Positions 1 to 64,000 of a DNA stretch of 64,000 nucleotides are shown here, piece after piece (the stretch's first letter is position 1; the number at the start of each line of letters is the position of its first letter). The position numbers and the translations under genes were made by a program. The notes under the pieces were generated by a model, which worked only from the letters and a program-made list of their open reading frames with translations, had not been told where the DNA came from and did no database searches. Origin of the DNA: an uncultured Anaerolineae bacterium (lineage in GTDB: Bacteria > Chloroflexota > Anaerolineae > Aggregatilineales > Phototrophicaceae); the NCBI GenBank assembly GCA_937944445.1, contig CALDYP010000045.1:1-64000 (forward strand). The letters are read 5' to 3'.

Positions 1-443
1 TCCGTCGCTTCGCCGTAGATGTCTGGCTTGGCTTTGCTGAACAGAGAACGATACGGGTTGAAGTGGAACACACAGTTCACGGCTGTCGCGCCGCTGGCGG
101 CCACGCGCTCACGGACGCTGATGCTGGTGCGCCCGCTGCCCCACACGTCGTCCACGATGAGCACCTTGCGCCCCACCAGCAGCGACGGCTCCGGAAATTG
201 CAGAAAGGACGGCAGCGCCATCAAGCCGCTGGACTCGGTGGATGGGAAGTCTACCGCAGCGGTCAGCAGATAGTTGAGCGCCAGCGCCTCCGCCAGCAGC
301 CCGCCCGGGATGACCCCGCCGCGCGTGATCATGACCATTGCATCGAACGAGCCATAACTTTTGATCTGTGGGACGAGCACATCGACGAGGTTGTCCACGT
401 CCTTCCACGTCAGCAGCTTATGATTCAGAGGGCCTTTCTTCAT
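1..443 (-). CDS. Purine-type phosphoribosyltransferase (3' end off the window)
   Basis: The first 147 codons are visible; the C-terminus lies beyond the left edge. The protein starts MKKGPLNHKLLTW and carries the two hallmarks of type I phosphoribosyltransferases: a MITRGGVIPGG segment near residue 40 (pyrophosphate-binding loop) and the PRPP-binding motif VLIVDDVWGSGRTS near residue 100. These enzymes transfer a base onto PRPP in nucleotide salvage. The order of motifs resembles xanthine-guanine or hypoxanthine phosphoribosyltransferases, but the base-specificity region is cut off, so the substrate cannot be set. The ATG at 443 follows a good promoter (483-511), so the gene is probably transcribed independently of the upstream methyltransferase gene. 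Confidence 0.85.
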   Translation of the reverse strand, partial: MKKGPLNHKLLTWKDVDNLVDVLVPQIKSYGSFDAMVMITRGGVIPGGLLAEALALNYLLTAAVDFPSTESSGLMALPSFLQFPEPSLLVGRKVLIVDDVWGSGRTSISVRERVAASGATAVNCVFHFNPYRSLFSKAKPDIYGEAT

Positions 444-482
444 CCCCGATTCGCTTTCTCTGTGGCAGCACATTAGGCGGAC

Positions 483-511
483 ATTATATCCCGTCGCCTT
501 GATGCCACCAA
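483..511 (-). promoter_or_regulatory. Sigma-70-type promoter for the phosphoribosyltransferase gene
   Basis: On the minus strand TTGGTG (506-511) is followed after exactly 17 bases by a perfect TATAAT (483-488). It lies in the gap between the methyltransferase stop (517) and the phosphoribosyltransferase ATG (443). Confidence 0.65.
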
Positions 512-516
512 TGATT

Positions 517-1677
517 TCATGGCTCCTCACACACAATCGCAATCGGATCGTCGCGGTAGCGTGTCAGCACGATCACACAGGCGTGGTCGCCGCGCGGCTT
601 CAACTGCGCTAGCAGCGCCTCCGGCGTGATGGGGGTCGCCCGCTTCTTGACCGTCACCCGTCCGATGTGATGGGCTTGGAGGTAAGCGCGCAGCCGCTTC
701 ACGTGGAACGGCATCCACGCCTGCACACGCCAGCTGCGCAGCGCAGGATGCGCAACTGGCCGTTCAGCAGTCAGGTAGGCGATCTGCTCGTCCATCTGGT
801 AGGCGTCCACCAGATGCGCCAGATCGCGCACCAAGCCCGCGCGGATGATGGCCGGGTCTGGCTCGATCAACCAGCCGAGCGGGGGGCGCAGCTCGCGCTC
901 TGGCAGCAGCGGCAGCGCTGTGTAGCGCTGCGCGCCAGCGGCGGTGATGAGGACGGCATCGCGCTGCTGCGGCTGTGCCGGGTCAACGTACAGCAGCGCC
1001 TCTTTGAGTTCGCCCTGCACGCTGATGAAGTCAACGCGCCCGCCGTACTCAGCCACTTCGCTGAGGTCTACCCCCGGCGAGAGCTTGACGACGACCTCCG
1101 CCGCCTGCCAGCGCCGCAGCGTCGAGAGCGGCGGCTGATACTGCTCCACATGGTAGAGGCGGCGGCCGTCGCTGCGGCGCGCGGGGTCAAAGAAGATCGC
1201 GCCGGGCGTCGCCAGCGGGTCGCGCGCATCCCCCACGCGAAACTCAGCCGATACCCCCTGCGCCGCGGCGTTGAGGCGCGCCATCGCCACCCGCACCGGG
1301 TCAAGGTCGATGCCGACGACGCGCTTGCCCTGCTGCGCCAGCCCGATGCTGTCCGTGCCGATGCCGCAGCACAGGTCGCACACGTCGTCGCTGCGCAGGC
1401 TGCGCCCATGCTGCACGATCCACGGGTGGCTGGCCTGTTCCAGCGCGTCGGCGGTGAAGAACATGCGCTGCGCGGCCTCGCCGTAGCGCAGGGCGGCTTT
1501 CTGGCGCAGGCGCGCCGTCTCCAGCAGGGCGCTGGCCTGCTCTGGTGTGAAGCGGCGACGCAGCTGCTCGGCACGCTTGAGGTGATTGTGTTCGGCGATG
1601 GGTTCAGCCGCGAGGTCGAGCAGCGCGGCTTGAGCGGGCGCGGTCTGCAAGAAGTCCAGCAGATCGAGGGTGAACAT
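517..1677 (-). CDS. Class I SAM-dependent methyltransferase with THUMP-like C-terminal domain
   Basis: The 386-residue protein has a helical N-terminal region (about 1-90), then a Rossmann methyltransferase domain with the SAM-binding motif DLCCGIGTDS near residue 100, an acidic VVGIDLDP strand end, and an IFFDPARRSDGRR segment near residue 165 that occupies the usual motif IV position. A KLSPGVDL segment follows. The last 90 residues, with HHIGRVTVKKRATP, look like the THUMP-like domain known from a family of uncharacterised bacterial methyltransferases; an RNA substrate is likely by family analogy but is not shown. Its ATG lies 2 bp after the TAG of the upstream gene, so the two are probably co-translated downstream of pnp. 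Confidence 0.8.
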   Translation of the reverse strand: MFTLDLLDFLQTAPAQAALLDLAAEPIAEHNHLKRAEQLRRRFTPEQASALLETARLRQKAALRYGEAAQRMFFTADALEQASHPWIVQHGRSLRSDDVCDLCCGIGTDSIGLAQQGKRVVGIDLDPVRVAMARLNAAAQGVSAEFRVGDARDPLATPGAIFFDPARRSDGRRLYHVEQYQPPLSTLRRWQAAEVVVKLSPGVDLSEVAEYGGRVDFISVQGELKEALLYVDPAQPQQRDAVLITAAGAQRYTALPLLPERELRPPLGWLIEPDPAIIRAGLVRDLAHLVDAYQMDEQIAYLTAERPVAHPALRSWRVQAWMPFHVKRLRAYLQAHHIGRVTVKKRATPITPEALLAQLKPRGDHACVIVLTRYRDDPIAIVCEEP

Positions 1678-1679
1678 GC

Positions 1680-2465
1680 CTACTCGTCGGGGGCCTCGGC
1701 CAGCGTTGGGTCAACGGCGACGAGCGTGAGCGGCTCGCTTGGCAGCGCGTCCAAAGTCGGGTTGAGCCGCAGCGGCCACCCCGCGACGACCTCGCGTCGA
1801 AACTTGGCGACCTTGTTCACGTCGCGCAGGCGGCCCGCCAGCACCGCCACCTGCATGAAGGCGACCGCCTTCGGCAGGCTGGTGAACGCGAGCATCTGCC
1901 CGCCGCTGCACACCGCCTGCCAGACGATACGATCCTCTGACGTAAGCCGCCAGACGGGCTTGTTGGGGGACTGCTGCACGAGCAGGTGCACAAAGCGCCC
2001 GCGATAGGCCGCCAGCGTCAGCGCGTCGGCGTCGGCCTGCGCCGCCACCTGCACCCGCGCCAGCGTATCCGCGGCGGTATGAGGGCGTTCGCCGCGCAGC
2101 AGCATCCCACCGCCGGTGTCGAGCGGCTCCAAGAGCAAGCGCACATAACCGAGCGCCGTCAGCCGCTGGCCCCATGCCGCGTCGAACGGCTGCTGCGGGT
2201 TGGCGATCACCAGCCGTCCGCCCGCTCGCAGCGCGGCCAGCGACCGCCGCAGCAGCGCATCGCTCAGGTAGAGGTCATACCCCAACACGGCATCAACGTC
2301 GCGCGTCGGCCAGTGCTCCGGCAGCACCGAGACGACTTCCGCGGCGACGTCGGGGCGCTGCGCCATGACCGCCGCGGCCAACGCGCCACCCACGTCCCAC
2401 GCCTTGAGCTGCGACGCCGAGGGCGGAAGCTGTTTGATGATCTGTGCTAGAAGGAGGGGATGCAT
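1680..2465 (-). CDS. Uncharacterised methyltransferase-like protein
   Basis: The protein has about 261 residues from the ATG at 2465 (MHPLLLAQIIKQL). A TTG at 2486 in the same frame is an alternative start, but it falls in the loop of the inverted repeat at 2474-2498. The middle shows a degenerate Rossmann pattern: AWDVGGALAA, then DAVLGYDLYLSD and LRAGGRLVIANP near residues 75-100, which resemble late motifs of class I methyltransferases. The usual glycine-rich SAM loop is not convincing, so it may be a non-catalytic partner of the methyltransferase gene that follows after 2 bp. The C-terminal half is not recognised. Confidence 0.6.
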   Translation of the reverse strand: MHPLLLAQIIKQLPPSASQLKAWDVGGALAAAVMAQRPDVAAEVVSVLPEHWPTRDVDAVLGYDLYLSDALLRRSLAALRAGGRLVIANPQQPFDAAWGQRLTALGYVRLLLEPLDTGGGMLLRGERPHTAADTLARVQVAAQADADALTLAAYRGRFVHLLVQQSPNKPVWRLTSEDRIVWQAVCSGGQMLAFTSLPKAVAFMQVAVLAGRLRDVNKVAKFRREVVAGWPLRLNPTLDALPSEPLTLVAVDPTLAEAPDE

Positions 2466-2473
2466 CGCAACGT

Positions 2474-2498
2474 GGGGGCAGCTCAACTCGCTGCCCCC
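2474..2498 (-). terminator. GC-rich inverted repeat just after pnp
   Basis: A perfect 9-bp stem, GGGGGCAGC (2474-2482) and GCTGCCCCC (2490-2498), encloses a 7-base loop. It lies 12 bases after the pnp stop and 8 bases before the next ATG. There is no T-run, so it could protect or process the pnp mRNA end rather than terminate it. Confidence 0.4.
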
Positions 2499-2510
2499 AA
2501 CACAGCCAAC

Positions 2511-4796
2511 CTAGCGACGCCGGTCGTACCCGCCGCGGTCGTTGCCGCCGCGCCGGTCGCCACCACCGCGATCGCTGCCGCCGCGGTCGCCACCGCCACC
2601 GCGGCGATCTCCGCCGCCACCGCCGCCGCTGCTGCGGCCCCGCCCACCCGCGCGGTCACGCTCGCGGGCTTCTTCCACGGTCAGCCCCAGCAGCACTGCC
2701 TGACGGCTCAGGCGCACTTTGCCGGTCGGGTCAACGTCAGTCACCATCACCATGATCTCATCGTTGATCTTGAACTCGGCTTCGACGTTCTCGATGCGGG
2801 TGTCTGACAGCTGCGAGACGTGGACGAGGCCTTCTTTGCCGGGCAAGAACTCGACAAACGCGCCGTAAGGCTCAAGGCGGGTGATGCGCCCGGTGTAGGT
2901 CTGGCCGATCTCGGCGTCCTCCGTCAGGGCGCGGATGCGGGCGATGGCCGTCTCCACAGCGAGGCCGTCGTTGCCCGCCACAAAGGTTGTGCCGTCCTCT
3001 TGGATGTCGATCTTGACGTCTGTCGCGTCTTGAATGGAGCGGATCGTCTTGCCGCCGGGGCCGATCACCGCGCCGATCTTGTCAACGGGGATGCGGATCG
3101 TCACCATGCGCGGCGCGTACACGCTCAGTTCGGGGCGCGGCGCAGGGATCGCTTGCAGGATCACATCGAGGATCTTCAAGCGCGCGACGCGGGCTTGTTC
3201 GAGCGCCTGCGTCATGATCTCTTGCGTCACGCCGATGATCTTGATGTCCATCTGCAAGGCGGTGATGCCGTGGGCCGTGCCCGCCACTTTGAAGTCCATA
3301 TCGCCGAGGTGGTCTTCCATGCCTTGAATGTCCGTCAGCACGGCGACATTGTCCCCCTCTTTGATCAAGCCCATCGCAATGCCGGCCACGGGGCGCTTGA
3401 TCGGCACGCCGGCGTCCATCAACGCGAGCGTGCTGCCGCAGACGCTAGCCATGCTGGTGCTGCCGTTGCTGCTCATGACCTCGCTCACGAGGCGGATCGT
3501 GTAGGGGAACTCTTCCTCTGAGGGGATCATCGCCAGCAGCGCGTTTTCCGCCAGCGCGCCGTGGCCGATCTCGCGGCGCTTCGGCCCGCGCAGCGGGTAG
3601 GCCTCGCCAGTGGAGTACGGCGGGAAGTTGTAGTGATGCATGTAGCGCTTGGTCTCTTCAGGGTCGATGCCGTCCAGCAGTTGGTTGTCGCGCGGCGTGC
3701 CGAGCGTGGCAATCGTCAGCACCTGCGTTTGGCCGCGCTGGAACAAACCGCTGCCGTGGACGCGCGGCACAAAGCCGACCATCGCCGAGAGCGGACGAAT
3801 CTCGGTCATGCTGCGGCCATCAGGGCGCACACCCTCGTGCACGATGCGATGGCGCACCTGCTCTTTCAGCACAATCTCGATCGCGTCTTTGACATGCTTG
3901 AGGTTGATCTGCTGGTCAGCGGGCAGCTCGGCGTTGCGCGCCTGATACTCCGCGCGCACCGTCTCGCGCAGGATCTCCATCGCCTCGTTGCGGTCGTCGC
4001 GCGCGGTCATGCTCACGACGATCTCGCGGATTTCCGCTTGGGTGCGCTGGCGTACCTCGTCGATCAGCGCGGGGTCGATGAGGTACTCGTGGATCGGGCT
4101 TTTCTCTTTGCCTGCCACCGCGCGCATCTCGACTTGCACAGCCACCAAGCCCTTGATCGTCTCATGCGCCAGCGCCAGCGCGCGCAGCATCGTCTCTTCA
4201 TCGACTTCGTTGGCGGCACATTCCACCATGTTGATGGCCTCGGCCGTGCCGCTCACGCGCAGGTCGAGCTTGCTGTGCTCCATCTGCGGGATCGTCGGGT
4301 TCACCACCAGCTCACCGTCGATCAAGCCGATGCGCACGCCCGCCACCGGCCCGTTCCACGGGATGTTGCTGATCATCAACGCGGCGCTGGCTGCAAAGAT
4401 CCCCAACATGTCCACGTCGTACTGCTGGTCGCTGGCCAGCGAGAGGGTGATCACCTGCACTTCGTTGAGCATGTCCTTCGGGAAGAGCGGGCGCAGCGTG
4501 CGGTCGATCACGCGCGAGATCAAGATCGCTTGGTCGGAGGGGCGGCCTTCGCGCCGCTGGAAGCTGCCCGGGATGCGCCCGACAGCGTAGAGCTTCTCTT
4601 CGTATTCCACCGTGAGGGGGAAGAAGTCTTGGCCTTCGCGCACGTGCTTGCTCATCGTGGCGCTGCAAAACAGCATCGTGTCGCCGATGCGCACGGTCAC
4701 TGCGCCGCCGGCCTGCTCGGCCAGCCGCCCCGTCTCGATGATCAGCTCTTGTTGGCCAAACATCGTCTTAAATGTGTGAATCTGTCGCTCTGACAT
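2511..4796 (-). CDS. pnp: Polyribonucleotide nucleotidyltransferase (PNPase)
   Basis: The 761-residue protein follows the standard PNPase plan: a first RNase PH domain (about 10-150, [20 protein letters not shown]), an alpha-helical linker, a second RNase PH domain (about 315-530, with [12 protein letters not shown] and the catalytic-side [16 protein letters not shown]), a KH domain (about 555-615, [16 protein letters not shown]) and an S1 domain (about 625-695, [20 protein letters not shown]). It degrades RNA 3' to 5' phosphorolytically. The last 50 residues are a low-complexity Gly/Arg/Asp tail with repeated RGG-type units, a likely RNA-binding extension. It follows rpsO, as in many bacteria, separated by an attenuator-like hairpin at 4927-4949. 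The ATG is preceded by GAGGA. Confidence 0.98.
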
Positions 4797-4926
4797 AGGT
4801 TTGTTGTCCTCGTTTTTTAAACTAGACGCCCGTCCGGTCAGAACTTGCCATGAGAGCGCCCAACGTCACCCGTTCCGCGCTGTCATCGCAAATCCTACCC
4901 GTGACGGGCACGATTTTACGGTATGA

Positions 4927-4949
4927 AAGATGCCCACGCGGGGCATCTT
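4927..4949 (-). terminator. Hairpin between rpsO and pnp (attenuator or processing site)
   Basis: A perfect 9-bp stem, AAGATGCCC (4927-4935) and GGGCATCTT (4941-4949), starts 18 bases after the rpsO stop. On the minus strand the stem is followed only by a short T-run, so partial termination or RNase processing is more likely than full termination. Confidence 0.55.
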
Positions 4950-4967
4950 GTCCAAATAGGCATCACT

Positions 4968-6873
<1,906 letters not shown>

Positions 6874-6899
6874 ATCAAGAGAAGTAAACGATTACAATT

Positions 6900-6920
6900 G
6901 GGAGCAACAGCTCCCTTTTT
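6900..6920 (+). terminator. Rho-independent terminator after proS
   Basis: GGGAGC and GCTCCC (6900-6915, 4-base loop AACA) form a perfect stem followed directly by TTTTT, 26 bases after the proS stop. Confidence 0.85.
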
Positions 6921-6933
6921 GATTAAAATGTAA

Positions 6934-6959
6934 GTTAGGGTGAGGACTTAGACCCTAAC
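6934..6959. promoter_or_regulatory. Inverted repeat, possible operator
   Basis: GTTAGGGT (6934-6941) and ACCCTAAC (6952-6959) are perfect 8-bp arms with a 10-base spacer. They lie between the proS terminator and a TACAAT box for the NYN gene, close to where a -35 element would be, so a dimeric regulator could bind here. No regulator can be named. Confidence 0.45.
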
Positions 6960-6979
6960 ATAGAATAAAAAGTTTGTGC

Positions 6980-6985
6980 TACAAT
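6980..6985 (+). promoter_or_regulatory. Probable -10 box for the NYN-domain gene
   Basis: TACAAT lies 71 bases upstream of the ATG and matches the -10 form used by several operons in this window. No recognisable -35 element is found 16-18 bases upstream; the inverted repeat at 6934-6959 lies there instead. Confidence 0.45.
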
Positions 6986-7056
6986 TCACGATTGTCGTGG
7001 TTCATTGCTGACACTGCCGACTATTTCACGACATCGAGCATTTCTTAGGAACTAGA

Positions 7057-9198
7057 ATGGCTGCTTATTTAATTGTTGATGTGGATGATTTGATCCGACG
7101 CTTTCAATCGCGTGATATGAACGTCGACTTGCAAGAGCTGGCGGTCGGGCTGCGAGGGGGCGCAGCGTTGGCGGCGGGGCTGCCCAACGTGAGCATGCTC
7201 AAGGCCGTCGCGTTTGCTAACTGGTCAGATATTGGCCACCCGAGCAAAGCCGCGCTTCAATCGTTCATGCGCCGCAACGGCTATGAGATCTTCGATTTGC
7301 CCGTGCGCGAGGATGTGGCCGACGCCCTCTTCATCCACTACTTTTCCTACGACCCCGAACCCATCAACGAGCTGATCCTCGCCACCACGAACCGCGACCT
7401 GCTGCCCCTCGTGAAGCGCATCCGCATCACTCGCAACGCGCGCATCCGCGTTTGGGGGTCAGAAGATGTGCTCAAAGGCACGGAGTTCGCTGAGGATGTC
7501 ATCTTCCAGCCTTTAGAGACGCTGCTCGGCGTCAAACCAACAACCAACGTATTGGTGTACATCGACTTTGAGAACATTGCCATCAGCCTGACCGAGAACG
7601 GGTACATCCTCAACTTAGAGCAGCTCATCGAACGCTTCGTCAAACAAGCCCAAGCGCACGGCCACGTCGTCAAGATGGCCGCCTATGGGCCGTGGGGCCA
7701 GCGCGGCACGCTTCCGCCCATGATCGACAACAACGGGCGCGAGATCACCGATGAAGCCGCCACCCGCTTGATGATGGCCAACATCGACCCCGTGTTCATC
7801 CTGCCCGGCAAAAACAGCGCAGACGTCCGCATCGCCCGTGACGTGCTGATCGACGTTGGCCATTCTGATACTTCAGGCGACATCTTCATCGTCGCCAGTG
7901 GCGACCGAGACTTCAACGATGTGATCAACAGCGTGATCCAACGCGGCAAAGAGGTCATCATCTGGGGCGTGCGCAACGCGATCAGCCGCCAGCTCGTCAA
8001 CCATCCGGCGGTACACGTCGAATACATCGAGGACTTCATGGAGCTGCAAACGCCAGCGTCCTACCTCAACACGCCAACGGTTGATGCCCCTGTGACGGCA
8101 TTCCTGCCGTCTCAATGGTCGAGCGTCGTCATCCAGTTTGACCGCACCGCGCGCCGCCTGAACACCGACCAACTGCGCGTTCAAGACCTCTGCGCCCGCT
8201 TGATCGAAGTCGGCGCGGCCATCAACCTCGAGCGCGCCGAAGAGCTGGTCAAACAAGCGCTCAACATGAACATCCTCCGCCCAGCCATGCCCGGCGTGCT
8301 GACGCTCAACACGGTGCATCCAATCGTTGAAAAGACGCGCGTCATCACCGAGGCCGTCAGCCGACGAGTTGCCAACACGCTCAAGGTGCGTGGTTGGCAG
8401 TATGTGAACTATGGCTTCTTGCTTAAAGGACTGGAGATGGAGCGCGACATCATGCGCCCTGATATGAACACCGACGACCAGTGGCGCTCGCAGTGGATTG
8501 ATGCGCTCGTGCGCGAGCGCGTCCTCGCCCGCGAGTTGGTCCCGCACCGCCACAACCCCGACGACCTCGTGCCGGTCATCAGCCTTGCCGAGGCCGACAC
8601 CGCGCGCGACGACCTCGCCGACACCAACGTAGAATATCGCCCTGTCAACGTCCCCGAAATCACCAACTGGGAGGGCATGACCCCGCTGGAGTTCGCCAGC
8701 TACGACAAGCACGCCTACGAGATGGCGATGCGCGTCATCGTCAGCGTCGAACAGTTCACCAGCTTCCGCAAGTTCGCATGGTGTCCACTCGGGAGCTTGC
8801 ACCGCCGCCTAAAGCCTTTTGACGTCAACATGGCGTTTCAGCGCTCCGTGGAGTACCTCAGCGCCAACCGCATCGTCACCGTCCAAGAGTACCCCAACCC
8901 GCAGAGCACGTACAACACCAAAGGCATCTCAGTCAACATGGAGTCGGAGTACGCCCGCAGCGTGCTCGCCCAGCGCGATGAGTTCGTCCGACTCTTGATC
9001 ACACTCTACGAGCGCAACGTGCCCATCAGCGTTCAAGCCATTCAAGACGCCGACCCAGACAAACTCTGGGACATTCAACTCTGGATCTCGATCATGGAGA
9101 CCGAAAATGTGCTGAACGATATGCCGGGGCGCGCAGGTCAATACAGCCTCTTCCGCACCCATCACACCGTGAAGCTCGTCGCAGGCGACCCGATGTGA
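7057..9198 (+). CDS. Protein with two tandem NYN (PIN-like nuclease) domains and a C-terminal winged-helix-like region
   Basis: The protein has 713 residues. Residues about 165-330 form a clear NYN/LabA domain: VYIDFEN (Asp170), KNSADVRIARDVLID (Asp256) and DIFIVASGDRDFNDVI (Asp283, Asp285), the acidic set that binds metal in PIN-like RNases. Residues 1-155 look like a second, divergent copy with YLIVDVDDL, a central DVADAL and ATTNRDLLPLVK, where the GDxDF box has become TNRDL, so its activity is doubtful. Residues about 345-700 hold repeated helix-rich segments resembling winged-helix or LOTUS-like modules, which would suit RNA recognition. The small gene at 9205 follows after 6 bp. The role is unknown; RNA processing is the family-based inference. 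Confidence 0.8.
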   Translation: MAAYLIVDVDDLIRRFQSRDMNVDLQELAVGLRGGAALAAGLPNVSMLKAVAFANWSDIGHPSKAALQSFMRRNGYEIFDLPVREDVADALFIHYFSYDPEPINELILATTNRDLLPLVKRIRITRNARIRVWGSEDVLKGTEFAEDVIFQPLETLLGVKPTTNVLVYIDFENIAISLTENGYILNLEQLIERFVKQAQAHGHVVKMAAYGPWGQRGTLPPMIDNNGREITDEAATRLMMANIDPVFILPGKNSADVRIARDVLIDVGHSDTSGDIFIVASGDRDFNDVINSVIQRGKEVIIWGVRNAISRQLVNHPAVHVEYIEDFMELQTPASYLNTPTVDAPVTAFLPSQWSSVVIQFDRTARRLNTDQLRVQDLCARLIEVGAAINLERAEELVKQALNMNILRPAMPGVLTLNTVHPIVEKTRVITEAVSRRVANTLKVRGWQYVNYGFLLKGLEMERDIMRPDMNTDDQWRSQWIDALVRERVLARELVPHRHNPDDLVPVISLAEADTARDDLADTNVEYRPVNVPEITNWEGMTPLEFASYDKHAYEMAMRVIVSVEQFTSFRKFAWCPLGSLHRRLKPFDVNMAFQRSVEYLSANRIVTVQEYPNPQSTYNTKGISVNMESEYARSVLAQRDEFVRLLITLYERNVPISVQAIQDADPDKLWDIQLWISIMETENVLNDMPGRAGQYSLFRTHHTVKLVAGDPM

Positions 9199-9204
9199 TA
9201 TCGC

Positions 9205-9603
9205 ATGACACCACCACTCGTCACGATTGAAAAACGCGATCACTTCTACCTTGTGACGTTTCATGAAGTGGGCGACGACGCCGTTGATGCGTGGTTGATG
9301 CAAGTGGAGGTGCTCCATCGCTTGTTTCAACCGCAAGACTACGTCTCGTATAAGCTCACCACGCCCTACGACAGATCCCCCTCGCTGGCTTACGTCATGC
9401 GGGCCAGCCAGAGGTCAATCCAGCGCAACCCGCACCGCCCTCACACGCGCACCGCCGTCATGTACTACAGCAAAGACGCGCCGATGCTGGCCGCGTTGGA
9501 CTTGTTCTTGCGCTGGCTGACGATCAACCCGCGCGACCAAGTGCGCTTCTTCGACTACGACAACGACGCTGACGCCAACGAATGGCTGCGCTGGCGCGAT
9601 TGA
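9205..9603 (+). CDS. Conserved-looking hypothetical protein, possibly STAS/SpoIIAA-like
   Basis: The protein has 132 residues with no signal peptide or membrane segment. It begins MTPPLVTIEKRDHFYLVTF and ends in a DYDNDADANEWLRWRD acidic helix. Alternating strands and helices with a final helix recall small STAS-like domains, but this is only a fold-level impression. The ATG follows the NYN gene stop by 6 bases, so both are almost certainly one transcript and may act together. It converges on the minus-strand MazG-like gene, leaving only 4 bases between stops. Confidence 0.55.
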   Translation: MTPPLVTIEKRDHFYLVTFHEVGDDAVDAWLMQVEVLHRLFQPQDYVSYKLTTPYDRSPSLAYVMRASQRSIQRNPHRPHTRTAVMYYSKDAPMLAALDLFLRWLTINPRDQVRFFDYDNDADANEWLRWRD

Positions 9604-9607
9604 GCGC

Positions 9608-9910
9608 CTACGGCCACGTGCGACGCTGATTGTGGGCCAGCTTGGCCTCCACCGCCGCGCCGAGGTCTACCCCGCTCAAGCTGGCAATCTGAAGCAGATA
9701 GAGCATCACATCCGCCAGTTCGCCCGCCAGCGCCTCGCGGTCGGCGGCCTCGCCCCACTGGAAGTGCTCCAGCACTTCGCTCGCCTCCAACACCAGCGAG
9801 ATGGCGAGGTTCTTCGGGGTTTGCGGTTTGGGGCTGTCGTCCGCGTACCAGCCTTTGCTCTCCACAAAGGCGTGCATCGCAGCGGTTAACTCGCGCAGGC
9901 TGTCGCTCAT
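9608..9910 (-). CDS. MazG-like nucleotide pyrophosphohydrolase
   Basis: The 100-residue protein contains the EASEVLEHFQW and ELADVMLYLL helices of the all-alpha NTP pyrophosphatase fold; the paired Glu/Asp residues (ExxE and ELADV) coordinate magnesium for hydrolysis of (d)NTPs to monophosphates. It is the short single-domain form related to the dCTPase/RS21-C6 group, so house-cleaning of non-canonical nucleotides is the likely job. The start at 9910 lies 1 base after the stop of the sugar transferase gene, making it the last gene of the murE-to-mazG unit. Longer in-frame starts would overlap that gene and are not needed. Confidence 0.85.
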   Translation of the reverse strand: MSDSLRELTAAMHAFVESKGWYADDSPKPQTPKNLAISLVLEASEVLEHFQWGEAADREALAGELADVMLYLLQIASLSGVDLGAAVEAKLAHNQRRTWP

Positions 9911-9911
9911 G

Positions 9912-11396
9912 TCAGTAGGCGTTCTTGTTTTGACGGGTGATGGTCTGAATGATCGTGCGGATGATGATCTTGATGTCCAGCCAGAGCGACCAATTTTCAA
10001 CATACCACAGATCATACGTGGTGCGATCTGAAATCGACGTGTCGCCGCGCAGCCCATGAATCTGCGCCCAGCCGGTCATGCCAGCTTTTTCGCGGTGGCG
10101 CTCCATGTAGCGCGGGATCTGCGTGCGGAATTGTTCCACAAAATACGGCTGTTCCGGGCGCGGCCCCACCAAGCTCATGTGCCCCAGCAGCACGTTGATG
10201 AGCTGCGGGATTTCGTCCCAGTTCGTCTTGCGCATGAAGCGGCCAATCTTGGTGACGCGCGGGTCGTTCTCCACTGTCCAGCCGGGGCCAAAGGCCTCGC
10301 TGTCCACGCGCATCGAGCGGAACTTGATCATCGGGAAGGGCTTGCCGTCTAGGCCCATGCGCTCTTGGATGAAGAACACCGGCCCCGGATCCTCACGGCG
10401 CAGCAAGTAGGCGGTCAGCAGCATCAACGGCGAGAGGAAGATCAGCCCGAAGAACGCGCCGACGATGTCTAAGCCACGTTTGAGGCTCAGCTTCCAACCG
10501 CGCAGCGCAATGTCGCGCACGGTCAACAGCGGCATGCCGTTCAAGTCGTCAAGGTTCAGATCACCGGCGATGTAGGCGAAGATATCGGGGTAGATCTTGA
10601 CGTCAACGTCGCTGCGCTGGCACATCGTCACCAGTTCAACGATCTCGCTGCGGCGCGCATCTGGCACGGCGATGATGATCTGCTGGATCTGATAGCGGTC
10701 GATCAAATCGGGCAGATCGGGGTAGTTGCCGATGACGGGCACGCCCATCATCTTCCCCTGATGGCTGCTCGGGTCGTTCACGACGCCCACGATGTTGTAG
10801 CCCAGTTCACGGTGGCGCTGCACCTGCTTCACGATGTCCACGGCGATCTTGCCCGTGCCTACCACCAGCAAATTGTCCGCGGTGAGGCCGCGCCGCCGCA
10901 GCGTCATCGTCAGTGAGCGGTGCACCTCACGCCCGACCAGCACGAACAGCAGGCTGAACAACCACACATAGAAGAACGTGCTGCGCGGGAAGCTCACCTC
11001 AAGGATAGTGTTGCGGAAGGCCAGCTCCTGCACGCCGTTGGCCAGCAGCGCCCCGAACGTGACCACCGCCACGATGCTGCGCGCTTGGTCAAAGCGGCTG
11101 AACACTCGCCGTTGGTGATAGAGGCGGTTGGCGTAGAACAACACGATGATCGTGCCGATATGCAGCAGCATCGTCGGCAAATACACCTCCAAGGGCGGCT
11201 GGACATCGGGCACGCTGAAGAAAGGCAGCGCGCCACGCGCCAGATAGGCCGCGACGAACGCCAGCGCCAGCATTCCTACGTCTAGCAGGATGAGCAGCAA
11301 GCCCAGCAGGCGGCGCGTGCGGCGCGACCGCGCGGGGTGCGCCAGCTCAGCTACTGGCTGGTCGATGGGACTGAAGGCCGCTGAATTTCGGGCCAC
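9912..11396 (-). CDS. Exopolysaccharide polyprenyl-phosphate sugar phosphotransferase (WcaJ/PssY-like)
   Basis: The 494-residue membrane protein has four N-terminal transmembrane helices (about 28-125), a CoA-binding-like Rossmann domain (about 135-290, LLVVGTGKIAVDIV) and a C-terminal bacterial sugar transferase domain (about 300-494). The latter shows GLDIVGAFFGLIFLSP, the FIQERMGLDGKPFPMIKFRSM region, LVGPRPE and a final YDLWYVENWSLWLDIKI helix. It would transfer a sugar-1-phosphate to undecaprenyl phosphate, starting repeat-unit synthesis of a surface polysaccharide. The start is GTG at 11396 with a strong AAAGGAGG upstream, inside the 3' end of the GT2 gene (46-bp overlap). Confidence 0.92.
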   Translation of the reverse strand: MARNSAAFSPIDQPVAELAHPARSRRTRRLLGLLLILLDVGMLALAFVAAYLARGALPFFSVPDVQPPLEVYLPTMLLHIGTIIVLFYANRLYHQRRVFSRFDQARSIVAVVTFGALLANGVQELAFRNTILEVSFPRSTFFYVWLFSLLFVLVGREVHRSLTMTLRRRGLTADNLLVVGTGKIAVDIVKQVQRHRELGYNIVGVVNDPSSHQGKMMGVPVIGNYPDLPDLIDRYQIQQIIIAVPDARRSEIVELVTMCQRSDVDVKIYPDIFAYIAGDLNLDDLNGMPLLTVRDIALRGWKLSLKRGLDIVGAFFGLIFLSPLMLLTAYLLRREDPGPVFFIQERMGLDGKPFPMIKFRSMRVDSEAFGPGWTVENDPRVTKIGRFMRKTNWDEIPQLINVLLGHMSLVGPRPEQPYFVEQFRTQIPRYMERHREKAGMTGWAQIHGLRGDTSISDRTTYDLWYVENWSLWLDIKIIIRTIIQTITRQNKNAY

Positions 11397-12262
11397 AGCT
11401 TTCGTCCTCCTTTCGCCAGCAGCGCCAGCAGCACCAGCGCATGCACCGGCAGCGGCGTCGTGCGCCGATAGTGCTTGCGGTAGAAGATCAACATCGCGCG
11501 CCAGAACTCGAACTGTGCTTTAGCGCTCTGGCGCGAGGCGGCACGTTTAACATGGTGGACGATCACCTCGCCCACATACCACACCTGCCACCCCGCTTGC
11601 TTGATGCGATGCGCCCAGTCGATGTCCTCGCCATACATGAAGAAGGCCTCGTCCAGCAGCCCCACCGCGTGGATCGCCTCCTTGCGCACCTGCATGTACG
11701 CGCCGACTACGCTGTCCACTTCCATGACTGTCGTCTCAGGGGCGAAGGTCATGTTGTAGCGGCCAAAGGTGCGGCTCTTCGGGAACAGCTTGGCGAGGCC
11801 GGAATAGTGATAAAAGCTGACGAGCGGCGTCGGAAAGCCGCGGCGGCAGGCCTTGTCGAGCGTGCCATCTGGCAGGATCAGGCGCGGGCCAGCCACGCCC
11901 GCCTGCGGGTGCGCGTCCATGAAGGCCACCATGCGCGCCAGCGCGTCCGGCGGCAGTTCCGTGTCAGGGTTGAGCAGCAGCGCATAGCGCGGAGCGTCTG
12001 CGTCCACGTCGCCCACGCCGCGATACCCCAACAGCCGCAGTCCACGGTTGTTGCCCACAGGGTAGCCGTCGTTGGTCTCGCTGGCGATCAGATCTGCTTG
12101 CGGATAGCGCTGGCGCACCATGTCTGCGCTGCCGTCGGTGCTGGCGTTGTCCACGACGACCACGCGATACGTAACGCCCACGCTGGCGTAAACAGTCGCC
12201 AAACAGCGGTCAAGCAGGTTGCAAGTGTTCCAGTTGACGATCACGATGCCAAGATCGTGCAT
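11351..12262 (-). CDS. GT2-family glycosyltransferase (rhamnosyltransferase-like)
   Basis: The 303-residue protein starts MHDLGIVIVNWNTCNLLDRC, typical of GT2 enzymes, followed by VVVVDNASTDGSADMV (nucleotide-sugar site), LLLNPDTELPPDAL (DXD-like metal site near residue 100) and FMYGEDIDWAHRIKQAGW (catalytic ED motif near residue 210). The C-terminus carries one hydrophobic segment, suggesting membrane association. It would add a sugar to a lipid-linked glycan on the cytoplasmic face. The donor cannot be read. It is followed by the polyprenyl sugar transferase with a 46-bp overlap and may have its own promoter at 12296-12324. Confidence 0.9.
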   Translation of the reverse strand: MHDLGIVIVNWNTCNLLDRCLATVYASVGVTYRVVVVDNASTDGSADMVRQRYPQADLIASETNDGYPVGNNRGLRLLGYRGVGDVDADAPRYALLLNPDTELPPDALARMVAFMDAHPQAGVAGPRLILPDGTLDKACRRGFPTPLVSFYHYSGLAKLFPKSRTFGRYNMTFAPETTVMEVDSVVGAYMQVRKEAIHAVGLLDEAFFMYGEDIDWAHRIKQAGWQVWYVGEVIVHHVKRAASRQSAKAQFEFWRAMLIFYRKHYRRTTPLPVHALVLLALLAKGGRKLWPEIQRPSVPSTSQ

Positions 12263-12273
12263 AAGGGTTGGTC

Positions 12274-13926
12274 TCAGTTGCCTAATCGCGCAGGGATTGT
12301 AGCATCACACGCAGCGGCGTTCAAGCAGAACAGGCGAATCGTCGGGCTGTGGAAGTAGTCCGACGTGAACGCTGGATGCTCATTCCCCAGCCGCGGCAGA
12401 CGCTCCATGACGGCTACAGGCTGCGCCCCGTCCGGCAGCGCCAGCACAGGCGAGCGCCCCGCTTTGCGATGCGTTTCCATGAGCGCCTCAGAGATCAGCA
12501 GGAAATCGGCGTCAGGATAGGCGTCATAGTCGACCAGTTCTGGCAGCGTGAACACGTGTTCCCACGGGTAATCTGCCGGGTCGAGCGCGACGTTGATGCT
12601 GCCCACCAGCAGAAAGCGGCTGCCCCGTGGAACGTGTTCGTAAATCCAGCGCTGCATCACCTCGCGCGTGTCAGGTGAGGTGATAACGCGCAGGTGAACC
12701 ATCGACAGGTAGAGCGGGAACGCAATCAGCGCCACCGCCAAGCCCACGCGCGCCCACAGCCGCCATGAGTGGCTCAGCGCCGCCGCGCCCACCCCGATCA
12801 GCACCGCCAGCGCGGGCAAGATCGGCAGCGTCAGGTGATCTGCGCCGCCGGGCCGCACCGTGCGCAAGACGAGCAGCGCATACACCACAGCGTAGAGCGC
12901 GATCAGGCCAACGCTGACCTGCACCCGCCAATCGACGCGGCGCAGCCGAACGAGGCCCCCTAGCAGCAGCGCCCCTATCGGCCCCACGCCGTACAGGGCC
13001 GTGAAGCCGAGCAGCACGAGCAGCCCCTCCCATGCGCTCACGTTGATGCGGGATTCAATCCCTGTGCCCAAGTACATGTTGCTGACGTAGCGAATCTCAG
13101 CCAGAAACTGCTCTGTGTCGAACAGCGCGCCCGGCGTCGTGATCAAGAACGTGATCGGGAACGCGACGAAGGCGATCAGCACTCCCAGCGAACGCCGCAG
13201 GCTGCGCCGCTGCCACAGCGCCCACAGCCCCACCAGCAGCAGCGCCAGCGAGACCACTGCCGCGTTGTAGCGGTTGCCCATCGCCAGCCCCGCCGCCAGC
13301 CCGCTGGCGATGAGCAGCCCATCTTGGGCGCGCCAACGCCGATCGAACAGCGCCGCCACGGCGAAAAACAGCGAAGCCGTCGCAAAGCCCGTCGCAGGGC
13401 TGCTGGTCGTGCCGTAGTGCGCGTGGGCTACCAGCGGCAGGCTGAACGCCGTCAGCAGACCAGCCAACCACGCCGCCCGCGCGCTCCCGATGCGCCGCGC
13501 CAAGCCGTAAGCCGCCGCCACGGCCAGCACGCCGCCTAACGCCGAAAGCGTGCGCGTCACGATGTAGAGGCTGAAGGGGGCGTAGTAGCGCTCGTTGAAG
13601 CCCACGCGATCTTGCGGGTTCAACCCCTGCCCCACTCCGCTGAGCCGTGCCACCACATAACTCACGTTGACCAAAAACGAAGGGTTTTCATAAAAGGTGA
13701 AGTTCGACTGCGGCTCTAGCACTTTGCGAAAAGGAACCGCCGCAAAGAAATATTCATCCGGGTGCAGCGGCGTCTGCTCGTGGATCATGCCCTTGTCGTG
13801 GAAGCTGCGCGCGAACGCTGGATCAGGTTGGCCCCACGTTAGCGGCAGGATGCGCACCGTGAACGCCAGCGCCAGCAGCACAACGGCGAACACTCGTTCA
13901 GTGAGAGCAAATTTCATGTTGGACAT
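12274..13926 (-). CDS. GT39-type polytopic membrane glycosyltransferase
   Basis: The 550-residue protein has about ten hydrophobic helices and the first-loop acidic motif HPDEYFF near residue 55, as in ArnT/PMT-type (GT-C fold) enzymes that use polyprenyl-phosphate sugars on the outer face of the membrane. Further hallmarks are an FNERYYAPFS loop, LVAHAHYGTTSSPATGF and an extracytoplasmic C-terminal domain of about 130 residues with two cysteines near the end. It starts 4 bases after the stop of the preceding GT39 gene, so both are co-expressed. The acceptor (protein, lipid or wall glycan) is unknown. Confidence 0.85.
   Translation of the reverse strand: MSNMKFALTERVFAVVLLALAFTVRILPLTWGQPDPAFARSFHDKGMIHEQTPLHPDEYFFAAVPFRKVLEPQSNFTFYENPSFLVNVSYVVARLSGVGQGLNPQDRVGFNERYYAPFSLYIVTRTLSALGGVLAVAAAYGLARRIGSARAAWLAGLLTAFSLPLVAHAHYGTTSSPATGFATASLFFAVAALFDRRWRAQDGLLIASGLAAGLAMGNRYNAAVVSLALLLVGLWALWQRRSLRRSLGVLIAFVAFPITFLITTPGALFDTEQFLAEIRYVSNMYLGTGIESRINVSAWEGLLVLLGFTALYGVGPIGALLLGGLVRLRRVDWRVQVSVGLIALYAVVYALLVLRTVRPGGADHLTLPILPALAVLIGVGAAALSHSWRLWARVGLAVALIAFPLYLSMVHLRVITSPDTREVMQRWIYEHVPRGSRFLLVGSINVALDPADYPWEHVFTLPELVDYDAYPDADFLLISEALMETHRKAGRSPVLALPDGAQPVAVMERLPRLGNEHPAFTSDYFHSPTIRLFCLNAAACDATIPARLGN
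12296..12324 (-). promoter_or_regulatory. Possible internal promoter for the GT2-sugar transferase-mazG genes
   Basis: TTGAAC (12319-12324) and TACAAT (12296-12301) are 17 bases apart on the minus strand, in the 3' end of the GT39 gene, with the GT2 ATG at 12262. Confidence 0.45.
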
Positions 13927-13930
13927 CGCA

Positions 13931-15748
13931 TCACCATGCCATGATGTTGAGAGACGTCAACGGCAGCAGGCCGTCTTGGTGCGCGGCCTCAGGCAGGATG
14001 CGCTGACCATCCCACCACTGATACACCCCTAGCAGCAGCGTCCAGTCGCTGTGGAACGCCACATCCGGCACGCGCACGGTGCGCTCTTCGACGTAGATCA
14101 CGCCCGGCTGCCATTGGCTGGTCTGCTCGGGCAAGCGCTGCGTGGCCGTTGGGTCAAGGTGAATGAGGTGCGGCGCGCCGTCTGACTGCGCTAGGCTGCC
14201 ACTGGCGTTCATCAGTTGAAGCGTCACGCTTAAATCGACCTCCAGCGGCCCCTCCGCTGACCACCACAGGCGCACGGTCAGCGTCTCGCCCTCGCGCCGC
14301 ACCAACGGCTCATAGCTGAAGCGCTCACCCTCCACCACGTGGAAGCCGTGAAAACGCATGCCATTGGCGAAGCGCACCCCTGCCGAGTCAGGTGGCCCCT
14401 CATAGAGGCGTATGAGCAAGTCCCACGGGCCGACGAACTTAGACGGAATGCGCCCCGCGCGGACGGCTGCCAGCGTCGCGGGGTCTTGGTCGCCGTCGCG
14501 GCTGACGTACCACACGCGCGCGTAGCCTGTTGGATCGCTCACCCAGCGTAAGCCCATCGGCACGTAACGCTGCTGGTAGAACGTCCACTCCATCGGGCTG
14601 CCACACGCGCAGCGTGGATCCATCAAGAACACGTCGCCGCGCTGGAAATATGGGGCGGCTGCGCGCAGGGTATGCTCCAGCGGCAGCGGCATAAACGGAT
14701 AAGACACATAGTCGAACGAAATGAACATCGAGAGCGCCGCCGCCCCCATCAGCGCCCAGCGCCCAACAGAGGGCACGCTGCTGAAGACCGCCGCCGCCAA
14801 CAGCGCCAGCCCCCCGCCGATCCACCATGAGTACTGCGTGCTGAAGAACCCCAACACGCGATCCAGCAGGTAGACGACCAGCGGCAGCGCCACCACCCAC
14901 CCAGTCAGCGCCAGCCCATCGCGCAAGGTCAGCCGCCGCCGCATCAACAGCCATCCCGCCCCGACGACCAAGCCCAGCGCCCACACCGGCGCATACACCC
15001 CGAAGAACTCGGCGATGATGGCAGCCCAGCCCTCGCTGAACGGCGGCAGCGCATCCCCCAACCCGGCGTGGCGACGGGTGACGACGCTCAACTTGGCCAC
15101 GATCTCCGGCAGCGCCAGCCCCAACGCCGCCACGCCCGGCAGCCACCAGCGCCACACACGGCGCGGGTAATACACCAGCGACAGCCCGCCCATCAGCGCG
15201 AAGAACACCACCGACGTTAAGTTGGTGTAGAACATCGCCGCCATGACCGCCCCCAGCAGCGCGCCACGCCGCCACGTCGGACGGTCGAAGTAGGCGAACA
15301 GCGCCAGCAGCGCCAGCGGCATCCACAGCAGCATGAGCACATACGCGCGGAAGTACCCGCTCAAGAACACGTAATAGCCCAACGCCGCGAACGCCAGCAG
15401 CGCCCCGACGCCCGCTTGTGGATCGCGCCACCAGCGCCGCCCGAGTTGATAGACCGCTGCGCACGCCAGCAAAAAGATCAAGACCGATGAATAGCGCAGC
15501 GTCAGCGGGTCGCCGCCTGTGAGGCCTTGCCACATCCACAAGATCACGAAGTAGAGCGGCGGCCAGTCATACGGCATCCACAACAGGAGGTTGTCGAACG
15601 TGGACGAGGTATGCCACGCATGCCACACCTCATCGTAGTTGAACTGACGCTGACCGAGGAAGACCATCCGCGAGAAGAACACCAACGCCAGCAGCGCTGT
15701 CAGCAGCCAGAGGTGGCGGTGAGTGTTCGTCAGCTTGATCGGGTTCAT
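13931..15748 (-). CDS. GT39-like membrane glycosyltransferase with C-terminal beta-sandwich-like domain
   Basis: The 605-residue protein begins MNPIKLTNTHRHLW and has roughly ten transmembrane helices to about residue 400. The first extracytoplasmic loop carries FNYDEVWHAWH, the acidic motif of GT-C enzymes, followed by WPPLYFVILW. The final 200 residues are soluble: a region with a CACG cysteine pair near 410 and then a strand-rich domain (about 480-600) of the type often appended to surface glycosyltransferases. The ATG overlaps the murE stop as ATGA, so translation is coupled to murE. A longer frame into murE has no support. Sugar and acceptor are unknown. Confidence 0.82.
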   Translation of the reverse strand: MNPIKLTNTHRHLWLLTALLALVFFSRMVFLGQRQFNYDEVWHAWHTSSTFDNLLLWMPYDWPPLYFVILWMWQGLTGGDPLTLRYSSVLIFLLACAAVYQLGRRWWRDPQAGVGALLAFAALGYYVFLSGYFRAYVLMLLWMPLALLALFAYFDRPTWRRGALLGAVMAAMFYTNLTSVVFFALMGGLSLVYYPRRVWRWWLPGVAALGLALPEIVAKLSVVTRRHAGLGDALPPFSEGWAAIIAEFFGVYAPVWALGLVVGAGWLLMRRRLTLRDGLALTGWVVALPLVVYLLDRVLGFFSTQYSWWIGGGLALLAAAVFSSVPSVGRWALMGAAALSMFISFDYVSYPFMPLPLEHTLRAAAPYFQRGDVFLMDPRCACGSPMEWTFYQQRYVPMGLRWVSDPTGYARVWYVSRDGDQDPATLAAVRAGRIPSKFVGPWDLLIRLYEGPPDSAGVRFANGMRFHGFHVVEGERFSYEPLVRREGETLTVRLWWSAEGPLEVDLSVTLQLMNASGSLAQSDGAPHLIHLDPTATQRLPEQTSQWQPGVIYVEERTVRVPDVAFHSDWTLLLGVYQWWDGQRILPEAAHQDGLLPLTSLNIMAW

Positions 15749-17274
15749 GGTTGGGCTGTCGGGAGCGTCTTGAGAGGCGCGCCGCGCAGCGCCGCCCGCA
15801 GCGCCTCGCGGTCGTCCCACGGGTATTCTACTGTGCCGAAGCACATGCTCTGCTCGTGCCCCTTGCCGCAGGCGATGACGATGTCACCCGCCCGCGCCAT
15901 CTGGCAGGCGACATACAGCGCTTCACCGCGATCAGGCACGCGGAAGAACGTCACGCCCTCCACGCCGCCCTGACGCAGGCAGCCCTGCGCCATCATCTCA
16001 AGGATGTCGTCGAGCGACTCCGTGCGCGGGTCTTCAGCGGTCAAGATAGTGAGATCGGCCAACTGCGCCGACGTCTCGGCCATCATGCGGCGCTTGTCGA
16101 CATCGCGCAGGCCCGCGCTGCCGAACACCGCGATGAGCCGCCCGCCCGCGCCCAACATCCCCCGCGCCGCCGTCAAGGCCTGCTTCAGCGCGTTGGGCGT
16201 GTGCGCAAAGTCTACTATCGCAAGGAACGGCTGCCCCTCGTCGATGGCTTCCATCCGACCGCTGACGCCGCGCACCCGCGCGAGGCCGCTCTGCACGTCT
16301 GCCGCGCCCAACGCGCGCGCCGTCGCCACGGCTGCCAGCACGTTCGACACGTTGAACTGCCCGTAAAGGTGCGATTGCAGCACGTCGCCGCTCGTCAGGG
16401 TGATCGTCGTGCCCTGCGGTGAGTAGGCGAACTGCGCGGCCTGCACGTCCGCTGGATGGTCGATGCCATAGCGCACGACGCGATCGGCTGGAATGGCCGC
16501 CAGATACTCGCACGATGGGTCATCGACGTTGACGACGCTGATCTTGGGCTGGTTGGGTTTGCGCGCGCTGCGCATCAAGCCGCGGAAGAGCAGCGCCTTC
16601 GCGTCGCGGTAGGCTTCCCATGTGCCGTGATAGTCGAGGTGCTCATGGGTGATGTTGGTGTAAACGGCCACGTCCACGTCGACGCCGTTGAGCCGCCCCT
16701 GCGCCAGCCCGTGGCTGGTCATTTCCAGCACGACGTGCGTCAGGCCTGCGTCGCGCATCATCGCCAAGTAGCGCTGCACCTCCGGCGCGGAAGGCGTCGT
16801 CACGTGCAGGCCGGTCGACAGGCTCTGCCCGCCAAAGTCAGCGCTGATCGTGCTGATGAGGCCGACGCGCCCGCTCGTGTGCTCTTTGAGCAGCTCATAG
16901 ATCAGCGTGCTGGTCGTCGTCTTGCCGTCCGTCCCCGTCACGCCGATCACGATCAGATCGCGCGAGGGGAACCCGTGAAACGACGCCGCCAGATACCCCA
17001 GCGCGGCCATGCCCTCCGCCACGCGCACATAAGGCACAGGCAGATCAATCAGCGCCTGCTCGCCCACCACAGCCGCCGCGCCGTTGGCGATGGCCTGCGG
17101 GATGAAGGCGTGGCCGTCAGCGCTGCGGCCTGCCCGCGCTACGAACACCCCGCCCGGCTGGACAAGCGCCGCGTTTTCCTCAAACGGCGCGCCAATCAAC
17201 ACATCTGCATCGCCTGTGATCGACCGCAGCGCCCCAGCAGGGAGCGCTTGAAGATGAGTTAAGAGAGACTGCAT
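15745..17274 (-). CDS. murE: UDP-N-acetylmuramyl-tripeptide synthetase (MurE)
   Basis: The enzyme (about 509 residues) adds the third amino acid of the peptidoglycan stem peptide. It has the Mur ligase plan: an N-terminal UDP-binding domain with PGGVFVARAGRSADGHAFI, the ATP-binding motif GVTGTDGKTTT near residue 110, a central domain with LEMTSHGLAQGRLNGV and NITHEHLDYHGTWEAY, and a C-terminal domain with AEDPRTESLDDIL. That DPR box corresponds to the residue-3 selectivity loop; meso-DAP enzymes usually have DNPR, so lysine, ornithine or DAP cannot be decided. The ATG at 17274 lacks a clear ribosome site; a GTG at 17286 is an alternative. It lies 40 kb from the dcw cluster and heads a glycan gene unit. 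Confidence 0.93.
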   Translation of the reverse strand: MQSLLTHLQALPAGALRSITGDADVLIGAPFEENAALVQPGGVFVARAGRSADGHAFIPQAIANGAAAVVGEQALIDLPVPYVRVAEGMAALGYLAASFHGFPSRDLIVIGVTGTDGKTTTSTLIYELLKEHTSGRVGLISTISADFGGQSLSTGLHVTTPSAPEVQRYLAMMRDAGLTHVVLEMTSHGLAQGRLNGVDVDVAVYTNITHEHLDYHGTWEAYRDAKALLFRGLMRSARKPNQPKISVVNVDDPSCEYLAAIPADRVVRYGIDHPADVQAAQFAYSPQGTTITLTSGDVLQSHLYGQFNVSNVLAAVATARALGAADVQSGLARVRGVSGRMEAIDEGQPFLAIVDFAHTPNALKQALTAARGMLGAGGRLIAVFGSAGLRDVDKRRMMAETSAQLADLTILTAEDPRTESLDDILEMMAQGCLRQGGVEGVTFFRVPDRGEALYVACQMARAGDIVIACGKGHEQSMCFGTVEYPWDDREALRAALRGAPLKTLPTAQP

Positions 17275-17325
17275 GAGCCGTGTCACCGTGTGGGTTGAAG
17301 CTGCTTGAGCGCTTTAACATCCTAA

Positions 17326-17359
17326 CGAAAAAAGGGCATTGGGAAAATGCCCTTTTTCG
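17326..17359. terminator. Bidirectional rho-independent terminator after the atp genes
   Basis: A stem built on AAAGGGCATT and AAATGCCCTTT, flanked by an A-run on one side and a T-run on the other, lies 30 bases after the atpF-atpH stop and before murE. It would work on either strand and separates the respiratory cluster from the murE unit. Confidence 0.85.
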
Positions 17360-17388
17360 ATCTTTACGCTGTTTGGTTAAAACTGGCC

Positions 17389-18204
17389 CTAGCCCAGACG
17401 CCCCGACAGCTCGTTCAGGCCGCTGCGCACGCTGCCATCCACCACGCGGTTCGCGCTGCGCACGACCACGCCGCCGAGGATGCTCGGATCGACCGTGAAC
17501 GTCACCTCTTCCGCGTTGAGGGCCTGCTTGGCGCTGGCCTGCTCCGCCTCGGTCAAGGGCATCGCGCTGATGACCTCTACCTTGCCGCCGAGGTTCTTGG
17601 CGGCGTCTGGCACGTTGCTGAAGAAGTTGCTGACCAGCTCGGCCTGCTTTTTCGCGTCGATGTTGGCGTTCAAGATGCGACCGGCCATCGCCACGCTGAT
17701 GTCTACGACGCGGTCGCGCAGGCCAGCCAGCTCCGCGTTGCGCGCGGTGACGGCCTCGGCTTGGGCGTCGCTGCGGATCTTGTCTGCTTCGGCGCGGGCT
17801 TCAGCGGTGATCGTCTTGGCGACCTCTTCAGCGCGGTTGCGCGCCTCTTCGATCATCTTGTTGCCCTCAGCTTTGGCGTCCGCGATGATCTTGGCCGCGT
17901 CGGCTTCAGCGTTCTGGCGGGCGCGCGCAGCCGCTGCCGCGTCTTCCAGCCCGCGCTTGATCTTCTCCGTGCGCGCGTCCAGCATGTTGAGCGCGGGCCG
18001 CCACAGCAGCACCGTCAAGATGGCCGCCACCAGCAGGAAGTTGAACGTGTGCACGATCAGCAGGCCGCCGTTGATGCCCAGCGGGGTCAGCGGGTTGTCG
18101 CTGCCGGCGGCTTCAGCGGCGTAGGCGGGCATCGTCGCCAGCGCGACGACGGCCAACGCCGCCAGCCCTTTCAAAAGTCGCTTCATGTTCGTCATGGTCA
18201 TCAT
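17389..18204 (-). CDS. ATP synthase b subunit fused to the C-terminal domain of delta
   Basis: The 271-residue protein has three parts. Residues 1-33 look like a signal peptide (KRLLKGLAALAVVALATMPA then YAAEAAG). Residues about 46-200 are a b subunit: a membrane helix with LIVHTFNFLLVAAILTVLLW, then a long charged coiled coil and a VAMAGRILNANID end. Residues about 205-271 match the C-terminal beta domain of delta: GGKVEVISAMPLTEAEQ, VDPSILGGVVVRS and VVDGSVRSGL. The N-terminal helical domain of delta, which contacts alpha, is missing. The protein would form the peripheral stator. It follows atpE after 24 bases; alpha, beta, gamma and epsilon genes are not next to it. The start has AGGGGAG 8 bases upstream. 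Confidence 0.85.
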   Translation of the reverse strand: MMTMTNMKRLLKGLAALAVVALATMPAYAAEAAGSDNPLTPLGINGGLLIVHTFNFLLVAAILTVLLWRPALNMLDARTEKIKRGLEDAAAAARARQNAEADAAKIIADAKAEGNKMIEEARNRAEEVAKTITAEARAEADKIRSDAQAEAVTARNAELAGLRDRVVDISVAMAGRILNANIDAKKQAELVSNFFSNVPDAAKNLGGKVEVISAMPLTEAEQASAKQALNAEEVTFTVDPSILGGVVVRSANRVVDGSVRSGLNELSGRLG

Positions 18205-18228
18205 TTCGTAAACTCCCCTAGATGGTGC

Positions 18229-18507
<279 letters not shown>

Positions 18508-18551
18508 TCACAGGGCGCGCGCCAAGCACGCGCCCCAACCGACACCAATGT

Positions 18552-20168
18552 TTAGTGATGCGCCGCCGCTGCTTCGCCGTGGCCATGCTCTTCGTCGTCG
18601 TGGTGGTGGCTGACCATCGCCTGCGCGCTGAAGATCAACGTCAGGATCGAGAAGACCGCCGCCTGCGCCACGCCGATGATGATCTCGAGCAGCAGGATGA
18701 TCGCCGGGATGGTCGTGCCGACCAAGAACAGGATCACCGCGAACAGCACCGTGCCCGCGAACAACGCGCCGAAGAGACGGAACGACAGCGACACAATCTT
18801 ACCCAACTCTGAGATGATCTCAAACAACCCGACGATGAAATCCACCGCGCCGAGCGGGCGCTTGCCGATGTTGCCGATTGCGCCGATGTTGATGAACTTC
18901 TGGAAGTAGGACAGGCCCAGCTCGCTCACGCCGAAGTACTGGATCACGACGAACGACAGCAGCGCCAAGCCGATGGTGAAGCTCAGGTCGGTCGTCACGC
19001 CGCGCACAAACGGGGCCACCGTGAAGATTTGATTGTGCAGCGTCGTCGCCTTCTCACCCAGCAGTTCTGGGCGGATGACAATCGTCTGGCCGGGGACGAG
19101 CGCGGCGGTGGCGTTGACGCCGGGGGCGGCCTCAGCGGGGGCGGGTTCGGCTTCGGCGGGCGCTGGCTCGGCTTCCGCCTCCACAGGCGCCGGCTCGCCT
19201 TCAGCCTGCTGCGGCGCCACTTCCACAACGGGCAGGCGGCTGTGCGCTTCGCCTTCGCCGTGCTCCTCGCCAGCGGCGGCAGCCTCAAACTGGATGTTCA
19301 CCACCCCGTTGACGGTGTTCGCGGCCACGATGTCCGCAGGGGTGATCGTCAGCTCAGCCCACCCCTCATAGGGCACTTGGACGTAAGAGGACACCTGTAT
19401 CGGGTCAGACTCAGTGCGCGCGGTGATCTCATCGTTGAAGCGCGCGGCGATGCTGGCCAGCGTGTCGCCCTGCTGAACGGTGTACGTCACCTGTTTGTCG
19501 AGGAAGGGGTCAAGCCGCCGCGGCAGATAGTCTTGATAGCGCTGCACGCCGAACATCGCTTGGCACTGCTTGTAGGATTTTTCTGTTGCAGGTGTGCCGA
19601 TGTTGAGCGGCGTCTCGCTGCGGTAGACGAAGTACGGGCGGCCCAAGAAGCTCGTCTCATGCACAGGGAAGCCGTTCAGCGGCTGCGGCTCATAGACGGC
19701 GCAGTGCACCACGCCGATCGTCTCCACGCCCGGCAGCAGCTTGCCCAAATTAGCGGCAAGCAAGAACAAGAACAGCGACGCCACTAGCGGGAAGAGCAGA
19801 TTACGCACGCGCGGCTTGTCGCCTGCTTGCTGCTTCGTCAGCCCCCACAGGCCGTCGATGATGACCTCTACAGCCCCTTGAAAACGGCCCGGCACTTCTT
19901 TCGTCCAGCCGTTGCTGTGGCGGCGCGCGATGAGCGCAATGGCGAACACGATCACCATCGCCAGCACGGCCCCGCCCAGCGAGTTCCTGATCTCGAAGTC
20001 TGCGCTCGGCCAGTGCTTGAGGTAGTACTCAGCCGGCACGGTGATCACGGGCAGCGTCACCGCTTGGCCAACGCCCGGCAGCAGAATGAACGGGATCAAG
20101 ATGCACGCGAAGAATGCAAACGCTAAGAAACCAAGCAGGCCTAAACAACCACGTTGACTCGCACTCAT
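18552..20168 (-). CDS. atpB: ATP synthase subunit a with a large loop insertion resembling a split LysM domain
   Basis: The 538-residue protein is about twice the usual length. The core is a normal subunit a: helix 1 near 62-82, helix 2 near 122-146 (LLFPLVASLFLFLLAANLGK), and the C-terminal helices with the essential arginine in LSFRLFGALFAG (Arg464). Between helix 2 and the helix starting near 395 lies a 240-residue insertion. It contains VTYTVQQGDTLASIAARF (227-244), TPADIVAANTVNG (276-288) and LVPGQTIVIRP (357-367), which in order match a LysM domain interrupted by a 30-residue stretch and a 65-residue Ala/Glu/Pro repeat. This loop should face outwards. The C-terminus is His-rich (7 His in 18 residues). 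A 13-codon upstream reading frame overlaps the start. Confidence 0.93.
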   Translation of the reverse strand: MSASQRGCLGLLGFLAFAFFACILIPFILLPGVGQAVTLPVITVPAEYYLKHWPSADFEIRNSLGGAVLAMVIVFAIALIARRHSNGWTKEVPGRFQGAVEVIIDGLWGLTKQQAGDKPRVRNLLFPLVASLFLFLLAANLGKLLPGVETIGVVHCAVYEPQPLNGFPVHETSFLGRPYFVYRSETPLNIGTPATEKSYKQCQAMFGVQRYQDYLPRRLDPFLDKQVTYTVQQGDTLASIAARFNDEITARTESDPIQVSSYVQVPYEGWAELTITPADIVAANTVNGVVNIQFEAAAAGEEHGEGEAHSRLPVVEVAPQQAEGEPAPVEAEAEPAPAEAEPAPAEAAPGVNATAALVPGQTIVIRPELLGEKATTLHNQIFTVAPFVRGVTTDLSFTIGLALLSFVVIQYFGVSELGLSYFQKFINIGAIGNIGKRPLGAVDFIVGLFEIISELGKIVSLSFRLFGALFAGTVLFAVILFLVGTTIPAIILLLEIIIGVAQAAVFSILTLIFSAQAMVSHHHDDEEHGHGEAAAAHH

Positions 20169-20209
20169 CAGCGCCCCCTCCTCCTTTCAGCACTCAACTC
20201 TGTATTCAT
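20168..20209 (-). CDS. Possible 13-residue leader peptide coupled to atpB
   Basis: ATG at 20209 opens a 13-codon frame (MNTELSAERRRGR) whose TGA overlaps the atpB ATG as TGATG. AGGAGGAG lies 10 bases upstream of the ATG, and the last codons AGG AGG AGG GGG form the ribosome site of atpB itself. It could couple or tune atpB translation; it may also be chance in a purine-rich leader. Confidence 0.4.
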   Translation of the reverse strand: MNTELSAERRRGR

Positions 20210-20252
20210 CAACGAATCACTCCTCCTCTTGCGTGCGATGTAACCTCATTAT

Positions 20253-20507
20253 TTATTCGCTTGGAAGCTGCTGCTGTGGCAAGCGCTTCACCAACGTCAG
20301 CGTCAGCCAGATCATGAGGGTCAAGCTGAGCGGCACACTCGCCACCAAGAGGCAGATCGTCGCCGGGCCACGCCAGCCCAACTGTGCGTCAATCCAAAGC
20401 CCCAACAGCAGCGCCCCGATCACCAGCACTACCGTCACAAACCCTGAGAGCGCCGTGATGCCTGCAATCCCTAAGTTTTGCAGTCGGCCACGGCGCGCCT
20501 CAGCCAC
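20253..20507 (-). CDS. AtpZ/AtpI-like small membrane protein
   Basis: The 84-residue protein has a charged N-terminus (AEARRGRLQN) and two transmembrane helices, LSGFVTVVLVIGALLLGLW and ICLLVASVPLSLTLMIWLTL, separated by DAQLGWRGP. This is the layout of the AtpZ/AtpI family encoded at the start of F-type ATP synthase operons, implicated in magnesium or calcium handling and c-ring assembly. The GTG start at 20507 follows a promoter (20535-20564) by about 20 bases and begins the atp unit atpZ/I-atpB-atpE-atpFH. Family assignment rests on topology and position more than on conserved residues. Confidence 0.75.
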   Translation of the reverse strand: MAEARRGRLQNLGIAGITALSGFVTVVLVIGALLLGLWIDAQLGWRGPATICLLVASVPLSLTLMIWLTLTLVKRLPQQQLPSE

Positions 20508-20534
20508 GTTGGCCTACCCAGATTGCGATTGCGC

Positions 20535-20564
20535 ATTGTATCACAAAGGTTTTGGACAATGCAA
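20535..20564 (-). promoter_or_regulatory. Promoter of the atp genes
   Basis: TTGCAT (20559-20564) and TACAAT (20535-20540) are 18 bases apart on the minus strand, just after the nuoN stop and before the atpZ/I start. The form matches the nuo, ftsZ and ftsL promoters. Confidence 0.55.
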
Positions 20565-20572
20565 ACATCCCT

Positions 20573-22096
20573 CTACAGCAGCCCTGTCCGCAGCGCAATC
20601 TGGATCGCCTCTGCGCCGGCCCGCGCCCAGTCGATGATCTGCGACGGGATCACCCCCAAGAACAGCACCACCACCGAGCTGATCGCCAGCGCCCACCCAT
20701 ATGGCGCGCCGATGGCAATCGGCTTGTCCTCGTCTTGGCCCGGGTCTACCCACATCACCTTGACCACGATCAAGTAGTAGTACAGAGCCACGATGCTCGT
20801 CAGCACGCCGATCATCGCTAAGCCGGTCAAGTTGCTGTTGACCGCCGCTTGGAACAGGAAGAACTTGCCGAAGAAGCCCGCCGCCGGGGGGATGCCCGCC
20901 AGCGACAGCAGGCTGATCGTCATCGCCAGCGCCAGCATCGGGCTGCGCCGCTGCAAGCCAGCCAAATCGCGGATTTCCTCGCTGCCTGTCGCCTCGGTGA
21001 AGAGGACGATGCCCGCGAAGATCAGCAAGTTGCTGAAGGTGTACATGAACAGGTAGAAGGCGGTGCTGCTCACGCCGTAGGTTGGGTCGCCAGATTGCAG
21101 GGCGGCCACGCCCACCAGCGCATAGCCCGCCTGCGCAATGCTGGAGTAGGCCAGCAGGCGCTTGAGGTTGCTCTGACGCAGCGCCAACACGTTCCCGATG
21201 ATCATCGAGAGCACTGCCGCAATCGCCACCAAGTTCACCCATATGGCTTGCATCTCTTGCCCTTGCAGGACGAGCGACTGCGGGAAGACCACCACCAAAA
21301 AGCGCAGCAGCAGCGCGAAGCTGGCCGCCTTGCTGGCCACGCTGACGAAGGCCGTCACCGGCGTGGGCGCGCCTTCATAGACGTCTGGCGTCCAGAAGTG
21401 GAAGGGAACCACGCTCACCTTGAAGCCGAAGCCCACCAAGACCATCGTCAGCGCGATCACCACCGGCGGGAGGGTGTCGCCAACGATGTCGCCGCGCACC
21501 AGCGCCTCGGCAATTAGTGCGATGTTGGTCTGGCCGCTGAAGCCGAACAGCAGGCTGAAGCCGAACAGCAAAATCGCACTGGCGAAGCTGCCGAAGAGGA
21601 AGTACTTGAGGCCGCTCTCGGCGCTGCGCTCGCTCTTACGCTGGAACGAGGCCAAGATGTACAGGGGGATCGAAACCGTCTCCAGCGCGATGAAGATCAT
21701 GATCAGGTCGTTGGCAGCCACCAGCAGGCACGCGCCCAACGTGCTGATGACCACGATCAGATGATACTCGCCGCGGTTGCGCGTGCCGCGGTCATCGATC
21801 GCCATCAAGCAGGCAATCGCCCCCGCCAAGCACACCATCACCTGAAAGATCTGCGTCACGCCGTCGTAGACGATCGTCCCGCCCCAGAACACGGTCTGCT
21901 CAACGGGCGGCCAGATGAAGGGCGTAAAGGCCACCGCCGCCGTCCCAAAGGACGCCACGTAGGCGATGCCGCGGCGGTGCTGCGCCCCCAGATAAGCGTC
22001 CAAGAGCAGGATAACCACCGCCATCACCGTGAGGCCGACAACCGGCGCAATCGAGGCGATGCTCTCCAAAAAGTTGAATTCAGTGGCCGTTGGCAC
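20573..22096 (-). CDS. nuoN: NADH-quinone oxidoreductase subunit N
   Basis: The 507-residue protein has about 14 transmembrane helices of the Mrp-antiporter-type proton channel family. NuoN features include YHLIVVISTLGACLLVAAND, FIALETVSIPLYILASF with the key glutamate, RSAESGLKYFLFGSFASAI and a central FHFWTPDVYEGAPTPVTAF loop with lysine nearby. It is one of the proton-pumping subunits of the membrane arm of complex I. Translation starts at GTG 22096 with GGGAGG 8 bases upstream; the upstream nuoM stop is 1 base away. It is the last nuo gene; the atp promoter follows. Confidence 0.97.
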   Translation of the reverse strand: MPTATEFNFLESIASIAPVVGLTVMAVVILLLDAYLGAQHRRGIAYVASFGTAAVAFTPFIWPPVEQTVFWGGTIVYDGVTQIFQVMVCLAGAIACLMAIDDRGTRNRGEYHLIVVISTLGACLLVAANDLIMIFIALETVSIPLYILASFQRKSERSAESGLKYFLFGSFASAILLFGFSLLFGFSGQTNIALIAEALVRGDIVGDTLPPVVIALTMVLVGFGFKVSVVPFHFWTPDVYEGAPTPVTAFVSVASKAASFALLLRFLVVVFPQSLVLQGQEMQAIWVNLVAIAAVLSMIIGNVLALRQSNLKRLLAYSSIAQAGYALVGVAALQSGDPTYGVSSTAFYLFMYTFSNLLIFAGIVLFTEATGSEEIRDLAGLQRRSPMLALAMTISLLSLAGIPPAAGFFGKFFLFQAAVNSNLTGLAMIGVLTSIVALYYYLIVVKVMWVDPGQDEDKPIAIGAPYGWALAISSVVVLFLGVIPSQIIDWARAGAEAIQIALRTGLL

Positions 22097-22097
22097 G

Positions 22098-23804
22098 TTA
22101 CATCCTCCCCAGCAGCATGAGAACGGGGATGATCCCCTCAGTAATCATCGGGGCCATGATGCTCGGATACAGCCCCAACACGATCAGCGGCACGCCCAGC
22201 AGCAGCAGGACGGCGCGCTCCACGATGGTAATCGGCGGCAGTTCGCCGTAGCGCGCGCGGTTGTACTCGCCGAAGAACACCTGACTCGTGACGCGCAGCA
22301 CATACGCCGCCGTGATGACGATGCCCAGCGCGGCCAAGATCACCAAGAACGAGTAGTAGCTGCTGAGCGTCGTCACGCCGAGGTCGAGGCTCACAGCGTC
22401 CGAGGCTTCCCACATGCCTTGAAAGATCGGGAACTCGGCCACGAAGCCGCTGAAGCCCGGCATGCCCATGCTCGTCAAGCCGCCGATGATGAAGAAGACG
22501 CCCGTCCACGGCAGGATCTTCATGAAGCCGCCCAGCGATGGGATGTCGCGCGTGTGGGCGCGGTCATAGACCATCCCCACACAGCCGAAGAAGAGCGCGG
22601 TCATCGCCCCGTGGCTGAACATCTGCAAGCCTGCGCCCGTCATGCCGACCGCGTTCATCGTCGCCCAGCCCATCGTCACCAAGCCCATATGGCTGACGGA
22701 CGAGAAGCCGATGACGTACTTGAAGTCGCGCTGGCGGAAGGCGATCAGCGCCCCGTACACGACGTTGACCGTCGCAAGGAAGACGATCCACGGCAGATGG
22801 GTCTGCGCGCCCTCTGGCATCATCTGCACCGCCGTCCGCAGCGCCGCGAACGCCCCCAGCTTCATCAGCACGCCCGCGTGGATCATCGACACAGCAGTCG
22901 GCGCGGCCACGTGGCCATCCGGCGACCAGTTGTGGAAGGGGAACAAGCCCGCCATGACGCCGAAGCCGATGAAGATGAACGGGAACCAGAACACATCAAA
23001 CGACACCGTGCCCAAGAACGGCAGCGAAAACGCCCCGTTCTCCGCCGCCAGCGTCAGTTGGATCAAGTCGAAGCTGACCGCTGTCGCGTTGGGGTTGATG
23101 ACCCCCGCCGCGATGGCTGCCTGCAAGACCTGCCGCCCGGCCTCCGTCTCGAAGTACGTTGCAGCGGTGACGACCATCGCAATCGCCCCCACCAGCGCCA
23201 CCACCGAGCCGATCAGGATGTAGAGCGTGAGCTTCATCGCTGCGTATTCGCGCAGCTTCACCCAACCCCAGCCTGCGATCAAGATGTACATCGGGAAGAT
23301 CGCCAGCTCGTAGAAGAAGAACAGCAGGAACATGTCCAACGAGATGAACACGCCCATCACGCCCGCCACCAACAGCATGAAGAAGGCGTAGAACTCGCGC
23401 TGCCGATCGCTGATTTGCCAGCTAATCAGCACGCCAGCCACCGCCACCATGCCAGTGAGCAGCACCATCGGCCCGCTCAGGCCGTCCATGCCGAGGTGGT
23501 ACGAGATGCCCACGCTTGGAACCCACGGGATGTTCTCCACGTAGAACTGACGGTCTTTGAAAGCCGCTGTCGCGCGGAAGCTGCCCTCTTCCGCTTCAAC
23601 GGTGGTCTGTGGGATTGCGCCCGCGTTCACCGCGTTGAGGTAGCTGAAGTAGACTAACGCGCTAAGCGACAGCGTCACAACCGCCGACGTGATGGCCACA
23701 CCGCGGATGATGTCGCGGCTGGCAGCCGGAATGAACAAGATCAACACCCCTGCCACGACAGGGATGAAGATCAACGCGCTGAGGACGGGGAACCCAAATT
23801 CCAT
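22098..23804 (-). CDS. nuoM: NADH-quinone oxidoreductase subunit M, second copy
   Basis: The 568-residue antiporter-like subunit has the NuoM signatures ISYHLGMDGLSGPMVLLTG, LFFFYELAIFPMYILIAGW (with the channel glutamate), a central lysine region and FPFHNWSPDGHVAAPTAVSM. Compared with the other NuoM it carries a longer first periplasmic-side loop (about residues 55-95) and an extra segment after helix 6 (about 205-245). It starts 4 bases after the stop of the first nuoM, so both copies are translated from one message. With nuoL and nuoN it gives four antiporter-like subunits. Confidence 0.95.
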   Translation of the reverse strand: MEFGFPVLSALIFIPVVAGVLILFIPAASRDIIRGVAITSAVVTLSLSALVYFSYLNAVNAGAIPQTTVEAEEGSFRATAAFKDRQFYVENIPWVPSVGISYHLGMDGLSGPMVLLTGMVAVAGVLISWQISDRQREFYAFFMLLVAGVMGVFISLDMFLLFFFYELAIFPMYILIAGWGWVKLREYAAMKLTLYILIGSVVALVGAIAMVVTAATYFETEAGRQVLQAAIAAGVINPNATAVSFDLIQLTLAAENGAFSLPFLGTVSFDVFWFPFIFIGFGVMAGLFPFHNWSPDGHVAAPTAVSMIHAGVLMKLGAFAALRTAVQMMPEGAQTHLPWIVFLATVNVVYGALIAFRQRDFKYVIGFSSVSHMGLVTMGWATMNAVGMTGAGLQMFSHGAMTALFFGCVGMVYDRAHTRDIPSLGGFMKILPWTGVFFIIGGLTSMGMPGFSGFVAEFPIFQGMWEASDAVSLDLGVTTLSSYYSFLVILAALGIVITAAYVLRVTSQVFFGEYNRARYGELPPITIVERAVLLLLGVPLIVLGLYPSIMAPMITEGIIPVLMLLGRM

Positions 23805-23808
23805 GTTG

Positions 23809-25419
23809 TTATCCTATCCCGTGCATAAACAGGTGCGTCACCGAGGTGTTGATGACGCTCAAAATCCAGTTAGGCGCAATGCCCGTCACCAAGATCAAGA
23901 CCATCAGCGGGGCGACTGCGATTAGCTCGCGGCGCTCGATCTCAAGGTGATAGTCCTTCCAGTGCAGGTTGAAGGGGCCGTGCAGCACCCCGCGGATGCC
24001 CTTCAAGATGTAGCTGCCAGTGAAGAGCAGGCCGATCATGGCGATGGCCGTTAGCGCGGTGAAGACCGGCCACGAGCCGCGCACCACCAAGAACTCGCTC
24101 ACGAAGCCGTTTAGGCCCGGCAGGCCGAGGCTCGCCATGCTCATGTAGATGAAGATCACGCCGAAGATCGGGGCTTTCACCCACAAGCCGCCGTACTCGT
24201 CGAGGTTGCGCGTGTGCGTCTTGTGGTAGATGCCGCCCGCCAGCAAGAACATCCCTGCGCTTGACAAGCCGTGGTTGAACATCTGAAGCACTGCGCCGTT
24301 GGTGGCGATGATCGCGTTCTGCATCGAGGCGGCATCCAGCCCTGCGCCGGCTGCGTCTGCCCACGCCTTGCCGTAGAGCGCCGCCATCACCGCCAACCCC
24401 ATGCCGACAAAGCCCATATGGTTGACCGAGCTGTATGCCACCAGCCGCTTGATGTCGTTCTGGCCGAAGGCGGCAAACGCCCCCAGCACGATCCCGAGCA
24501 CCGACAGCACCGCGAACAGCGTCGCCACGTCGATCCCAAGCAGCGGAACCTCGCTGATCCACACGTCAGGGAAGAATGGGATCACCAAGCGCAGGAAGCC
24601 ATACGCCCCCAGCTTGAGCATGACGCCCGCCAGCAGCATCGAGCCAGCGGTGGGCGCTTCACCGTGCGCGTCTGGCAGCCACGTGTGGAACGGCCAGATC
24701 GGCACTTTGATGCAGAAGGCGATGAAGAACCCGACGAACGCCAGCGCCTTGACCGTGTTCACCGAGATGCCGAGGAAGGCCGGCGCGTCCGCGGCGAAGT
24801 TTGGCCACGTCGCGGTGATCTGCGCGATCTCATACGTCCCCGCGCTGAAGCCGATCAACTGCGTCGCCAGCAGCATCCCCAGCGTGCCGCCGATGCTGTA
24901 GATCATGAACTTGGTCGAGGCGTAGTGACGGTTCGGGCCGCCCCACTGGTTGATGACGAAGTACATCGGAACCAGCGACAGCTCATAGAAGAGAAAGAAG
25001 ATCATCAAGTCCATGCTGACGAACACGCCCATCAGCCCCGCCTCAAAGAAGAGCAGCAGCGCGAGGTGCGTGTTCGGGCGGTCGTCGATCTCCCAACTGA
25101 TAAGCACCGCGAGCGGCGTCAAGATGCCGGTCAGCAGCACCATCGCCACGCTGATCCCGTCTACGCCCACGTGCCAGTTGGCATCTAGCAGCTGGAACCA
25201 CGGCACTTTCACCACGAACAGGAATTGATCCTGCCCCAGCGTGGCGTTGGCCTGATAGGCGAAGAACACCACGACGCTGATCGCCCCGACGAAGAGCGCC
25301 CCCGCCAGCGCGATCACCCGCGACAGCAAGCGGCTCTGCGGCAGCACCATCAGCAGCAGGCCGATCACCGCCGGAGCGACGATCAGGAAGGATAAGATAT
25401 CAATACCCAAAATCGACAT
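23809..25419 (-). CDS. nuoM: NADH-quinone oxidoreductase subunit M, first copy
   Basis: The 536-residue protein shows WHVGVDGISVAMVLLTGI, FFLFYELSLVPMYFVINQWG (channel glutamate), IWPFHTWLPDAHGEAPTAGS and YSSVNHMGFVGMG, all typical of NuoM proton-channel subunits with 14 helices. It lies between nuoL and the second nuoM with gaps of 10 and 4 bases. The two NuoM proteins are clearly paralogous but diverged throughout, so this is an old duplication, not a recent one. Confidence 0.96.
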   Translation of the reverse strand: MSILGIDILSFLIVAPAVIGLLLMVLPQSRLLSRVIALAGALFVGAISVVVFFAYQANATLGQDQFLFVVKVPWFQLLDANWHVGVDGISVAMVLLTGILTPLAVLISWEIDDRPNTHLALLLFFEAGLMGVFVSMDLMIFFLFYELSLVPMYFVINQWGGPNRHYASTKFMIYSIGGTLGMLLATQLIGFSAGTYEIAQITATWPNFAADAPAFLGISVNTVKALAFVGFFIAFCIKVPIWPFHTWLPDAHGEAPTAGSMLLAGVMLKLGAYGFLRLVIPFFPDVWISEVPLLGIDVATLFAVLSVLGIVLGAFAAFGQNDIKRLVAYSSVNHMGFVGMGLAVMAALYGKAWADAAGAGLDAASMQNAIIATNGAVLQMFNHGLSSAGMFLLAGGIYHKTHTRNLDEYGGLWVKAPIFGVIFIYMSMASLGLPGLNGFVSEFLVVRGSWPVFTALTAIAMIGLLFTGSYILKGIRGVLHGPFNLHWKDYHLEIERRELIAVAPLMVLILVTGIAPNWILSVINTSVTHLFMHGIG

Positions 25420-25429
25420 AACGCTCCCC

Positions 25430-27895
25430 TTAGCCCGCTGTCACAACGCCGCTTGAGACGGCCAAAACGATGCCGATGATCAAGAAGGCGATCAGCACCG
25501 CCAACAAGTACTGCTGAATGCGCCCGGTCTGCGTCCCGCGCAGCCAGCCGCCCAGCGTGTAGATCGACCGCGGGATGCCATCACCCACCCCGTCGATCAG
25601 CCACGAGTTGAGCACCTTGATCAGGTCGCCCAGCCATGTGAAGAACGCGCCGATGGCGTGCAGCGTCCCGTCGATCACGCCGCGGTCGAGGAAGGTGTTC
25701 ACCTGCCGCGCCAGCCACTGCGAGGGCTTCACGAACAGCACGCTGTAGAGGTCGTCCATGTAGTAACGCTTCTGCAGCGTCGTGTAGACCGCGCTGCCGA
25801 GGATGCGCTCCATCGGGTCGGTCTCACCGGCTTGCAGCGGCCGCCGCCCGTACATGCGCCAGCCGAGATACAGCCCGCCCAACGCCACCGCGAACGACAC
25901 CAACACCGGGAAGAGGTTGAACGGCGGGTGGAAGGGCGCGAAGTTCGGCTCTGGCAGCACGGAGAACTCAAGGAAGTGGAAGAAGGGGTTGCCATCGGGG
26001 CTGAAGATCGGCCCGAAGAGGGGGAACTCTTTGGGCACGCCCACGAAGCCCGCGAACAGCGCGAAGAACGACAGGATGATCAGCGGCAGCTGCATCGTGA
26101 TGCTGACGATGCTGCGCGCCCCGCCGAGGCCAGCGTGCTTGGCCTCTTCCGTGCGCGGCTCGCCGAGGAAGGTCAAGCAGATCTGGCGCATCGTGTAGAA
26201 GGCCGTCAGGAAGGCGGCAACCGCCAGCAGGAAGAACACCAGCGCCTGCGGCCCATAGCCCTTGAGCGTGCCGTACCACGCCTCCGCGAGGATCTCATCC
26301 TTTGACCAGAAGCCCGCGGTAATCAGCGGGAAGCCCGCCAGCGCGAAGCCGCCGATCACGAAGCCGACGAACGTCACCGGGATCTTCTTGGCCAGCCCGC
26401 CCATGTTGCGCATGTCCTGCGGGTCGAAGGCGTGGCCGTGGCCGTGTTCTTCATGGTGACCATGCTCGGCGTGGTGGCCGTGGTCGTGCGCGTGAGGGTC
26501 GTCGTGGGCGGCGTGGGCCGCTTCAGGGTGCGCCTCAGCCGCCTGCGCCGTCTCGTAATAGGGGCGTGTTGTCGGCTCTGGCTCGTGGTCGTGCGCATGC
26601 TCGTGCAGGTGATGCGCCCCGTGCTCCATCGCGTGGATGACCGAGCCAGACGCCATGAACAGCAGCGCTTTGAAAAAGGCGTGCGTGATGAGGTGGAAGG
26701 CCGCCGCCACATACGCGCCGATGCCCAGCGCCGCCATCATGAAGCCGAGCTGCGAGATCGTCGAATAGGCCAGCACCGCTTTGACGTCGTTCTGCGCGAC
26801 GGCCATCGTGGCCGCGAACAGCGCCGTAAACGCCCCGACCACCGCCAGCAGCACCAGCGGCAGGTTGTAGACGCCGATGTGTGGGTTGGCCACCCCGCCG
26901 ATGGGGTCGCCCGCGCCGACGAACAACGGGAACATGCGCAGCACCGCGTAGATGCCCGCGCTGACCATCGCCGCCGCGTGGATCATCGCGCTGACGGGCG
27001 TCGGGCCTTCCATCGCGTCCGGCAGCCACACGTGCAATGGGAACTGCGCAGACTTGCCGATCGTGCCGATGATGAGGAAGCTGCCGATCAAGCCGCCCGC
27101 GCTGACCCCCAAGCCGCCGAACAAGATGGCCGGCGCGGTGTTGATCGCGTTGAGCAGCGCCGCATCCTGCATGATCTCGCGGAAGTTGAGCGTGCCCGTC
27201 ATCGTGTACAAGTAGGCGATGCCCAGCAGCATGATCACATCGGCGACGCGCGTCACAGTGAAAGCTTTGATCGCTGCGCGGTAGGCGCTGTGCTTCTCGA
27301 ACCAGAAGCCGATGAGCATGTACGAGCACAAGCCCATCACCTCCCAGCCGACGAACAGCAGCAGCAGGTTGTCGGCCACCGTCAGCGTGAGCATGGCCGC
27401 GGCGAAGAGGCTGATGAGCGCGAAGAAGCGGCTCTGGCGCGGATCGTGCGCCATGTAGCCGATGCTGTAGATGAAGATGCACAGCACCGCAATCGGAACC
27501 ATCACCAGCAGCAGCGCGTTGAGCGGGTCAACCATCACCCCCATGCGGAAGGCCGTCGTGCCGGTTGCCATCCACTCCACCGCGCTGGCGAAGACGACTT
27601 CCTCGCCGAAGTGCCGCACGCCCAGCGCCTGCCCAACGATGTTGAGCGAGATGAGCAGCGCCATCACCACCCCGCTGAGGCCGACCGTCACGCTCAGCAC
27701 ACGGCTGAGGGGCGTCACGACGGGCACGAGCATCCCGTTGTAATCGGGGTGGTGGCCGCCGTATTCGTGGCTCGTGGCCGGGACCAGCCGTGCGCGGTTG
27801 GTGGCGAAGGTGATGATGATGAAGGCCAGCAGCGGCCCGACCGGAACCAGCCACGGCAAAAAGTTAGGATCGTTCAACAACAAGGCTATGTCCAT
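25430..27895 (-). CDS. nuoL: NADH-quinone oxidoreductase subunit L with His-rich insertion
   Basis: The 821-residue protein is about 200 residues longer than E. coli NuoL. The 14-helix antiporter core has FVGWEVMGLCSYMLIGFW (channel glutamate), IGKSAQFPLHVWLPDAMEGP and AYSTISQLGFMM. Between the conserved GSVIHA (417-422) and QDMRNMGGL (493-501) there is an insertion of about 70 residues with 22 histidines plus acidic residues, in runs such as HAHDHGHHAEHGHH. The C-terminus has the YYMDDLYSVLFVKP element and a long amphipathic stretch before the anchoring helix, as expected for the lateral helix that clamps the pumping subunits. It follows nuoK after 12 bases. Confidence 0.96.
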   Translation of the reverse strand: MDIALLLNDPNFLPWLVPVGPLLAFIIITFATNRARLVPATSHEYGGHHPDYNGMLVPVVTPLSRVLSVTVGLSGVVMALLISLNIVGQALGVRHFGEEVVFASAVEWMATGTTAFRMGVMVDPLNALLLVMVPIAVLCIFIYSIGYMAHDPRQSRFFALISLFAAAMLTLTVADNLLLLFVGWEVMGLCSYMLIGFWFEKHSAYRAAIKAFTVTRVADVIMLLGIAYLYTMTGTLNFREIMQDAALLNAINTAPAILFGGLGVSAGGLIGSFLIIGTIGKSAQFPLHVWLPDAMEGPTPVSAMIHAAAMVSAGIYAVLRMFPLFVGAGDPIGGVANPHIGVYNLPLVLLAVVGAFTALFAATMAVAQNDVKAVLAYSTISQLGFMMAALGIGAYVAAAFHLITHAFFKALLFMASGSVIHAMEHGAHHLHEHAHDHEPEPTTRPYYETAQAAEAHPEAAHAAHDDPHAHDHGHHAEHGHHEEHGHGHAFDPQDMRNMGGLAKKIPVTFVGFVIGGFALAGFPLITAGFWSKDEILAEAWYGTLKGYGPQALVFFLLAVAAFLTAFYTMRQICLTFLGEPRTEEAKHAGLGGARSIVSITMQLPLIILSFFALFAGFVGVPKEFPLFGPIFSPDGNPFFHFLEFSVLPEPNFAPFHPPFNLFPVLVSFAVALGGLYLGWRMYGRRPLQAGETDPMERILGSAVYTTLQKRYYMDDLYSVLFVKPSQWLARQVNTFLDRGVIDGTLHAIGAFFTWLGDLIKVLNSWLIDGVGDGIPRSIYTLGGWLRGTQTGRIQQYLLAVLIAFLIIGIVLAVSSGVVTAG

Positions 27896-27907
27896 AAGCG
27901 CTCTGTC

Positions 27908-28216
27908 CTACCCTCGCAGCGCGTCGGCTTCTTCCGGGATGACGGAACGCCGAGTGCGATAAATCGAGATAATGATGGCCAAGCCGACCGCCGCTTCTGC
28001 CGCGGCGATGACGAAGACGAAGGCGGCGAAGGCGAACCCGTTCACCTCCATCGGGGCGGTAAAGCGCCAAAACGCCACAAGGTTGATGTTGACCGCGTTG
28101 AGCATCAGCTCCACGCTCATCAACACTGCAATGCCGTTGCGACGCGCGAGCACGCCAAACGTGCCGATGCTGAACAGCGCCGCAGCCACAACTAGGTACA
28201 TCCACAAAGGCGGCAT
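27908..28216 (-). CDS. nuoK: NADH-quinone oxidoreductase subunit K
   Basis: The 102-residue protein has three transmembrane helices. NuoK hallmarks are IGTFGVLARRNGIAVLMSVE followed by LMLNAVNINLV, giving the channel glutamate in helix 2, and FVFVIAAAEAAVGLAIIISI with the second conserved glutamate in helix 3. It contributes to the proton path at the junction of the membrane arm. Its start has GGGGGGAACG upstream and it lies 9 bases after the nuoJ stop. Confidence 0.97.
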   Translation of the reverse strand: MPPLWMYLVVAAALFSIGTFGVLARRNGIAVLMSVELMLNAVNINLVAFWRFTAPMEVNGFAFAAFVFVIAAAEAAVGLAIIISIYRTRRSVIPEEADALRG

Positions 28217-28225
28217 CGTTCCCCC

Positions 28226-28750
28226 CTACACCAGATCATCCGTGTCGCGGGCGATCACGATTGCGCCGATCATCGCCGCGGTCAATAAGAGTGAGGCGAC
28301 CTCAAACGGGATGACGAAGCCGTTGCCGCTAGCCAGCGCCACCCCCAGATCAACCGTGCGGATCACCTCATCCGAGACGGGCGGCTGCGGGTTGGCAGCG
28401 AACAGCGGCAGGATCACACCGACAACGATCAGCACGAACAACAGCACCGCCCCCACCAAGTTGATCTGCGGTCGCACATAAAGATCGCGCAGATTGGTCA
28501 GGCTGCGCGTCAGCATCACCGCGAAGGTGAACAGAATGGCAATCGCGCCGATGTACACCAAGATCTGCACCGCGGCCAAGAACGGCGCGCTCAGCGTCAA
28601 GTACAAGCCCGACACGCCGAACAGCGACATCATCAGCCAGATCGTCCCCCGAAAGAGGTTCTTGGCGGTCACGACGGCGTAGCCCCCGGCCAGCGTGATG
28701 AAGCTGAACACGAAGAACGCCACCGTCACAACGTTGAATTCGAATTCCAT
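28226..28750 (-). CDS. nuoJ: NADH-quinone oxidoreductase subunit J
   Basis: The 174-residue protein has five transmembrane helices; YVVTAKN-type residues are seen as YAVVTAKNLFRG, then LSAPFLAAVQILVYIGAIAI and LFTFAVMLTR, which is the flexible helix-3 region that transmits redox-linked movement in complex I. MEFEFNVVTVAFF is chosen as the start, with GGGGGAAAG directly upstream. An in-frame GTG at 28777 would overlap nuoH and add nine charged residues without family support. Confidence 0.96.
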   Translation of the reverse strand: MEFEFNVVTVAFFVFSFITLAGGYAVVTAKNLFRGTIWLMMSLFGVSGLYLTLSAPFLAAVQILVYIGAIAILFTFAVMLTRSLTNLRDLYVRPQINLVGAVLLFVLIVVGVILPLFAANPQPPVSDEVIRTVDLGVALASGNGFVIPFEVASLLLTAAMIGAIVIARDTDDLV

Positions 28751-28769
28751 CTTTCCCCCGTCCTTGCGT

Positions 28770-30002
28770 TTAGTCACCCACCGCCGGCGAAGCCATGCGC
28801 GCTTGCTGACGGCGCTCGTTGGCCAGCCGCGCCTCGCGCCCGATGTTGCGCCAGCGGTTGAGGATCGGCGCGATCATCAGCGCGTTGACTGCCAGCAGCG
28901 CCAGCGTCAGCGGCAGCATGTCGAACAGATTCGCCCCTGCTAGCTGCATGTTGCCCGCCGCGTCGAGCGGAACCAGCCCCACCGTCTTGAAGATCATCAC
29001 CACGCCCGACGTCACCAGCAGCAGGATGATGCTCAGCGGCACAAGGAAGAACCAATTGAAGTTCATCACTTGGTCGATGCGCAGGCGCGGGACGGTGTTG
29101 CGAATCCACAGCGAGACGAAATAGAACAGCGCCGACTTGATCCCCAGCCACAAGAAGGCGATGATCGGCTCGTTCCACAGCAGCCCCAGCCACCCGCCGA
29201 AGAACAAGATCGTGATCAGCACCGCGTTGGTGAACACGTGCAGGAACTCGGCGGCGAAGAACATGCCGAACTTCATGCCGCTGTACTCGATGTTGAACCC
29301 GGCCACCAATTCAGACTCGGCCTCGATCAAGTCGAAGGGGGCGCGGCCGGTCTCGGCTTGGCTGCTGATGAAGAACAGCACTGCCGCCAGCGGCGAGAGG
29401 AACACGAACCACATGCCGCTCTGCGCGAAGACGATGTCCAGCAGGCTCATGCTGCCCGCCAGCATGACGGGGATCAGCAAGCTGAACACCAGCGGGATCT
29501 CATAGCTCACCAGCAGCGCCACCACGCGGAACGCGCCCAGCAGCGCGTACTTGTTGTTGCTGGCCCAGCCCGCTGTCATGATCGCCAGCGTGCCCAACGA
29601 GGCCACCGCCACAAAATAAAGCACCCCGATCTCAAGGTCTGCGCCGTAGTGATACGGGGTGTAGGGGATGACCGCCCAGATCAAGATGACCGAGGCAAAG
29701 GACACCAGCGGGGCCAAGTTGTACAGCAGGCGATCCGCCGAGGTGGGGGTGATGTCCTCTTTGAGCAGCAGCTTGATCAAATCGGCGAAGGTTTGCAGCA
29801 AGCCGAACGGCCCAACGCGGTTGGGGCCGATGCGGTCTTGGATGCGCGCCGCCACCTTGCGCTCGACCCAGATCAGGAAGATCACCGTGACGAGCGGAAC
29901 CCCGCTGACGAACAGCACCCCAGCGAAGATCGACAGGAACTGCGCCAGCCCTTGATCCATCCCGCCGCGGTACAGCGCCTCACAAAGTCCAGTACAATCC
30001 AT
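28770..30002 (-). CDS. nuoH: NADH-quinone oxidoreductase subunit H
   Basis: The protein (410 residues) is the quinone-site subunit that joins membrane and peripheral arms. It has eight helices with the diagnostic WVERKVAARIQDRIGPNRVG segment, LLKEDITPTSADRLLY, SSQAETGRAPFDLIEAESEL and RLRIDQVMNFNWFFLVPLSI. The ATG at 30002 is preferred: TTGAGGAG lies 8 bases upstream. The first 14 residues (MDCTGLCEALYRGG) precede the usual family start and contain two cysteines. It lies between nuoA and nuoJ; nuoBCD, nuoEFG and nuoI are not present in the gap. Confidence 0.97.
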   Translation of the reverse strand: MDCTGLCEALYRGGMDQGLAQFLSIFAGVLFVSGVPLVTVIFLIWVERKVAARIQDRIGPNRVGPFGLLQTFADLIKLLLKEDITPTSADRLLYNLAPLVSFASVILIWAVIPYTPYHYGADLEIGVLYFVAVASLGTLAIMTAGWASNNKYALLGAFRVVALLVSYEIPLVFSLLIPVMLAGSMSLLDIVFAQSGMWFVFLSPLAAVLFFISSQAETGRAPFDLIEAESELVAGFNIEYSGMKFGMFFAAEFLHVFTNAVLITILFFGGWLGLLWNEPIIAFLWLGIKSALFYFVSLWIRNTVPRLRIDQVMNFNWFFLVPLSIILLLVTSGVVMIFKTVGLVPLDAAGNMQLAGANLFDMLPLTLALLAVNALMIAPILNRWRNIGREARLANERRQQARMASPAVGD

Positions 30003-30031
30003 ACACAACGCTCCTCAATTTTTTGACAAGC

Positions 30032-30394
30032 TCAGCGCCACGCCAGCACTTCTTTACGCCACGCATAGATCAGCGCGTCGGCCAACAAGAAGATGAACAA
30101 GAAGCCTGCGCCGAACGCGAACAAGTCGAGCTGGGAATAGGCCATCGCCCACGGGAACAAGAACACCATTTCCACATCAAACACCAAAAACACCAGCCCA
30201 TACAGGTAGTACTGCACGCGGAACTGCACCCATGTGTCCCCCACCGTCTCAACGCCACACTCGTAGGTTTGGCTCTTGAGTATGTTGGGCTTTTTGGGGC
30301 GCAGGATGGCCGCAATCAAAATTGGCAGGGCGGGGAAGATCGGGGCCATGATCGCAAACACACCGATGAATGCCCACTCGTTCAGAACGGTCAT
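30032..30394 (-). CDS. nuoA: NADH-quinone oxidoreductase subunit A
   Basis: The 120-residue protein has three transmembrane helices and the conserved loop SQTYECGVETVGDTWVQFRV (with the cysteine beside the quinone tunnel), then YYLYGLVFLVFDVEMVFLFPW with its two acidic residues. It is the first gene of the nuo unit, with GGGAG 9 bases upstream of the ATG and a promoter at 30491-30520. The next gene is nuoH, so the usual nuoB-C-D block is absent here. Confidence 0.97.
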   Translation of the reverse strand: MTVLNEWAFIGVFAIMAPIFPALPILIAAILRPKKPNILKSQTYECGVETVGDTWVQFRVQYYLYGLVFLVFDVEMVFLFPWAMAYSQLDLFAFGAGFLFIFLLADALIYAWRKEVLAWR

Positions 30395-30490
30395 GGAGCT
30401 GTCTCCCTGAATATTAAATGTTGCCTCGCTGACACGTTTCAGTTGTCTGAGAACGGCTGTAGATTGCGCGATTTCTCACAAACGCGCCAC

Positions 30491-30520
30491 ATTGTAGCAC
30501 TTTACCCGTCTGACAGGCAA
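30491..30520 (-). promoter_or_regulatory. Promoter of the nuo genes
   Basis: TTGCCT (30515-30520) and TACAAT (30491-30496) are 18 bases apart on the minus strand, giving a leader of about 90 bases before nuoA. The rest of the 392-base gap to the femX gene holds the MITE at 30601-30710 and no recognisable gene. Confidence 0.6.
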
Positions 30521-30600
30521 TAATGCACTTGTCCGCCGCACCAGCCACCGCGGCGGATTTTAGCACACAACCCAACGCCCTCAAAATGATTGGTCGCTCA

Positions 30601-30710
30601 GGGAGTGTCTAAATTCGAACAGAGGCCTCATCCAGCCCCTTTCAGGGGGCACGCCCTAGCCGAGTGCTTGAGCGCTCGGCGCGACTGTCTGTTTATCCTT
30701 AGACACTCCC
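30601..30710. mobile_element. Miniature inverted-repeat element (MITE), 110 bp
   Basis: The element is bounded by perfect 12-bp terminal inverted repeats, GGGAGTGTCTAA (30601-30612) and TTAGACACTCCC (30699-30710); extended to 23 bp they match at 18 positions. Identical 8-bp direct repeats GTCGCTCA flank it at 30593-30600 and 30711-30718, the expected target-site duplication. It has no transposase. Inside are two small hairpins (CCCC/GGGG near 30640 and GCCGAG/CTCGGC at about 30658-30680). Terminal GGGAGTGTC and an 8-bp duplication suit mobilisation by an IS256/Mutator-type transposase elsewhere in the genome; that link is inferred. Confidence 0.85.
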
Positions 30711-30786
30711 GTCGCTCAGAATCCGCCGTAGAACGCCGCCCTATGACCAATTACACTACCGATGCGGAACTTGATGACCACGAGAA

Positions 30787-31812
30787 ATGAGGCCGCTTTT
30801 GCAAGTCATAACGCCTGATGCTCCCCTTTGGGATGCGTTCGTCCGTCAGCACCCACACGGCCACCTGCTCCAACTTTCGGCGTGGGCCACGCTGAAACAA
30901 GCCTCTGGCTGGAGGGCAGAGCGCATAGCCCTGTGCGAGGAGGGCCGCGTGATGGCCGGGGCGCAGGTGCTGTTCATGCCGCTGCCGCTGCGGGTGGGGA
31001 CGATTGCCTACCTGCCGTTTGGCGGGCTGGTGAGCGAGGCGCGCCACTGGCCGCCCCTCTGGGATGCTGTGCGCGCGGCCTGCCGCCGCCATCGCGCTGT
31101 CTTCCTCAAATGGGAGCCGGGCTTCGACGCGCCGTCAACGGACGATCTGCGCCGGTGGGGCTTTCGCCCGTCGCCGCAGACGGTTCAGCCGCCCAACACA
31201 ATCTTGATCGACCTCGCTGACGACGAGACGATGCTCGCGCGGATGAATCAGGGCACGCGCCGCAAGATTCGCCAAGCGCTCAAGGGGGACGTGCGCTGCT
31301 TCCAAGCCAGCGCGGACGACCTGCCGCGCTTTACCGAGCTGATGGCGGTTACCAGCCAGCGCAACGCTTTCGGCGTCCACGCGCCCGAGTACTACGCGCT
31401 GGCCTATCGGCTGTTCGTGCCGCAGGATGCCGCCCTCATCCTCGCTGAACACGAGGGGCAGGCGCTGGCGGGGGTGTTCGTGTTCGCGCTGGGAGGCACA
31501 GCGTGGTATCTCTACGGCGCGTCCAGCAGTGAGAAGCGCCATCTGATGGCCAGCTACGGCGCGCAGTGGCGGGCGATCCAGTGGGCGCGCGACCGCGGCT
31601 GCCGCGTCTACGACATGTGGGGCATCCCCGACGCGGACGCGGCCACGCTGGAAGCGCAGTTCGAGCAGCGCAGCGACGGCCTCTGGGGGGTCTACGGCTT
31701 CAAGCGCGGCTGGGGCGGGCGCATCGCGCGCACCGTCGGCGCGTGGGATCTGCCTTATCAAAGCCTGCTCTATCAGCTCTATCGTCTGTACATACAGCGC
31801 AAGGCAGCGTGA
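30787..31812 (+). CDS. FemABX-family peptidyltransferase, first copy
   Basis: The 341-residue protein has the double GNAT-fold layout of FemABX enzymes, which add amino acids from aminoacyl-tRNA to the peptidoglycan stem peptide. Visible landmarks are LLQLSAWATLKQASGW near residue 28, IAYLPFGGLVSEA, MNQGTRRKIRQAL near 152, WYLYGASSSEKRHLMASY near 240 and the end YDMWGIPDAD...GVYGFKRGWGG. No long coiled-coil arm is seen. Together with the second copy, which starts at its stop (TGATG), it implies a branched or bridged wall peptide of at least two residues. The MITE lies just upstream and may affect expression. Confidence 0.9.
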   Translation: MRPLLQVITPDAPLWDAFVRQHPHGHLLQLSAWATLKQASGWRAERIALCEEGRVMAGAQVLFMPLPLRVGTIAYLPFGGLVSEARHWPPLWDAVRAACRRHRAVFLKWEPGFDAPSTDDLRRWGFRPSPQTVQPPNTILIDLADDETMLARMNQGTRRKIRQALKGDVRCFQASADDLPRFTELMAVTSQRNAFGVHAPEYYALAYRLFVPQDAALILAEHEGQALAGVFVFALGGTAWYLYGASSSEKRHLMASYGAQWRAIQWARDRGCRVYDMWGIPDADAATLEAQFEQRSDGLWGVYGFKRGWGGRIARTVGAWDLPYQSLLYQLYRLYIQRKAA

Positions 31813-32885
31813 TGAGCGCCCTCACGATTACCCCCATCGACGACCGCGCGGCGTGGAACGACGCCCTGCGCCAGTTTGAGACGGCGCACATCCTGCAAAC
31901 GTGGGAATGGGGCGAGTTCAAGCGCGCTACGACCGGCTGGCAGCCGCTGCGCTGGGCCTTCCGCCGTGATGAGCAGCTCGTCGCCCTCATCAGCTTGGGC
32001 GTGCGGCGCGTTGGGCCGCTGTCGCTCATGTACGCCCCGAAAGGCTTCGTCTGCGCGCCCGACGACCTTGAGACCGCCGAGCACGTGTTGGCCAGCTTAG
32101 AGCGCTTCAGCCGCCGCCGCCCGACTGTGTGGCTCAAAGTGGATCCAGACGTCGTGATCGCCACTGGCCTGCCCGCCAGCCCCGACGACCAACCAAACCC
32201 CGTCGGCCAGCGCTGGCAGGCCCTCTTAGCGCGGCGCGGCTGGCGCTTCAGCGCCGATCAAGTGCAGTTCCGCAACACGCTGTGCGTTGACCTGACGCAG
32301 GATGAAGAGGCGCTGCTGGCCGCCATGAGCCAGAATACCCGCCGCAAGGTGCGCACCGCCGAGAAGCGCGGCGTGACGATCCGCGCGGGGACGCTGGACG
32401 ATCTGCCGCTGCTCTACGCGCTCTACCAGATCACCGGCGCGCGGGACGGCTTCCTCATCCGCCCATACGAGTACTATCAACGGGCGTGGCGCGACTTCAT
32501 GGCGGACGGCCTCGCTCACGCGCTGATCGCCGAGCTGGACGGCCAGCCCCTCGCCCATGTGATCCTGTTGCACTTTGGCCGCACGTGCTGGTATTTCTAC
32601 GGCGCGAGCAGCAGCGAACACCGCGACGCGATGCCCAACTACGCCTTGCAGTGGGCAGCCATGCGCTGGGCCAAAGCGCAGGGTTACGCCGTTTACGACA
32701 TGTGGGGCGCGCCCAACGACTTTGTAGAGAGCGACCCGCTGTGGGGCGTCTACGAGTTCAAGCGCGGCTTCCGTGGGGTGATCACCCGCCACCTCGGCGC
32801 GTGGGACTACGCCCCGCACCCGCCGCTCTATTGGGCGTACACGCGGGCCGTCCCCGCCCTGCGCCGTCTGATGCGGCGCTCATAA
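31812..32885 (+). CDS. FemABX-family peptidyltransferase, second copy
   Basis: The 357-residue paralogue of the preceding gene overlaps it by one base (TGATG). It shares HILQTWEWGEFKRATTGWQ, LSLMYAPKGFVC, MSQNTRRKVRTAEKRGV near residue 170, CWYFYGASSSEHRDAMPNYA near 260 and YDMWGAPNDFVESDPLWGVY. In-frame sequence upstream belongs to the first gene's other frame and is not part of it. Sequential action of the two copies, as for FemA and FemB in staphylococci, is a reasonable inference; the amino acids added cannot be read. Confidence 0.9.
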   Translation: MSALTITPIDDRAAWNDALRQFETAHILQTWEWGEFKRATTGWQPLRWAFRRDEQLVALISLGVRRVGPLSLMYAPKGFVCAPDDLETAEHVLASLERFSRRRPTVWLKVDPDVVIATGLPASPDDQPNPVGQRWQALLARRGWRFSADQVQFRNTLCVDLTQDEEALLAAMSQNTRRKVRTAEKRGVTIRAGTLDDLPLLYALYQITGARDGFLIRPYEYYQRAWRDFMADGLAHALIAELDGQPLAHVILLHFGRTCWYFYGASSSEHRDAMPNYALQWAAMRWAKAQGYAVYDMWGAPNDFVESDPLWGVYEFKRGFRGVITRHLGAWDYAPHPPLYWAYTRAVPALRRLMRRS

Positions 32886-32975
32886 AGATGTAGTAAACCA
32901 ATGATGGCGGCTCAGGCATCCGATGCCGCTGTCCACTGTCCACGATGTGAGTGTGTTCACTGAAAGGCTTGCTCC

Positions 32976-33887
32976 ATGCTGCCCATCCCTTACGAGACCC
33001 AGATGATTGCCACCAACGGCGTTCACCTGCACACCGTCCTCGCGGGTGACCCCAACGGGGAACCCATCGTCTTCTTGCACGGCTTCCCGGATTTTTGGTA
33101 CGGCTGGCACAATCAGATCCCCTTCTTCGCCGAGCGCGGCTACCGCGTCATCGTCCCTGACCAGCGCGGCTACAACCTCAGCGACAAGCCGAGCGACGTG
33201 CTGGCCTACCGCATCAACACCCTCGCCACCGACGTCAAAGGCTTGATCGACGTGCTGGGCTATGACAGGGTGCACCTCGTCGGCCATGACTGGGGCGCCG
33301 CCGTCGCGTGGTGGGTGGCGACGATGTACCCTGAGCGCCTCAAAACGCTCAACATCCTCAACGTGCCCTACCCGACCGTGATGATGAAGCAGTTGCAATC
33401 CGGCGATCTGTCACAGCTTCTCAAGAGTTGGTACATGTTCTTCTTCCAAATTCCCGGGCTGCCGGAGGCGCTCATCAGCGCGGACGGCTACGCGCGCATG
33501 GGCGAGGTGCTGCGGCGCACGTCCAACCCCGGCAGCTTCAGCGATGAGGACATCGCGCGCTATCGCGAAGCGTGGGCGCAGCCGGGCGCGATGACCGCCA
33601 GCATGAACTGGTATCGCGCCATGTTCCGCAGCGCGCGCGAGGCCAGCCAAACCGCCAAGCAGAACGCGCTCGACAGCGGCAAGAAGATCCAAACGCCCAC
33701 CCTCATCCTGTGGGGCGAAAAAGATCAATTCCTCGGCACGGCTGTCGCGCGCGCCAGCCTGAACGTGGTCGAACAGGGTGAACTGGTCTTCTTCCCCAAG
33801 TCTACCCACTGGATTCAGCACGACGAACCCGACGACGTGAACAAGTACCTGCTGGAATGGATCACGAGCGACCACCACAGCGCATAA
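32976..33887 (+). CDS. Alpha/beta hydrolase, epoxide hydrolase-like
   Basis: The 303-residue protein has the full alpha/beta hydrolase catalytic set: the oxyanion loop HGFPDFWYGW near residue 34, the nucleophile elbow GHDWGA with Asp109 as nucleophile, an acid in LILWGEKDQF near 250 and the histidine in KSTHWIQHDEP near 280. HGFPDFWYGWHNQI and an aspartate nucleophile followed by Trp are typical of epoxide hydrolases and haloalkane dehalogenases; the cap domain (about 140-225) contains the SMNWYRAMF tyrosine segment expected in epoxide hydrolases. The physiological substrate is unknown. The YdcF-like gene overlaps its 3' end by 31 bases. Confidence 0.88.
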   Translation: MLPIPYETQMIATNGVHLHTVLAGDPNGEPIVFLHGFPDFWYGWHNQIPFFAERGYRVIVPDQRGYNLSDKPSDVLAYRINTLATDVKGLIDVLGYDRVHLVGHDWGAAVAWWVATMYPERLKTLNILNVPYPTVMMKQLQSGDLSQLLKSWYMFFFQIPGLPEALISADGYARMGEVLRRTSNPGSFSDEDIARYREAWAQPGAMTASMNWYRAMFRSAREASQTAKQNALDSGKKIQTPTLILWGEKDQFLGTAVARASLNVVEQGELVFFPKSTHWIQHDEPDDVNKYLLEWITSDHHSA

Positions 33888-34504
33888 GCGCGAAATGGCT
33901 GCTGCGGGGCGCGTTGGCGGCAGCAGCCGGCTGGCTGCTGATCCAGCTTGGGCTGATGCTGACGGTGCACGTCTACGGCGTGACGCGCCCGCCCGTGGCC
34001 CAAGCCGACGCGCTCATCGTGCTGGGGGCGGGGGTCAACCACGACGGGCGCGCCGGCCCCGCGCTGACGCGCCGCGCCACGTTGGGGGCGGAGCTGTTCG
34101 CGCAGGGGGTCGCGCCGCGCGTCGTCTGCTCGGGCGGCCAGCCCTACAATCGCCCGACCACGGAAGCCAGCGCCTGCCGTGAGGTGCTGCTGCGCCTCAG
34201 CGTGCCCGATGCGGCCATCCTGCAAGAAGACCGCAGCCACAGCACCGAAGAGAACGCCCTCCGCACCGCCCAACTGCTGCCCAACGCGCGCGTCGTCGTC
34301 GTCAGCGACAGCTACCACCTGCTGCGCGCGGGGATCTTGTTCCGCAGTTACGGCTTTGACGTGCAGCTCGCGGGGGTCGCGCCTGAGCGCAGCGTGAGCC
34401 GCCAGAGCTACTTCAACTCGGTCACCCGTGAGGCGCTGGCGCTGCAATGGCAGTTCATCAAGGACTTGCTCGGGCTGCCCTTCACGCGCGTGACCGGCTT
34501 CTGA
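33857..34504 (+). CDS. YdcF-like (DUF218) membrane protein
   Basis: The 215-residue protein has one N-terminal transmembrane helix (about 16-38) and an outward-facing DUF218 domain: ADALIVLGAGVNHDGRAGPA, VCSGGQPYNRPTTEA, EDRSHSTEENALRTAQLL and VVVVSDSYHLLRAGILF. The family (YdcF, SanA, ElyC) is linked to envelope integrity and wall precursor metabolism, though its reaction is not settled. The ATG at 33857 overlaps the hydrolase gene by 31 bases and has no good ribosome site, so translational coupling is likely. Confidence 0.88.
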   Translation: MDHERPPQRISAKWLLRGALAAAAGWLLIQLGLMLTVHVYGVTRPPVAQADALIVLGAGVNHDGRAGPALTRRATLGAELFAQGVAPRVVCSGGQPYNRPTTEASACREVLLRLSVPDAAILQEDRSHSTEENALRTAQLLPNARVVVVSDSYHLLRAGILFRSYGFDVQLAGVAPERSVSRQSYFNSVTREALALQWQFIKDLLGLPFTRVTGF

Positions 34505-34624
34505 GCGCAGCTTGCCCGTTCGTCAGGCGTAGGGCAGCCGTGTAAACCTCATCGGCCATTATTGCCAATTCGGCATATACTGAAAATAAGTAAATCTGAT
34601 CTTCGACGACACACAGGGGGATGT

Positions 34625-37600
34625 ATGCGGCGATTTTTTGTGATGCTTCTATTCGGCTTAGCTTCGGCGCTGTCGCTGCAAGCCCAAGCCAGCCCAGCCG
34701 AACTGCTGGTGACTTCTTTCTACCCATCCAGCGAGACCGCCGTCCCAACCGACAGCCGAATCATCGTGGTGTTCAACCGCCCGGTTGTGCCGCTGTCGCT
34801 CAGCCCTGACCAAGCCAACCTGCCCAGCCCCTTGCAGATCAGGCCGACGGTGCAGGGCAAGGGGGAATGGGTCAACACCTCCATCTACCAGTTCACGCCA
34901 GAGGTCGGCTTGGCGGGCGGCGTCACCTACGAGGTGACGATCCCCGCGGGCGAGCTGACAGCGGTGGACGGCAGCACGCTCAGCGCGGCGTTCAGCGCGT
35001 CTTTCGCCGTGCAGCGCCCCTCGATCGTCTCGTTGACGCCCAGCGCGGACGAGGTCAACGTCTCACAGCGCGCGCAGGTGGTCATCCGCTTCTCTGAGGC
35101 GGTCGATCGCGCCAGCGCCGAGAGCTTGACCGTCACGCCTGAGAGCGGCGCGCCGCTGGCCGGCACGTTCCGCTGGAACGAGACGAACACGGAGTTGATC
35201 TTCACCCCCGCCGAGCGCCTCGCGCTGGACACGCGCTACACCGTGGACTTCAGCCGCCAAGTGATGGCCGCTGGTGGGGGCCGCGTGAATGTTGAAGGCG
35301 TGCCCTATTCGTTCAAGACGGTTCCGCTGCCCGCCGTGCTGAGCACGTCACCGTTCGACGGGCAAACCAACGTCGAGTTGGATGAGTTCGGCAATTCGAT
35401 TAACATTCGCTTCGTCTCCAACATGAACGAGGCGAGCCTGCGCCAGCACGTTACGATTGAGCCAGCGCTGCCCAATGAAGGCTTCCGCTTCTTTAGCCCA
35501 TATCAAAACAGCTACGTGCTGAACGGGCTGACCCTCGCGCCGCGCACCCGCTACACGGTGACCGTCGGGGCGGACGCAGAAGACGCCGAGGGCAACAAGC
35601 TCGGGACGCCCTTCGTCTTCACCTTCGAGACGGGCGACGCCTCGCCGGTCATGGCCCTGCGCACGCCCGGCACAGTAGGCTTCTACAATGCTGCCCGCGG
35701 CGATTACGGCTTCTACGTGGCGTATCGCAACATCGAGGCGTTCACCGCTTCGGTCTACCGCGTGAACACGTCCGACTTCGTCCTGTTCAACACCGAGAAC
35801 CTCTACTCAGACGCCTTAGTTAGCCCTGAAGACGTGTCATCGCTCGATCTGCTCGGGGCGCGCACCTTCCTGAGCGAAGCCCCACCCAATCAATACCGCT
35901 TCCAACTGGTTGACTTGGCCGCGCTGACCGCACAAGGGAGCTGCGCGGGCGCGCCCGTCTCGCGGCTGCGCGTGGGCGACACCGCGCAGGTGATCCTGCG
36001 CGATGGGCCGGTGCGGGCGCGGCGTGAGCCGGGCGGCGAGATCGTCGACCTGCTCTACCGCGGCTACGCGCTGCGCGTGATCGGCGGGCCAGTGTGCGAG
36101 GGTGGCTTCCAATTCTGGAACGTGCTGCTGCGCGGCGACGTCAGCGCGTGGGTGGCCGAGGGCAGTGCCGAGGAGTACTTCCTCGCGCCGACCGCGCTCG
36201 CCGACGACACGACCCCGCCGCAGCTCGTCAGCGCGGAGGCGACGCCCCTCGGCCCGGGCCTGTACTACGTGGTCGTCGAAACGCCTGAATTGGCTGGCGT
36301 CGGCTGGCGTGATCTGTCGGTGCAGGCGCACATGATGATGGTCAGCACGAGCAGCCTGACGATCAAAACCGCCATCGACGAGGTCGTTGTGTGGGCGGTG
36401 GATCTCAACACAGGCGAGCCGCTGGCAAACACGCCCGTAACGCTCTACATCAGCGCGATGGAGGATCAGACCCCTACCCTACAGGCCACCCTCACCGCTC
36501 AGACGAACGCCGAGGGCGTCGCCACCTTTGACATCCCGCGCGACCAGCTGATGCGCAGCCGCTATGTTGCTGTGGTCGAGACTGCTGAGCACTTCGGCGT
36601 TGTGAGCAGCAGCATGAGCGACGGGATCGAACCCTACTTTTTCGGCCTGCGCGCGGATTACTTCCAAGACTACTACCGCATGCACCTCTTCACCGATCGC
36701 CCGCTGTACCGCCCCGGGCAGGAGGTGCACTTCAAGGGCATCGTGCGCGCGCGGACGGACGTGAGTTACACGCTGCCCGAGGAGCGCAGCGCGACCGTCG
36801 TCATCCGCGACGGGAGCTACAACGAGGTGTTCCGCCAGACGTACACTCTGAACGAGTTCGGCACGCTGAACGGCACGCTCACCCTGCCCGCAGACGCCGA
36901 ACTCGGCGAATACTACGCTGAAATCTCGGTGCTGTCGCCGTTCCGCGATTACCCGGAGCAATACTACACGATGTTCTCCGTCGCGGAGTTCCGCACGCCG
37001 GAGTTCTCAGTGGCAGGCCAAGCTGCTCAACCGGAGGTCGTGCAGGGTGACGCGGTCAACGTGACCTTCAACGCGGAATACTTCTTCGGCGGCCCCGTCA
37101 GCGGCGCGCAGGTGGAGTACACCGTGACACAGCGGCCCTACCTCTTCAACTACACCGGCCCTGATTCCTACAGCTTCACCTACTACGATTACTACCGAGG
37201 GCTGCCCTTTGACGACGGCTTCGGCAGCGTGATCAACTCGGGCACGCTGACCGCTGACAGCGCAGGCAGCGCCACGGTGACGCTGCCGACGTCCCTGCCC
37301 GACGACGGGCGCAGCGCACGTTGGATCGTCGAAGCGGCCTTCCGCGATGAGAGCGGCCAGACGATCAGCAGCCGCGTGCCGGTGGTCGTCCACGTGGCGG
37401 AGGCTTACGTCGGCGTGCGCCCCGAGCGCTACGTCTACGCCGCTGGCGAGGAAGTCACGCTCAACTTGATCGCCGTCGATTGGCAGAGCACCCCGCTGGC
37501 GCGGCAGAACATCGACGTGCGCATCAGCCGCGTCGAGTGGCGCAGCGTGCAAGAGCTGGGGCCAGATGGCCGCACTGTCTTTAACTCCATGCCGGAGTAT

Positions 37601-40570
37601 GTGACCGTTGAGCAGGAACGCTTCATCCCTACCGGCCCCGACGGGCGAACGACCTACGCCTTCCGCCCCGACGAGGCGGGCATGTACATGGTGACAGCCA
37701 CCACGCGCGACGCTGAAGGGCGCGAACACACCACCAACGACTACTTCTGGGTGGGCGGCGGCAGCCTCAGCATGCGCGAGACGAACAGCAAGCGCATCGA
37801 CCTGATCGCGGATCGGACGGACTACCTCATCGGCGACACCGCGCAGATCCTCATCACGTCGCCCTTCCCCGGCGAGGTGGAGGCGCTTGTGACGGTCGAA
37901 CGCGGGCGCACTCTGCGCTATGAGCGCGTGCGCTTTGCGGGCAGCCTGCTCTATGACCTGCCCATCGAGGCCGACTACTCGCCCAACGTGTTCGTGAGCG
38001 TGGTGCTGGTCAGCCCTGCGGCCAACAACGAGGATCAAATTGCTGATTTCCGCGTGGGCTACGTCGGCCTCAACGTGGAGCGCACCCGCCGCGAGATCAC
38101 CCTTACGGTGGAACGCACCATCGACAACCGCCCGGCTGAGACCGCCCTGCCCGCGCAAACCGTGCGCTACACCATCACCGCAACCGACTACCTCGGCAAC
38201 CCGGTGCAAGCCGAGATCAGCGCGCAGATGATCGATGAGGCGGTGCTCTCGCTCATCCCTGACGCGACCGAGCCGCTATTGGATCGCTTCTTCGGCCCAC
38301 AGGCGATCAGCGTGCGCACAGGGACGCTGCTCATCTTCAACGGCGATGCCGCCCGTCAGGAGATCCTCGACACGTTCAAGGGCGGCGGCGGTGGCGGCGG
38401 CGGCGGGCCGCTGGGCGTCGCCGAGGTGCGCGATGAGCTGCTGGACGCGGCCTATTGGAACGCCGTCCTGCGCACCGACCGTAACGGCGTCGTCAGCTTC
38501 GACGTGAAGCTGCCCGACAACCTGACGACATGGCGGCTGACGCTGCGAGCGCTTACCCGCGGCGAGGACGGCAACCTGCTGGTGGGCGAAGCGGTCGACA
38601 CGCTGCGCAGCACCAAGCCGCTGATCGTCCGCCCGATCACGCCCCGCTTCTTCGTGACCGGCGACCGCGTGACGCTGGGCGCAGTTGTCAACAACAACAC
38701 CGACGAAGCGCTGACCGTGGACGTGCGCATCAACGCGACCGGCGTGCAGTTCGTCGATCTGGCGACGGAGACGCAGACCGTGCGCATCGCCCCGCGCGAC
38801 CGCGCCGAGGTCTCATGGGATGTCCTCATCACCGACGATCGCGCCGTCACTGCCATCTTCAGCGCGGAGAGCGCCGCGTTTGCCGACGCGACCATCTCGC
38901 CCGTCAGCGTTGACCGCGATGGCACGCTGCGCGTCTACCGCTACGAAGTGCCCGAGTTCGTCGGCACGGCGGGCACGCTGGCCACGCCCAGCCCCATCAC
39001 CGAGCGCATCGACCTGCCCGCAGATGTGACCAGCGGCACGCTCGACGTGCAGGTAGAGCCGTCGCTGGCGGCGGTCGCGCTGCGCGCAGCCGAGGTCGCC
39101 CGCCGCAGCGACGACGACTGCCTTGAGTGCGTCATCAGCAAGCTGATCGTCAACTTGGCGGCCTACAACGCGCTGAGCGCCGCCGACGCGCTGACCGCCG
39201 ATCAAGCGACCGTCATCAGCGACCAAGTGGCGCAGGCGCGCGCCCGCCTGCTCAACAGCCAGCTAGCCGACGGTGGCTGGCCGTGGACGGGCACGACCCA
39301 GAGCGACGCGCTGGTAACCGCCTACGCGCTGCTGGGGCTGACGCTGATCGACGAGTACGACGGCTCAATTGACGACGCGCCGCTGCAATCTGCCGCCAGC
39401 TTCCTCAACCGCGGCGCGCTGCCCATCAACGCGCGCCTCGAGGTGTGGGAGCTGAACCGCACTGCGTTCGAGCTGTGGGCGCTGGCGCGCAGCGGCCGGC
39501 CGAACCCATCGCGCGCGGCGAACCTCTACGAACAAGCGGCGCGGCTGCACCTTTACGCGAAGGCGCTGCTGGCGCAGACCCTCATGATGAGCGACCCACA
39601 AGACCCACGCGCGGCCCAACTCGTCAGCGAGTTGGCCAGCGCCGCCCGCTTGAGCGCCAGCGGCGCACGCTGGGAAGAGCCAACGCGCGACTTCTTTAAC
39701 TGGAACACCGACACCCGCGCCAGCGCGATGGTCGTGCAGACGCTCGTCATGGCTGACGCAGACCCCGCCCTGCTGGCGAACGGCGTGCGCGGCCTCATCA
39801 CTGCTCGCCGCGCCGACATCTGGCCGACGCTGCAAGAAACCGCGTGGGCGCTGTGGGCGCTGACCGACTACGCTGAGGCCAGCGGCGAACTGACCCCCAA
39901 CTTTACATTTGACGTCGCGCTCAACGGCGAGACGCTGCTCAGCGGGCAGGCCACCGCTCAAACCGTGGCCGACACGGTGAGCGAGCGCGTTTCCGTGAGC
40001 GAGCTGGCCAGCGGGGCGAACACGCTGGTGTTCGATCGCGCCGACGGCAATGGCGTGCTGTACTACACTGTCAACCTGCAAGCTGACCTGCCGATCACCG
40101 CATTTGAAGACTATGCCAGCGGCTTCTTCGTCGCGCGGCGTTACCTGCGCCCGGGGACGGATGAAGTCGTCCGCAGCGCCGCCGTCGGCGAGCTTGTCGA
40201 AGTGCGGATCACCGTCATCGCGCCTGACGATCAATACTTCGTGGTCGTGGAGGACTACCTGCCCGCGGGCATGGAGGCGATCAACCCGCGCTTTGAGACC
40301 AGCGCGCAGGCCGGCACAGCGCCCGAACTCAACCCGCTCGACCCGCTGGCGCGCGGCTGGGGCTGGTGGCTGTTCGACGACATCCAATTCCGGGCGCAGA
40401 AGGTCGTGATGAGCGCGTCCTACCTGCCGCGCGGCACGTATGAGTTCGTCTACACGATGCGGGCGACCGTCCCGGGCGTCTACAACGTCATCCCGACGAC
40501 CGCGCGCGAACAGTACTTCCCCGATATCTACGGGCGCAGCGCCGGGCAGATCTTCACTGTCACACGCTAA
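34625..40570 (+). CDS. Large bacterial alpha-2-macroglobulin with altered thioester motif
   Basis: The 1981-residue protein starts with a signal peptide (MRRFFVMLLFGLASALSL), AGGGGG upstream. Three Ig-like SbsA/Big_5 domains follow (about 25-340), then a bacterial SH3-like insertion (about 445-525, RLRVGDTAQVILRDGPVRAR), macroglobulin domains (MYRPGQEVHF-type sequence LYRPGQEVHFKGIVRAR near 695), the A2M domain after a poly-Gly run (about 1252-1260) with NLTTWRLTLRALTRG, and the thioester region near 1499, where CLEC stands instead of CxEQ. A terpenoid-cyclase-like alpha/alpha barrel (WPTLQETAWALWAL) and a receptor-binding-type beta domain end the protein. There is no lipobox. It would trap or sense proteases at the cell surface; the lost Gln argues against covalent trapping. 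No pbpC partner is adjacent. Confidence 0.93.
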   Translation: MRRFFVMLLFGLASALSLQAQASPAELLVTSFYPSSETAVPTDSRIIVVFNRPVVPLSLSPDQANLPSPLQIRPTVQGKGEWVNTSIYQFTPEVGLAGGVTYEVTIPAGELTAVDGSTLSAAFSASFAVQRPSIVSLTPSADEVNVSQRAQVVIRFSEAVDRASAESLTVTPESGAPLAGTFRWNETNTELIFTPAERLALDTRYTVDFSRQVMAAGGGRVNVEGVPYSFKTVPLPAVLSTSPFDGQTNVELDEFGNSINIRFVSNMNEASLRQHVTIEPALPNEGFRFFSPYQNSYVLNGLTLAPRTRYTVTVGADAEDAEGNKLGTPFVFTFETGDASPVMALRTPGTVGFYNAARGDYGFYVAYRNIEAFTASVYRVNTSDFVLFNTENLYSDALVSPEDVSSLDLLGARTFLSEAPPNQYRFQLVDLAALTAQGSCAGAPVSRLRVGDTAQVILRDGPVRARREPGGEIVDLLYRGYALRVIGGPVCEGGFQFWNVLLRGDVSAWVAEGSAEEYFLAPTALADDTTPPQLVSAEATPLGPGLYYVVVETPELAGVGWRDLSVQAHMMMVSTSSLTIKTAIDEVVVWAVDLNTGEPLANTPVTLYISAMEDQTPTLQATLTAQTNAEGVATFDIPRDQLMRSRYVAVVETAEHFGVVSSSMSDGIEPYFFGLRADYFQDYYRMHLFTDRPLYRPGQEVHFKGIVRARTDVSYTLPEERSATVVIRDGSYNEVFRQTYTLNEFGTLNGTLTLPADAELGEYYAEISVLSPFRDYPEQYYTMFSVAEFRTPEFSVAGQAAQPEVVQGDAVNVTFNAEYFFGGPVSGAQVEYTVTQRPYLFNYTGPDSYSFTYYDYYRGLPFDDGFGSVINSGTLTADSAGSATVTLPTSLPDDGRSARWIVEAAFRDESGQTISSRVPVVVHVAEAYVGVRPERYVYAAGEEVTLNLIAVDWQSTPLARQNIDVRISRVEWRSVQELGPDGRTVFNSMPEYVTVEQERFIPTGPDGRTTYAFRPDEAGMYMVTATTRDAEGREHTTNDYFWVGGGSLSMRETNSKRIDLIADRTDYLIGDTAQILITSPFPGEVEALVTVERGRTLRYERVRFAGSLLYDLPIEADYSPNVFVSVVLVSPAANNEDQIADFRVGYVGLNVERTRREITLTVERTIDNRPAETALPAQTVRYTITATDYLGNPVQAEISAQMIDEAVLSLIPDATEPLLDRFFGPQAISVRTGTLLIFNGDAARQEILDTFKGGGGGGGGGPLGVAEVRDELLDAAYWNAVLRTDRNGVVSFDVKLPDNLTTWRLTLRALTRGEDGNLLVGEAVDTLRSTKPLIVRPITPRFFVTGDRVTLGAVVNNNTDEALTVDVRINATGVQFVDLATETQTVRIAPRDRAEVSWDVLITDDRAVTAIFSAESAAFADATISPVSVDRDGTLRVYRYEVPEFVGTAGTLATPSPITERIDLPADVTSGTLDVQVEPSLAAVALRAAEVARRSDDDCLECVISKLIVNLAAYNALSAADALTADQATVISDQVAQARARLLNSQLADGGWPWTGTTQSDALVTAYALLGLTLIDEYDGSIDDAPLQSAASFLNRGALPINARLEVWELNRTAFELWALARSGRPNPSRAANLYEQAARLHLYAKALLAQTLMMSDPQDPRAAQLVSELASAARLSASGARWEEPTRDFFNWNTDTRASAMVVQTLVMADADPALLANGVRGLITARRADIWPTLQETAWALWALTDYAEASGELTPNFTFDVALNGETLLSGQATAQTVADTVSERVSVSELASGANTLVFDRADGNGVLYYTVNLQADLPITAFEDYASGFFVARRYLRPGTDEVVRSAAVGELVEVRITVIAPDDQYFVVVEDYLPAGMEAINPRFETSAQAGTAPELNPLDPLARGWGWWLFDDIQFRAQKVVMSASYLPRGTYEFVYTMRATVPGVYNVIPTTAREQYFPDIYGRSAGQIFTVTR

Positions 40571-40578
40571 CTGACCGT

Positions 40579-40643
40579 GGGGTTTGGCGTGCCAAACCCC
40601 ATACGCGGAGGGGATGAGGTAGGGGCATGGCATGCCATGCCCC
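40579..40643. repeat. Two near-adjacent perfect palindromes after the macroglobulin gene
   Basis: The first, 40579-40600, has 10-bp arms GGGGTTTGGC and GCCAAACCCC around GT. The second, 40622-40643, is a 22-bp palindrome with arms GGGGCATGGCA and TGCCATGCCCC. They start 8 bases after the stop and could act as a terminator, although no T-run follows; palindromes of this kind are often dispersed intergenic repeats. Confidence 0.7.
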
Positions 40644-40644
40644 A

Positions 40645-40735
40645 CAGCGCGCCATGCTCGTAGGGACGCGGCCTATTGGGAGCGGCGCGTATGATCGCTT
40701 ACTGCCAGCGCGCCATGCCTGTAGGGACGTGGCCT
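40645..40735. repeat. Pair of 30-bp direct repeats
   Basis: Copies at 40645-40674 and 40706-40735 both begin CAGCGCGCCATGC, contain GTAGGGACG and end GGCCT, and match at 27 of 30 bases. The second continues into an imperfect GGACG/CGTCC hairpin. Together with the palindromes they fill most of the 260-base gap. Confidence 0.7.
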
Positions 40736-40830
40736 GCTGCGTCCGCAGGGAAGTTAAGAGCCAGCCGCGCCACGTAGTTCAAACTTGTTGTATGATCTAA
40801 TTGATATTAGAGATAGCTAAGGGGATCATT

Positions 40831-41895
40831 GTGTCGCGGGAAAAACATTATGAAATGCTGTGGGACTGCCAGTTCTGCGGCACGAAAAAACTGCTTGGCA
40901 AAACGCATCGCTTTTGCCCCAACTGCGGTGCGCCGCAGAACCCCGCCTCGCGCTACTTCCCTTCAGACGCTGAAAAAGTCGCTGTGGAAGATCATGTTTT
41001 CGTCGGCGCAGACATCACCTGCCCGGCCTGCGGCCAGCTCAACGCGGCCACGTCAGAGTACTGCCAGCAGTGCGGCTCGCCGCTGGCGGGGGGTATCGTC
41101 GCGCAGACCCTCGGCCCGCAGTCGCGCGCGATGGATGAGGTCTTTGAGTCCAGCGGCTCGCGCGACGTCGTCAAGGAAAAATTCGACGCCGAGATGGAGC
41201 GCATCGGCGTGAAGAAGAAGAACACCGAACAGAAAGGCATCCCGCGCTGGCTGATCGTGGCGGCGGTCGTCGCCTTGCTTGTGATCGGCGGGGCGATCTT
41301 CCTCTTGACGCGCACGGTCGAAGCCACGGTGAACGTGGTAGGCCACGAGTGGACGCGCACCACCTACGTCCAGCAGTACAGCTCGTTTGTCGAGTCAAAC
41401 TGGTGGAACCTGCCGCCAATGGGCGATAACGTCGTGCGCGGGGCCTGCACGCGCCAGCAGCGCAGCGTGCGCCAAGTGCCCGACGGCGAGGACTGCCGCA
41501 TGATACGGATGGATCGCGGCGACGGCACGTTCAGCGAGAGCCAAGTCTGCACCACGCGCTACCGCTCTGAGCCGATTTATGACGACTGGTGCACCTTCAG
41601 CGGCTATCGCTGGGAGCCGAAACGCGAAGTCGTGGTCAAAGGCGGCCTCAACGACACGCCCGACTGGGGCAGCCCCAACCTCAACTGCGCTGATCAGCGC
41701 CGCGTGGGCTGTGAGCGGATCGACCGCCGTGAAGAGGTCTATGAGCTGCTGCTGCGCGGCCCCGAGCACAGCTACCGCTGCGCCGTAGAAACCGCGATGT
41801 GGCGCAGCGCCCGCATCGAACAAGCCTTCAAGCTGCAAGTGATGGCAATCGACAACTCACAGCCGCGCTGCGAGACGCTGGAACCCGTGAACTGA
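40831..41895 (+). CDS. Zinc-ribbon membrane protein with cysteine-rich outer domain
   Basis: The protein has 354 residues from the GTG at 40831, which has AAGGGG 6 bases upstream; an in-frame TTG at 40801 is an alternative. The N-terminus has two zinc ribbons, CQFCGTKKLLG...FCPNCGAP and CPACGQLN...CQQCGSPL, which should bind two zinc ions in the cytoplasm. After a charged linker comes one transmembrane helix (about 138-160, WLIVAAVVALLVIGGAIFLL). The outer domain of about 190 residues has many Trp/Tyr/Arg and eight cysteines, suggesting disulfides. No function can be assigned; a zinc-ribbon sensor or scaffold facing two compartments is one possibility. Confidence 0.8.
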   Translation: MSREKHYEMLWDCQFCGTKKLLGKTHRFCPNCGAPQNPASRYFPSDAEKVAVEDHVFVGADITCPACGQLNAATSEYCQQCGSPLAGGIVAQTLGPQSRAMDEVFESSGSRDVVKEKFDAEMERIGVKKKNTEQKGIPRWLIVAAVVALLVIGGAIFLLTRTVEATVNVVGHEWTRTTYVQQYSSFVESNWWNLPPMGDNVVRGACTRQQRSVRQVPDGEDCRMIRMDRGDGTFSESQVCTTRYRSEPIYDDWCTFSGYRWEPKREVVVKGGLNDTPDWGSPNLNCADQRRVGCERIDRREEVYELLLRGPEHSYRCAVETAMWRSARIEQAFKLQVMAIDNSQPRCETLEPVN

Positions 41896-41911
41896 ATCCA
41901 CAGCGGGGCGT

Positions 41912-41967
41912 GGCCTCATCCCCCAGCCCCTTCTCCATTCGAGAGAAGGGGGTTAGGAGATGGGGCC
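41912..41967. repeat. Imperfect long hairpin between convergent genes
   Basis: Inner arms CCCCTTCTC (41927-41935) and GAGAAGGGG (41943-41951) are perfect; outer arms GGCCTCATC and GATGGGGCC (41912-41920, 41959-41967) pair imperfectly. It lies between the convergent zinc-ribbon gene and nrdJ and may terminate both. The wording CCTCATCCCCCAGCCCC is typical of a dispersed intergenic repeat. Confidence 0.6.
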
Positions 41968-41979
41968 TTCAATTGCGTG

Positions 41980-44900
41980 TTAGCACTCCGTGTAGCCGCA
42001 GGTCATGCAGCGGCGGCAGCCCTCCGCGCGGATGAGCGAGATCGTGCCGCATTCAGGGCACATATCCGCCCCACTGTTAAAGCCGGACGCTTCCATCGCG
42101 GGCATGAACGTGACGTTAGGGACGGTTTGAACGCCGTTGGTCTGGCGGCGCGGCGCGGGCGGCACAGGCTCCACCCCGGCCATGGGCAGGCCGAGCTGCT
42201 GCGGCGTGTCCTCTTTGAAGTAGTAATCGGCGATGGCGTTCGCCACCGCATCTGGCAGCGACAGCACGCGGTTCGAGCCGATGCCGGTCGGGCGCGCCCC
42301 GCCGATGCCGTGAAGCTGCTCCATGATGAGGCGCAGCATCTCGCGGCGGTTGTGCGGCGCGGTCGTGCGCAGTTGCAGGCTGATCATGCGGCCCATCGCC
42401 TCCGCGTCGGCTTGGATGTCGCTGCCGGCCTTGCCCACGGTGATGAACACCTCGAACGGGTTGCCATGTTCGTCGTTGTTCATCGTGATGTAAGACGTGC
42501 CGAACGGCGTGCGGAACTTGACCGTTGTGCCGCTCAAGCGCACAGGGCGCGGGTACTCTTTGTGCGGCGTCTGGACTGGCTCGGGCGCGGGCTTCTCTTC
42601 CTTGCGCAGGTGTTCCATCTCTTTCTCAGCGCGCTCGTCACCCTTGAGCATCAGCACCTGCTCATCGCGGCTGCCGTCGCGGTAGATCGTGCCGCCTTTG
42701 CAGCCCAGATCATACATCTGGAGGTAGAGCTGGCTCACCTGCTCAACCGTGTAGTGGTTTGGCACGTTGCACGTCTTGCTGATGGCGCTGTCGATCCAGC
42801 GTTGGAACGCCCCCTGCACTTTGACGTGCTCCTCAGGCGCGAGATCCATCGCCGTGACGAAGTGCTCTGGCAGCTTCTCCGCGCCCGGGTTCTTGGCGTA
42901 CCAATCGGCCACCACCGGCACTTGCTCCTCGTGCAGGCCGAGACGGCTCTTACGGTAGTAGACCCACGAGAAGAACGGCTCGATGCCCGTGCTGGTGTTG
43001 ACCATCGTTCCGGTGGTGTTGTGGCTCACAAAGCCGTTGGCGATGTAGGTCTGGTTGCTGGGCACAGAGATGTCGTATGTGTAGGACATGCCATCGGTGA
43101 TCTCGGCCACATCGTCGAGGAAGATGTCGAGGTTGACCAACTGAGCAAGGCGCGAGTCGAGAAACTGCGGGTGCTCTGCGATCACTTCCTTCACATAGTG
43201 CTGGGTGAGCGCACCGTTGCTGACCAAGCCGACCATGCGCTGGCGCACCTCATTCGGCAAGCCTTGCGACACGGCGTAGAACTCTTGCAGCAGCACCGGC
43301 TCATCGATGCTATCGCCGCGATCAGACATCGCCCCCAGATCAGCCAGTTTGGCGCGTTTGCGCTCGCTGATGAAGCCCACAACATCGGCGAAGCGGGCGG
43401 CCTCACGCCGATTCAGCACGCGCACCTCATACATGGCTCGTTTGCCCATGTGGCTTTCCTGCGGCGGCAGTTGGCGCAAGGTCGCCACGATGCCCAGCCC
43501 AAGCAGAGCGACTTGCACCTGCTTGGCCAACGTCGCTGAGGTCGTCGCTAGGGTGATCGTGCCGCGCGTGACGCAGCCATCGGCTTCGAACAAGCCGCGC
43601 AAGAACGCTGCCACCATCGGCTTACCGCCGCGCAGCACCGCCTGCGGGATGAACGCACCCGCTGCCCCTTCACCACGATTGCCGCTCGGCTTGGCCAGCC
43701 TGTTCGCTTCGAAGAAGCGCCCGATGTAGTAGCCGGTCAGATTGACCGTCCAGCAGCCTTGACGCTCCTCGACCCCGATCTGGCGCTCACCCCACACTTG
43801 CTGCATGAGCTGCTGCACGTGCGCCACAAGGTCGGCATCTTGCTTGCTGACGACGATGTGCAGGCCGCCACGCTTCTTGGTGTAGCCATCACCCATGTAA
43901 AGGCCGAGCAGCTCAGCAAGCTCGGCAGTGAGAGATGTGGGCAGCGCGCTCATGGAGCGGTTTCCCTGTTCAACCGGCTTCAACGCGACCGTTTCGCCCT
44001 CGCCCAACGTGCCTCGCTTGAGCACCATGCGGTCGCCAATCTGCATTTCATCCATGCGCCGCCACACATAATTGCCCGCGTGGTCGATTATGCGTAGGCG
44101 ATGGTTGTGGGTGGCGGTGATGCTGAAACCGTGCCGCGTGGTGATCTTCTTGACCGGTTGCAGGCCGTTCACGTAGAAGTGCGACGTGCTCTCAAGGCCA
44201 GTGTCACTGTAGACCCGACGGTTCATGATCTGCCACTGCGGGCCGTTGGGGTCGCCCATCGCCACAATCGGCATCATGCCCTGCTCTGTGCTGACGAGCG
44301 TATCGGGGGCCACACAGCCTGTGGGGGCTTGCGTGAGCAGCGTCACGTTGCGCAGGCCCTTCTGCTTGACGCGCTGGCGCACCTCCTCTGGCATCTGGCG
44401 CATGAAGCCGCTTTGCAGCACCTTCTCGGCGTCGAAGGCCTCAAACGGGCCTTTTTCGGCGGCAAGGTCGGCGCTGGTCTCATAGGCGGCGATGGCAATC
44501 GCCTTGTAGAGCTTCTCGATGAACGCCACGCTCTCATCGCTGCCGTAGCGAATCCCTAAGTAGAGCATCAACTCCGCGACGCCCATCGTGCCGAGGCCCA
44601 CGCGCCGCTCACTGCGCTGTTTGCGCTCGTTCTCTTCGAAGAAGTAGGGCGTGCTGTCTACCACGTTGTCGAGGAAGCGCACGGCGTAGCGCACCGTGCG
44701 ATCGAGCTTGTCCCATGCCACGTCGTGCTTGTCGGGGTCGTAGAACCGCGCGAGGTTGATCGCGCCGAGGTTGCAGACGCTCCACGCGCTCAAGGGCTGC
44801 TCACCGCAGTTATGAACGACGATGCCGTTGGCGACGAAACTGTGCGTCACCTCTTCGATCAGATCGTAAACAGGCTCTTCTCCCTCCGGCACGATAGCCG

Positions 44901-47900
44901 TCACCGTCGCGGTGAAGGGCTGTCTGTAAAAGCCTTCTGGGTGCGCTGCCAATGCATTGTGAAGGCGCTTTTGTTTGGCCTCAGTCAAGAAGCCAACTTC
45001 ACGGGCAAAGGTGGCAATATTACCGCGCGTGATGAGCAGTTCATGGTTGGCGCGCGTGTGATACAGGCGCTTGCCCCCCTTGCCCTCTGGCATCAAGCGC
45101 AATTTGTCTGATCGGCGATTTTTGTAAAGCTGAGAAGCAATCCCAAAGTTGGCGAGCAGCATTTGAACTTGTGATAGAAGCTCGACCGTGCTGGAGGCTA
45201 GTCGAATGCTGAAACCTTTCTCACTTGTCCCTTGCACACTGCCATCTGCGGTGAATAGCGCCTGAAGGAACCCCCGCTGCATCTCCTCGCTTCCAGAGAA
45301 CACCACTTCAGGCACTTGGAGTTTGTTATCCACAAGGCCATAAGCTTTGACATGGCTGCGCAGACGTTCTGATTGCACGCGGACTTCGTCGCGGTCTCCT
45401 ACTTCTACGATGCCGACCGCATAGGTGCGTCGCGTGGTCATCGGCGCTACCAACCGATTGACCGCCTCTGAGAACAACGGAGCCAGCTCTTGTTTCTCGC
45501 TGCCGAAGAAACTCAACACGACACGATCTGATTTGATTGTGCCATCACCAACCAACCATCCCAGAATACGGCCTTCGTCAAGGCTGCCCGCACTTCCGAA
45601 ACCGCCCTTACGATTCAGGATATGAACCTCGTCGCCGGGTTGCAGATGCTGAAGCTCGACCCAGCCGCGCGTGGTCATGATGCGATGGTCAGCCGTCGCG
45701 CGCACGCTGTAGCCCTGCTTCGTTTGGAGACGATACACGGGCTTCACCCCCGTCATGAACACACGGCTAGACGGCGCAAACTGAACCCCTGCCCCAAGCC
45801 GCTCATCAATCACCACATCGAAGCCTGCGCCCTCGGCAAACAAGTCAGCGATGCGCCGCATGCCGCGGTTGGTGTAGGCCCGTGTTTCCCCGGTGACGCA
45901 AGGGTTGGTGCTGATGAGCGGGCTGAAGTACCAACTGTTGCTCATCTTGTTGCTGCGATCACGGAACCACACGCCCGGCTCGGCGCTGGCCCATGCGCTC
46001 TCGATGATGGCGTTCCACAGCTCGCGCGCCTTGATCGTCTTGTAGTGGATCACCTTGCCGCCTTTGGCCTGCCACGCTTCAAGGTCGCCGTCCCACTCGT
46101 CATCGTAGTTGGGCGCGCTCGTGTCCGGGAACACCAAGTCCCAATCGCCATCGGCCTTCACCGCCTCCATGAAGCGGTCGCTGATGCCCACGCTGATGTT
46201 GGCGTTGGTGATGTTGCCGGCCTCGCGCTTGCTGTTGATGAAGTTGAACACGTCCGGATGCCAGTCGTTGAGGATGAGCATCAACGCGCCCCTCCTACTT
46301 CCGCCTTGTTCGATCAAGCCGGTGACGAAGCTGTAGAGCGCCCCCCACGAGACGGCCCCGCTGGAGCGCCCGTTCACGCCCTTCACGTAGGCATGGCGGG
46401 GCCGCAGCGATGAGATGTTGATCCCAACGCCGCCGCCACGGGACATGATCTCGGTCATGTGGCTCAGCGTCTCCATGATCCCGCCGCGGCTGTCGCGCGG
46501 GGACGGTATCACGTAGCAGTTTGAGACGACTAGCCCCGCTGAGACGAACGAGTGATCTTCGTCAACTTCCATATCCATGACAATGCCACGGTAAGTTTCG
46601 ACCTCAATTGACTGCACACGCACCCAGCGCAAATCATCGTGTTGAATGGAGTAACGCAAGTCAACATCATAAGATGGCGCTGGCGTATCGAAAAGCGCTT
46701 CGAACAATGGCGCACATTCGTTAGCCGTCGCGTGTAGGCGGTAGGCAGGCGTGCGACCGTTCTTGTGTGTGTTCTCTTCGATCGAGAAGAAATAGCCCAA
46801 ACGAAGCAGTAGTTGATGGATCTGCGTTGCCAACGTCCGATTAGCCAACAGCAAGCCAATGCTGTTGCCGCTCATGTAGCCCTCCGCGCTGAAGATGCCG
46901 CGCAGCAGCGCGAGGGTTTCAATATCAGGCAGTTGCATCAGCTTGGCGGGAATCGTCTTGGCATAGCTGTATGCGCCGAAGAAGGCCTTGAAGAACTCGC
47001 CCACTGGCATCGAATTAACCCACAGATCCAACCAGCGCTCAGTGCTGCTCAGCTTCAGCGCAGCAGGTATGCCGAACTTGGCTTCGATGATAGCAGCAAT
47101 GTGCTCTGCTTCAGCGTGTTCATCAAGGTTAAAGACGATCTTAATCCCTGATGGGATGTCGCTGCCAGTGCGGTGTGTCACACAGCCATTCCCCAACCAG
47201 CGCCCGAACAAGAACATCAGATCGGCATCCACAGGCAGTGTATTGTTGAGCGGCAGCGGCCGTTTGCCCAACGTGATGCTGCCATCAAGCTGAACGCGCG
47301 ACTTGATTAGTTGGTTCTCGACCACCGCATAGACACTTTGTGGTTGGTCGTGTCCTTGCGCCTCCATGAGGCTATCCACGCCGATGTAGTCGGATAAGCG
47401 AATCTCAGCGACGGGGCACACTTCGGCATTGTGAGCCACCGCCACAAAGTCACCAACGCGAATTTCACTGGCAGGAATCCAAGCAGGGGCTTGGTCTAGG
47501 CGCAGCCCATCGCGCGATTTGTATGTGTTCACCCACTCTGATCGAATCACCAGCACCTTATGTTCCCCAGTCAAGCGCAACGCATCGTAGCCTATTTTCT
47601 GCGCATTGAGGATGTAAAGCGCTTCCTCAGTCTCCCGTTCAAACTTGTGCAGGACTTTTCGCAGGCGGTTGCGATGGGTGACAACATAGTCACCGACTTG
47701 CACTTCCGCAATGGGGCGATAACCGTGTTGGGTCAACACCTCTTGACTCGGCGGCATGCAATTGTAGTACGTCAGCTTTTGATCCGTGCCCGCGCCGGTC
47801 AGGATGCGCCCACCGGGGACGAACTTCCAGTCATCCAGCAGCCAGCGGAAGTTCTGCGTCCACGTCTGGCGCAGCGCCTCGGTCGGCTCGATCTGCGCGA

Positions 47901-48198
47901 TGCCGGCCGCCACGCGATCCATCATCTGCTCGGGCTGCGTCTCCAGCGGCTTGTCGACGTTCTCAAGGTCGCGCTCGACCACTTGCCCATCGTTGAGCTG
48001 CACCGTCACTTTGGGCAGGTTGATCGCCGTGACCGTGCCAATTTCACGCTGGCCCGTTTTTGAGTCCACCACGACGATCACCGTGTCGCCGACTGTCAGC
48101 GTCGCGCGCGTCATGTCCTTTTGAGCGTAGCGATCCAAAAAGATCTTGTAGCCCAGCTCATGCAGCGCGTTAGGTTTGTTTACCGTTGATTGCACCAT
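41980..48198 (-). CDS. nrdJ: Adenosylcobalamin-dependent (class II) ribonucleotide reductase interrupted by three inteins
   Basis: The frame encodes 2072 residues; removal of three inteins (147-560, 767-1130, 1295-1727) leaves an 861-residue class II reductase that makes deoxyribonucleotides with a B12-derived thiyl radical. Host landmarks are FVPGGRILTGAG, the redox cysteine in NCYVIPSPRDS, RGGGVGINISSLRP, the thiyl-radical cysteine in NPCGEQPL, the partner cysteine in SVCNLGAINL, GTMGVAELMLYLG and the substrate-loop APTGTTGTM. The C-terminus has the cysteine cluster CPEC, CRRC and CMTC of zinc-type NrdJ. An N-terminal insertion (about 33-80) looks like a small beta barrel. The ATG has GAGGTG upstream. 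A cobalamin riboswitch and promoter precede it. Confidence 0.96.
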   Translation of the reverse strand: MVQSTVNKPNALHELGYKIFLDRYAQKDMTRATLTVGDTVIVVVDSKTGQREIGTVTAINLPKVTVQLNDGQVVERDLENVDKPLETQPEQMMDRVAAGIAQIEPTEALRQTWTQNFRWLLDDWKFVPGGRILTGAGTDQKLTYYNCMPPSQEVLTQHGYRPIAEVQVGDYVVTHRNRLRKVLHKFERETEEALYILNAQKIGYDALRLTGEHKVLVIRSEWVNTYKSRDGLRLDQAPAWIPASEIRVGDFVAVAHNAEVCPVAEIRLSDYIGVDSLMEAQGHDQPQSVYAVVENQLIKSRVQLDGSITLGKRPLPLNNTLPVDADLMFLFGRWLGNGCVTHRTGSDIPSGIKIVFNLDEHAEAEHIAAIIEAKFGIPAALKLSSTERWLDLWVNSMPVGEFFKAFFGAYSYAKTIPAKLMQLPDIETLALLRGIFSAEGYMSGNSIGLLLANRTLATQIHQLLLRLGYFFSIEENTHKNGRTPAYRLHATANECAPLFEALFDTPAPSYDVDLRYSIQHDDLRWVRVQSIEVETYRGIVMDMEVDEDHSFVSAGLVVSNCYVIPSPRDSRGGIMETLSHMTEIMSRGGGVGINISSLRPRHAYVKGVNGRSSGAVSWGALYSFVTGLIEQGGSRRGALMLILNDWHPDVFNFINSKREAGNITNANISVGISDRFMEAVKADGDWDLVFPDTSAPNYDDEWDGDLEAWQAKGGKVIHYKTIKARELWNAIIESAWASAEPGVWFRDRSNKMSNSWYFSPLISTNPCVTGETRAYTNRGMRRIADLFAEGAGFDVVIDERLGAGVQFAPSSRVFMTGVKPVYRLQTKQGYSVRATADHRIMTTRGWVELQHLQPGDEVHILNRKGGFGSAGSLDEGRILGWLVGDGTIKSDRVVLSFFGSEKQELAPLFSEAVNRLVAPMTTRRTYAVGIVEVGDRDEVRVQSERLRSHVKAYGLVDNKLQVPEVVFSGSEEMQRGFLQALFTADGSVQGTSEKGFSIRLASSTVELLSQVQMLLANFGIASQLYKNRRSDKLRLMPEGKGGKRLYHTRANHELLITRGNIATFAREVGFLTEAKQKRLHNALAAHPEGFYRQPFTATVTAIVPEGEEPVYDLIEEVTHSFVANGIVVHNCGEQPLSAWSVCNLGAINLARFYDPDKHDVAWDKLDRTVRYAVRFLDNVVDSTPYFFEENERKQRSERRVGLGTMGVAELMLYLGIRYGSDESVAFIEKLYKAIAIAAYETSADLAAEKGPFEAFDAEKVLQSGFMRQMPEEVRQRVKQKGLRNVTLLTQAPTGCVAPDTLVSTEQGMMPIVAMGDPNGPQWQIMNRRVYSDTGLESTSHFYVNGLQPVKKITTRHGFSITATHNHRLRIIDHAGNYVWRRMDEMQIGDRMVLKRGTLGEGETVALKPVEQGNRSMSALPTSLTAELAELLGLYMGDGYTKKRGGLHIVVSKQDADLVAHVQQLMQQVWGERQIGVEERQGCWTVNLTGYYIGRFFEANRLAKPSGNRGEGAAGAFIPQAVLRGGKPMVAAFLRGLFEADGCVTRGTITLATTSATLAKQVQVALLGLGIVATLRQLPPQESHMGKRAMYEVRVLNRREAARFADVVGFISERKRAKLADLGAMSDRGDSIDEPVLLQEFYAVSQGLPNEVRQRMVGLVSNGALTQHYVKEVIAEHPQFLDSRLAQLVNLDIFLDDVAEITDGMSYTYDISVPSNQTYIANGFVSHNTTGTMVNTSTGIEPFFSWVYYRKSRLGLHEEQVPVVADWYAKNPGAEKLPEHFVTAMDLAPEEHVKVQGAFQRWIDSAISKTCNVPNHYTVEQVSQLYLQMYDLGCKGGTIYRDGSRDEQVLMLKGDERAEKEMEHLRKEEKPAPEPVQTPHKEYPRPVRLSGTTVKFRTPFGTSYITMNNDEHGNPFEVFITVGKAGSDIQADAEAMGRMISLQLRTTAPHNRREMLRLIMEQLHGIGGARPTGIGSNRVLSLPDAVANAIADYYFKEDTPQQLGLPMAGVEPVPPAPRRQTNGVQTVPNVTFMPAMEASGFNSGADMCPECGTISLIRAEGCRRCMTCGYTEC
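43018..44316 (-). mobile_element. NrdJ intein 3 with LAGLIDADG endonuclease
   Basis: Residues 1295-1727 (433 aa) lie between APTG and TTGTM in the substrate phosphate-binding loop. The N-terminal splicing block is CVAPDTLVSTEQGMMPI, block B is ITATHNHRL, and the end is FVSHN before Thr1728 as the +1 nucleophile. Both endonuclease motifs are intact: LLGLYMGDG (1430-1438) and FLRGLFEADG (1532-1541). Splicing residues are all canonical. Confidence 0.93.
44809..45900 (-). mobile_element. NrdJ intein 2 with LAGLIDADG endonuclease
   Basis: Residues 767-1130 (364 aa) lie between ISTNP and CGEQPL, so the +1 Cys1131 used for splicing is the catalytic thiyl-radical cysteine. Splicing blocks are CVTGETRAYTNRGMRRI, VRATADHRIMT and the end IVVHN. 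Endonuclease motifs ILGWLVGDG (878-886) and FLQALFTADG (977-986) keep their acidic residues. Confidence 0.94.
46519..47760 (-). mobile_element. NrdJ intein 1 with a partly degenerate LAGLIDADG endonuclease
   Basis: Residues 147-560 (414 aa) lie between LTYYN and CYVIPSPRD, so the +1 Cys561 is the conserved redox cysteine. Blocks are CMPPSQEVLTQHGYRPI, LRLTGEHKVLVI and DHSFVSAGLVVSN. The penultimate residue is Ser, not the usual His. The first endonuclease motif reads FLFGRWLGNG (329-338) with Asn at the catalytic Asp position; the second is LLRGIFSAEG (431-440). The endonuclease may be inactive while splicing is retained. Confidence 0.93.
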
Positions 48199-48307
48199 GC
48201 ATCACCTCATTCGGTTATTCATCACAGACAAATCGAAGCCATGCAGAGCGCCGTTGACTGGCTCTACATCGACAGACACTCATTTGGCTCTCATATAAGA
48301 CGACGGC

Positions 48308-48331
48308 GGGGCAGGCTCTGCAAGCCGCCCC
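48308..48331 (-). promoter_or_regulatory. Stable hairpin in the nrdJ leader
   Basis: GGGGC-GGCT and AGCC-GCCCC arms (one bulged base) lie about 40 bases downstream of the riboswitch core and 110 bases upstream of nrdJ. No T-run follows. It could be part of the riboswitch expression platform. Confidence 0.4.
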
Positions 48332-48370
48332 TGTGCCCCAATGACCTCCCACGCGAAGGGTTTGAGCGAT

Positions 48371-48468
48371 TAGACAGAGGTGGGTTATCGGGCTATACCG
48401 TTGCGCGTCAGCGGCGGATTTGCACCGCACTTCCCCCACTCTCCAAGAATCTCTTGACTCTCTGTCTC
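48371..48468 (-). promoter_or_regulatory. Compact cobalamin riboswitch upstream of nrdJ
   Basis: The minus strand carries the conserved cobalamin-riboswitch core in order: GGGGGAA, then GCGGTGCAAATCCGC (hairpin), GCTGACGCGCAACGGTA, and the B12-box-like AGCCCGATAACCCACC. It is closed by a P1 helix GACAGAG (minus-strand 5' arm, 48460-48466) with CTCTGTC (48373-48379) and an inner GTGGG/CCCAC pairing. The segment between the core and the B12 box is very short, so the peripheral P7-P10 arms of the large AdoCbl class are missing. It lies about 170 bases before nrdJ, whose enzyme uses adenosylcobalamin. Effector form and direction of control are not established. Confidence 0.8.
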
Positions 48469-48509
48469 CGAGGTTATGAAAACGTTAAGCAACCAAGTTC
48501 AGTTCTTGA

Positions 48510-48538
48510 AATGTATCATAGATAGATGGGGTTGGCAA
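48510..48538 (-). promoter_or_regulatory. Promoter of nrdJ
   Basis: TTGCCA (48533-48538) and TACATT (48510-48515) are 17 bases apart on the minus strand. Transcription would start near 48503 and include the whole riboswitch. Confidence 0.55.
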
Positions 48539-48577
48539 ACGAGTTGGGATAGTTGTGGGAAAAGTGGCATAACGCGA

Positions 48578-48602
48578 AACGGCACAGGGTAGCTGTGCCG
48601 TT
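48578..48602 (-). terminator. Terminator-like hairpin after ftsZ
   Basis: Perfect 10-bp arms AACGGCACAG (48578-48587) and CTGTGCCGTT (48593-48602) with a 5-base loop start 34 bases after the ftsZ stop. The following T-run is short, so termination strength is uncertain. Confidence 0.6.
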
Positions 48603-48635
48603 AGTAGATAATTTAATAGAAGGTTCGTTGCGTCG

Positions 48636-49823
48636 TCAATTCTTCGGGCGGCGCAGGAAGGCCGGGATGTCGTCGGTGCTCTCTTCGCCCCACGTCCGCG
48701 GTTGAACGGGTGGGGGCGCAGGCGGGGTTTGTGGGGGCTGCGCTTGGCGCGGCGGCTGAGCAGGCGGCGGCGGAGCCGCGCTAACGTACTCGTTGTGGCG
48801 CATCTCCGGCGCTTGGCGCGTAGGCTGCATCGGGCGATGCGGCTGTTCGTTGGCGATGCGGCGCTCAGCGCGGCTTTGATCGAAGCCCGTGGCGATCACG
48901 GTGATGCGCACTTCGTCGCCCATCGCGTCGTCGACTTGCGCGCCAAAGATCATGTTCACGTCAGGGTGGGCGCTCTGACGGATGATCTCGGCGGCTTCGT
49001 TGCACTCGAACAGCGTCAGGTCTTTGCCGCCAGTGATGTTGAACAGGATGCCGCGCGCGCCGTCAATCGTCACGTCGAGCAGGCCGCTCTGGATGGCCAT
49101 CTCAGCGGCCCGCCGCGCGCGATCATCGCCCGACGAGCGCCCGACCGCCATGAGCGCCGCGCCGCCCTCGCTCATGATCGTGCGCACGTCGGCAAAGTCG
49201 AGGTTGATCAAAGCCGGGACGGTGATCAACTCCGAGATGCCTTGAATGCCCTGCCGCAGCACGTCATCGGCCAGCGAAAACGCCTGCTGCAGCGTCGCGC
49301 GTTTGTCCGCAATCGAAAGCAGTCGATCATTGGGGATGACGATGAGGGTGTCTACTTGGGCTTTGAGGTTTTCGATCCCCGCTTGTGCCATCTGGCTGCG
49401 GCGTGTGCCCTCAAAGGTGAAGGGGCGCGTCACAACGCCAATCGTCAAGGCCCCCAACTCTTTAGAGATTTGGGCGATGACCGGCGCGGCCCCCGTGCCC
49501 GTGCCGCCGCCCATGCCACAGGCGATGAACACCATGTCTGCGCCACGCAGCACATCGTACAGCTCATCGGCGCTCTCTTCAGCGGCTTTGCGGCCAATTT
49601 CGGGGTTGCCCCCGGCCCCTAAGCCCTTCGTCAGCTTGTCGCCAATGCGCACCTTCGTTTTGGACTTCGAGAGCATGAGCGCTTGGGCATCTGTGTTGAC
49701 CGTGATGAACTCCACACCGCCGAGACCTTCGTTAATCATGCGGTTGACCGCATTGCTGCCGCCCCCCCCAACGCCGATCACCTTGATCTGTGCCAAGCCT
49801 GCTGGATTAAAATCGCCCATCAT
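48636..49823 (-). CDS. ftsZ: Cell division protein FtsZ
   Basis: The 395-residue tubulin homologue has the GTP-binding [13 protein letters not shown] start, the tubulin signature [13 protein letters not shown] (about 104-116), the T7 synergy-loop residues [11 protein letters not shown] and an [22 protein letters not shown]-terminal domain. A Pro/Gln-rich linker of about 60 residues leads to the conserved tail [12 protein letters not shown] that binds FtsA and other partners. FtsZ forms the cytokinetic ring. It is the last dcw gene and has its own promoter (49881-49908) besides possible read-through from ftsA. The start may be either of two adjacent ATGs. Confidence 0.98.
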
Positions 49824-49880
49824 AGTTTAGACAATCCTTTACACCCCTCCGGAGAATTCCCCCCAGACCTATACTCGTTG

Positions 49881-49908
49881 ATTGTACTCGCTTCAATATT
49901 GTACGCAA
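49881..49908 (-). promoter_or_regulatory. Promoter of ftsZ
   Basis: TTGCGT (49903-49908) and TACAAT (49881-49886) are 16 bases apart on the minus strand in the 139-base gap between ftsA and ftsZ. Confidence 0.6.
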
Positions 49909-49962
49909 GCAGGGCGCTGTGATATATCCCACAATAACCCCAGTTATCCCAAAGCAACTGAC

Positions 49963-51210
49963 TCAGGATGTGCCTTCATCGGGCAGCAAGCGGCGGAACA
50001 AACGGCTGACCGCGCGCATCACGACGTTGAAGCCCGGCTCGCCTTGTGGGGCTTCATCCTCGGCGACTACGGCGCTTTCGAGGTTCAAACCCACGCGCAG
50101 CAGCCCAACGCTCGTGGCGTAAGCCGGTGAACGCAGCGCGTCGGCGGTCCCAGTCAGGCGCTCGGGCTTGCCGATGCGCACCGGGCACTGTAGGAAGCGC
50201 GCGGCGATCTCTTGCATGCCCGGCAGCAGCGACGCGCCACCCGTCAGCACGGCGCCCGCCCGCAGCAGTTGGTCATACCCGCTGCGTTTGACCTCTTTCC
50301 GCACCTCTTCAAAGATTTCCTCAATGCGCGCTTCGATGACCCCCGCCATCTGATGGCGCGAGATTTCGCGCGGGGGGCTGTCGCCGAACGGTTCCACGAG
50401 GAACGTCTCCAACTGCGACACGGCGCGCGGCAGCGTGCTGCCATGTTGAAGTTTGACCGTCTCCGCCAGCGCAAACGGCACGTTCATCCAGTAGGTGAGG
50501 TCGTTGGTGACGTGGTTGCCGCCGATGGGGATCACCGCTGTGTGCCACACCGCGCCTTCGATCAGCACCGCGAGGTCTGTCGTGCCGCCGCCGATGTCGA
50601 TCACCACCACGCCCATCTCACGCTCTTGATCGGTCAGGACGGCTTCCGCTGCTGCCAGCGGGTTCAAGATGAACCGATCCACCTCCACGCCCGCCGAGGC
50701 CGTGGCCTGCTCGATGTTGCTCAGGCTGGTGCTGCCCGCGGTGATGATGTGCGCGTCCACCTCAAGGCGGAAGCAGTGCATCCCGATCGGGTTGCGCACG
50801 CCATCCTGCCCGTCGAGCGTGTAGCTGCGCGGGATGACGTGCAGGATCTCGCGGTTGTGGGGGATGGCAATGGTGCGCGCGGCGTCAAGGGCGCGGTCGA
50901 GATCCTCTTGGCGCACGCTACGCGAGCCGGTGATGCCCGTCATGCCGCGGCTGGTCATCGACTGGATGTGCCCGCCGGCCACGCTCACGAACGCGCGCTG
51001 AATTTGAAAGCCGCTGCTGCGCTCGGCTTTGTGGATGGAGGCCGACACTGCCCCAGACAACGCCATCACATCGTTGACGACGCCCTTCTTCATGCCTTTG
51101 CTCGGCTCGATGCCGAGGCCAACCACGTAAATATCATCGGCGCGCACTTCGCCAACGATCGTACAAATCTTGTGGGTTCCGATGTCAAGGCCGACGACGA
51201 TTTCGCTCAT
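49963..51210 (-). CDS. ftsA: Cell division protein FtsA
   Basis: The 415-residue actin-like ATPase starts MSEIVVGLDIGTHKICTIVG (phosphate 1 loop) and continues with a 1C domain (FVSVAGGHIQSM), phosphate 2 loop VVVIDIGGGTTDLAVL near 200, and VLTGGASLLPGM near 335 (adenosine site). The C-terminal FNVVMRAVSRLFRRLL is an amphipathic helix suited to membrane attachment, tethering FtsZ. The ATG at 51210 lies 10 bases after the ftsQ stop. A longer frame runs into ftsQ but lacks family similarity. Confidence 0.97.
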   Translation of the reverse strand: MSEIVVGLDIGTHKICTIVGEVRADDIYVVGLGIEPSKGMKKGVVNDVMALSGAVSASIHKAERSSGFQIQRAFVSVAGGHIQSMTSRGMTGITGSRSVRQEDLDRALDAARTIAIPHNREILHVIPRSYTLDGQDGVRNPIGMHCFRLEVDAHIITAGSTSLSNIEQATASAGVEVDRFILNPLAAAEAVLTDQEREMGVVVIDIGGGTTDLAVLIEGAVWHTAVIPIGGNHVTNDLTYWMNVPFALAETVKLQHGSTLPRAVSQLETFLVEPFGDSPPREISRHQMAGVIEARIEEIFEEVRKEVKRSGYDQLLRAGAVLTGGASLLPGMQEIAARFLQCPVRIGKPERLTGTADALRSPAYATSVGLLRVGLNLESAVVAEDEAPQGEPGFNVVMRAVSRLFRRLLPDEGTS

Positions 51211-51220
51211 GAACCGCGCT

Positions 51221-52054
51221 CTACGATCCCCATTGCTTGGTATAGTACGGATAGTCGGGGTCGGCCACGTTGACCTCCCCGGGTTGGATGCCGCGCGCCA
51301 CCAACTCCGCGGCAATCGCGCGGTAGATCGCCACTTTTTCGGCGATGTGCTGCCCCGTGCCCAGCCACACCTGCCAGCCGCCGGGGTCAACAAAGCCCAA
51401 GCCTTTGGCCGGCTCATAGCGCAGGCGGGTCACGGTTGGGATGAGCGTTTGCACTTGCAGCGCGCCCAACACCAGCTCCGGGCTGACGCGCCCGCGGTCG
51501 CTCATCGGCCCCTCTGGCACGAACTCCGAGGCCTGCACGACGAGCAGATCAGGCCGATCGACACGCTGCGCCATGATGCGCCCCTGCACATCGACCCACA
51601 CCGCCGCCCCGCCCTGCTCCCAGACGAGGGCCGGTTCGCGCTCTTCAACCACGATGTGCACCATCTGCGGCGGCCATGTGACCCGCACGCGCGCATCAGC
51701 GATGCTCGGCGAGCGCAGCAGGTTCTCACGCACTGCCTGCGGGTTCACCCAGAAGATGTGCATGTTGGCGATGTCCGCAAACGCGAACACCTCTTCTTTG
51801 GTCAGGTACTTCAGGCCGCCCACCGCGATGCTGCGCACGTAGAACACGCCCGACGTGTAGAAGAACACCAGCACCAGCGACAGCACGACGATGATCGCCG
51901 CGCTCACCCAACGCCAGCTAAAGCCCTTGTCGCGCGGGGCGCTGTGGTTGAGGGCGATCGGTTCGGTGCTGGGTGTGATGCGGCTGTCGCGCAGCACACC
52001 GGTGTAGCCTGTGCCGCGCTGCCGTCGTTCACGGCGGTTGCGTGTGCCTATCAT
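51221..52054 (-). CDS. ftsQ: Cell division protein FtsQ/DivIB
   Basis: The 277-residue protein has a basic cytoplasmic tail (about 1-48, MIGTRNRRERRQRG), one transmembrane helix (about 50-70) and an outer part beginning with a POTRA domain, VRSIAVGGLKYLTKEEVFAF, then LLRSPSIADARVRVTWPP and a beta domain. It links the Z-ring to the septal wall synthases. It lies between murB and ftsA, as usual in dcw clusters. Confidence 0.92.
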   Translation of the reverse strand: MIGTRNRRERRQRGTGYTGVLRDSRITPSTEPIALNHSAPRDKGFSWRWVSAAIIVVLSLVLVFFYTSGVFYVRSIAVGGLKYLTKEEVFAFADIANMHIFWVNPQAVRENLLRSPSIADARVRVTWPPQMVHIVVEEREPALVWEQGGAAVWVDVQGRIMAQRVDRPDLLVVQASEFVPEGPMSDRGRVSPELVLGALQVQTLIPTVTRLRYEPAKGLGFVDPGGWQVWLGTGQHIAEKVAIYRAIAAELVARGIQPGEVNVADPDYPYYTKQWGS

Positions 52055-52122
52055 CCCGCAAGCTCTGTCTGACTAGTCTTTCTTTTCAATCATAGTCTAT
52101 TGGGGGCACATGTGCAATTCAG

Positions 52123-53022
52123 TCACCACTCCCCGACGAACTGGATCTCCGGCTCCAGCCAGACGCCGCAGCGCTCTTGCACCACCTGTTGGACGTGTTC
52201 GATCAGCGCGCGGTAGTCGGCAGCGCGGGTGTGGCCGTCGCTCAGGAAGAAGTTGGCGTGCAGCGGCGAGACCTGCGCCGTGCCGATCTGACAGCCTTTG
52301 AGGCCGCACGCCTCGATGAGCCGCCCTGCGTAGTCGTTGGGGGGGTTCTTGAAGACGCTGCCGAGGCTCGCGCCCGTGGGCTGAGTGCGGCGGCGGTGGG
52401 CCGTGTATTCGGCCATGCGCGCGTGGATCGCGTCGGGGTCATCCGTTGTGAAGCGCAGGCGAACAGTCAGCACGAAGAATGGCGCGGGGTGATGCTTGAG
52501 CGCAGACGCGCGGTAGCCGAATTGCAGCCGTTCGGCCGGCCATGTCTCAATCGTGCCGTCGGCGTGGGCAATGCGCGCGTCTACGACGCTGGCCGCCATG
52601 TCTGAGCCGTGCGCGCCCGCGTTGTTCACCAGCGCCCCGCCGAGCGTGCCCGGCACGCCGATGGCCCATTCAAAGCCGCGCCAGCCGCGCGCCGCCGCTG
52701 CCCGCGCCAGCGCCAGCAGGCCTGTCCCGGCCCGCGCCGTCACCGTGCCATCGGCCTGCCAGTCGAAGCCGGCTGCGCGGTTGACGATCACCAGCCCACG
52801 CACGCCCGCATCGCTCACGAGGATGTTGGCCCCACCGCCGATCACGCGGACGGGCACGCCCGCTTGCAGCGCCGCGCTGAAGAGCGCCACGAGCTGATCG
52901 TCCGTCGTCGCGCTGTCAGCCACGAAGAGGTAATCCGCTGGCCCGCCGATGCGCGCCGCGGTGTACTTGCCGATGGGCTGCTGCTGCGGCAACCCCGCCG
53001 CGATCTGCGCCCAACTGGTCAT
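52123..53022 (-). CDS. murB: UDP-N-acetylenolpyruvoylglucosamine reductase (MurB)
   Basis: The 299-residue FAD enzyme reduces enolpyruvyl-UDP-GlcNAc to UDP-MurNAc. FAD-domain motifs are PIGKYTAARIGGPADYLFVA, VIGGGANILVSDAGVRG and the catalytic-side WAIGVPGTLGGALVNNAGAH; the substrate domain has FGYRASALK, GASLGSVFKNPPNDYAGRLI (serine proton donor) and SPLHANFF. The absence of the extra loop with Tyr and the short C-terminus indicate the type II form. The ATG overlaps the murC stop as TGATG; a GTG one codon upstream is possible. Confidence 0.96.
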   Translation of the reverse strand: MTSWAQIAAGLPQQQPIGKYTAARIGGPADYLFVADSATTDDQLVALFSAALQAGVPVRVIGGGANILVSDAGVRGLVIVNRAAGFDWQADGTVTARAGTGLLALARAAAARGWRGFEWAIGVPGTLGGALVNNAGAHGSDMAASVVDARIAHADGTIETWPAERLQFGYRASALKHHPAPFFVLTVRLRFTTDDPDAIHARMAEYTAHRRRTQPTGASLGSVFKNPPNDYAGRLIEACGLKGCQIGTAQVSPLHANFFLSDGHTRAADYRALIEHVQQVVQERCGVWLEPEIQFVGEW

Positions 53023-54386
53023 CACAAGCCCCCCCGCGCCGCGAGGAACTGCTCACCGATTTGGGGGGCGTCGCCCGCGCTCATGATCAAGATCACCGCC
53101 GGCGCGGTGACTTCTGCGATCAAGGCCTGCGCCGTCGCGTGCAGGTCGCCGGTGGCGCGCGCATCCGGGTGCTGCATGCGCGCTACGACGTCGCGGCTGT
53201 GGACACGATCCGTGAACGCCTCGCGCGCAGGGAAGATGTCGGTTACGAGCGCGTGGTGGGCGCGGTCGAAGGCGCGCGCGTACTCGTCGCGCAGCTCCAG
53301 TGTGCGCGAGAAGGTGTGCGGCTGCCAGACCGCCCACAGCGTATGCTCCGGGTAGCGCTGCCGCGCCGCCTCAATCGTCGTGGCAATCGCGGTCGGGTGG
53401 TGCGCGTAGTCGTCGATGACGATCACGCCGTCCGCCTCGCCTTTGACCTCGAAGCGGCGGCCTGTCCCGCGGAAGGTCGCCAGCGCCGCCAGCCCATCCC
53501 GCAGCGGCACGCCGTAGGCTGCTGCTGCCAGCGCCGCCCCCAGCGCGTTGAGCGCGTTGTGCTGCCCGTAAACCCTCACAACGGCCTCGGCGGCGGGGTC
53601 GTCGCCGTGGCAGACGTCAAACCGCATCTCATCGCCCGCATAACGTAGATCACGGGCGCGCCACTCGCCCCCGCTCAAGCCGTAGGTCACGACTGGCGCA
53701 GGGCTGACCGCGGCCAGCCGCCGCGCGTCGCCCTCCGCACAGACGATGAGCCGCCCGTCAGGGTCGAGCTGGCGCACGAACGCTTCAAAGCTGGCGATCA
53801 TCGCGTCATACGTTGGGAAGAAGTCGGGGTGGTCGTACTCAAGGCTGGTCACGAGCGCCACGTATGGCCGCAGGCCGTGGAACATGTTGTCGTATTCGTC
53901 TGCCTCGATCACGAAGGCGCGGCCTACGCCGTGACGCGCGTTGTCGCCAGTGTTGGCCAACACGCCGCCCACGATGTAAGAGGGGTCGTGACCAGTCGCC
54001 CGCAGGATGTGTGCCAGCATGGCGCTAGTGGTGGTCTTGCCGTGCGTGCCGGCGACGGCCAGCGTCTGCCGCCCATCCAGCAGCGCCGCCAACATCTCGG
54101 AACGCTTCAAGACGGGCACGCCGCGCTCGTGGGCGGCGCGCACCTCTGGGTTGTCGGGCTGTACCGCCGACGAGATGATGACCGCCTGCGCCGCGCCGAT
54201 CTGCCCCGCGGCGTGCCCGATGAACACCCGCGCCCCCGCCGCCGCCAACTGGCGCGTGAGAGCGTTCTCCGCCCGGTCAGAGCCGGTGACGGTATACCCC
54301 TGTTGGAGCATCACCCGCGCGATGGCCGACATCCCAAAGCCGCCCACGCCCACGAAGTGCACTGGCTGGTCGAGCGAAAAGCGCAT
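53022..54386 (-). CDS. murC: UDP-N-acetylmuramate-L-alanine ligase (MurC)
   Basis: The 454-residue enzyme adds L-alanine to UDP-MurNAc. It begins with VHFVGVGGFGMSAIARVM (UDP-binding loop), has the ATP site AVAGTHGKTTTSAMLAHIL near residue 105, the metal-binding EADEYDNMFH near 165, SLEYDHPDFFPTYDAM and a C-terminal DDYAHHPTAIATTIEAAR near 325. Its stop overlaps murB and it follows a pair of CvpA-like genes by 6 bases. Confidence 0.97.
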   Translation of the reverse strand: MRFSLDQPVHFVGVGGFGMSAIARVMLQQGYTVTGSDRAENALTRQLAAAGARVFIGHAAGQIGAAQAVIISSAVQPDNPEVRAAHERGVPVLKRSEMLAALLDGRQTLAVAGTHGKTTTSAMLAHILRATGHDPSYIVGGVLANTGDNARHGVGRAFVIEADEYDNMFHGLRPYVALVTSLEYDHPDFFPTYDAMIASFEAFVRQLDPDGRLIVCAEGDARRLAAVSPAPVVTYGLSGGEWRARDLRYAGDEMRFDVCHGDDPAAEAVVRVYGQHNALNALGAALAAAAYGVPLRDGLAALATFRGTGRRFEVKGEADGVIVIDDYAHHPTAIATTIEAARQRYPEHTLWAVWQPHTFSRTLELRDEYARAFDRAHHALVTDIFPAREAFTDRVHSRDVVARMQHPDARATGDLHATAQALIAEVTAPAVILIMSAGDAPQIGEQFLAARGGL

Positions 54387-54392
54387 AGGCGG

Positions 54393-54923
54393 CTACAGCA
54401 AGACGAAGACGATGAACAGCATCACGATCACGATCACCGCCAGCAGGTCGCCCGTTCCGCTCGCGCCGCCGCCCACCAACACCAGCGGGATCGTGTTGAT
54501 GTTCTGCGCGCTGGGGCTGTTGACGGCGGGCGCAGTGATGAACTGCTGGAAGGGGTATTCGTTGATGTCCAGCAGATACCAGATGCCCCCGCCCAACAGG
54601 TAACCGTTCAAAAAGCCGACCACCGCGCCGAGCACCCCCGCGCCGAGGTTGTTGCGCGCGCGCGCCTGCACCCCGCGCAGCTCACGGTTTTGATAGACGG
54701 TGAAGGTGATAAACAGCAGGATGGCCAATTCGATCAAGAAGATCTGCTCACGCGGCAGCGTGAAGAACAACAGCCCGCGCGTGGCGTTGTCGAACTGCAA
54801 GATGGCGAACATGGCCAGCAGCAGCCCGCCCGTCGCCACCAGCTCTTGGTTCCACCCGCGCAGGAAGCCGATGATGCCGAAGGCCAGCGCGAAAATCCAC
54901 ATCATCGAGTAGAGTTCAACCAT
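54393..54923 (-). CDS. CvpA-like membrane protein, copy 2 of a tandem pair
   Basis: The 176-residue protein has about four hydrophobic helices. The N-terminus MVELYSMMWIFALAFGIIGF with LRGWNQELVATGG matches the CvpA/colicin V production fold (short helix, RGW/RGF turn, long helix). It shares with its neighbour the motifs FDNATRG, GAVVGFLNGYLLGGGIWYLL and DINEYP, so the two are paralogues. A variable outward-facing loop precedes the last helix. It lies between the second CvpA-like gene and murC in the dcw cluster, implying an envelope role that is not known. Confidence 0.75.
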   Translation of the reverse strand: MVELYSMMWIFALAFGIIGFLRGWNQELVATGGLLLAMFAILQFDNATRGLLFFTLPREQIFLIELAILLFITFTVYQNRELRGVQARARNNLGAGVLGAVVGFLNGYLLGGGIWYLLDINEYPFQQFITAPAVNSPSAQNINTIPLVLVGGGASGTGDLLAVIVIVMLFIVFVLL

Positions 54924-54936
54924 GTGCGCCCCTCCT

Positions 54937-55485
54937 CTAGATCAACGCTAAGACGACGATGAACAGCGCCACCACCGCCAGCGACAGCAGATCGCCGTTG
55001 GTTCCGTTGTTCGTCAACACGTAGAGCGGCAAGTTGGCGATGGCCGAGGCGCTGGCCGTACCCGGCGGCGGGGCGACGATATAGGGCGCAAGCGGGTACT
55101 GCCCGTTGGGCAGGCGGTTGATGTCCAGCAGATACCAGATCGTGCCGCCGATGAGGTAGCCGTTGGCGAAGCCCACCAGCGCCCCCAGCGCGCGCGTCTG
55201 CAGCGGATCGCGGTTGTCTTGGCGCTGCCCCGTCTGGCGACCGATGCGGTCGTCATAGGCCAACCCCACGATGATCAAGAACAGGATCGTCTGGATGTAG
55301 AAGCGCTGATCGTTGGGGAACGCCAGCAAAACTTGCCCACGGATGACGTTGTCAAACTGGAACAAGCCAAACAAGCCGAGCATGATGCCCGCCATCGAGA
55401 TGATTTCTTTCGTCCAGCCGCGCCGCCAGCCCAACACCCCGAAGATGATCGCCAGCGCCCACACCAGAATGTTTAGTTCGATCAC
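54937..55485 (-). CDS. CvpA-like membrane protein, copy 1 of a tandem pair
   Basis: The 182-residue protein parallels the preceding entry: MIELNILVWALAIIFGVLGW with RRGWTKEIISMAGI, FDNVIRG, GALVGFANGYLIGGTIWYLL and DINRLP, with four hydrophobic helices. A basic loop (RIGRQTGQRQDNRDP) follows helix 3. GTG at 55485 overlaps the murG stop as GTGA, so it is translationally coupled to murG. Function unknown; co-expression with murG and murC suggests a part in wall precursor handling or septum assembly. Confidence 0.75.
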   Translation of the reverse strand: MIELNILVWALAIIFGVLGWRRGWTKEIISMAGIMLGLFGLFQFDNVIRGQVLLAFPNDQRFYIQTILFLIIVGLAYDDRIGRQTGQRQDNRDPLQTRALGALVGFANGYLIGGTIWYLLDINRLPNGQYPLAPYIVAPPPGTASASAIANLPLYVLTNNGTNGDLLSLAVVALFIVVLALI

Positions 55486-56579
55486 GTCTCGTCACCCGCC
55501 AACCGGATCAACTCCTGCGCCAGCGCCGCCGCGCCCTCACGGGCTACGCTGCGGGCGGCTGCGCGCATTGCTTCCCATTGTACCGTATCTTGCAGCAGTC
55601 TGCGGAGTGTAGGCAGAAGCTGCTCAGCCATGTGCTCATCGTTCAGGCGGATGGCCGCGCCGCGCTCTGCCAGCCAGTCGGCGTTGGTGCGTTGATAGCG
55701 CCATGCGTGCGGATAGGGCACGAGCACCGCCGGCAGCCCAAAATGGGGCAGTTCCCCCAGCGCGCTGGCCCCCGCGCGGCACACCGCCACATCCGCTGCC
55801 GCCAGCGCCAGCGCCATCTCGGCGTGCAGGTAGCTGAAGGGGTGATAGTGCGGGTGCGGCGGCGTGGCGGCCTGTGACCGTTCCCAGTCGAGCGTGCCCG
55901 TCACGTGGATCACCTGCACGCCGTCGGCCAGCAGCTCGGGCAGGATGGCCTCCAGCGCTTGGTTGATGCTGCGCGCGCCGCGGCTGCCGCCGAAGACGAG
56001 CAGCGTCCGCCGCTGCGGGTCAAGCTTGAAGTGCGCTTGCCCGGCGGCGCGCGTGGCGGTCAGCATCGATTGGCGCAGCGGGTAGCCCGTGACGACCGTC
56101 TGCCTCGGCTTGAAATAGCGCTGCGACGCCTCAACCGTGACGGCTACGCGCGGCCCCAACTTGGCGAGGTATTGGATCGTCTGGCCGGGTTCGACGTCCG
56201 GCAGGTAGACCAGCATCGGCACGCGCCGCGCCCACGCCGCCAGCGCCACCGGCACGTTGGGCCAGCCGCCCGTCAGCAGGATGGCCTGCGGGCGCTGCTG
56301 TTGGATCAAGCGCGCGGCCTGCGCCACGCCCAGCGCGATCTGGCCGAGGCTGCGCGCCGCCCGCAGCGCCCCCACCCCATTGAGTGGCCCCGCGCTCACC
56401 TCGGCGTAGTGGTCGAGCTGCGCGTCGCTCTGCGCAATGAGCGGGCGCTCAAAGCCATCGGTTGAGCCGACAAAGGTGATCGTGTGGGGCTGGCCGCCCT
56501 TACGCAGCGCCTCCACGACGGCCAGTGCGGGATAGATGTGTCCGCCCGTCCCGCCAGCGCCGATCAGCAGTCGCGCCAT
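55482..56579 (-). CDS. murG: UDP-GlcNAc:lipid I N-acetylglucosaminyltransferase (MurG)
   Basis: The 365-residue GT-B enzyme makes lipid II at the inner membrane face. The start MARLLIGAGGTGGHIYPALA holds the first G-loop; LTGGWPNVPVALAAW and a second loop LVFGGSRGARSINQAL (near 190) follow, then the UDP-GlcNAc region AAADVAVCRAGASALGELPH and LPAVLVPYPHA. The ATG has GGAG 7 bases upstream. Its first 80 bases overlap the end of ftsW in another frame, an unusually long overlap. Confidence 0.97.
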   Translation of the reverse strand: MARLLIGAGGTGGHIYPALAVVEALRKGGQPHTITFVGSTDGFERPLIAQSDAQLDHYAEVSAGPLNGVGALRAARSLGQIALGVAQAARLIQQQRPQAILLTGGWPNVPVALAAWARRVPMLVYLPDVEPGQTIQYLAKLGPRVAVTVEASQRYFKPRQTVVTGYPLRQSMLTATRAAGQAHFKLDPQRRTLLVFGGSRGARSINQALEAILPELLADGVQVIHVTGTLDWERSQAATPPHPHYHPFSYLHAEMALALAAADVAVCRAGASALGELPHFGLPAVLVPYPHAWRYQRTNADWLAERGAAIRLNDEHMAEQLLPTLRRLLQDTVQWEAMRAAARSVAREGAAALAQELIRLAGDET

Positions 56580-57744
56580 ATTGTCTCCGTTGTGTGGTTG
56601 CGCCACGCTGAGCCGAGACCCGCGCCACGCTCAAAATCAACCCGAAGCCTACCATCAACACCAACAAGGCCGAGCCGCCGTAGCTGATGAAGGGCAGCGG
56701 CAGCCCCGACGAGGGGATGACCGCGGTCATCACGGCGATGTTCATCAGCGACTGAATGGCCACCCACGACGTCAACCCCGCCACCAACAGCGACCCGAAC
56801 GGGTCCACCGCCCGCCGTGCGATCTGAAAGCCGCGGATGATATACGCCACGAACAAGCCCACCACCACCACCGCGCCCATCACGCCCAGCTCCTCGCCGA
56901 TCACAGCAAAGATGCTGTCCGTGTGGGGCGCGGGCAGCGACTCAATCTTCTGCTCGCTCTGGCCGAGGCCGCGCCCCAGCCACCCGCCGTTGACGAACGC
57001 GATGATCGCCTGTTGAGTGTGGTAGTTGTTGCGCATCGGGTCTTGCAGGCCGATCAAGTAGCTGTTGACGCGGTCTTGGGCGTAGGGCGTCGCCTGCACC
57101 ACGCCCAAGCCGATCACCCCCGCCACAGTAAAGCCGACGATGAGGTAGACCAGCCGCGCGCCAGACAGGAAAAACATGATGAACGCCGTCAACGCGATGA
57201 TGACCGCCGAGCTGAGATCCGGCTGCAGCGCCACCGGCACGATCACGACGCCGGTGATGACGCCGAACAAGATCATCCCGACCAGCGTATCCGGGCGGGC
57301 GTTCTTGGCGCTCAACCACGCGGCCATGTAGATCACCGTGGCCAGCGTCGCCAGCTCGCCGGGCTGCAAGCGCCCAGCAATCAGCGAGCGGCGCGCGCCG
57401 AACGTCGTATCGCCCAGCGCCAACACGCCGACCATGACGACGATCGTCCCGAACAGAATGAGCGGCGCGAACCGCTTCCAGAAGCGATAATCGACCACCG
57501 CGAACACCGTCGCCGCCGCGCCGCCGATCAGCACGTTGCGCAGTTGATCCATGAACAACTGCTGATTCCAGTAGAACGTTGTGCTGTAGACCATCATCGA
57601 GCCAATCGTCAGCAACACGCCGACGATGAGCAGCATCGGCTTGTCCAGCGTGGCCCACAAGCCCAGCCGTTCCTCGCGCTTCACCTCGCCAGACGGCGCG
57701 GCTGACCGCCTGCGGGGCGTCGTTTCCAATGTTCGATCTGTCAT
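56500..57744 (-). CDS. ftsW: Septal peptidoglycan polymerase FtsW (SEDS family)
   Basis: The 414-residue protein has ten transmembrane helices after a basic N-terminal tail. SEDS features include GRLQPGELATLATVIYMAAW, LQPDLSSAVIIALTAF with the catalytic-site aspartate, GGWLGRGLGQSEQKIESLPA, PHTDSIFAVIGEELG and SSGLPLPFISYGGSALLVLM. The last 40 residues are an Arg-rich cytoplasmic tail that runs over the start of murG. It is first in the segment to the left of the DUF4058 gene; the start at 57744 has AAGG upstream. A longer in-frame start is unlikely because it would run into the divergent gene's leader. Confidence 0.95.
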   Translation of the reverse strand: MTDRTLETTPRRRSAAPSGEVKREERLGLWATLDKPMLLIVGVLLTIGSMMVYSTTFYWNQQLFMDQLRNVLIGGAAATVFAVVDYRFWKRFAPLILFGTIVVMVGVLALGDTTFGARRSLIAGRLQPGELATLATVIYMAAWLSAKNARPDTLVGMILFGVITGVVIVPVALQPDLSSAVIIALTAFIMFFLSGARLVYLIVGFTVAGVIGLGVVQATPYAQDRVNSYLIGLQDPMRNNYHTQQAIIAFVNGGWLGRGLGQSEQKIESLPAPHTDSIFAVIGEELGVMGAVVVVGLFVAYIIRGFQIARRAVDPFGSLLVAGLTSWVAIQSLMNIAVMTAVIPSSGLPLPFISYGGSALLVLMVGFGLILSVARVSAQRGATTQRRQYGATADRRWRDGRTHLSRTGRRGGAA

Positions 57745-57791
57745 GCGCTGTGACCTTCTCGTGTTCCCACGTTGAGTATAGCCGAATGCCT

Positions 57792-57797
57792 TATAAT
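57792..57797 (+). promoter_or_regulatory. -10 box for the DUF4058 gene
   Basis: A perfect TATAAT lies 32 bases upstream of the ATG. TTGAGT 14 bases upstream is the only -35 candidate and the spacing is short. Confidence 0.45.
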
Positions 57798-57828
57798 GGG
57801 CAAAAGGCAGACAGGCGGAGCACCGGAG

Positions 57829-58641
57829 ATGAGCCGCAGCAACCCCTATCGCGGCGTCAACGCTCATTTGAACAGTTGGCTGCAACAAGACGACCGCTGG
57901 CGCGACTTCCACACGGTCTACCTCGCTTACTTGCGCAACACGCTGGCGCAGGCGCTCACAGGGCGCGGCTACCGTGTCACGGTCGAGCGATCAATTCAGC
58001 TTCGGATTGACCTGCCAACCCGCCCCAAACAGCCCGATCTGATCGTGCTCGACCCACAGGAACGCCCGACACAGCCCAGCGCGTATGTGGTTCCTGCCTC
58101 AGCGCAAGTGATGAACTTGCACGAACTGCTCCTGCAAGATGACCCAGAAGACGAGCCGAGCGCAATAGCGGTCTATCATGCCTCTGGGCGGGTTGTGTTG
58201 TGGTTTGAGTTGCTTTCCCCTACCAACAAGGCTCCGTCTGGCGGGTTCGATGTCTACGCACTCAAGCGCCGCCAAATCCTGCAATCGGACATCGCTTTTG
58301 TGGAGCTTGACCTACTGCACGAGCAGCCACCAGCCTACAAACAGCTCCCAACGGTCACATCGTTTCGCCTCGTCGTCGTTCCGCCCGCATGGGGCGAGCC
58401 ACGCCAGACTTGGCTGTTTCACTTTGAGGTTGATGAGCCGCTGCCGTCCCCCAGCGTGCCCATTGTAACAGGCGAGACGATCACGCTCCCATTAGAAGAG
58501 GTCTATCAGCGCGTCTTTGTCGAGAGCGCTTACGACGCAGATTTGGACTACACGCAGCTTCCGCTTCACTTTGAGCGCTACTCACCGGCGGCACAAGAGG
58601 CCGTCCGCGCGGTGATGCGCCGCGCTCAGTCGACGGCGTGA
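57829..58641 (+). CDS. DUF4058-family protein
   Basis: The 270-residue soluble protein has the DUF4058 plan: an N-terminal NPYRGVNAHLNSWLQQDDRW followed by RDFHTVYLAYLRNTLAQAL, RGYRVTVERSIQLRIDLP, a strand-rich central region with VVLWFELLSPTNKAPSGG, RRQILQSDIAFVELDLLH and FHFEVDEPLPSPSVPIV. The SPTNK, RR and ELDLL elements resemble the core of a restriction-endonuclease-like fold, but no function is established for the family. The start has GGCGGAG 8 bases upstream. It lies on the plus strand between ftsW and murD, splitting an otherwise co-directional dcw cluster, so it looks like an insertion. Confidence 0.85.
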   Translation: MSRSNPYRGVNAHLNSWLQQDDRWRDFHTVYLAYLRNTLAQALTGRGYRVTVERSIQLRIDLPTRPKQPDLIVLDPQERPTQPSAYVVPASAQVMNLHELLLQDDPEDEPSAIAVYHASGRVVLWFELLSPTNKAPSGGFDVYALKRRQILQSDIAFVELDLLHEQPPAYKQLPTVTSFRLVVVPPAWGEPRQTWLFHFEVDEPLPSPSVPIVTGETITLPLEEVYQRVFVESAYDADLDYTQLPLHFERYSPAAQEAVRAVMRRAQSTA

Positions 58642-58648
58642 CGCACGC

Positions 58649-60055
58649 TTATTCCAGCGCGTGCACCAACTGGCGGAAGTGCTCGCCGCGGGCCTCAAAG
58701 TCCCGATAGGCGTCGTAGCTCGTCCCGCCCGGCGAGAGCAGCACGACATCGCCCGCCTGCGCCACCTGCGCCGCCACCTGCACCGCTTCGTCCAGCGTTT
58801 CAACCCGCGTGAACACGCCTTGATCCGCCCCGCGCAGCGTGAGCAGCTTGGCCACCTTGTCGCTTACCTGCTTCTCGCCGGCCTTGCCAAACAGCACGAT
58901 GTGGCGCGCCTTGCGCATCGCCAGCGACGCGGCCGCCTCCCACGGCAGGTCTTTGTCTGCGCCGCCCAACAGCAGCACCAGCGGCTCGTTGAAGCTGCGT
59001 AGCGCGGCGATCAACCGCTCTGGCGCGGTGGCGATACTGTCGTTGACGTAGGTCACATCGCGCAGCACGCGCACCACCTCCAAGCGATGCGGCACAGCCT
59101 TGAAGCTGCGGATCGCCTCGCTCATCACCTCTGGCTCGATGCCCGGGCGATCCGTCGCAATGCCGAGGCTGCCCGCAATCGCGCAGGCCGCCAGCACGTT
59201 CAGCAGGTTGTGATCGCCGCGCAGCGGGACATCACCGCGCTCACACAGCACATGCGGCTGATAGTCATAGCTAGCCGACCCGGCCAAGATCAGGCGCTCG
59301 CCCATCAAGAACGCGCCGTCCGTGACTATCTTACGCGCGCTGAAGGTGACAATCTCGCCCTGCGCCACCGCCTCCAGCGCAAGGCTGTTCGCGTCGTCCT
59401 CACACAGCACGGCAATATCTGACGGGTACTGATGCAGGATGATGTTGGCCTTCGCGCGGATGTAAGCTTCCATCGTCTTGTGGCGGTCAAGGTGGTTGGG
59501 GGTGATGTTGAGCACCGCGCCCACCTGTGGGCTGACGCTCATCAGCTCCAGTTGGAAGCTGCTCAGCTCCATCACAACGACCGATTCAGGGGTGATCTGC
59601 GGCAGCACATCGAGCAGCACGTGGCCGATGTTGCCACCGATCCACGTCTCATAGCCGGCGCGGCGCACGATCTCGCCCGTGAGGCTGGTCGTGGTCGTCT
59701 TGCCCGCGCTGCCGGTGATGCCGATGATCGGCGCGGGGCAGCGCTCGATGAACAGTTGGGCGTCGTTGGTCAGCGGGATTCCCTTCTCCAACGCCAGCGC
59801 CACCAGCGGGTTGTCCAGCGGCACACCGCCCGACACGCACACCAGATCCACGCGCCGCAGCGCCTCCTCCGGATGCCCCCCAAAGATAAAGCGCGTGTTG
59901 GGGTAGTCGTCGGGGTAGATGGTGAATTGATCAGCCGGGCGGCTGTCGTTCACCACGACGGACGCCCCCAACGTCGGCAGCCAGCGAGCCAGCGCTTGCC
60001 CCTGCCGCGCAAACCCTAACACCAAGACCCTTTTCCCGTTCAGCGCGTCTGGCAT
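58649..60055 (-). CDS. murD: UDP-N-acetylmuramoylalanine-D-glutamate ligase (MurD)
   Basis: The 468-residue ligase adds D-glutamate. It starts with a Rossmann-like UDP domain (RVLVLGFARQGQALARWL), has the ATP site IIGITGSAGKTTTTSLTGEI near residue 113, VMELSSFQLELM, NITPNHLDRHKTMEAYIRAK, a HRLEVVRVLRDVTYVNDSIA region near 325 and the C-terminal VLLLGGADKDLPWE and LLSPGGTSYDAYRDFEARGE. It follows mraY by 21 bases. Its stop lies 7 bases from the convergent DUF4058 stop. Confidence 0.97.
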   Translation of the reverse strand: MPDALNGKRVLVLGFARQGQALARWLPTLGASVVVNDSRPADQFTIYPDDYPNTRFIFGGHPEEALRRVDLVCVSGGVPLDNPLVALALEKGIPLTNDAQLFIERCPAPIIGITGSAGKTTTTSLTGEIVRRAGYETWIGGNIGHVLLDVLPQITPESVVVMELSSFQLELMSVSPQVGAVLNITPNHLDRHKTMEAYIRAKANIILHQYPSDIAVLCEDDANSLALEAVAQGEIVTFSARKIVTDGAFLMGERLILAGSASYDYQPHVLCERGDVPLRGDHNLLNVLAACAIAGSLGIATDRPGIEPEVMSEAIRSFKAVPHRLEVVRVLRDVTYVNDSIATAPERLIAALRSFNEPLVLLLGGADKDLPWEAAASLAMRKARHIVLFGKAGEKQVSDKVAKLLTLRGADQGVFTRVETLDEAVQVAAQVAQAGDVVLLSPGGTSYDAYRDFEARGEHFRQLVHALE

Positions 60056-60076
60056 GTGCTTTACCTTGCTTGACTT

Positions 60077-61108
60077 TTACAACAACGCGAGCGCAACGCC
60101 GACCATCGCGCTGAGAATGCCCACCAGCCAAAAGCGCTGCACCACTTGGGTTTCACTCCAGCCAGAAAGTTCAAAGTGATGATGCAGCGGCGCGCGCTTG
60201 AAGATGCGAATGTCCGCGCCCAAGTAGCGCCGCGAGTACTTGGCTGAGGCGACTTGCAGGATGACGCTCAGCATCTCCACGACTGGCACGAGCGCGATAA
60301 TCGGCAGCAGCAGCCATTCGCCGGTCATCACCGCCACCACGCCCAGCGTCGCCCCCAACGAGAGCGACCCGATGTCCCCCATGAACAACTGCGCGGGGTG
60401 GGCGTTATACCACAAGAAGGCGAAGGACGCCCCCACCAAGATGAAGCACAACTGCACAAGGTAGACCTGCCCTTGCAAGAAGGCAATCACCCCATAGGCG
60501 GCAAAGGCGCTGGCGGTGATGATGCCCGCCAGCCCATCCAGCCCGTCGGTGAAGTTCAGCGCGTTCGACGTGCCGATGATGATGAACATCGTGATCGGGA
60601 TGAACAACAGCGGCGGCAGCGGCAGCGAGAACGACAGCAGCGGGATCTTCATCTCGTTGGCGAAGGCGAAGCCCCCCTCAAAGAGCGAGAGCACCCCCGC
60701 CGCCCCGCCCGCCAACACCACCTGCCCCGCGAACTTGGCACGCGCCGAGAGGCCTTCGCCGACGATCCCGCGCGAGCTGCGGATGCCCTCCCAGTCGTCG
60801 ATGAAGCCCAACAAAGCGAACCCCAACAGCACCCCCAACGGCAGGAAGATGCTCGCGCCTTCGCCGCGCAGCAGGATGCTCGGGACGTTCAGCGCCAGCA
60901 TGATGAGCGTCGCCGGGATGATGATCATGAAGCCGCCCATCGTGGGCGTGCCGATCTTCTTGCCGTGGGTGTCTTGGAGTTCTTTACGAACCTGCTTGCC
61001 CACGCGCAGGCGGCGCAGCACTTCGATGAACGGCGCACCCCAGATCACCCCCAGCAGGAAGGTCACAAAGCCAATCGTCAGCGCAAGCGGCAGCGGCGAT
61101 TCCATCAT
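60077..61108 (-). CDS. mraY: Phospho-N-acetylmuramoyl-pentapeptide transferase (MraY)
   Basis: The 343-residue polytopic protein makes lipid I on the inner membrane face. Key motifs are DTHGKKIGTPTMGGFMIIIP near residue 47, GFIDDWEGIRSSRG (Asp-Asp near 105), SNALNFTDGLDGLAGI near 190, FMGDIGSLSLGATLG near 260 and the cytoplasmic APLHHHFELSGWSETQVV near 315. The ATG overlaps the ftsI stop as TGATG; a second ATG follows directly. murF, usually between these two genes, is absent. Confidence 0.97.
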   Translation of the reverse strand: MMESPLPLALTIGFVTFLLGVIWGAPFIEVLRRLRVGKQVRKELQDTHGKKIGTPTMGGFMIIIPATLIMLALNVPSILLRGEGASIFLPLGVLLGFALLGFIDDWEGIRSSRGIVGEGLSARAKFAGQVVLAGGAAGVLSLFEGGFAFANEMKIPLLSFSLPLPPLLFIPITMFIIIGTSNALNFTDGLDGLAGIITASAFAAYGVIAFLQGQVYLVQLCFILVGASFAFLWYNAHPAQLFMGDIGSLSLGATLGVVAVMTGEWLLLPIIALVPVVEMLSVILQVASAKYSRRYLGADIRIFKRAPLHHHFELSGWSETQVVQRFWLVGILSAMVGVALALL

Positions 61109-62874
61109 CACTGCCCTGAAGTGTTGCCGCCCATGCTGCGCAGCCGCAGCCGGACTTCGTCGTTCGGGATGCCCATCAAGATCACCAAGCGCTCTGCGAG
61201 GCGGCGGAAGACGGGCGCCGCCACCCGCGACCCCCAATAGTCGCGCGGGCGATCCAAGCGCACGATGATCGACACCTGCGGGTCGTCGGCGGGCAGGAAG
61301 CCGACGAAGCTCACGATGCTGGCGTTCGGCTCATAGCCGGTGGCCGTCGGGATTTGCGCTGTGCCCGTCTTGCCGGCGATGCTGTAGCCGGGCAAGCGCG
61401 CCAAGCCCACGCCGTTCTCGTCCTCCACCACGCGGATCATCATCATCGTCACCGCGTCGGCGGTCTCTTTAGAGATCACTCGCCCCAGCGCGGTCACGTC
61501 GCTGTTGACGACGCTGTCGCCATCGACTTTTTGGAGGACGATGCGCGGCTGCATCATCAGGCCGTCGTTGGCAATGGCGTTGACCGCCGTCAGCATTTGC
61601 AGCGGCGTCACGCTGATGCCCTGCCCGTAGGCGTTCGTCGCAAGGTTGGCCTCGCTCCAGTCTGGTTCACCGGGGACGCGCATGATGCCCGCCTCTTCGC
61701 CGGGCAGGTCAACGCGCGTGGGCAGCCCGAAGCCGAAGGTGCGCATCTGGCTGTAGAAGCGCTCTGGCCCCATGTTGAGCGCCAACTGCGCCGCGCCCAC
61801 GTTCAGCGACTGCACGAGCATCGTCGTGATGTCTACCACGCCGTAGGCGTTGCGATCCCAGTTGCGGACGTTGATGCCGCCCACCGTCAGCGCGCCGGTG
61901 TCGTTGTACGTCCAGTCTGGGTTGGCGACGCCTAGTTCCAGCGCTGCCGCCACCGTGATCACCTTCATCACGCTGCCCGGCTCGTACATGTCGCTGATGG
62001 CTGGGTTGCGCAGCAGGCGTGGATCCGAGACTGAGGCAAAGTTGTTCGGGTCGAAGTTGGGGTAGCTGGCCATCGCGAGGATGTCGCCATTGCGCGGGTT
62101 CATCAAGATGATCGTGCCGCGGGTGCTGCCCGTCTCTTCAATGGCGGCGCGCAGCTGGGCTTCTACCCAGAACTGCAAGTCGCGGTCAATCGTCAACACG
62201 AGCGATGTGCCGCGCTGAGCCGTCTGGCGCTCGTTGTCGGGCAGCTCGAACGGCACGTTGCGCACCTGCTCGGTGAGCGTCTGCCCAGCCAGCGCCGCGT
62301 TGTAATAGCCCTCCACGCCCAGCGCCCCGCGCGACACGTCGTTGTTGTCTGGGATCGTGAAGCCGATCACCTGCCCCGCAAGGTCGCCCTGCGGGTAGTA
62401 GCGTTTCTGGATCGGGTTCAGGATGATGCCGAACATGTTCAAATCGGCGATGCGCTGGCCCACCTCCGCGCTGACGGGGCGGGCGATCAACTGCCACGGC
62501 GCGTTGGTGTTCAACTGGTTGAGGATGCGCACCTCGTCGATGTTGAGGATGACGGCAAGCTGCCGCGCCATCTCGACGCGGCGCGAGGGCACGACCAAGT
62601 TCGCGCTGACGCCCACCTCGTACTCGATCGTGTTGAAGGCCAGCGGTTCGCCGTCGCGGTCATAGATGATGCCGCGCTCAGCGGGCAGGCGGCGCAGGCT
62701 GCTCGTGTTGCGCTGCCCCTGCGCGATGAACTCGCGCTCTACGGAAGGCGGCAGCCATTGATAGCGCGAGACCGACACGAGCAACCCGCCGCTGACGACC
62801 AGCAAGAAGCCAATCACGAAGGGCAGGCGGCGGTTGATGATCTGCTGGCGATCTTGGATGGGCAGGCTTGCCAT
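61108..62874 (-). CDS. ftsI: Septal peptidoglycan transpeptidase FtsI/PBP3 (class B PBP)
   Basis: The 588-residue protein has a short cytoplasmic tail, one transmembrane helix (about 17-36), a pedestal domain with RGIIYDRDGEPLAFNT and GFTIPDN, then a transpeptidase domain. Catalytic motifs are SxxK in YEPGSVMKVIT (near 300), SxN in QSLNVGAAQL (near 360) and KTGT in GYSIAGKTGTAQIP (near 498). No C-terminal PASTA domains are present. It cross-links septal wall together with FtsW. It follows ftsL by 30 bases and overlaps mraY at its end. Confidence 0.96.
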   Translation of the reverse strand: MASLPIQDRQQIINRRLPFVIGFLLVVSGGLLVSVSRYQWLPPSVEREFIAQGQRNTSSLRRLPAERGIIYDRDGEPLAFNTIEYEVGVSANLVVPSRRVEMARQLAVILNIDEVRILNQLNTNAPWQLIARPVSAEVGQRIADLNMFGIILNPIQKRYYPQGDLAGQVIGFTIPDNNDVSRGALGVEGYYNAALAGQTLTEQVRNVPFELPDNERQTAQRGTSLVLTIDRDLQFWVEAQLRAAIEETGSTRGTIILMNPRNGDILAMASYPNFDPNNFASVSDPRLLRNPAISDMYEPGSVMKVITVAAALELGVANPDWTYNDTGALTVGGINVRNWDRNAYGVVDITTMLVQSLNVGAAQLALNMGPERFYSQMRTFGFGLPTRVDLPGEEAGIMRVPGEPDWSEANLATNAYGQGISVTPLQMLTAVNAIANDGLMMQPRIVLQKVDGDSVVNSDVTALGRVISKETADAVTMMMIRVVEDENGVGLARLPGYSIAGKTGTAQIPTATGYEPNASIVSFVGFLPADDPQVSIIVRLDRPRDYWGSRVAAPVFRRLAERLVILMGIPNDEVRLRLRSMGGNTSGQ

Positions 62875-62904
62875 GAGCCGTCGGCCTTCCTTTAATAAGA
62901 AGAA

Positions 62905-63372
62905 CTATTGACCAAAACTCTCAAACTGGCGGCGCAGCAGGTCGATCTGAACTTCAAGCCAGCCGCTGAACGTCTCATCATAAATCGGCACACTCGGGCT
63001 GACCTCTTGCGCCACCAGCGGCGCAGACGTAATCGCCCGATTCGGATTGTACCCCTCAACCACCAGATACTCTAGGTCGGTCGCTTGCGCCAGCCGAAAG
63101 CCGCGAGCTTGCGCTCGCTCCAATAGGCGGGGCACGGTCTCCAGCTCGGCGATCTGGCCACGCAGTTCCTCATTGCGTCGTTCGAGTTGGTCGCGCTGTT
63201 CGATGAGGCCCTGCGTCTCGCGGTTGAGGATGGCGAAGTTCGCCACCTGCGAGAGGTAGATGCCTGCGAACACCAGCGTAATCAAGATCGCCAGCAGCCC
63301 CAGCGTCACCACTTGATTTTGCGGCTTCCAGCCAGTGCGCGCTAGCGCGTGCTGCACCCACGTTTGCGCCAT
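62905..63372 (-). CDS. ftsL: FtsL/DivIC-like septum protein
   Basis: The 155-residue bitopic protein has one transmembrane helix (about 19-42, VVTLGLLAILITLVFAGIYL) followed by a coiled coil with LNRETQGLIEQRDQLERRNE and LRGQIAELETVPRL, then a variable outer end. Topology, coiled coil, size and position between rsmH and ftsI identify it as FtsL-like; sequence similarity in this family is always weak. The start MAQTWVQHALART is chosen because a promoter at 63404-63431 would start transcription near 63397, excluding the longer frame. Confidence 0.82.
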   Translation of the reverse strand: MAQTWVQHALARTGWKPQNQVVTLGLLAILITLVFAGIYLSQVANFAILNRETQGLIEQRDQLERRNEELRGQIAELETVPRLLERAQARGFRLAQATDLEYLVVEGYNPNRAITSAPLVAQEVSPSVPIYDETFSGWLEVQIDLLRRQFESFGQ

Positions 63373-63403
63373 GATGCCATTCACTGCTTGCTCATTTACC
63401 TTG

Positions 63404-63431
63404 ATTGTAACGAGGCACACTCAGGGCGCAA
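63404..63431 (-). promoter_or_regulatory. Promoter of ftsL and following dcw genes
   Basis: TTGCGC (63426-63431) and TACAAT (63404-63409) are 16 bases apart on the minus strand, placed after the rsmH-proximal terminator and before the ftsL ATG. Confidence 0.6.
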
Positions 63432-63443
63432 GTGGGGAGCGGG

Positions 63444-63470
63444 AAAAAACGGACAGGGCAGGCCCTGTCC
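63444..63470 (-). terminator. Rho-independent terminator between rsmH and ftsL
   Basis: On the minus strand GGACAGGGC and GCCCTGTCC (63451-63470, 2-base loop) are followed by G and six T. It lies 120 bases after the rsmH stop. The palindrome belongs to the same class of short intergenic repeats as those at 40579-40643. The remaining 120 bases to the rsmH stop hold GC-rich sequence with a partial CCCTGTCCC echo of the same repeat and no gene. Confidence 0.8.
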
Positions 63471-63590
63471 CTGCGCAGGCGAGGTCACGGTGGGTAGACG
63501 CGGACGGGGTGACGGACGCCGCGCCCTGTCCCCTACGCAGGCAGGGTTGGGCGCGCCTCCCCGCGGGCACTACGCTGCCGTCTGTGGCCT

Positions 63591-64000
63591 TCACGCGCCG
63601 CGCTTCTGCACCACGCGCAGCTTGGCGCTGCGGGCGCGCGGGTTGCGGGCGATTTCCTCCGCGCTGGCTTCAATCGGCTTGGGGGTGATCAGGTCAACCG
63701 TGGCCGGCTTGGGGCGGATGCTGGCCATGCCGGGCGGCGAGACGACCTCCGTCGCCGCCTCGCGGAACACGTCCTTGACGATGCGATCTTCCAAGCTGTG
63801 AAAGCTGATGACTGCCAGCCGCCCACCCGGCCGCAGCAGGTCAATCGCCCGCGGCAGCGTGCGCTCGATCACGCCCAGTTCGTCGTTGACGGCGATCCGC
63901 AGCGCTTGAAAGACGCGCGTCGCCGGGTGGATCGACTTGGCGGCGGGTTTGCCGCGCGGGCGCGGGGCGGCCTGCTCGATCAGCGCGGCGAGCTGCGTCG
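63591..64000 (-). CDS. rsmH: 16S rRNA m4C1402 methyltransferase RsmH (5' end off the window)
   Basis: The C-terminal 135 residues are visible. They contain [40 protein letters not shown] and the end [16 protein letters not shown], which are diagnostic of RsmH (MraW). The enzyme methylates N4 of C1402 in 16S rRNA and is normally the first or second dcw gene. Its N-terminal SAM-binding region lies beyond the right edge. Confidence 0.96.

Follow-up and report, generated by a model that had tools for sequence, protein, structure and literature searches.

Closest described systems

Few parts of the ATP synthase are as constrained as subunit a. The LysM fold serves other proteins as a grip on the cell wall, and a lone LysM is a weak binder. 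In the solved bacterial subunits a, the loop between helices 3 and 4 (with the amphipathic helix counted; the helix 2-3 loop in the older count, which is used below) is periplasmic, highly variable, and in contact with subunit b (PMC6377231). We compared these systems with a subunit a encoded in the window, by which we mean the whole stretch of 64,000 nucleotides analyzed here, from an uncultured Anaerolineae bacterium. The corresponding loop of Bacillus PS3 subunit a (PDB entry 6n2y; PMC6377231) shares the position and the membrane side of the window loop, but it is short, contacts subunit b, and holds no separate domain. The nearest solved subunit a is that of Chloroflexus aurantiacus (PDB entry 9itj and related entries), which was matched at 7.7e-29 by sequence and with TM-scores of 0.69-0.77 normalized to the target. 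It has the core and the helix 2 exit motif LLPGV-SIGV in common with the window protein; however, it comprises only 312 residues, with ~40 between the matched core segments compared with ~225 in the window protein, and has no room for a LysM. The C. aurantiacus enzyme also has separate b and delta chains, whereas these are fused (bdelta) in the window enzyme. Each entry deposited for it holds two a, four b, and two delta chains (36 a and 72 b chains in 18 entries; 12 delta chains in 6).

On the LysM side, the domains of wall hydrolases (Thermus P60_tth, 4uz2/4uz3; Pseudomonas aeruginosa MltD, 8rhf; autolysin, 2mkx) have the same block order and predicted fold as the LysM-like region of the window protein, which superposes on 8rhf and 4uz2 over 47-48 residues at 1.6-2.4 Å and gives a profile match to 4uz2 of 1.6e-6. 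The hydrolase domains are contiguous over ~45 residues, often in tandem, and located on wall enzymes. In contrast, the predicted LysM of the window protein is single, split by inserts of ~30 and ~70 residues, and embedded in an energy-converting membrane subunit; contiguity is the usual state of the domain and not a strictly defining one. Conceptually, the closest precedent comes from Litorilinea aerophila, where a PilO-LysM fusion has been suggested to attach the archaellum, a rotary filament, to peptidoglycan (PMC13319060). As in the window protein, a member of the Chloroflexota carries LysM on a component of a membrane machine, but the carrier is unrelated (pilus alignment complex, archaellum anchoring), and the function is at the stage of a proposal. 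Although LysM and subunit a are each well known, their combination is new as far as it could be searched. The open-licence literature returned nothing relevant on a wall-binding ATP synthase, in agreement with the initial annotation of this DNA, which knew of no such subunit, and we know of no solved subunit a with an added cell-wall-type domain.

The subunit a gene and its outer loop

The gene for F-type ATP synthase subunit a (atpB) occupies 18555-20168 on the minus strand, with an ATG start and a stop codon at 18552-18554, and encodes 538 amino acids, as the initial annotation had read it. The protein matches Pfam ATP-synt_A (PF00119) with an E value of 5.4e-31 and 108.6 bits (cut-off, 33.9). 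The match is divided into two pieces that flank an insert, the second of which covers residues 381-513. The essential arginine was likewise correctly reported as retained. The core and the neighboring synthase genes are as follows.

18555..20168, minus strand: atpB with the LysM-bearing loop (open reading frame and PF00119); no other subunit a was found in the genome
19734..20168, minus strand: N-terminal part of the core, residues 1-145, with an extra N-terminal TM helix, TM1, the amphipathic helix, and TM2 (AlphaFold helices 3-32, 62-85, 95-115, and 119-142)
18555..18998, minus strand: C-terminal part of the core, residues 391-538, with TM3, helices 5 and 6, and a His-rich tail (AlphaFold; PF00119 at 381-513)
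18777..18779, minus strand: Arg464, the essential stator arginine in helix 5 (FRLFG motif; invariant in 41 orthologues)
18229..18459, minus strand: ATP synthase subunit c (PF00137, 9.9e-17)
17389..18204, minus strand: subunit b fused to the C-terminal part of delta (bdelta; PF00430, 2.4e-20, and PF00213, 6.6e-13)

The gene order at the locus is nuoL-nuoM-nuoM-nuoN, a small AtpZ-like ORF, a, c, bdelta, and then a Mur ligase gene, where c, bdelta, and the Mur ligase were named by Pfam and the nuo and AtpZ-like genes by reading the sequence. The AtpZ/AtpI-like membrane ORF (84 amino acids, 20253-20507, minus strand) gave no match in Pfam or NCBIfam; its position is conserved, and it is 47-54% identical in relatives. 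In bdelta, the b region was found at residues 49-178, and positions 103-170 of the OSCP profile were matched at 207-268, that is, only the C-terminal part of delta; the N terminus carries a signal peptide-like extension. The Mur ligase gene (MurE-like, 15745-17286, minus strand) lies directly downstream of the ATP synthase genes. A Mur ligase also adjoins these genes in the related genomes G010, G079, and G081, and in G001 it is found some distance off on the opposite strand. Two tandem NuoM-like genes (22098-25419, minus strand) are conserved in relatives. The NuoL-like protein (25430-27895, minus strand; 821 amino acids) contains a long His/Glu/Ala-rich insertion, around HEHAHDHEPEP to HEEHGHGH, which resembles the tail of subunit a in its make-up. 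The His-rich tail of subunit a itself is on the cytoplasmic side, near the proton exit; for P. aeruginosa, a metal-capped exit channel to which the tail gives rise has been described (PMC12796488).

Transmembrane helices 2 and 3 are separated by a segment of 245 residues, which runs from the end of helix 2 (PGVETIG, 146-152) to PFVRG (386-390) and is composed of the following parts.

19488..19733, minus strand: order-wide extracytoplasmic cap, residues 146-227, common to orthologues across the order (AlphaFold pLDDT 82-96 in the full-length model)
19701..19703, minus strand: Cys156, first of the conserved Cys pair; a Cys here and another in the loop in 45 of 48 orthologues
19563..19565, minus strand: Cys202, second Cys of the pair; present in all six LysM members and nearly invariant in 41 alignment rows
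19437..19484, minus strand: LysM block 1, beta1-alpha1, YTVQQGDTLASIAARF, residues 229-244 (PF01476; G-D-T-L invariant in six species)
19347..19436, minus strand: insert 1, from alpha1 to alpha2, residues 245-274 (mean pairwise identity of 0.29 for most of the insert in six species)
19314..19346, minus strand: LysM block 2, alpha2, ITPADIVAANT, residues 275-285 (position-score test; predicted helix 277-283; Asn284 invariant)
19104..19313, minus strand: insert 2, from alpha2 to beta2, residues 286-355, including an Ala/Glu/Pro stretch (pLDDT <50 at 313-342; identity 0.15; absent or short in the orthologues L055 and L056)
19068..19103, minus strand: LysM block 3, beta2, ALVPGQTIVIRP, residues 356-367 (position-score test; predicted strand 362-366; G-Q invariant)

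The initial annotation had described an insertion of 240 residues. A segment of nearly that length does stand between the two helices, but the ~60-80 residues that follow helix 2, with the Cys pair, occur in nearly all relatives sampled from the order, and are not special to the LysM clade; the first ~60 loop residues were recognized in most order-level matches. In the 45 orthologues with the pair, the first Cys lies no more than 5 residues from the loop start and at least one more follows in the loop, and none of the 48 loops has an odd number of Cys. This conserved and always even Cys content fits a disulfide in an oxidizing compartment, which the pair probably forms. The loop of the window protein is also acidic (32 D/E versus 14 K/R), and the connection between helices 1 and 2 is basic. 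Homology to the solved subunits a, the acidic charge, and the even Cys content together predict with high confidence that the LysM-bearing loop is extracytoplasmic, the side on which it had been placed at the outset.

Evidence for a split LysM domain and its distribution

Our results show that the gene contains three LysM blocks in the expected order, with spacers of ~30 and ~70 residues between them, much as the initial annotation had read them. The Pfam LysM profile (PF01476; cut-off, 20.9 bits) matched the whole protein with 27.7 bits and the loop alone with 30.6 bits. The profile search proposed in that annotation thus detects the domain, although the alignment covers only profile positions 1-17 of 43, with block 1 alone above the cut-off, because the domain is split. 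PF01476 was above the cut-off in the window protein, G001, and G010, and below it in the orthologues L053, L055, and L056. Blocks 2 and 3 were assessed with position scores derived from the other LysM domains of the window genome, by seeking the ordered pair in the rest of the loop and comparing it with 3000 shuffles. The window protein scored 17.6 bits (p = 0.001). Scores of 10.5-25.6 bits (p from 0 to 0.0043) were obtained for the six LysM-bearing orthologues, compared with ≤7.0 bits for 40 orthologue loops that lack block 1.

Packing of the blocks in a structural model had been set beforehand as a test that could refute the assignment. AlphaFold, run with 41 orthologues, placed a strand at 227-230, helices at 237-252 and 277-283, and a strand at 362-366, with block-mean pLDDT values of about 81-98 for LysM and values mostly <50 in the Ala/Glu/Pro region. 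A second run with the loop alone and six sequences gave the same order of elements, with the cap poorly modeled. In both models, the blocks pack as one beta-alpha-alpha-beta unit from which the two inserts loop out, and the LysM assignment thus withstood this test. When loop-model residues 79-223 (approximately 224-368 in the protein numbering) were superposed with VIA-align, 47-49 residues aligned with complete LysM structures at 1.6-2.4 Å. Z was about 4-4.5, a value limited by size, as a domain this small cannot score high. The top rows were LysM entries, among them 5ylg, with 47 of 47 residues aligned at 1.6 Å, and P. aeruginosa MltD LysM, with 47 at 1.6 Å. Foldseek also ranked LysM chains first for the loop model, with E values that were not significant (best, 1.4); therefore, we base the structural claim on the superpositions by VIA-align together with the block statistics. 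With the full-length model, only ATP synthase subunits were among the matches listed by Foldseek, because the core dominates. Together, these data support with high confidence a predicted LysM fold with two bulging loops in subunit a.

Insert 2 is largely predicted to be disordered and is of low complexity. Its Pro-rich stretch interrupts the LysM fold from within, beside the edge of the sugar groove. As part of the fold, and lacking in two relatives, it is neither a spacer nor the arm of a tether. The second insert is no more than short in L055 and L056; the stretch is thus either a late addition within the LysM clade or was lost in these two.

We searched for further LysM-bearing loops in 154 genomes of the order and then in samples of about 400 genomes from the class and about 400 from the phylum. 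The full LysM loop was found in six genomes only (G000, G001, G010, G079, G078, and G081), with none beyond these in the order genomes or in the class and phylum samples. In a tree of the core, calculated with the loop left out, the six LysM species form one clade (support, 100/99) with one change needed. Most simply, the LysM would therefore have been gained once and then kept; the core tree does not call for more than one gain. G078 and G081, which are binned in the genera g6 and g17, have subunits a of the LysM clade (L055 and L056), unlike their genus mates. Because the other members of g6 and g17 have different subunits a, horizontal transfer or a binning error is possible for these two genomes.

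Each of the six genomes yielded one subunit a, including G079, which is a single-contig genome, and a gamma subunit is present in all six. With one subunit a and one gamma found per genome, we rejected the reading of the protein as a paralogue. An alternate N-type ATPase is not favored, as TIGR03306 and TIGR03321 score far below their cut-offs.

Loop length among relatives ranges from 50 to 276 residues. In the sister clade (L004-L008, L014, and L054), the loops are 219-276 residues long and filled with a Glu/Ala-rich, coiled-coil-like stretch. The enlarged loop with its Cys pair is a feature of the whole order, and LysM is one clade's filling of that loop. The initial annotation had missed this order-wide enlargement with the Cys pair, the restriction to one clade, the different filling in the sister clade, and the location of the Pro-rich stretch inside the fold. 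Within the LysM clade, the mean pairwise identity of the six species is 0.56 in beta1-alpha1, 0.39 in alpha2, and 0.53 in beta2, and 0.29 and 0.15 in the inserts. All six share GDTL, the Ala of alpha1, the Asn that follows alpha2, and the GQ of beta2, which are the signature positions of LysM.

Possible roles of the LysM-bearing loop

We judged a wall-positioning role to be the most likely function, followed by a structural or protein-binding role, with a functionless passenger less likely, since the split fold has been kept. In the explanation that we consider best, at about even chances, the LysM of subunit a is a putative glycan binder that positions the synthase at the wall. The domain would have been inserted into an already enlarged, probably disulfide-stapled outer loop of the sole subunit a found in the genome. 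Its groove may weakly bind GlcNAc-containing wall glycan, and this grip would keep the synthase, by its stator side, near the peptidoglycan, which could slow diffusion and place or space the complexes. If there are two a subunits per complex, as in the C. aurantiacus deposits, each complex would present two LysM domains, and avidity could offset the weak affinity of a single one. Proton transport itself should be unaffected, because the core is intact. More tentatively, and at somewhat less than even odds, we propose that the putative LysM grip, possibly through two a subunits, anchors the ATP synthase to the wall and so fixes the site and density of the oxidative phosphorylation machinery in the membrane.

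The sugar groove bears directly on this proposal. In structures of LysM with chitohexaose, the S1-H1 and H2-S2 loops flank the sugar, which makes many main-chain contacts (PMC4356369). An alignment by eye with Thermus P60 LysM1 showed that Val21, Gly24, Thr26, Leu27, and Leu52 are kept in the window protein (Val231, Gly234, Thr236, Leu237, and Leu357), whereas Tyr28, Arg32, Phe50, and Gln53 are replaced by Ala238, Ala242, an Ala, and Val358. The S1-H1 loop is thus conserved with its backbone-contact positions, and several side-chain contacts are changed. The Thermus mutant Y28A/R32A/F50A/Q53A lost only about threefold in affinity, with the second LysM intact (PMC4356369), and even the canonical LysM domains of the window genome differ from one another in their pocket side chains. 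Weak glycan binding by the subunit a LysM is therefore plausible. Insert 2 belongs to the H2-S2 loop at the border of the sugar pocket, which it could cover. Short segments hold the domain on both sides; therefore, the LysM is probably close to the membrane and possibly out of reach of the wall. Peptidoglycan glycosyltransferases (PF00912) were found in all six LysM-loop genomes, three or four in each.

The main rival explanation, less likely in our estimate, is that the LysM fold has been kept as a structural or protein-protein module with sugar binding lost, packing on the cap, on the outer ends of b, or on a second a and stabilizing the FO stator. The equivalent loop of Bacillus PS3 makes a periplasmic contact with subunit b and has been suggested to take the place of subunit f of mitochondria (PMC6377231), and the N-terminal extension of bdelta may reach the side on which the LysM is predicted to lie. 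The Glu/Ala-rich, coiled-coil-like stretch of the sister clade, which is of similar length, is not expected to bind sugar. Read against the chitohexaose structures (PMC4356369), the pocket side chains are not conserved among the six species; however, the canonical LysM domains of the window genome vary there too, making this weak evidence for a loss of binding, and the pocket-lining GDTL and the GQ turn are invariant.

An outer loop that tolerates almost anything might instead have received the LysM by recombination and retained it without function. The range of loop lengths among relatives, the wide variation of the loop sequence among species (PMC6377231), and the low complexity of insert 2 are compatible with such a passenger. 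Under neutral drift, however, the split blocks would be expected to be erased. The inserts have indeed drifted, to 0.15-0.29 mean pairwise identity compared with 0.39-0.56 in the blocks, but the fold-defining residues of all three blocks are intact across the six species, even where overall identity to the window protein has fallen to about 53%. We thus regard a passenger as improbable.

Still less probable is binding to another glycan, such as a surface polysaccharide or a glycosylated outer layer of the multilayered Chloroflexota envelope. LysM domains recognize GlcNAc-containing polymers in general (PMC4356369), and Litorilinea, also of the Chloroflexota, has extra layers outside the peptidoglycan (PMC13319060), but peptidoglycan is the GlcNAc polymer expected nearest the membrane, and the genes for its synthesis are present. 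An artefact, in which the loop is cytoplasmic or the gene mis-assembled or frameshifted, is already largely refuted: the window genome is a draft (92 contigs, 81% complete), but the frame is open throughout, the topology follows the solved homologues, and both architecture and gene order (nuoL-M-M-N, AtpZ-like, a, c, bdelta) recur in other genomes, including a single-contig one. Because six genomes share the architecture, we rejected chance or mis-assembly as its source.

If the LysM works as a wall grip, this would be the first ATP synthase known to us with a built-in wall anchor. It would also offer a clean handle on whether bacteria control the position and mobility of their respiratory machinery, in which the domain could be removed and the motor left untouched. 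Should the LysM do no more than scaffold protein contacts, the enlargement of the loop throughout the order still suggests an evolutionary docking site on the outer face of subunit a, one that sister clades have filled in different ways.
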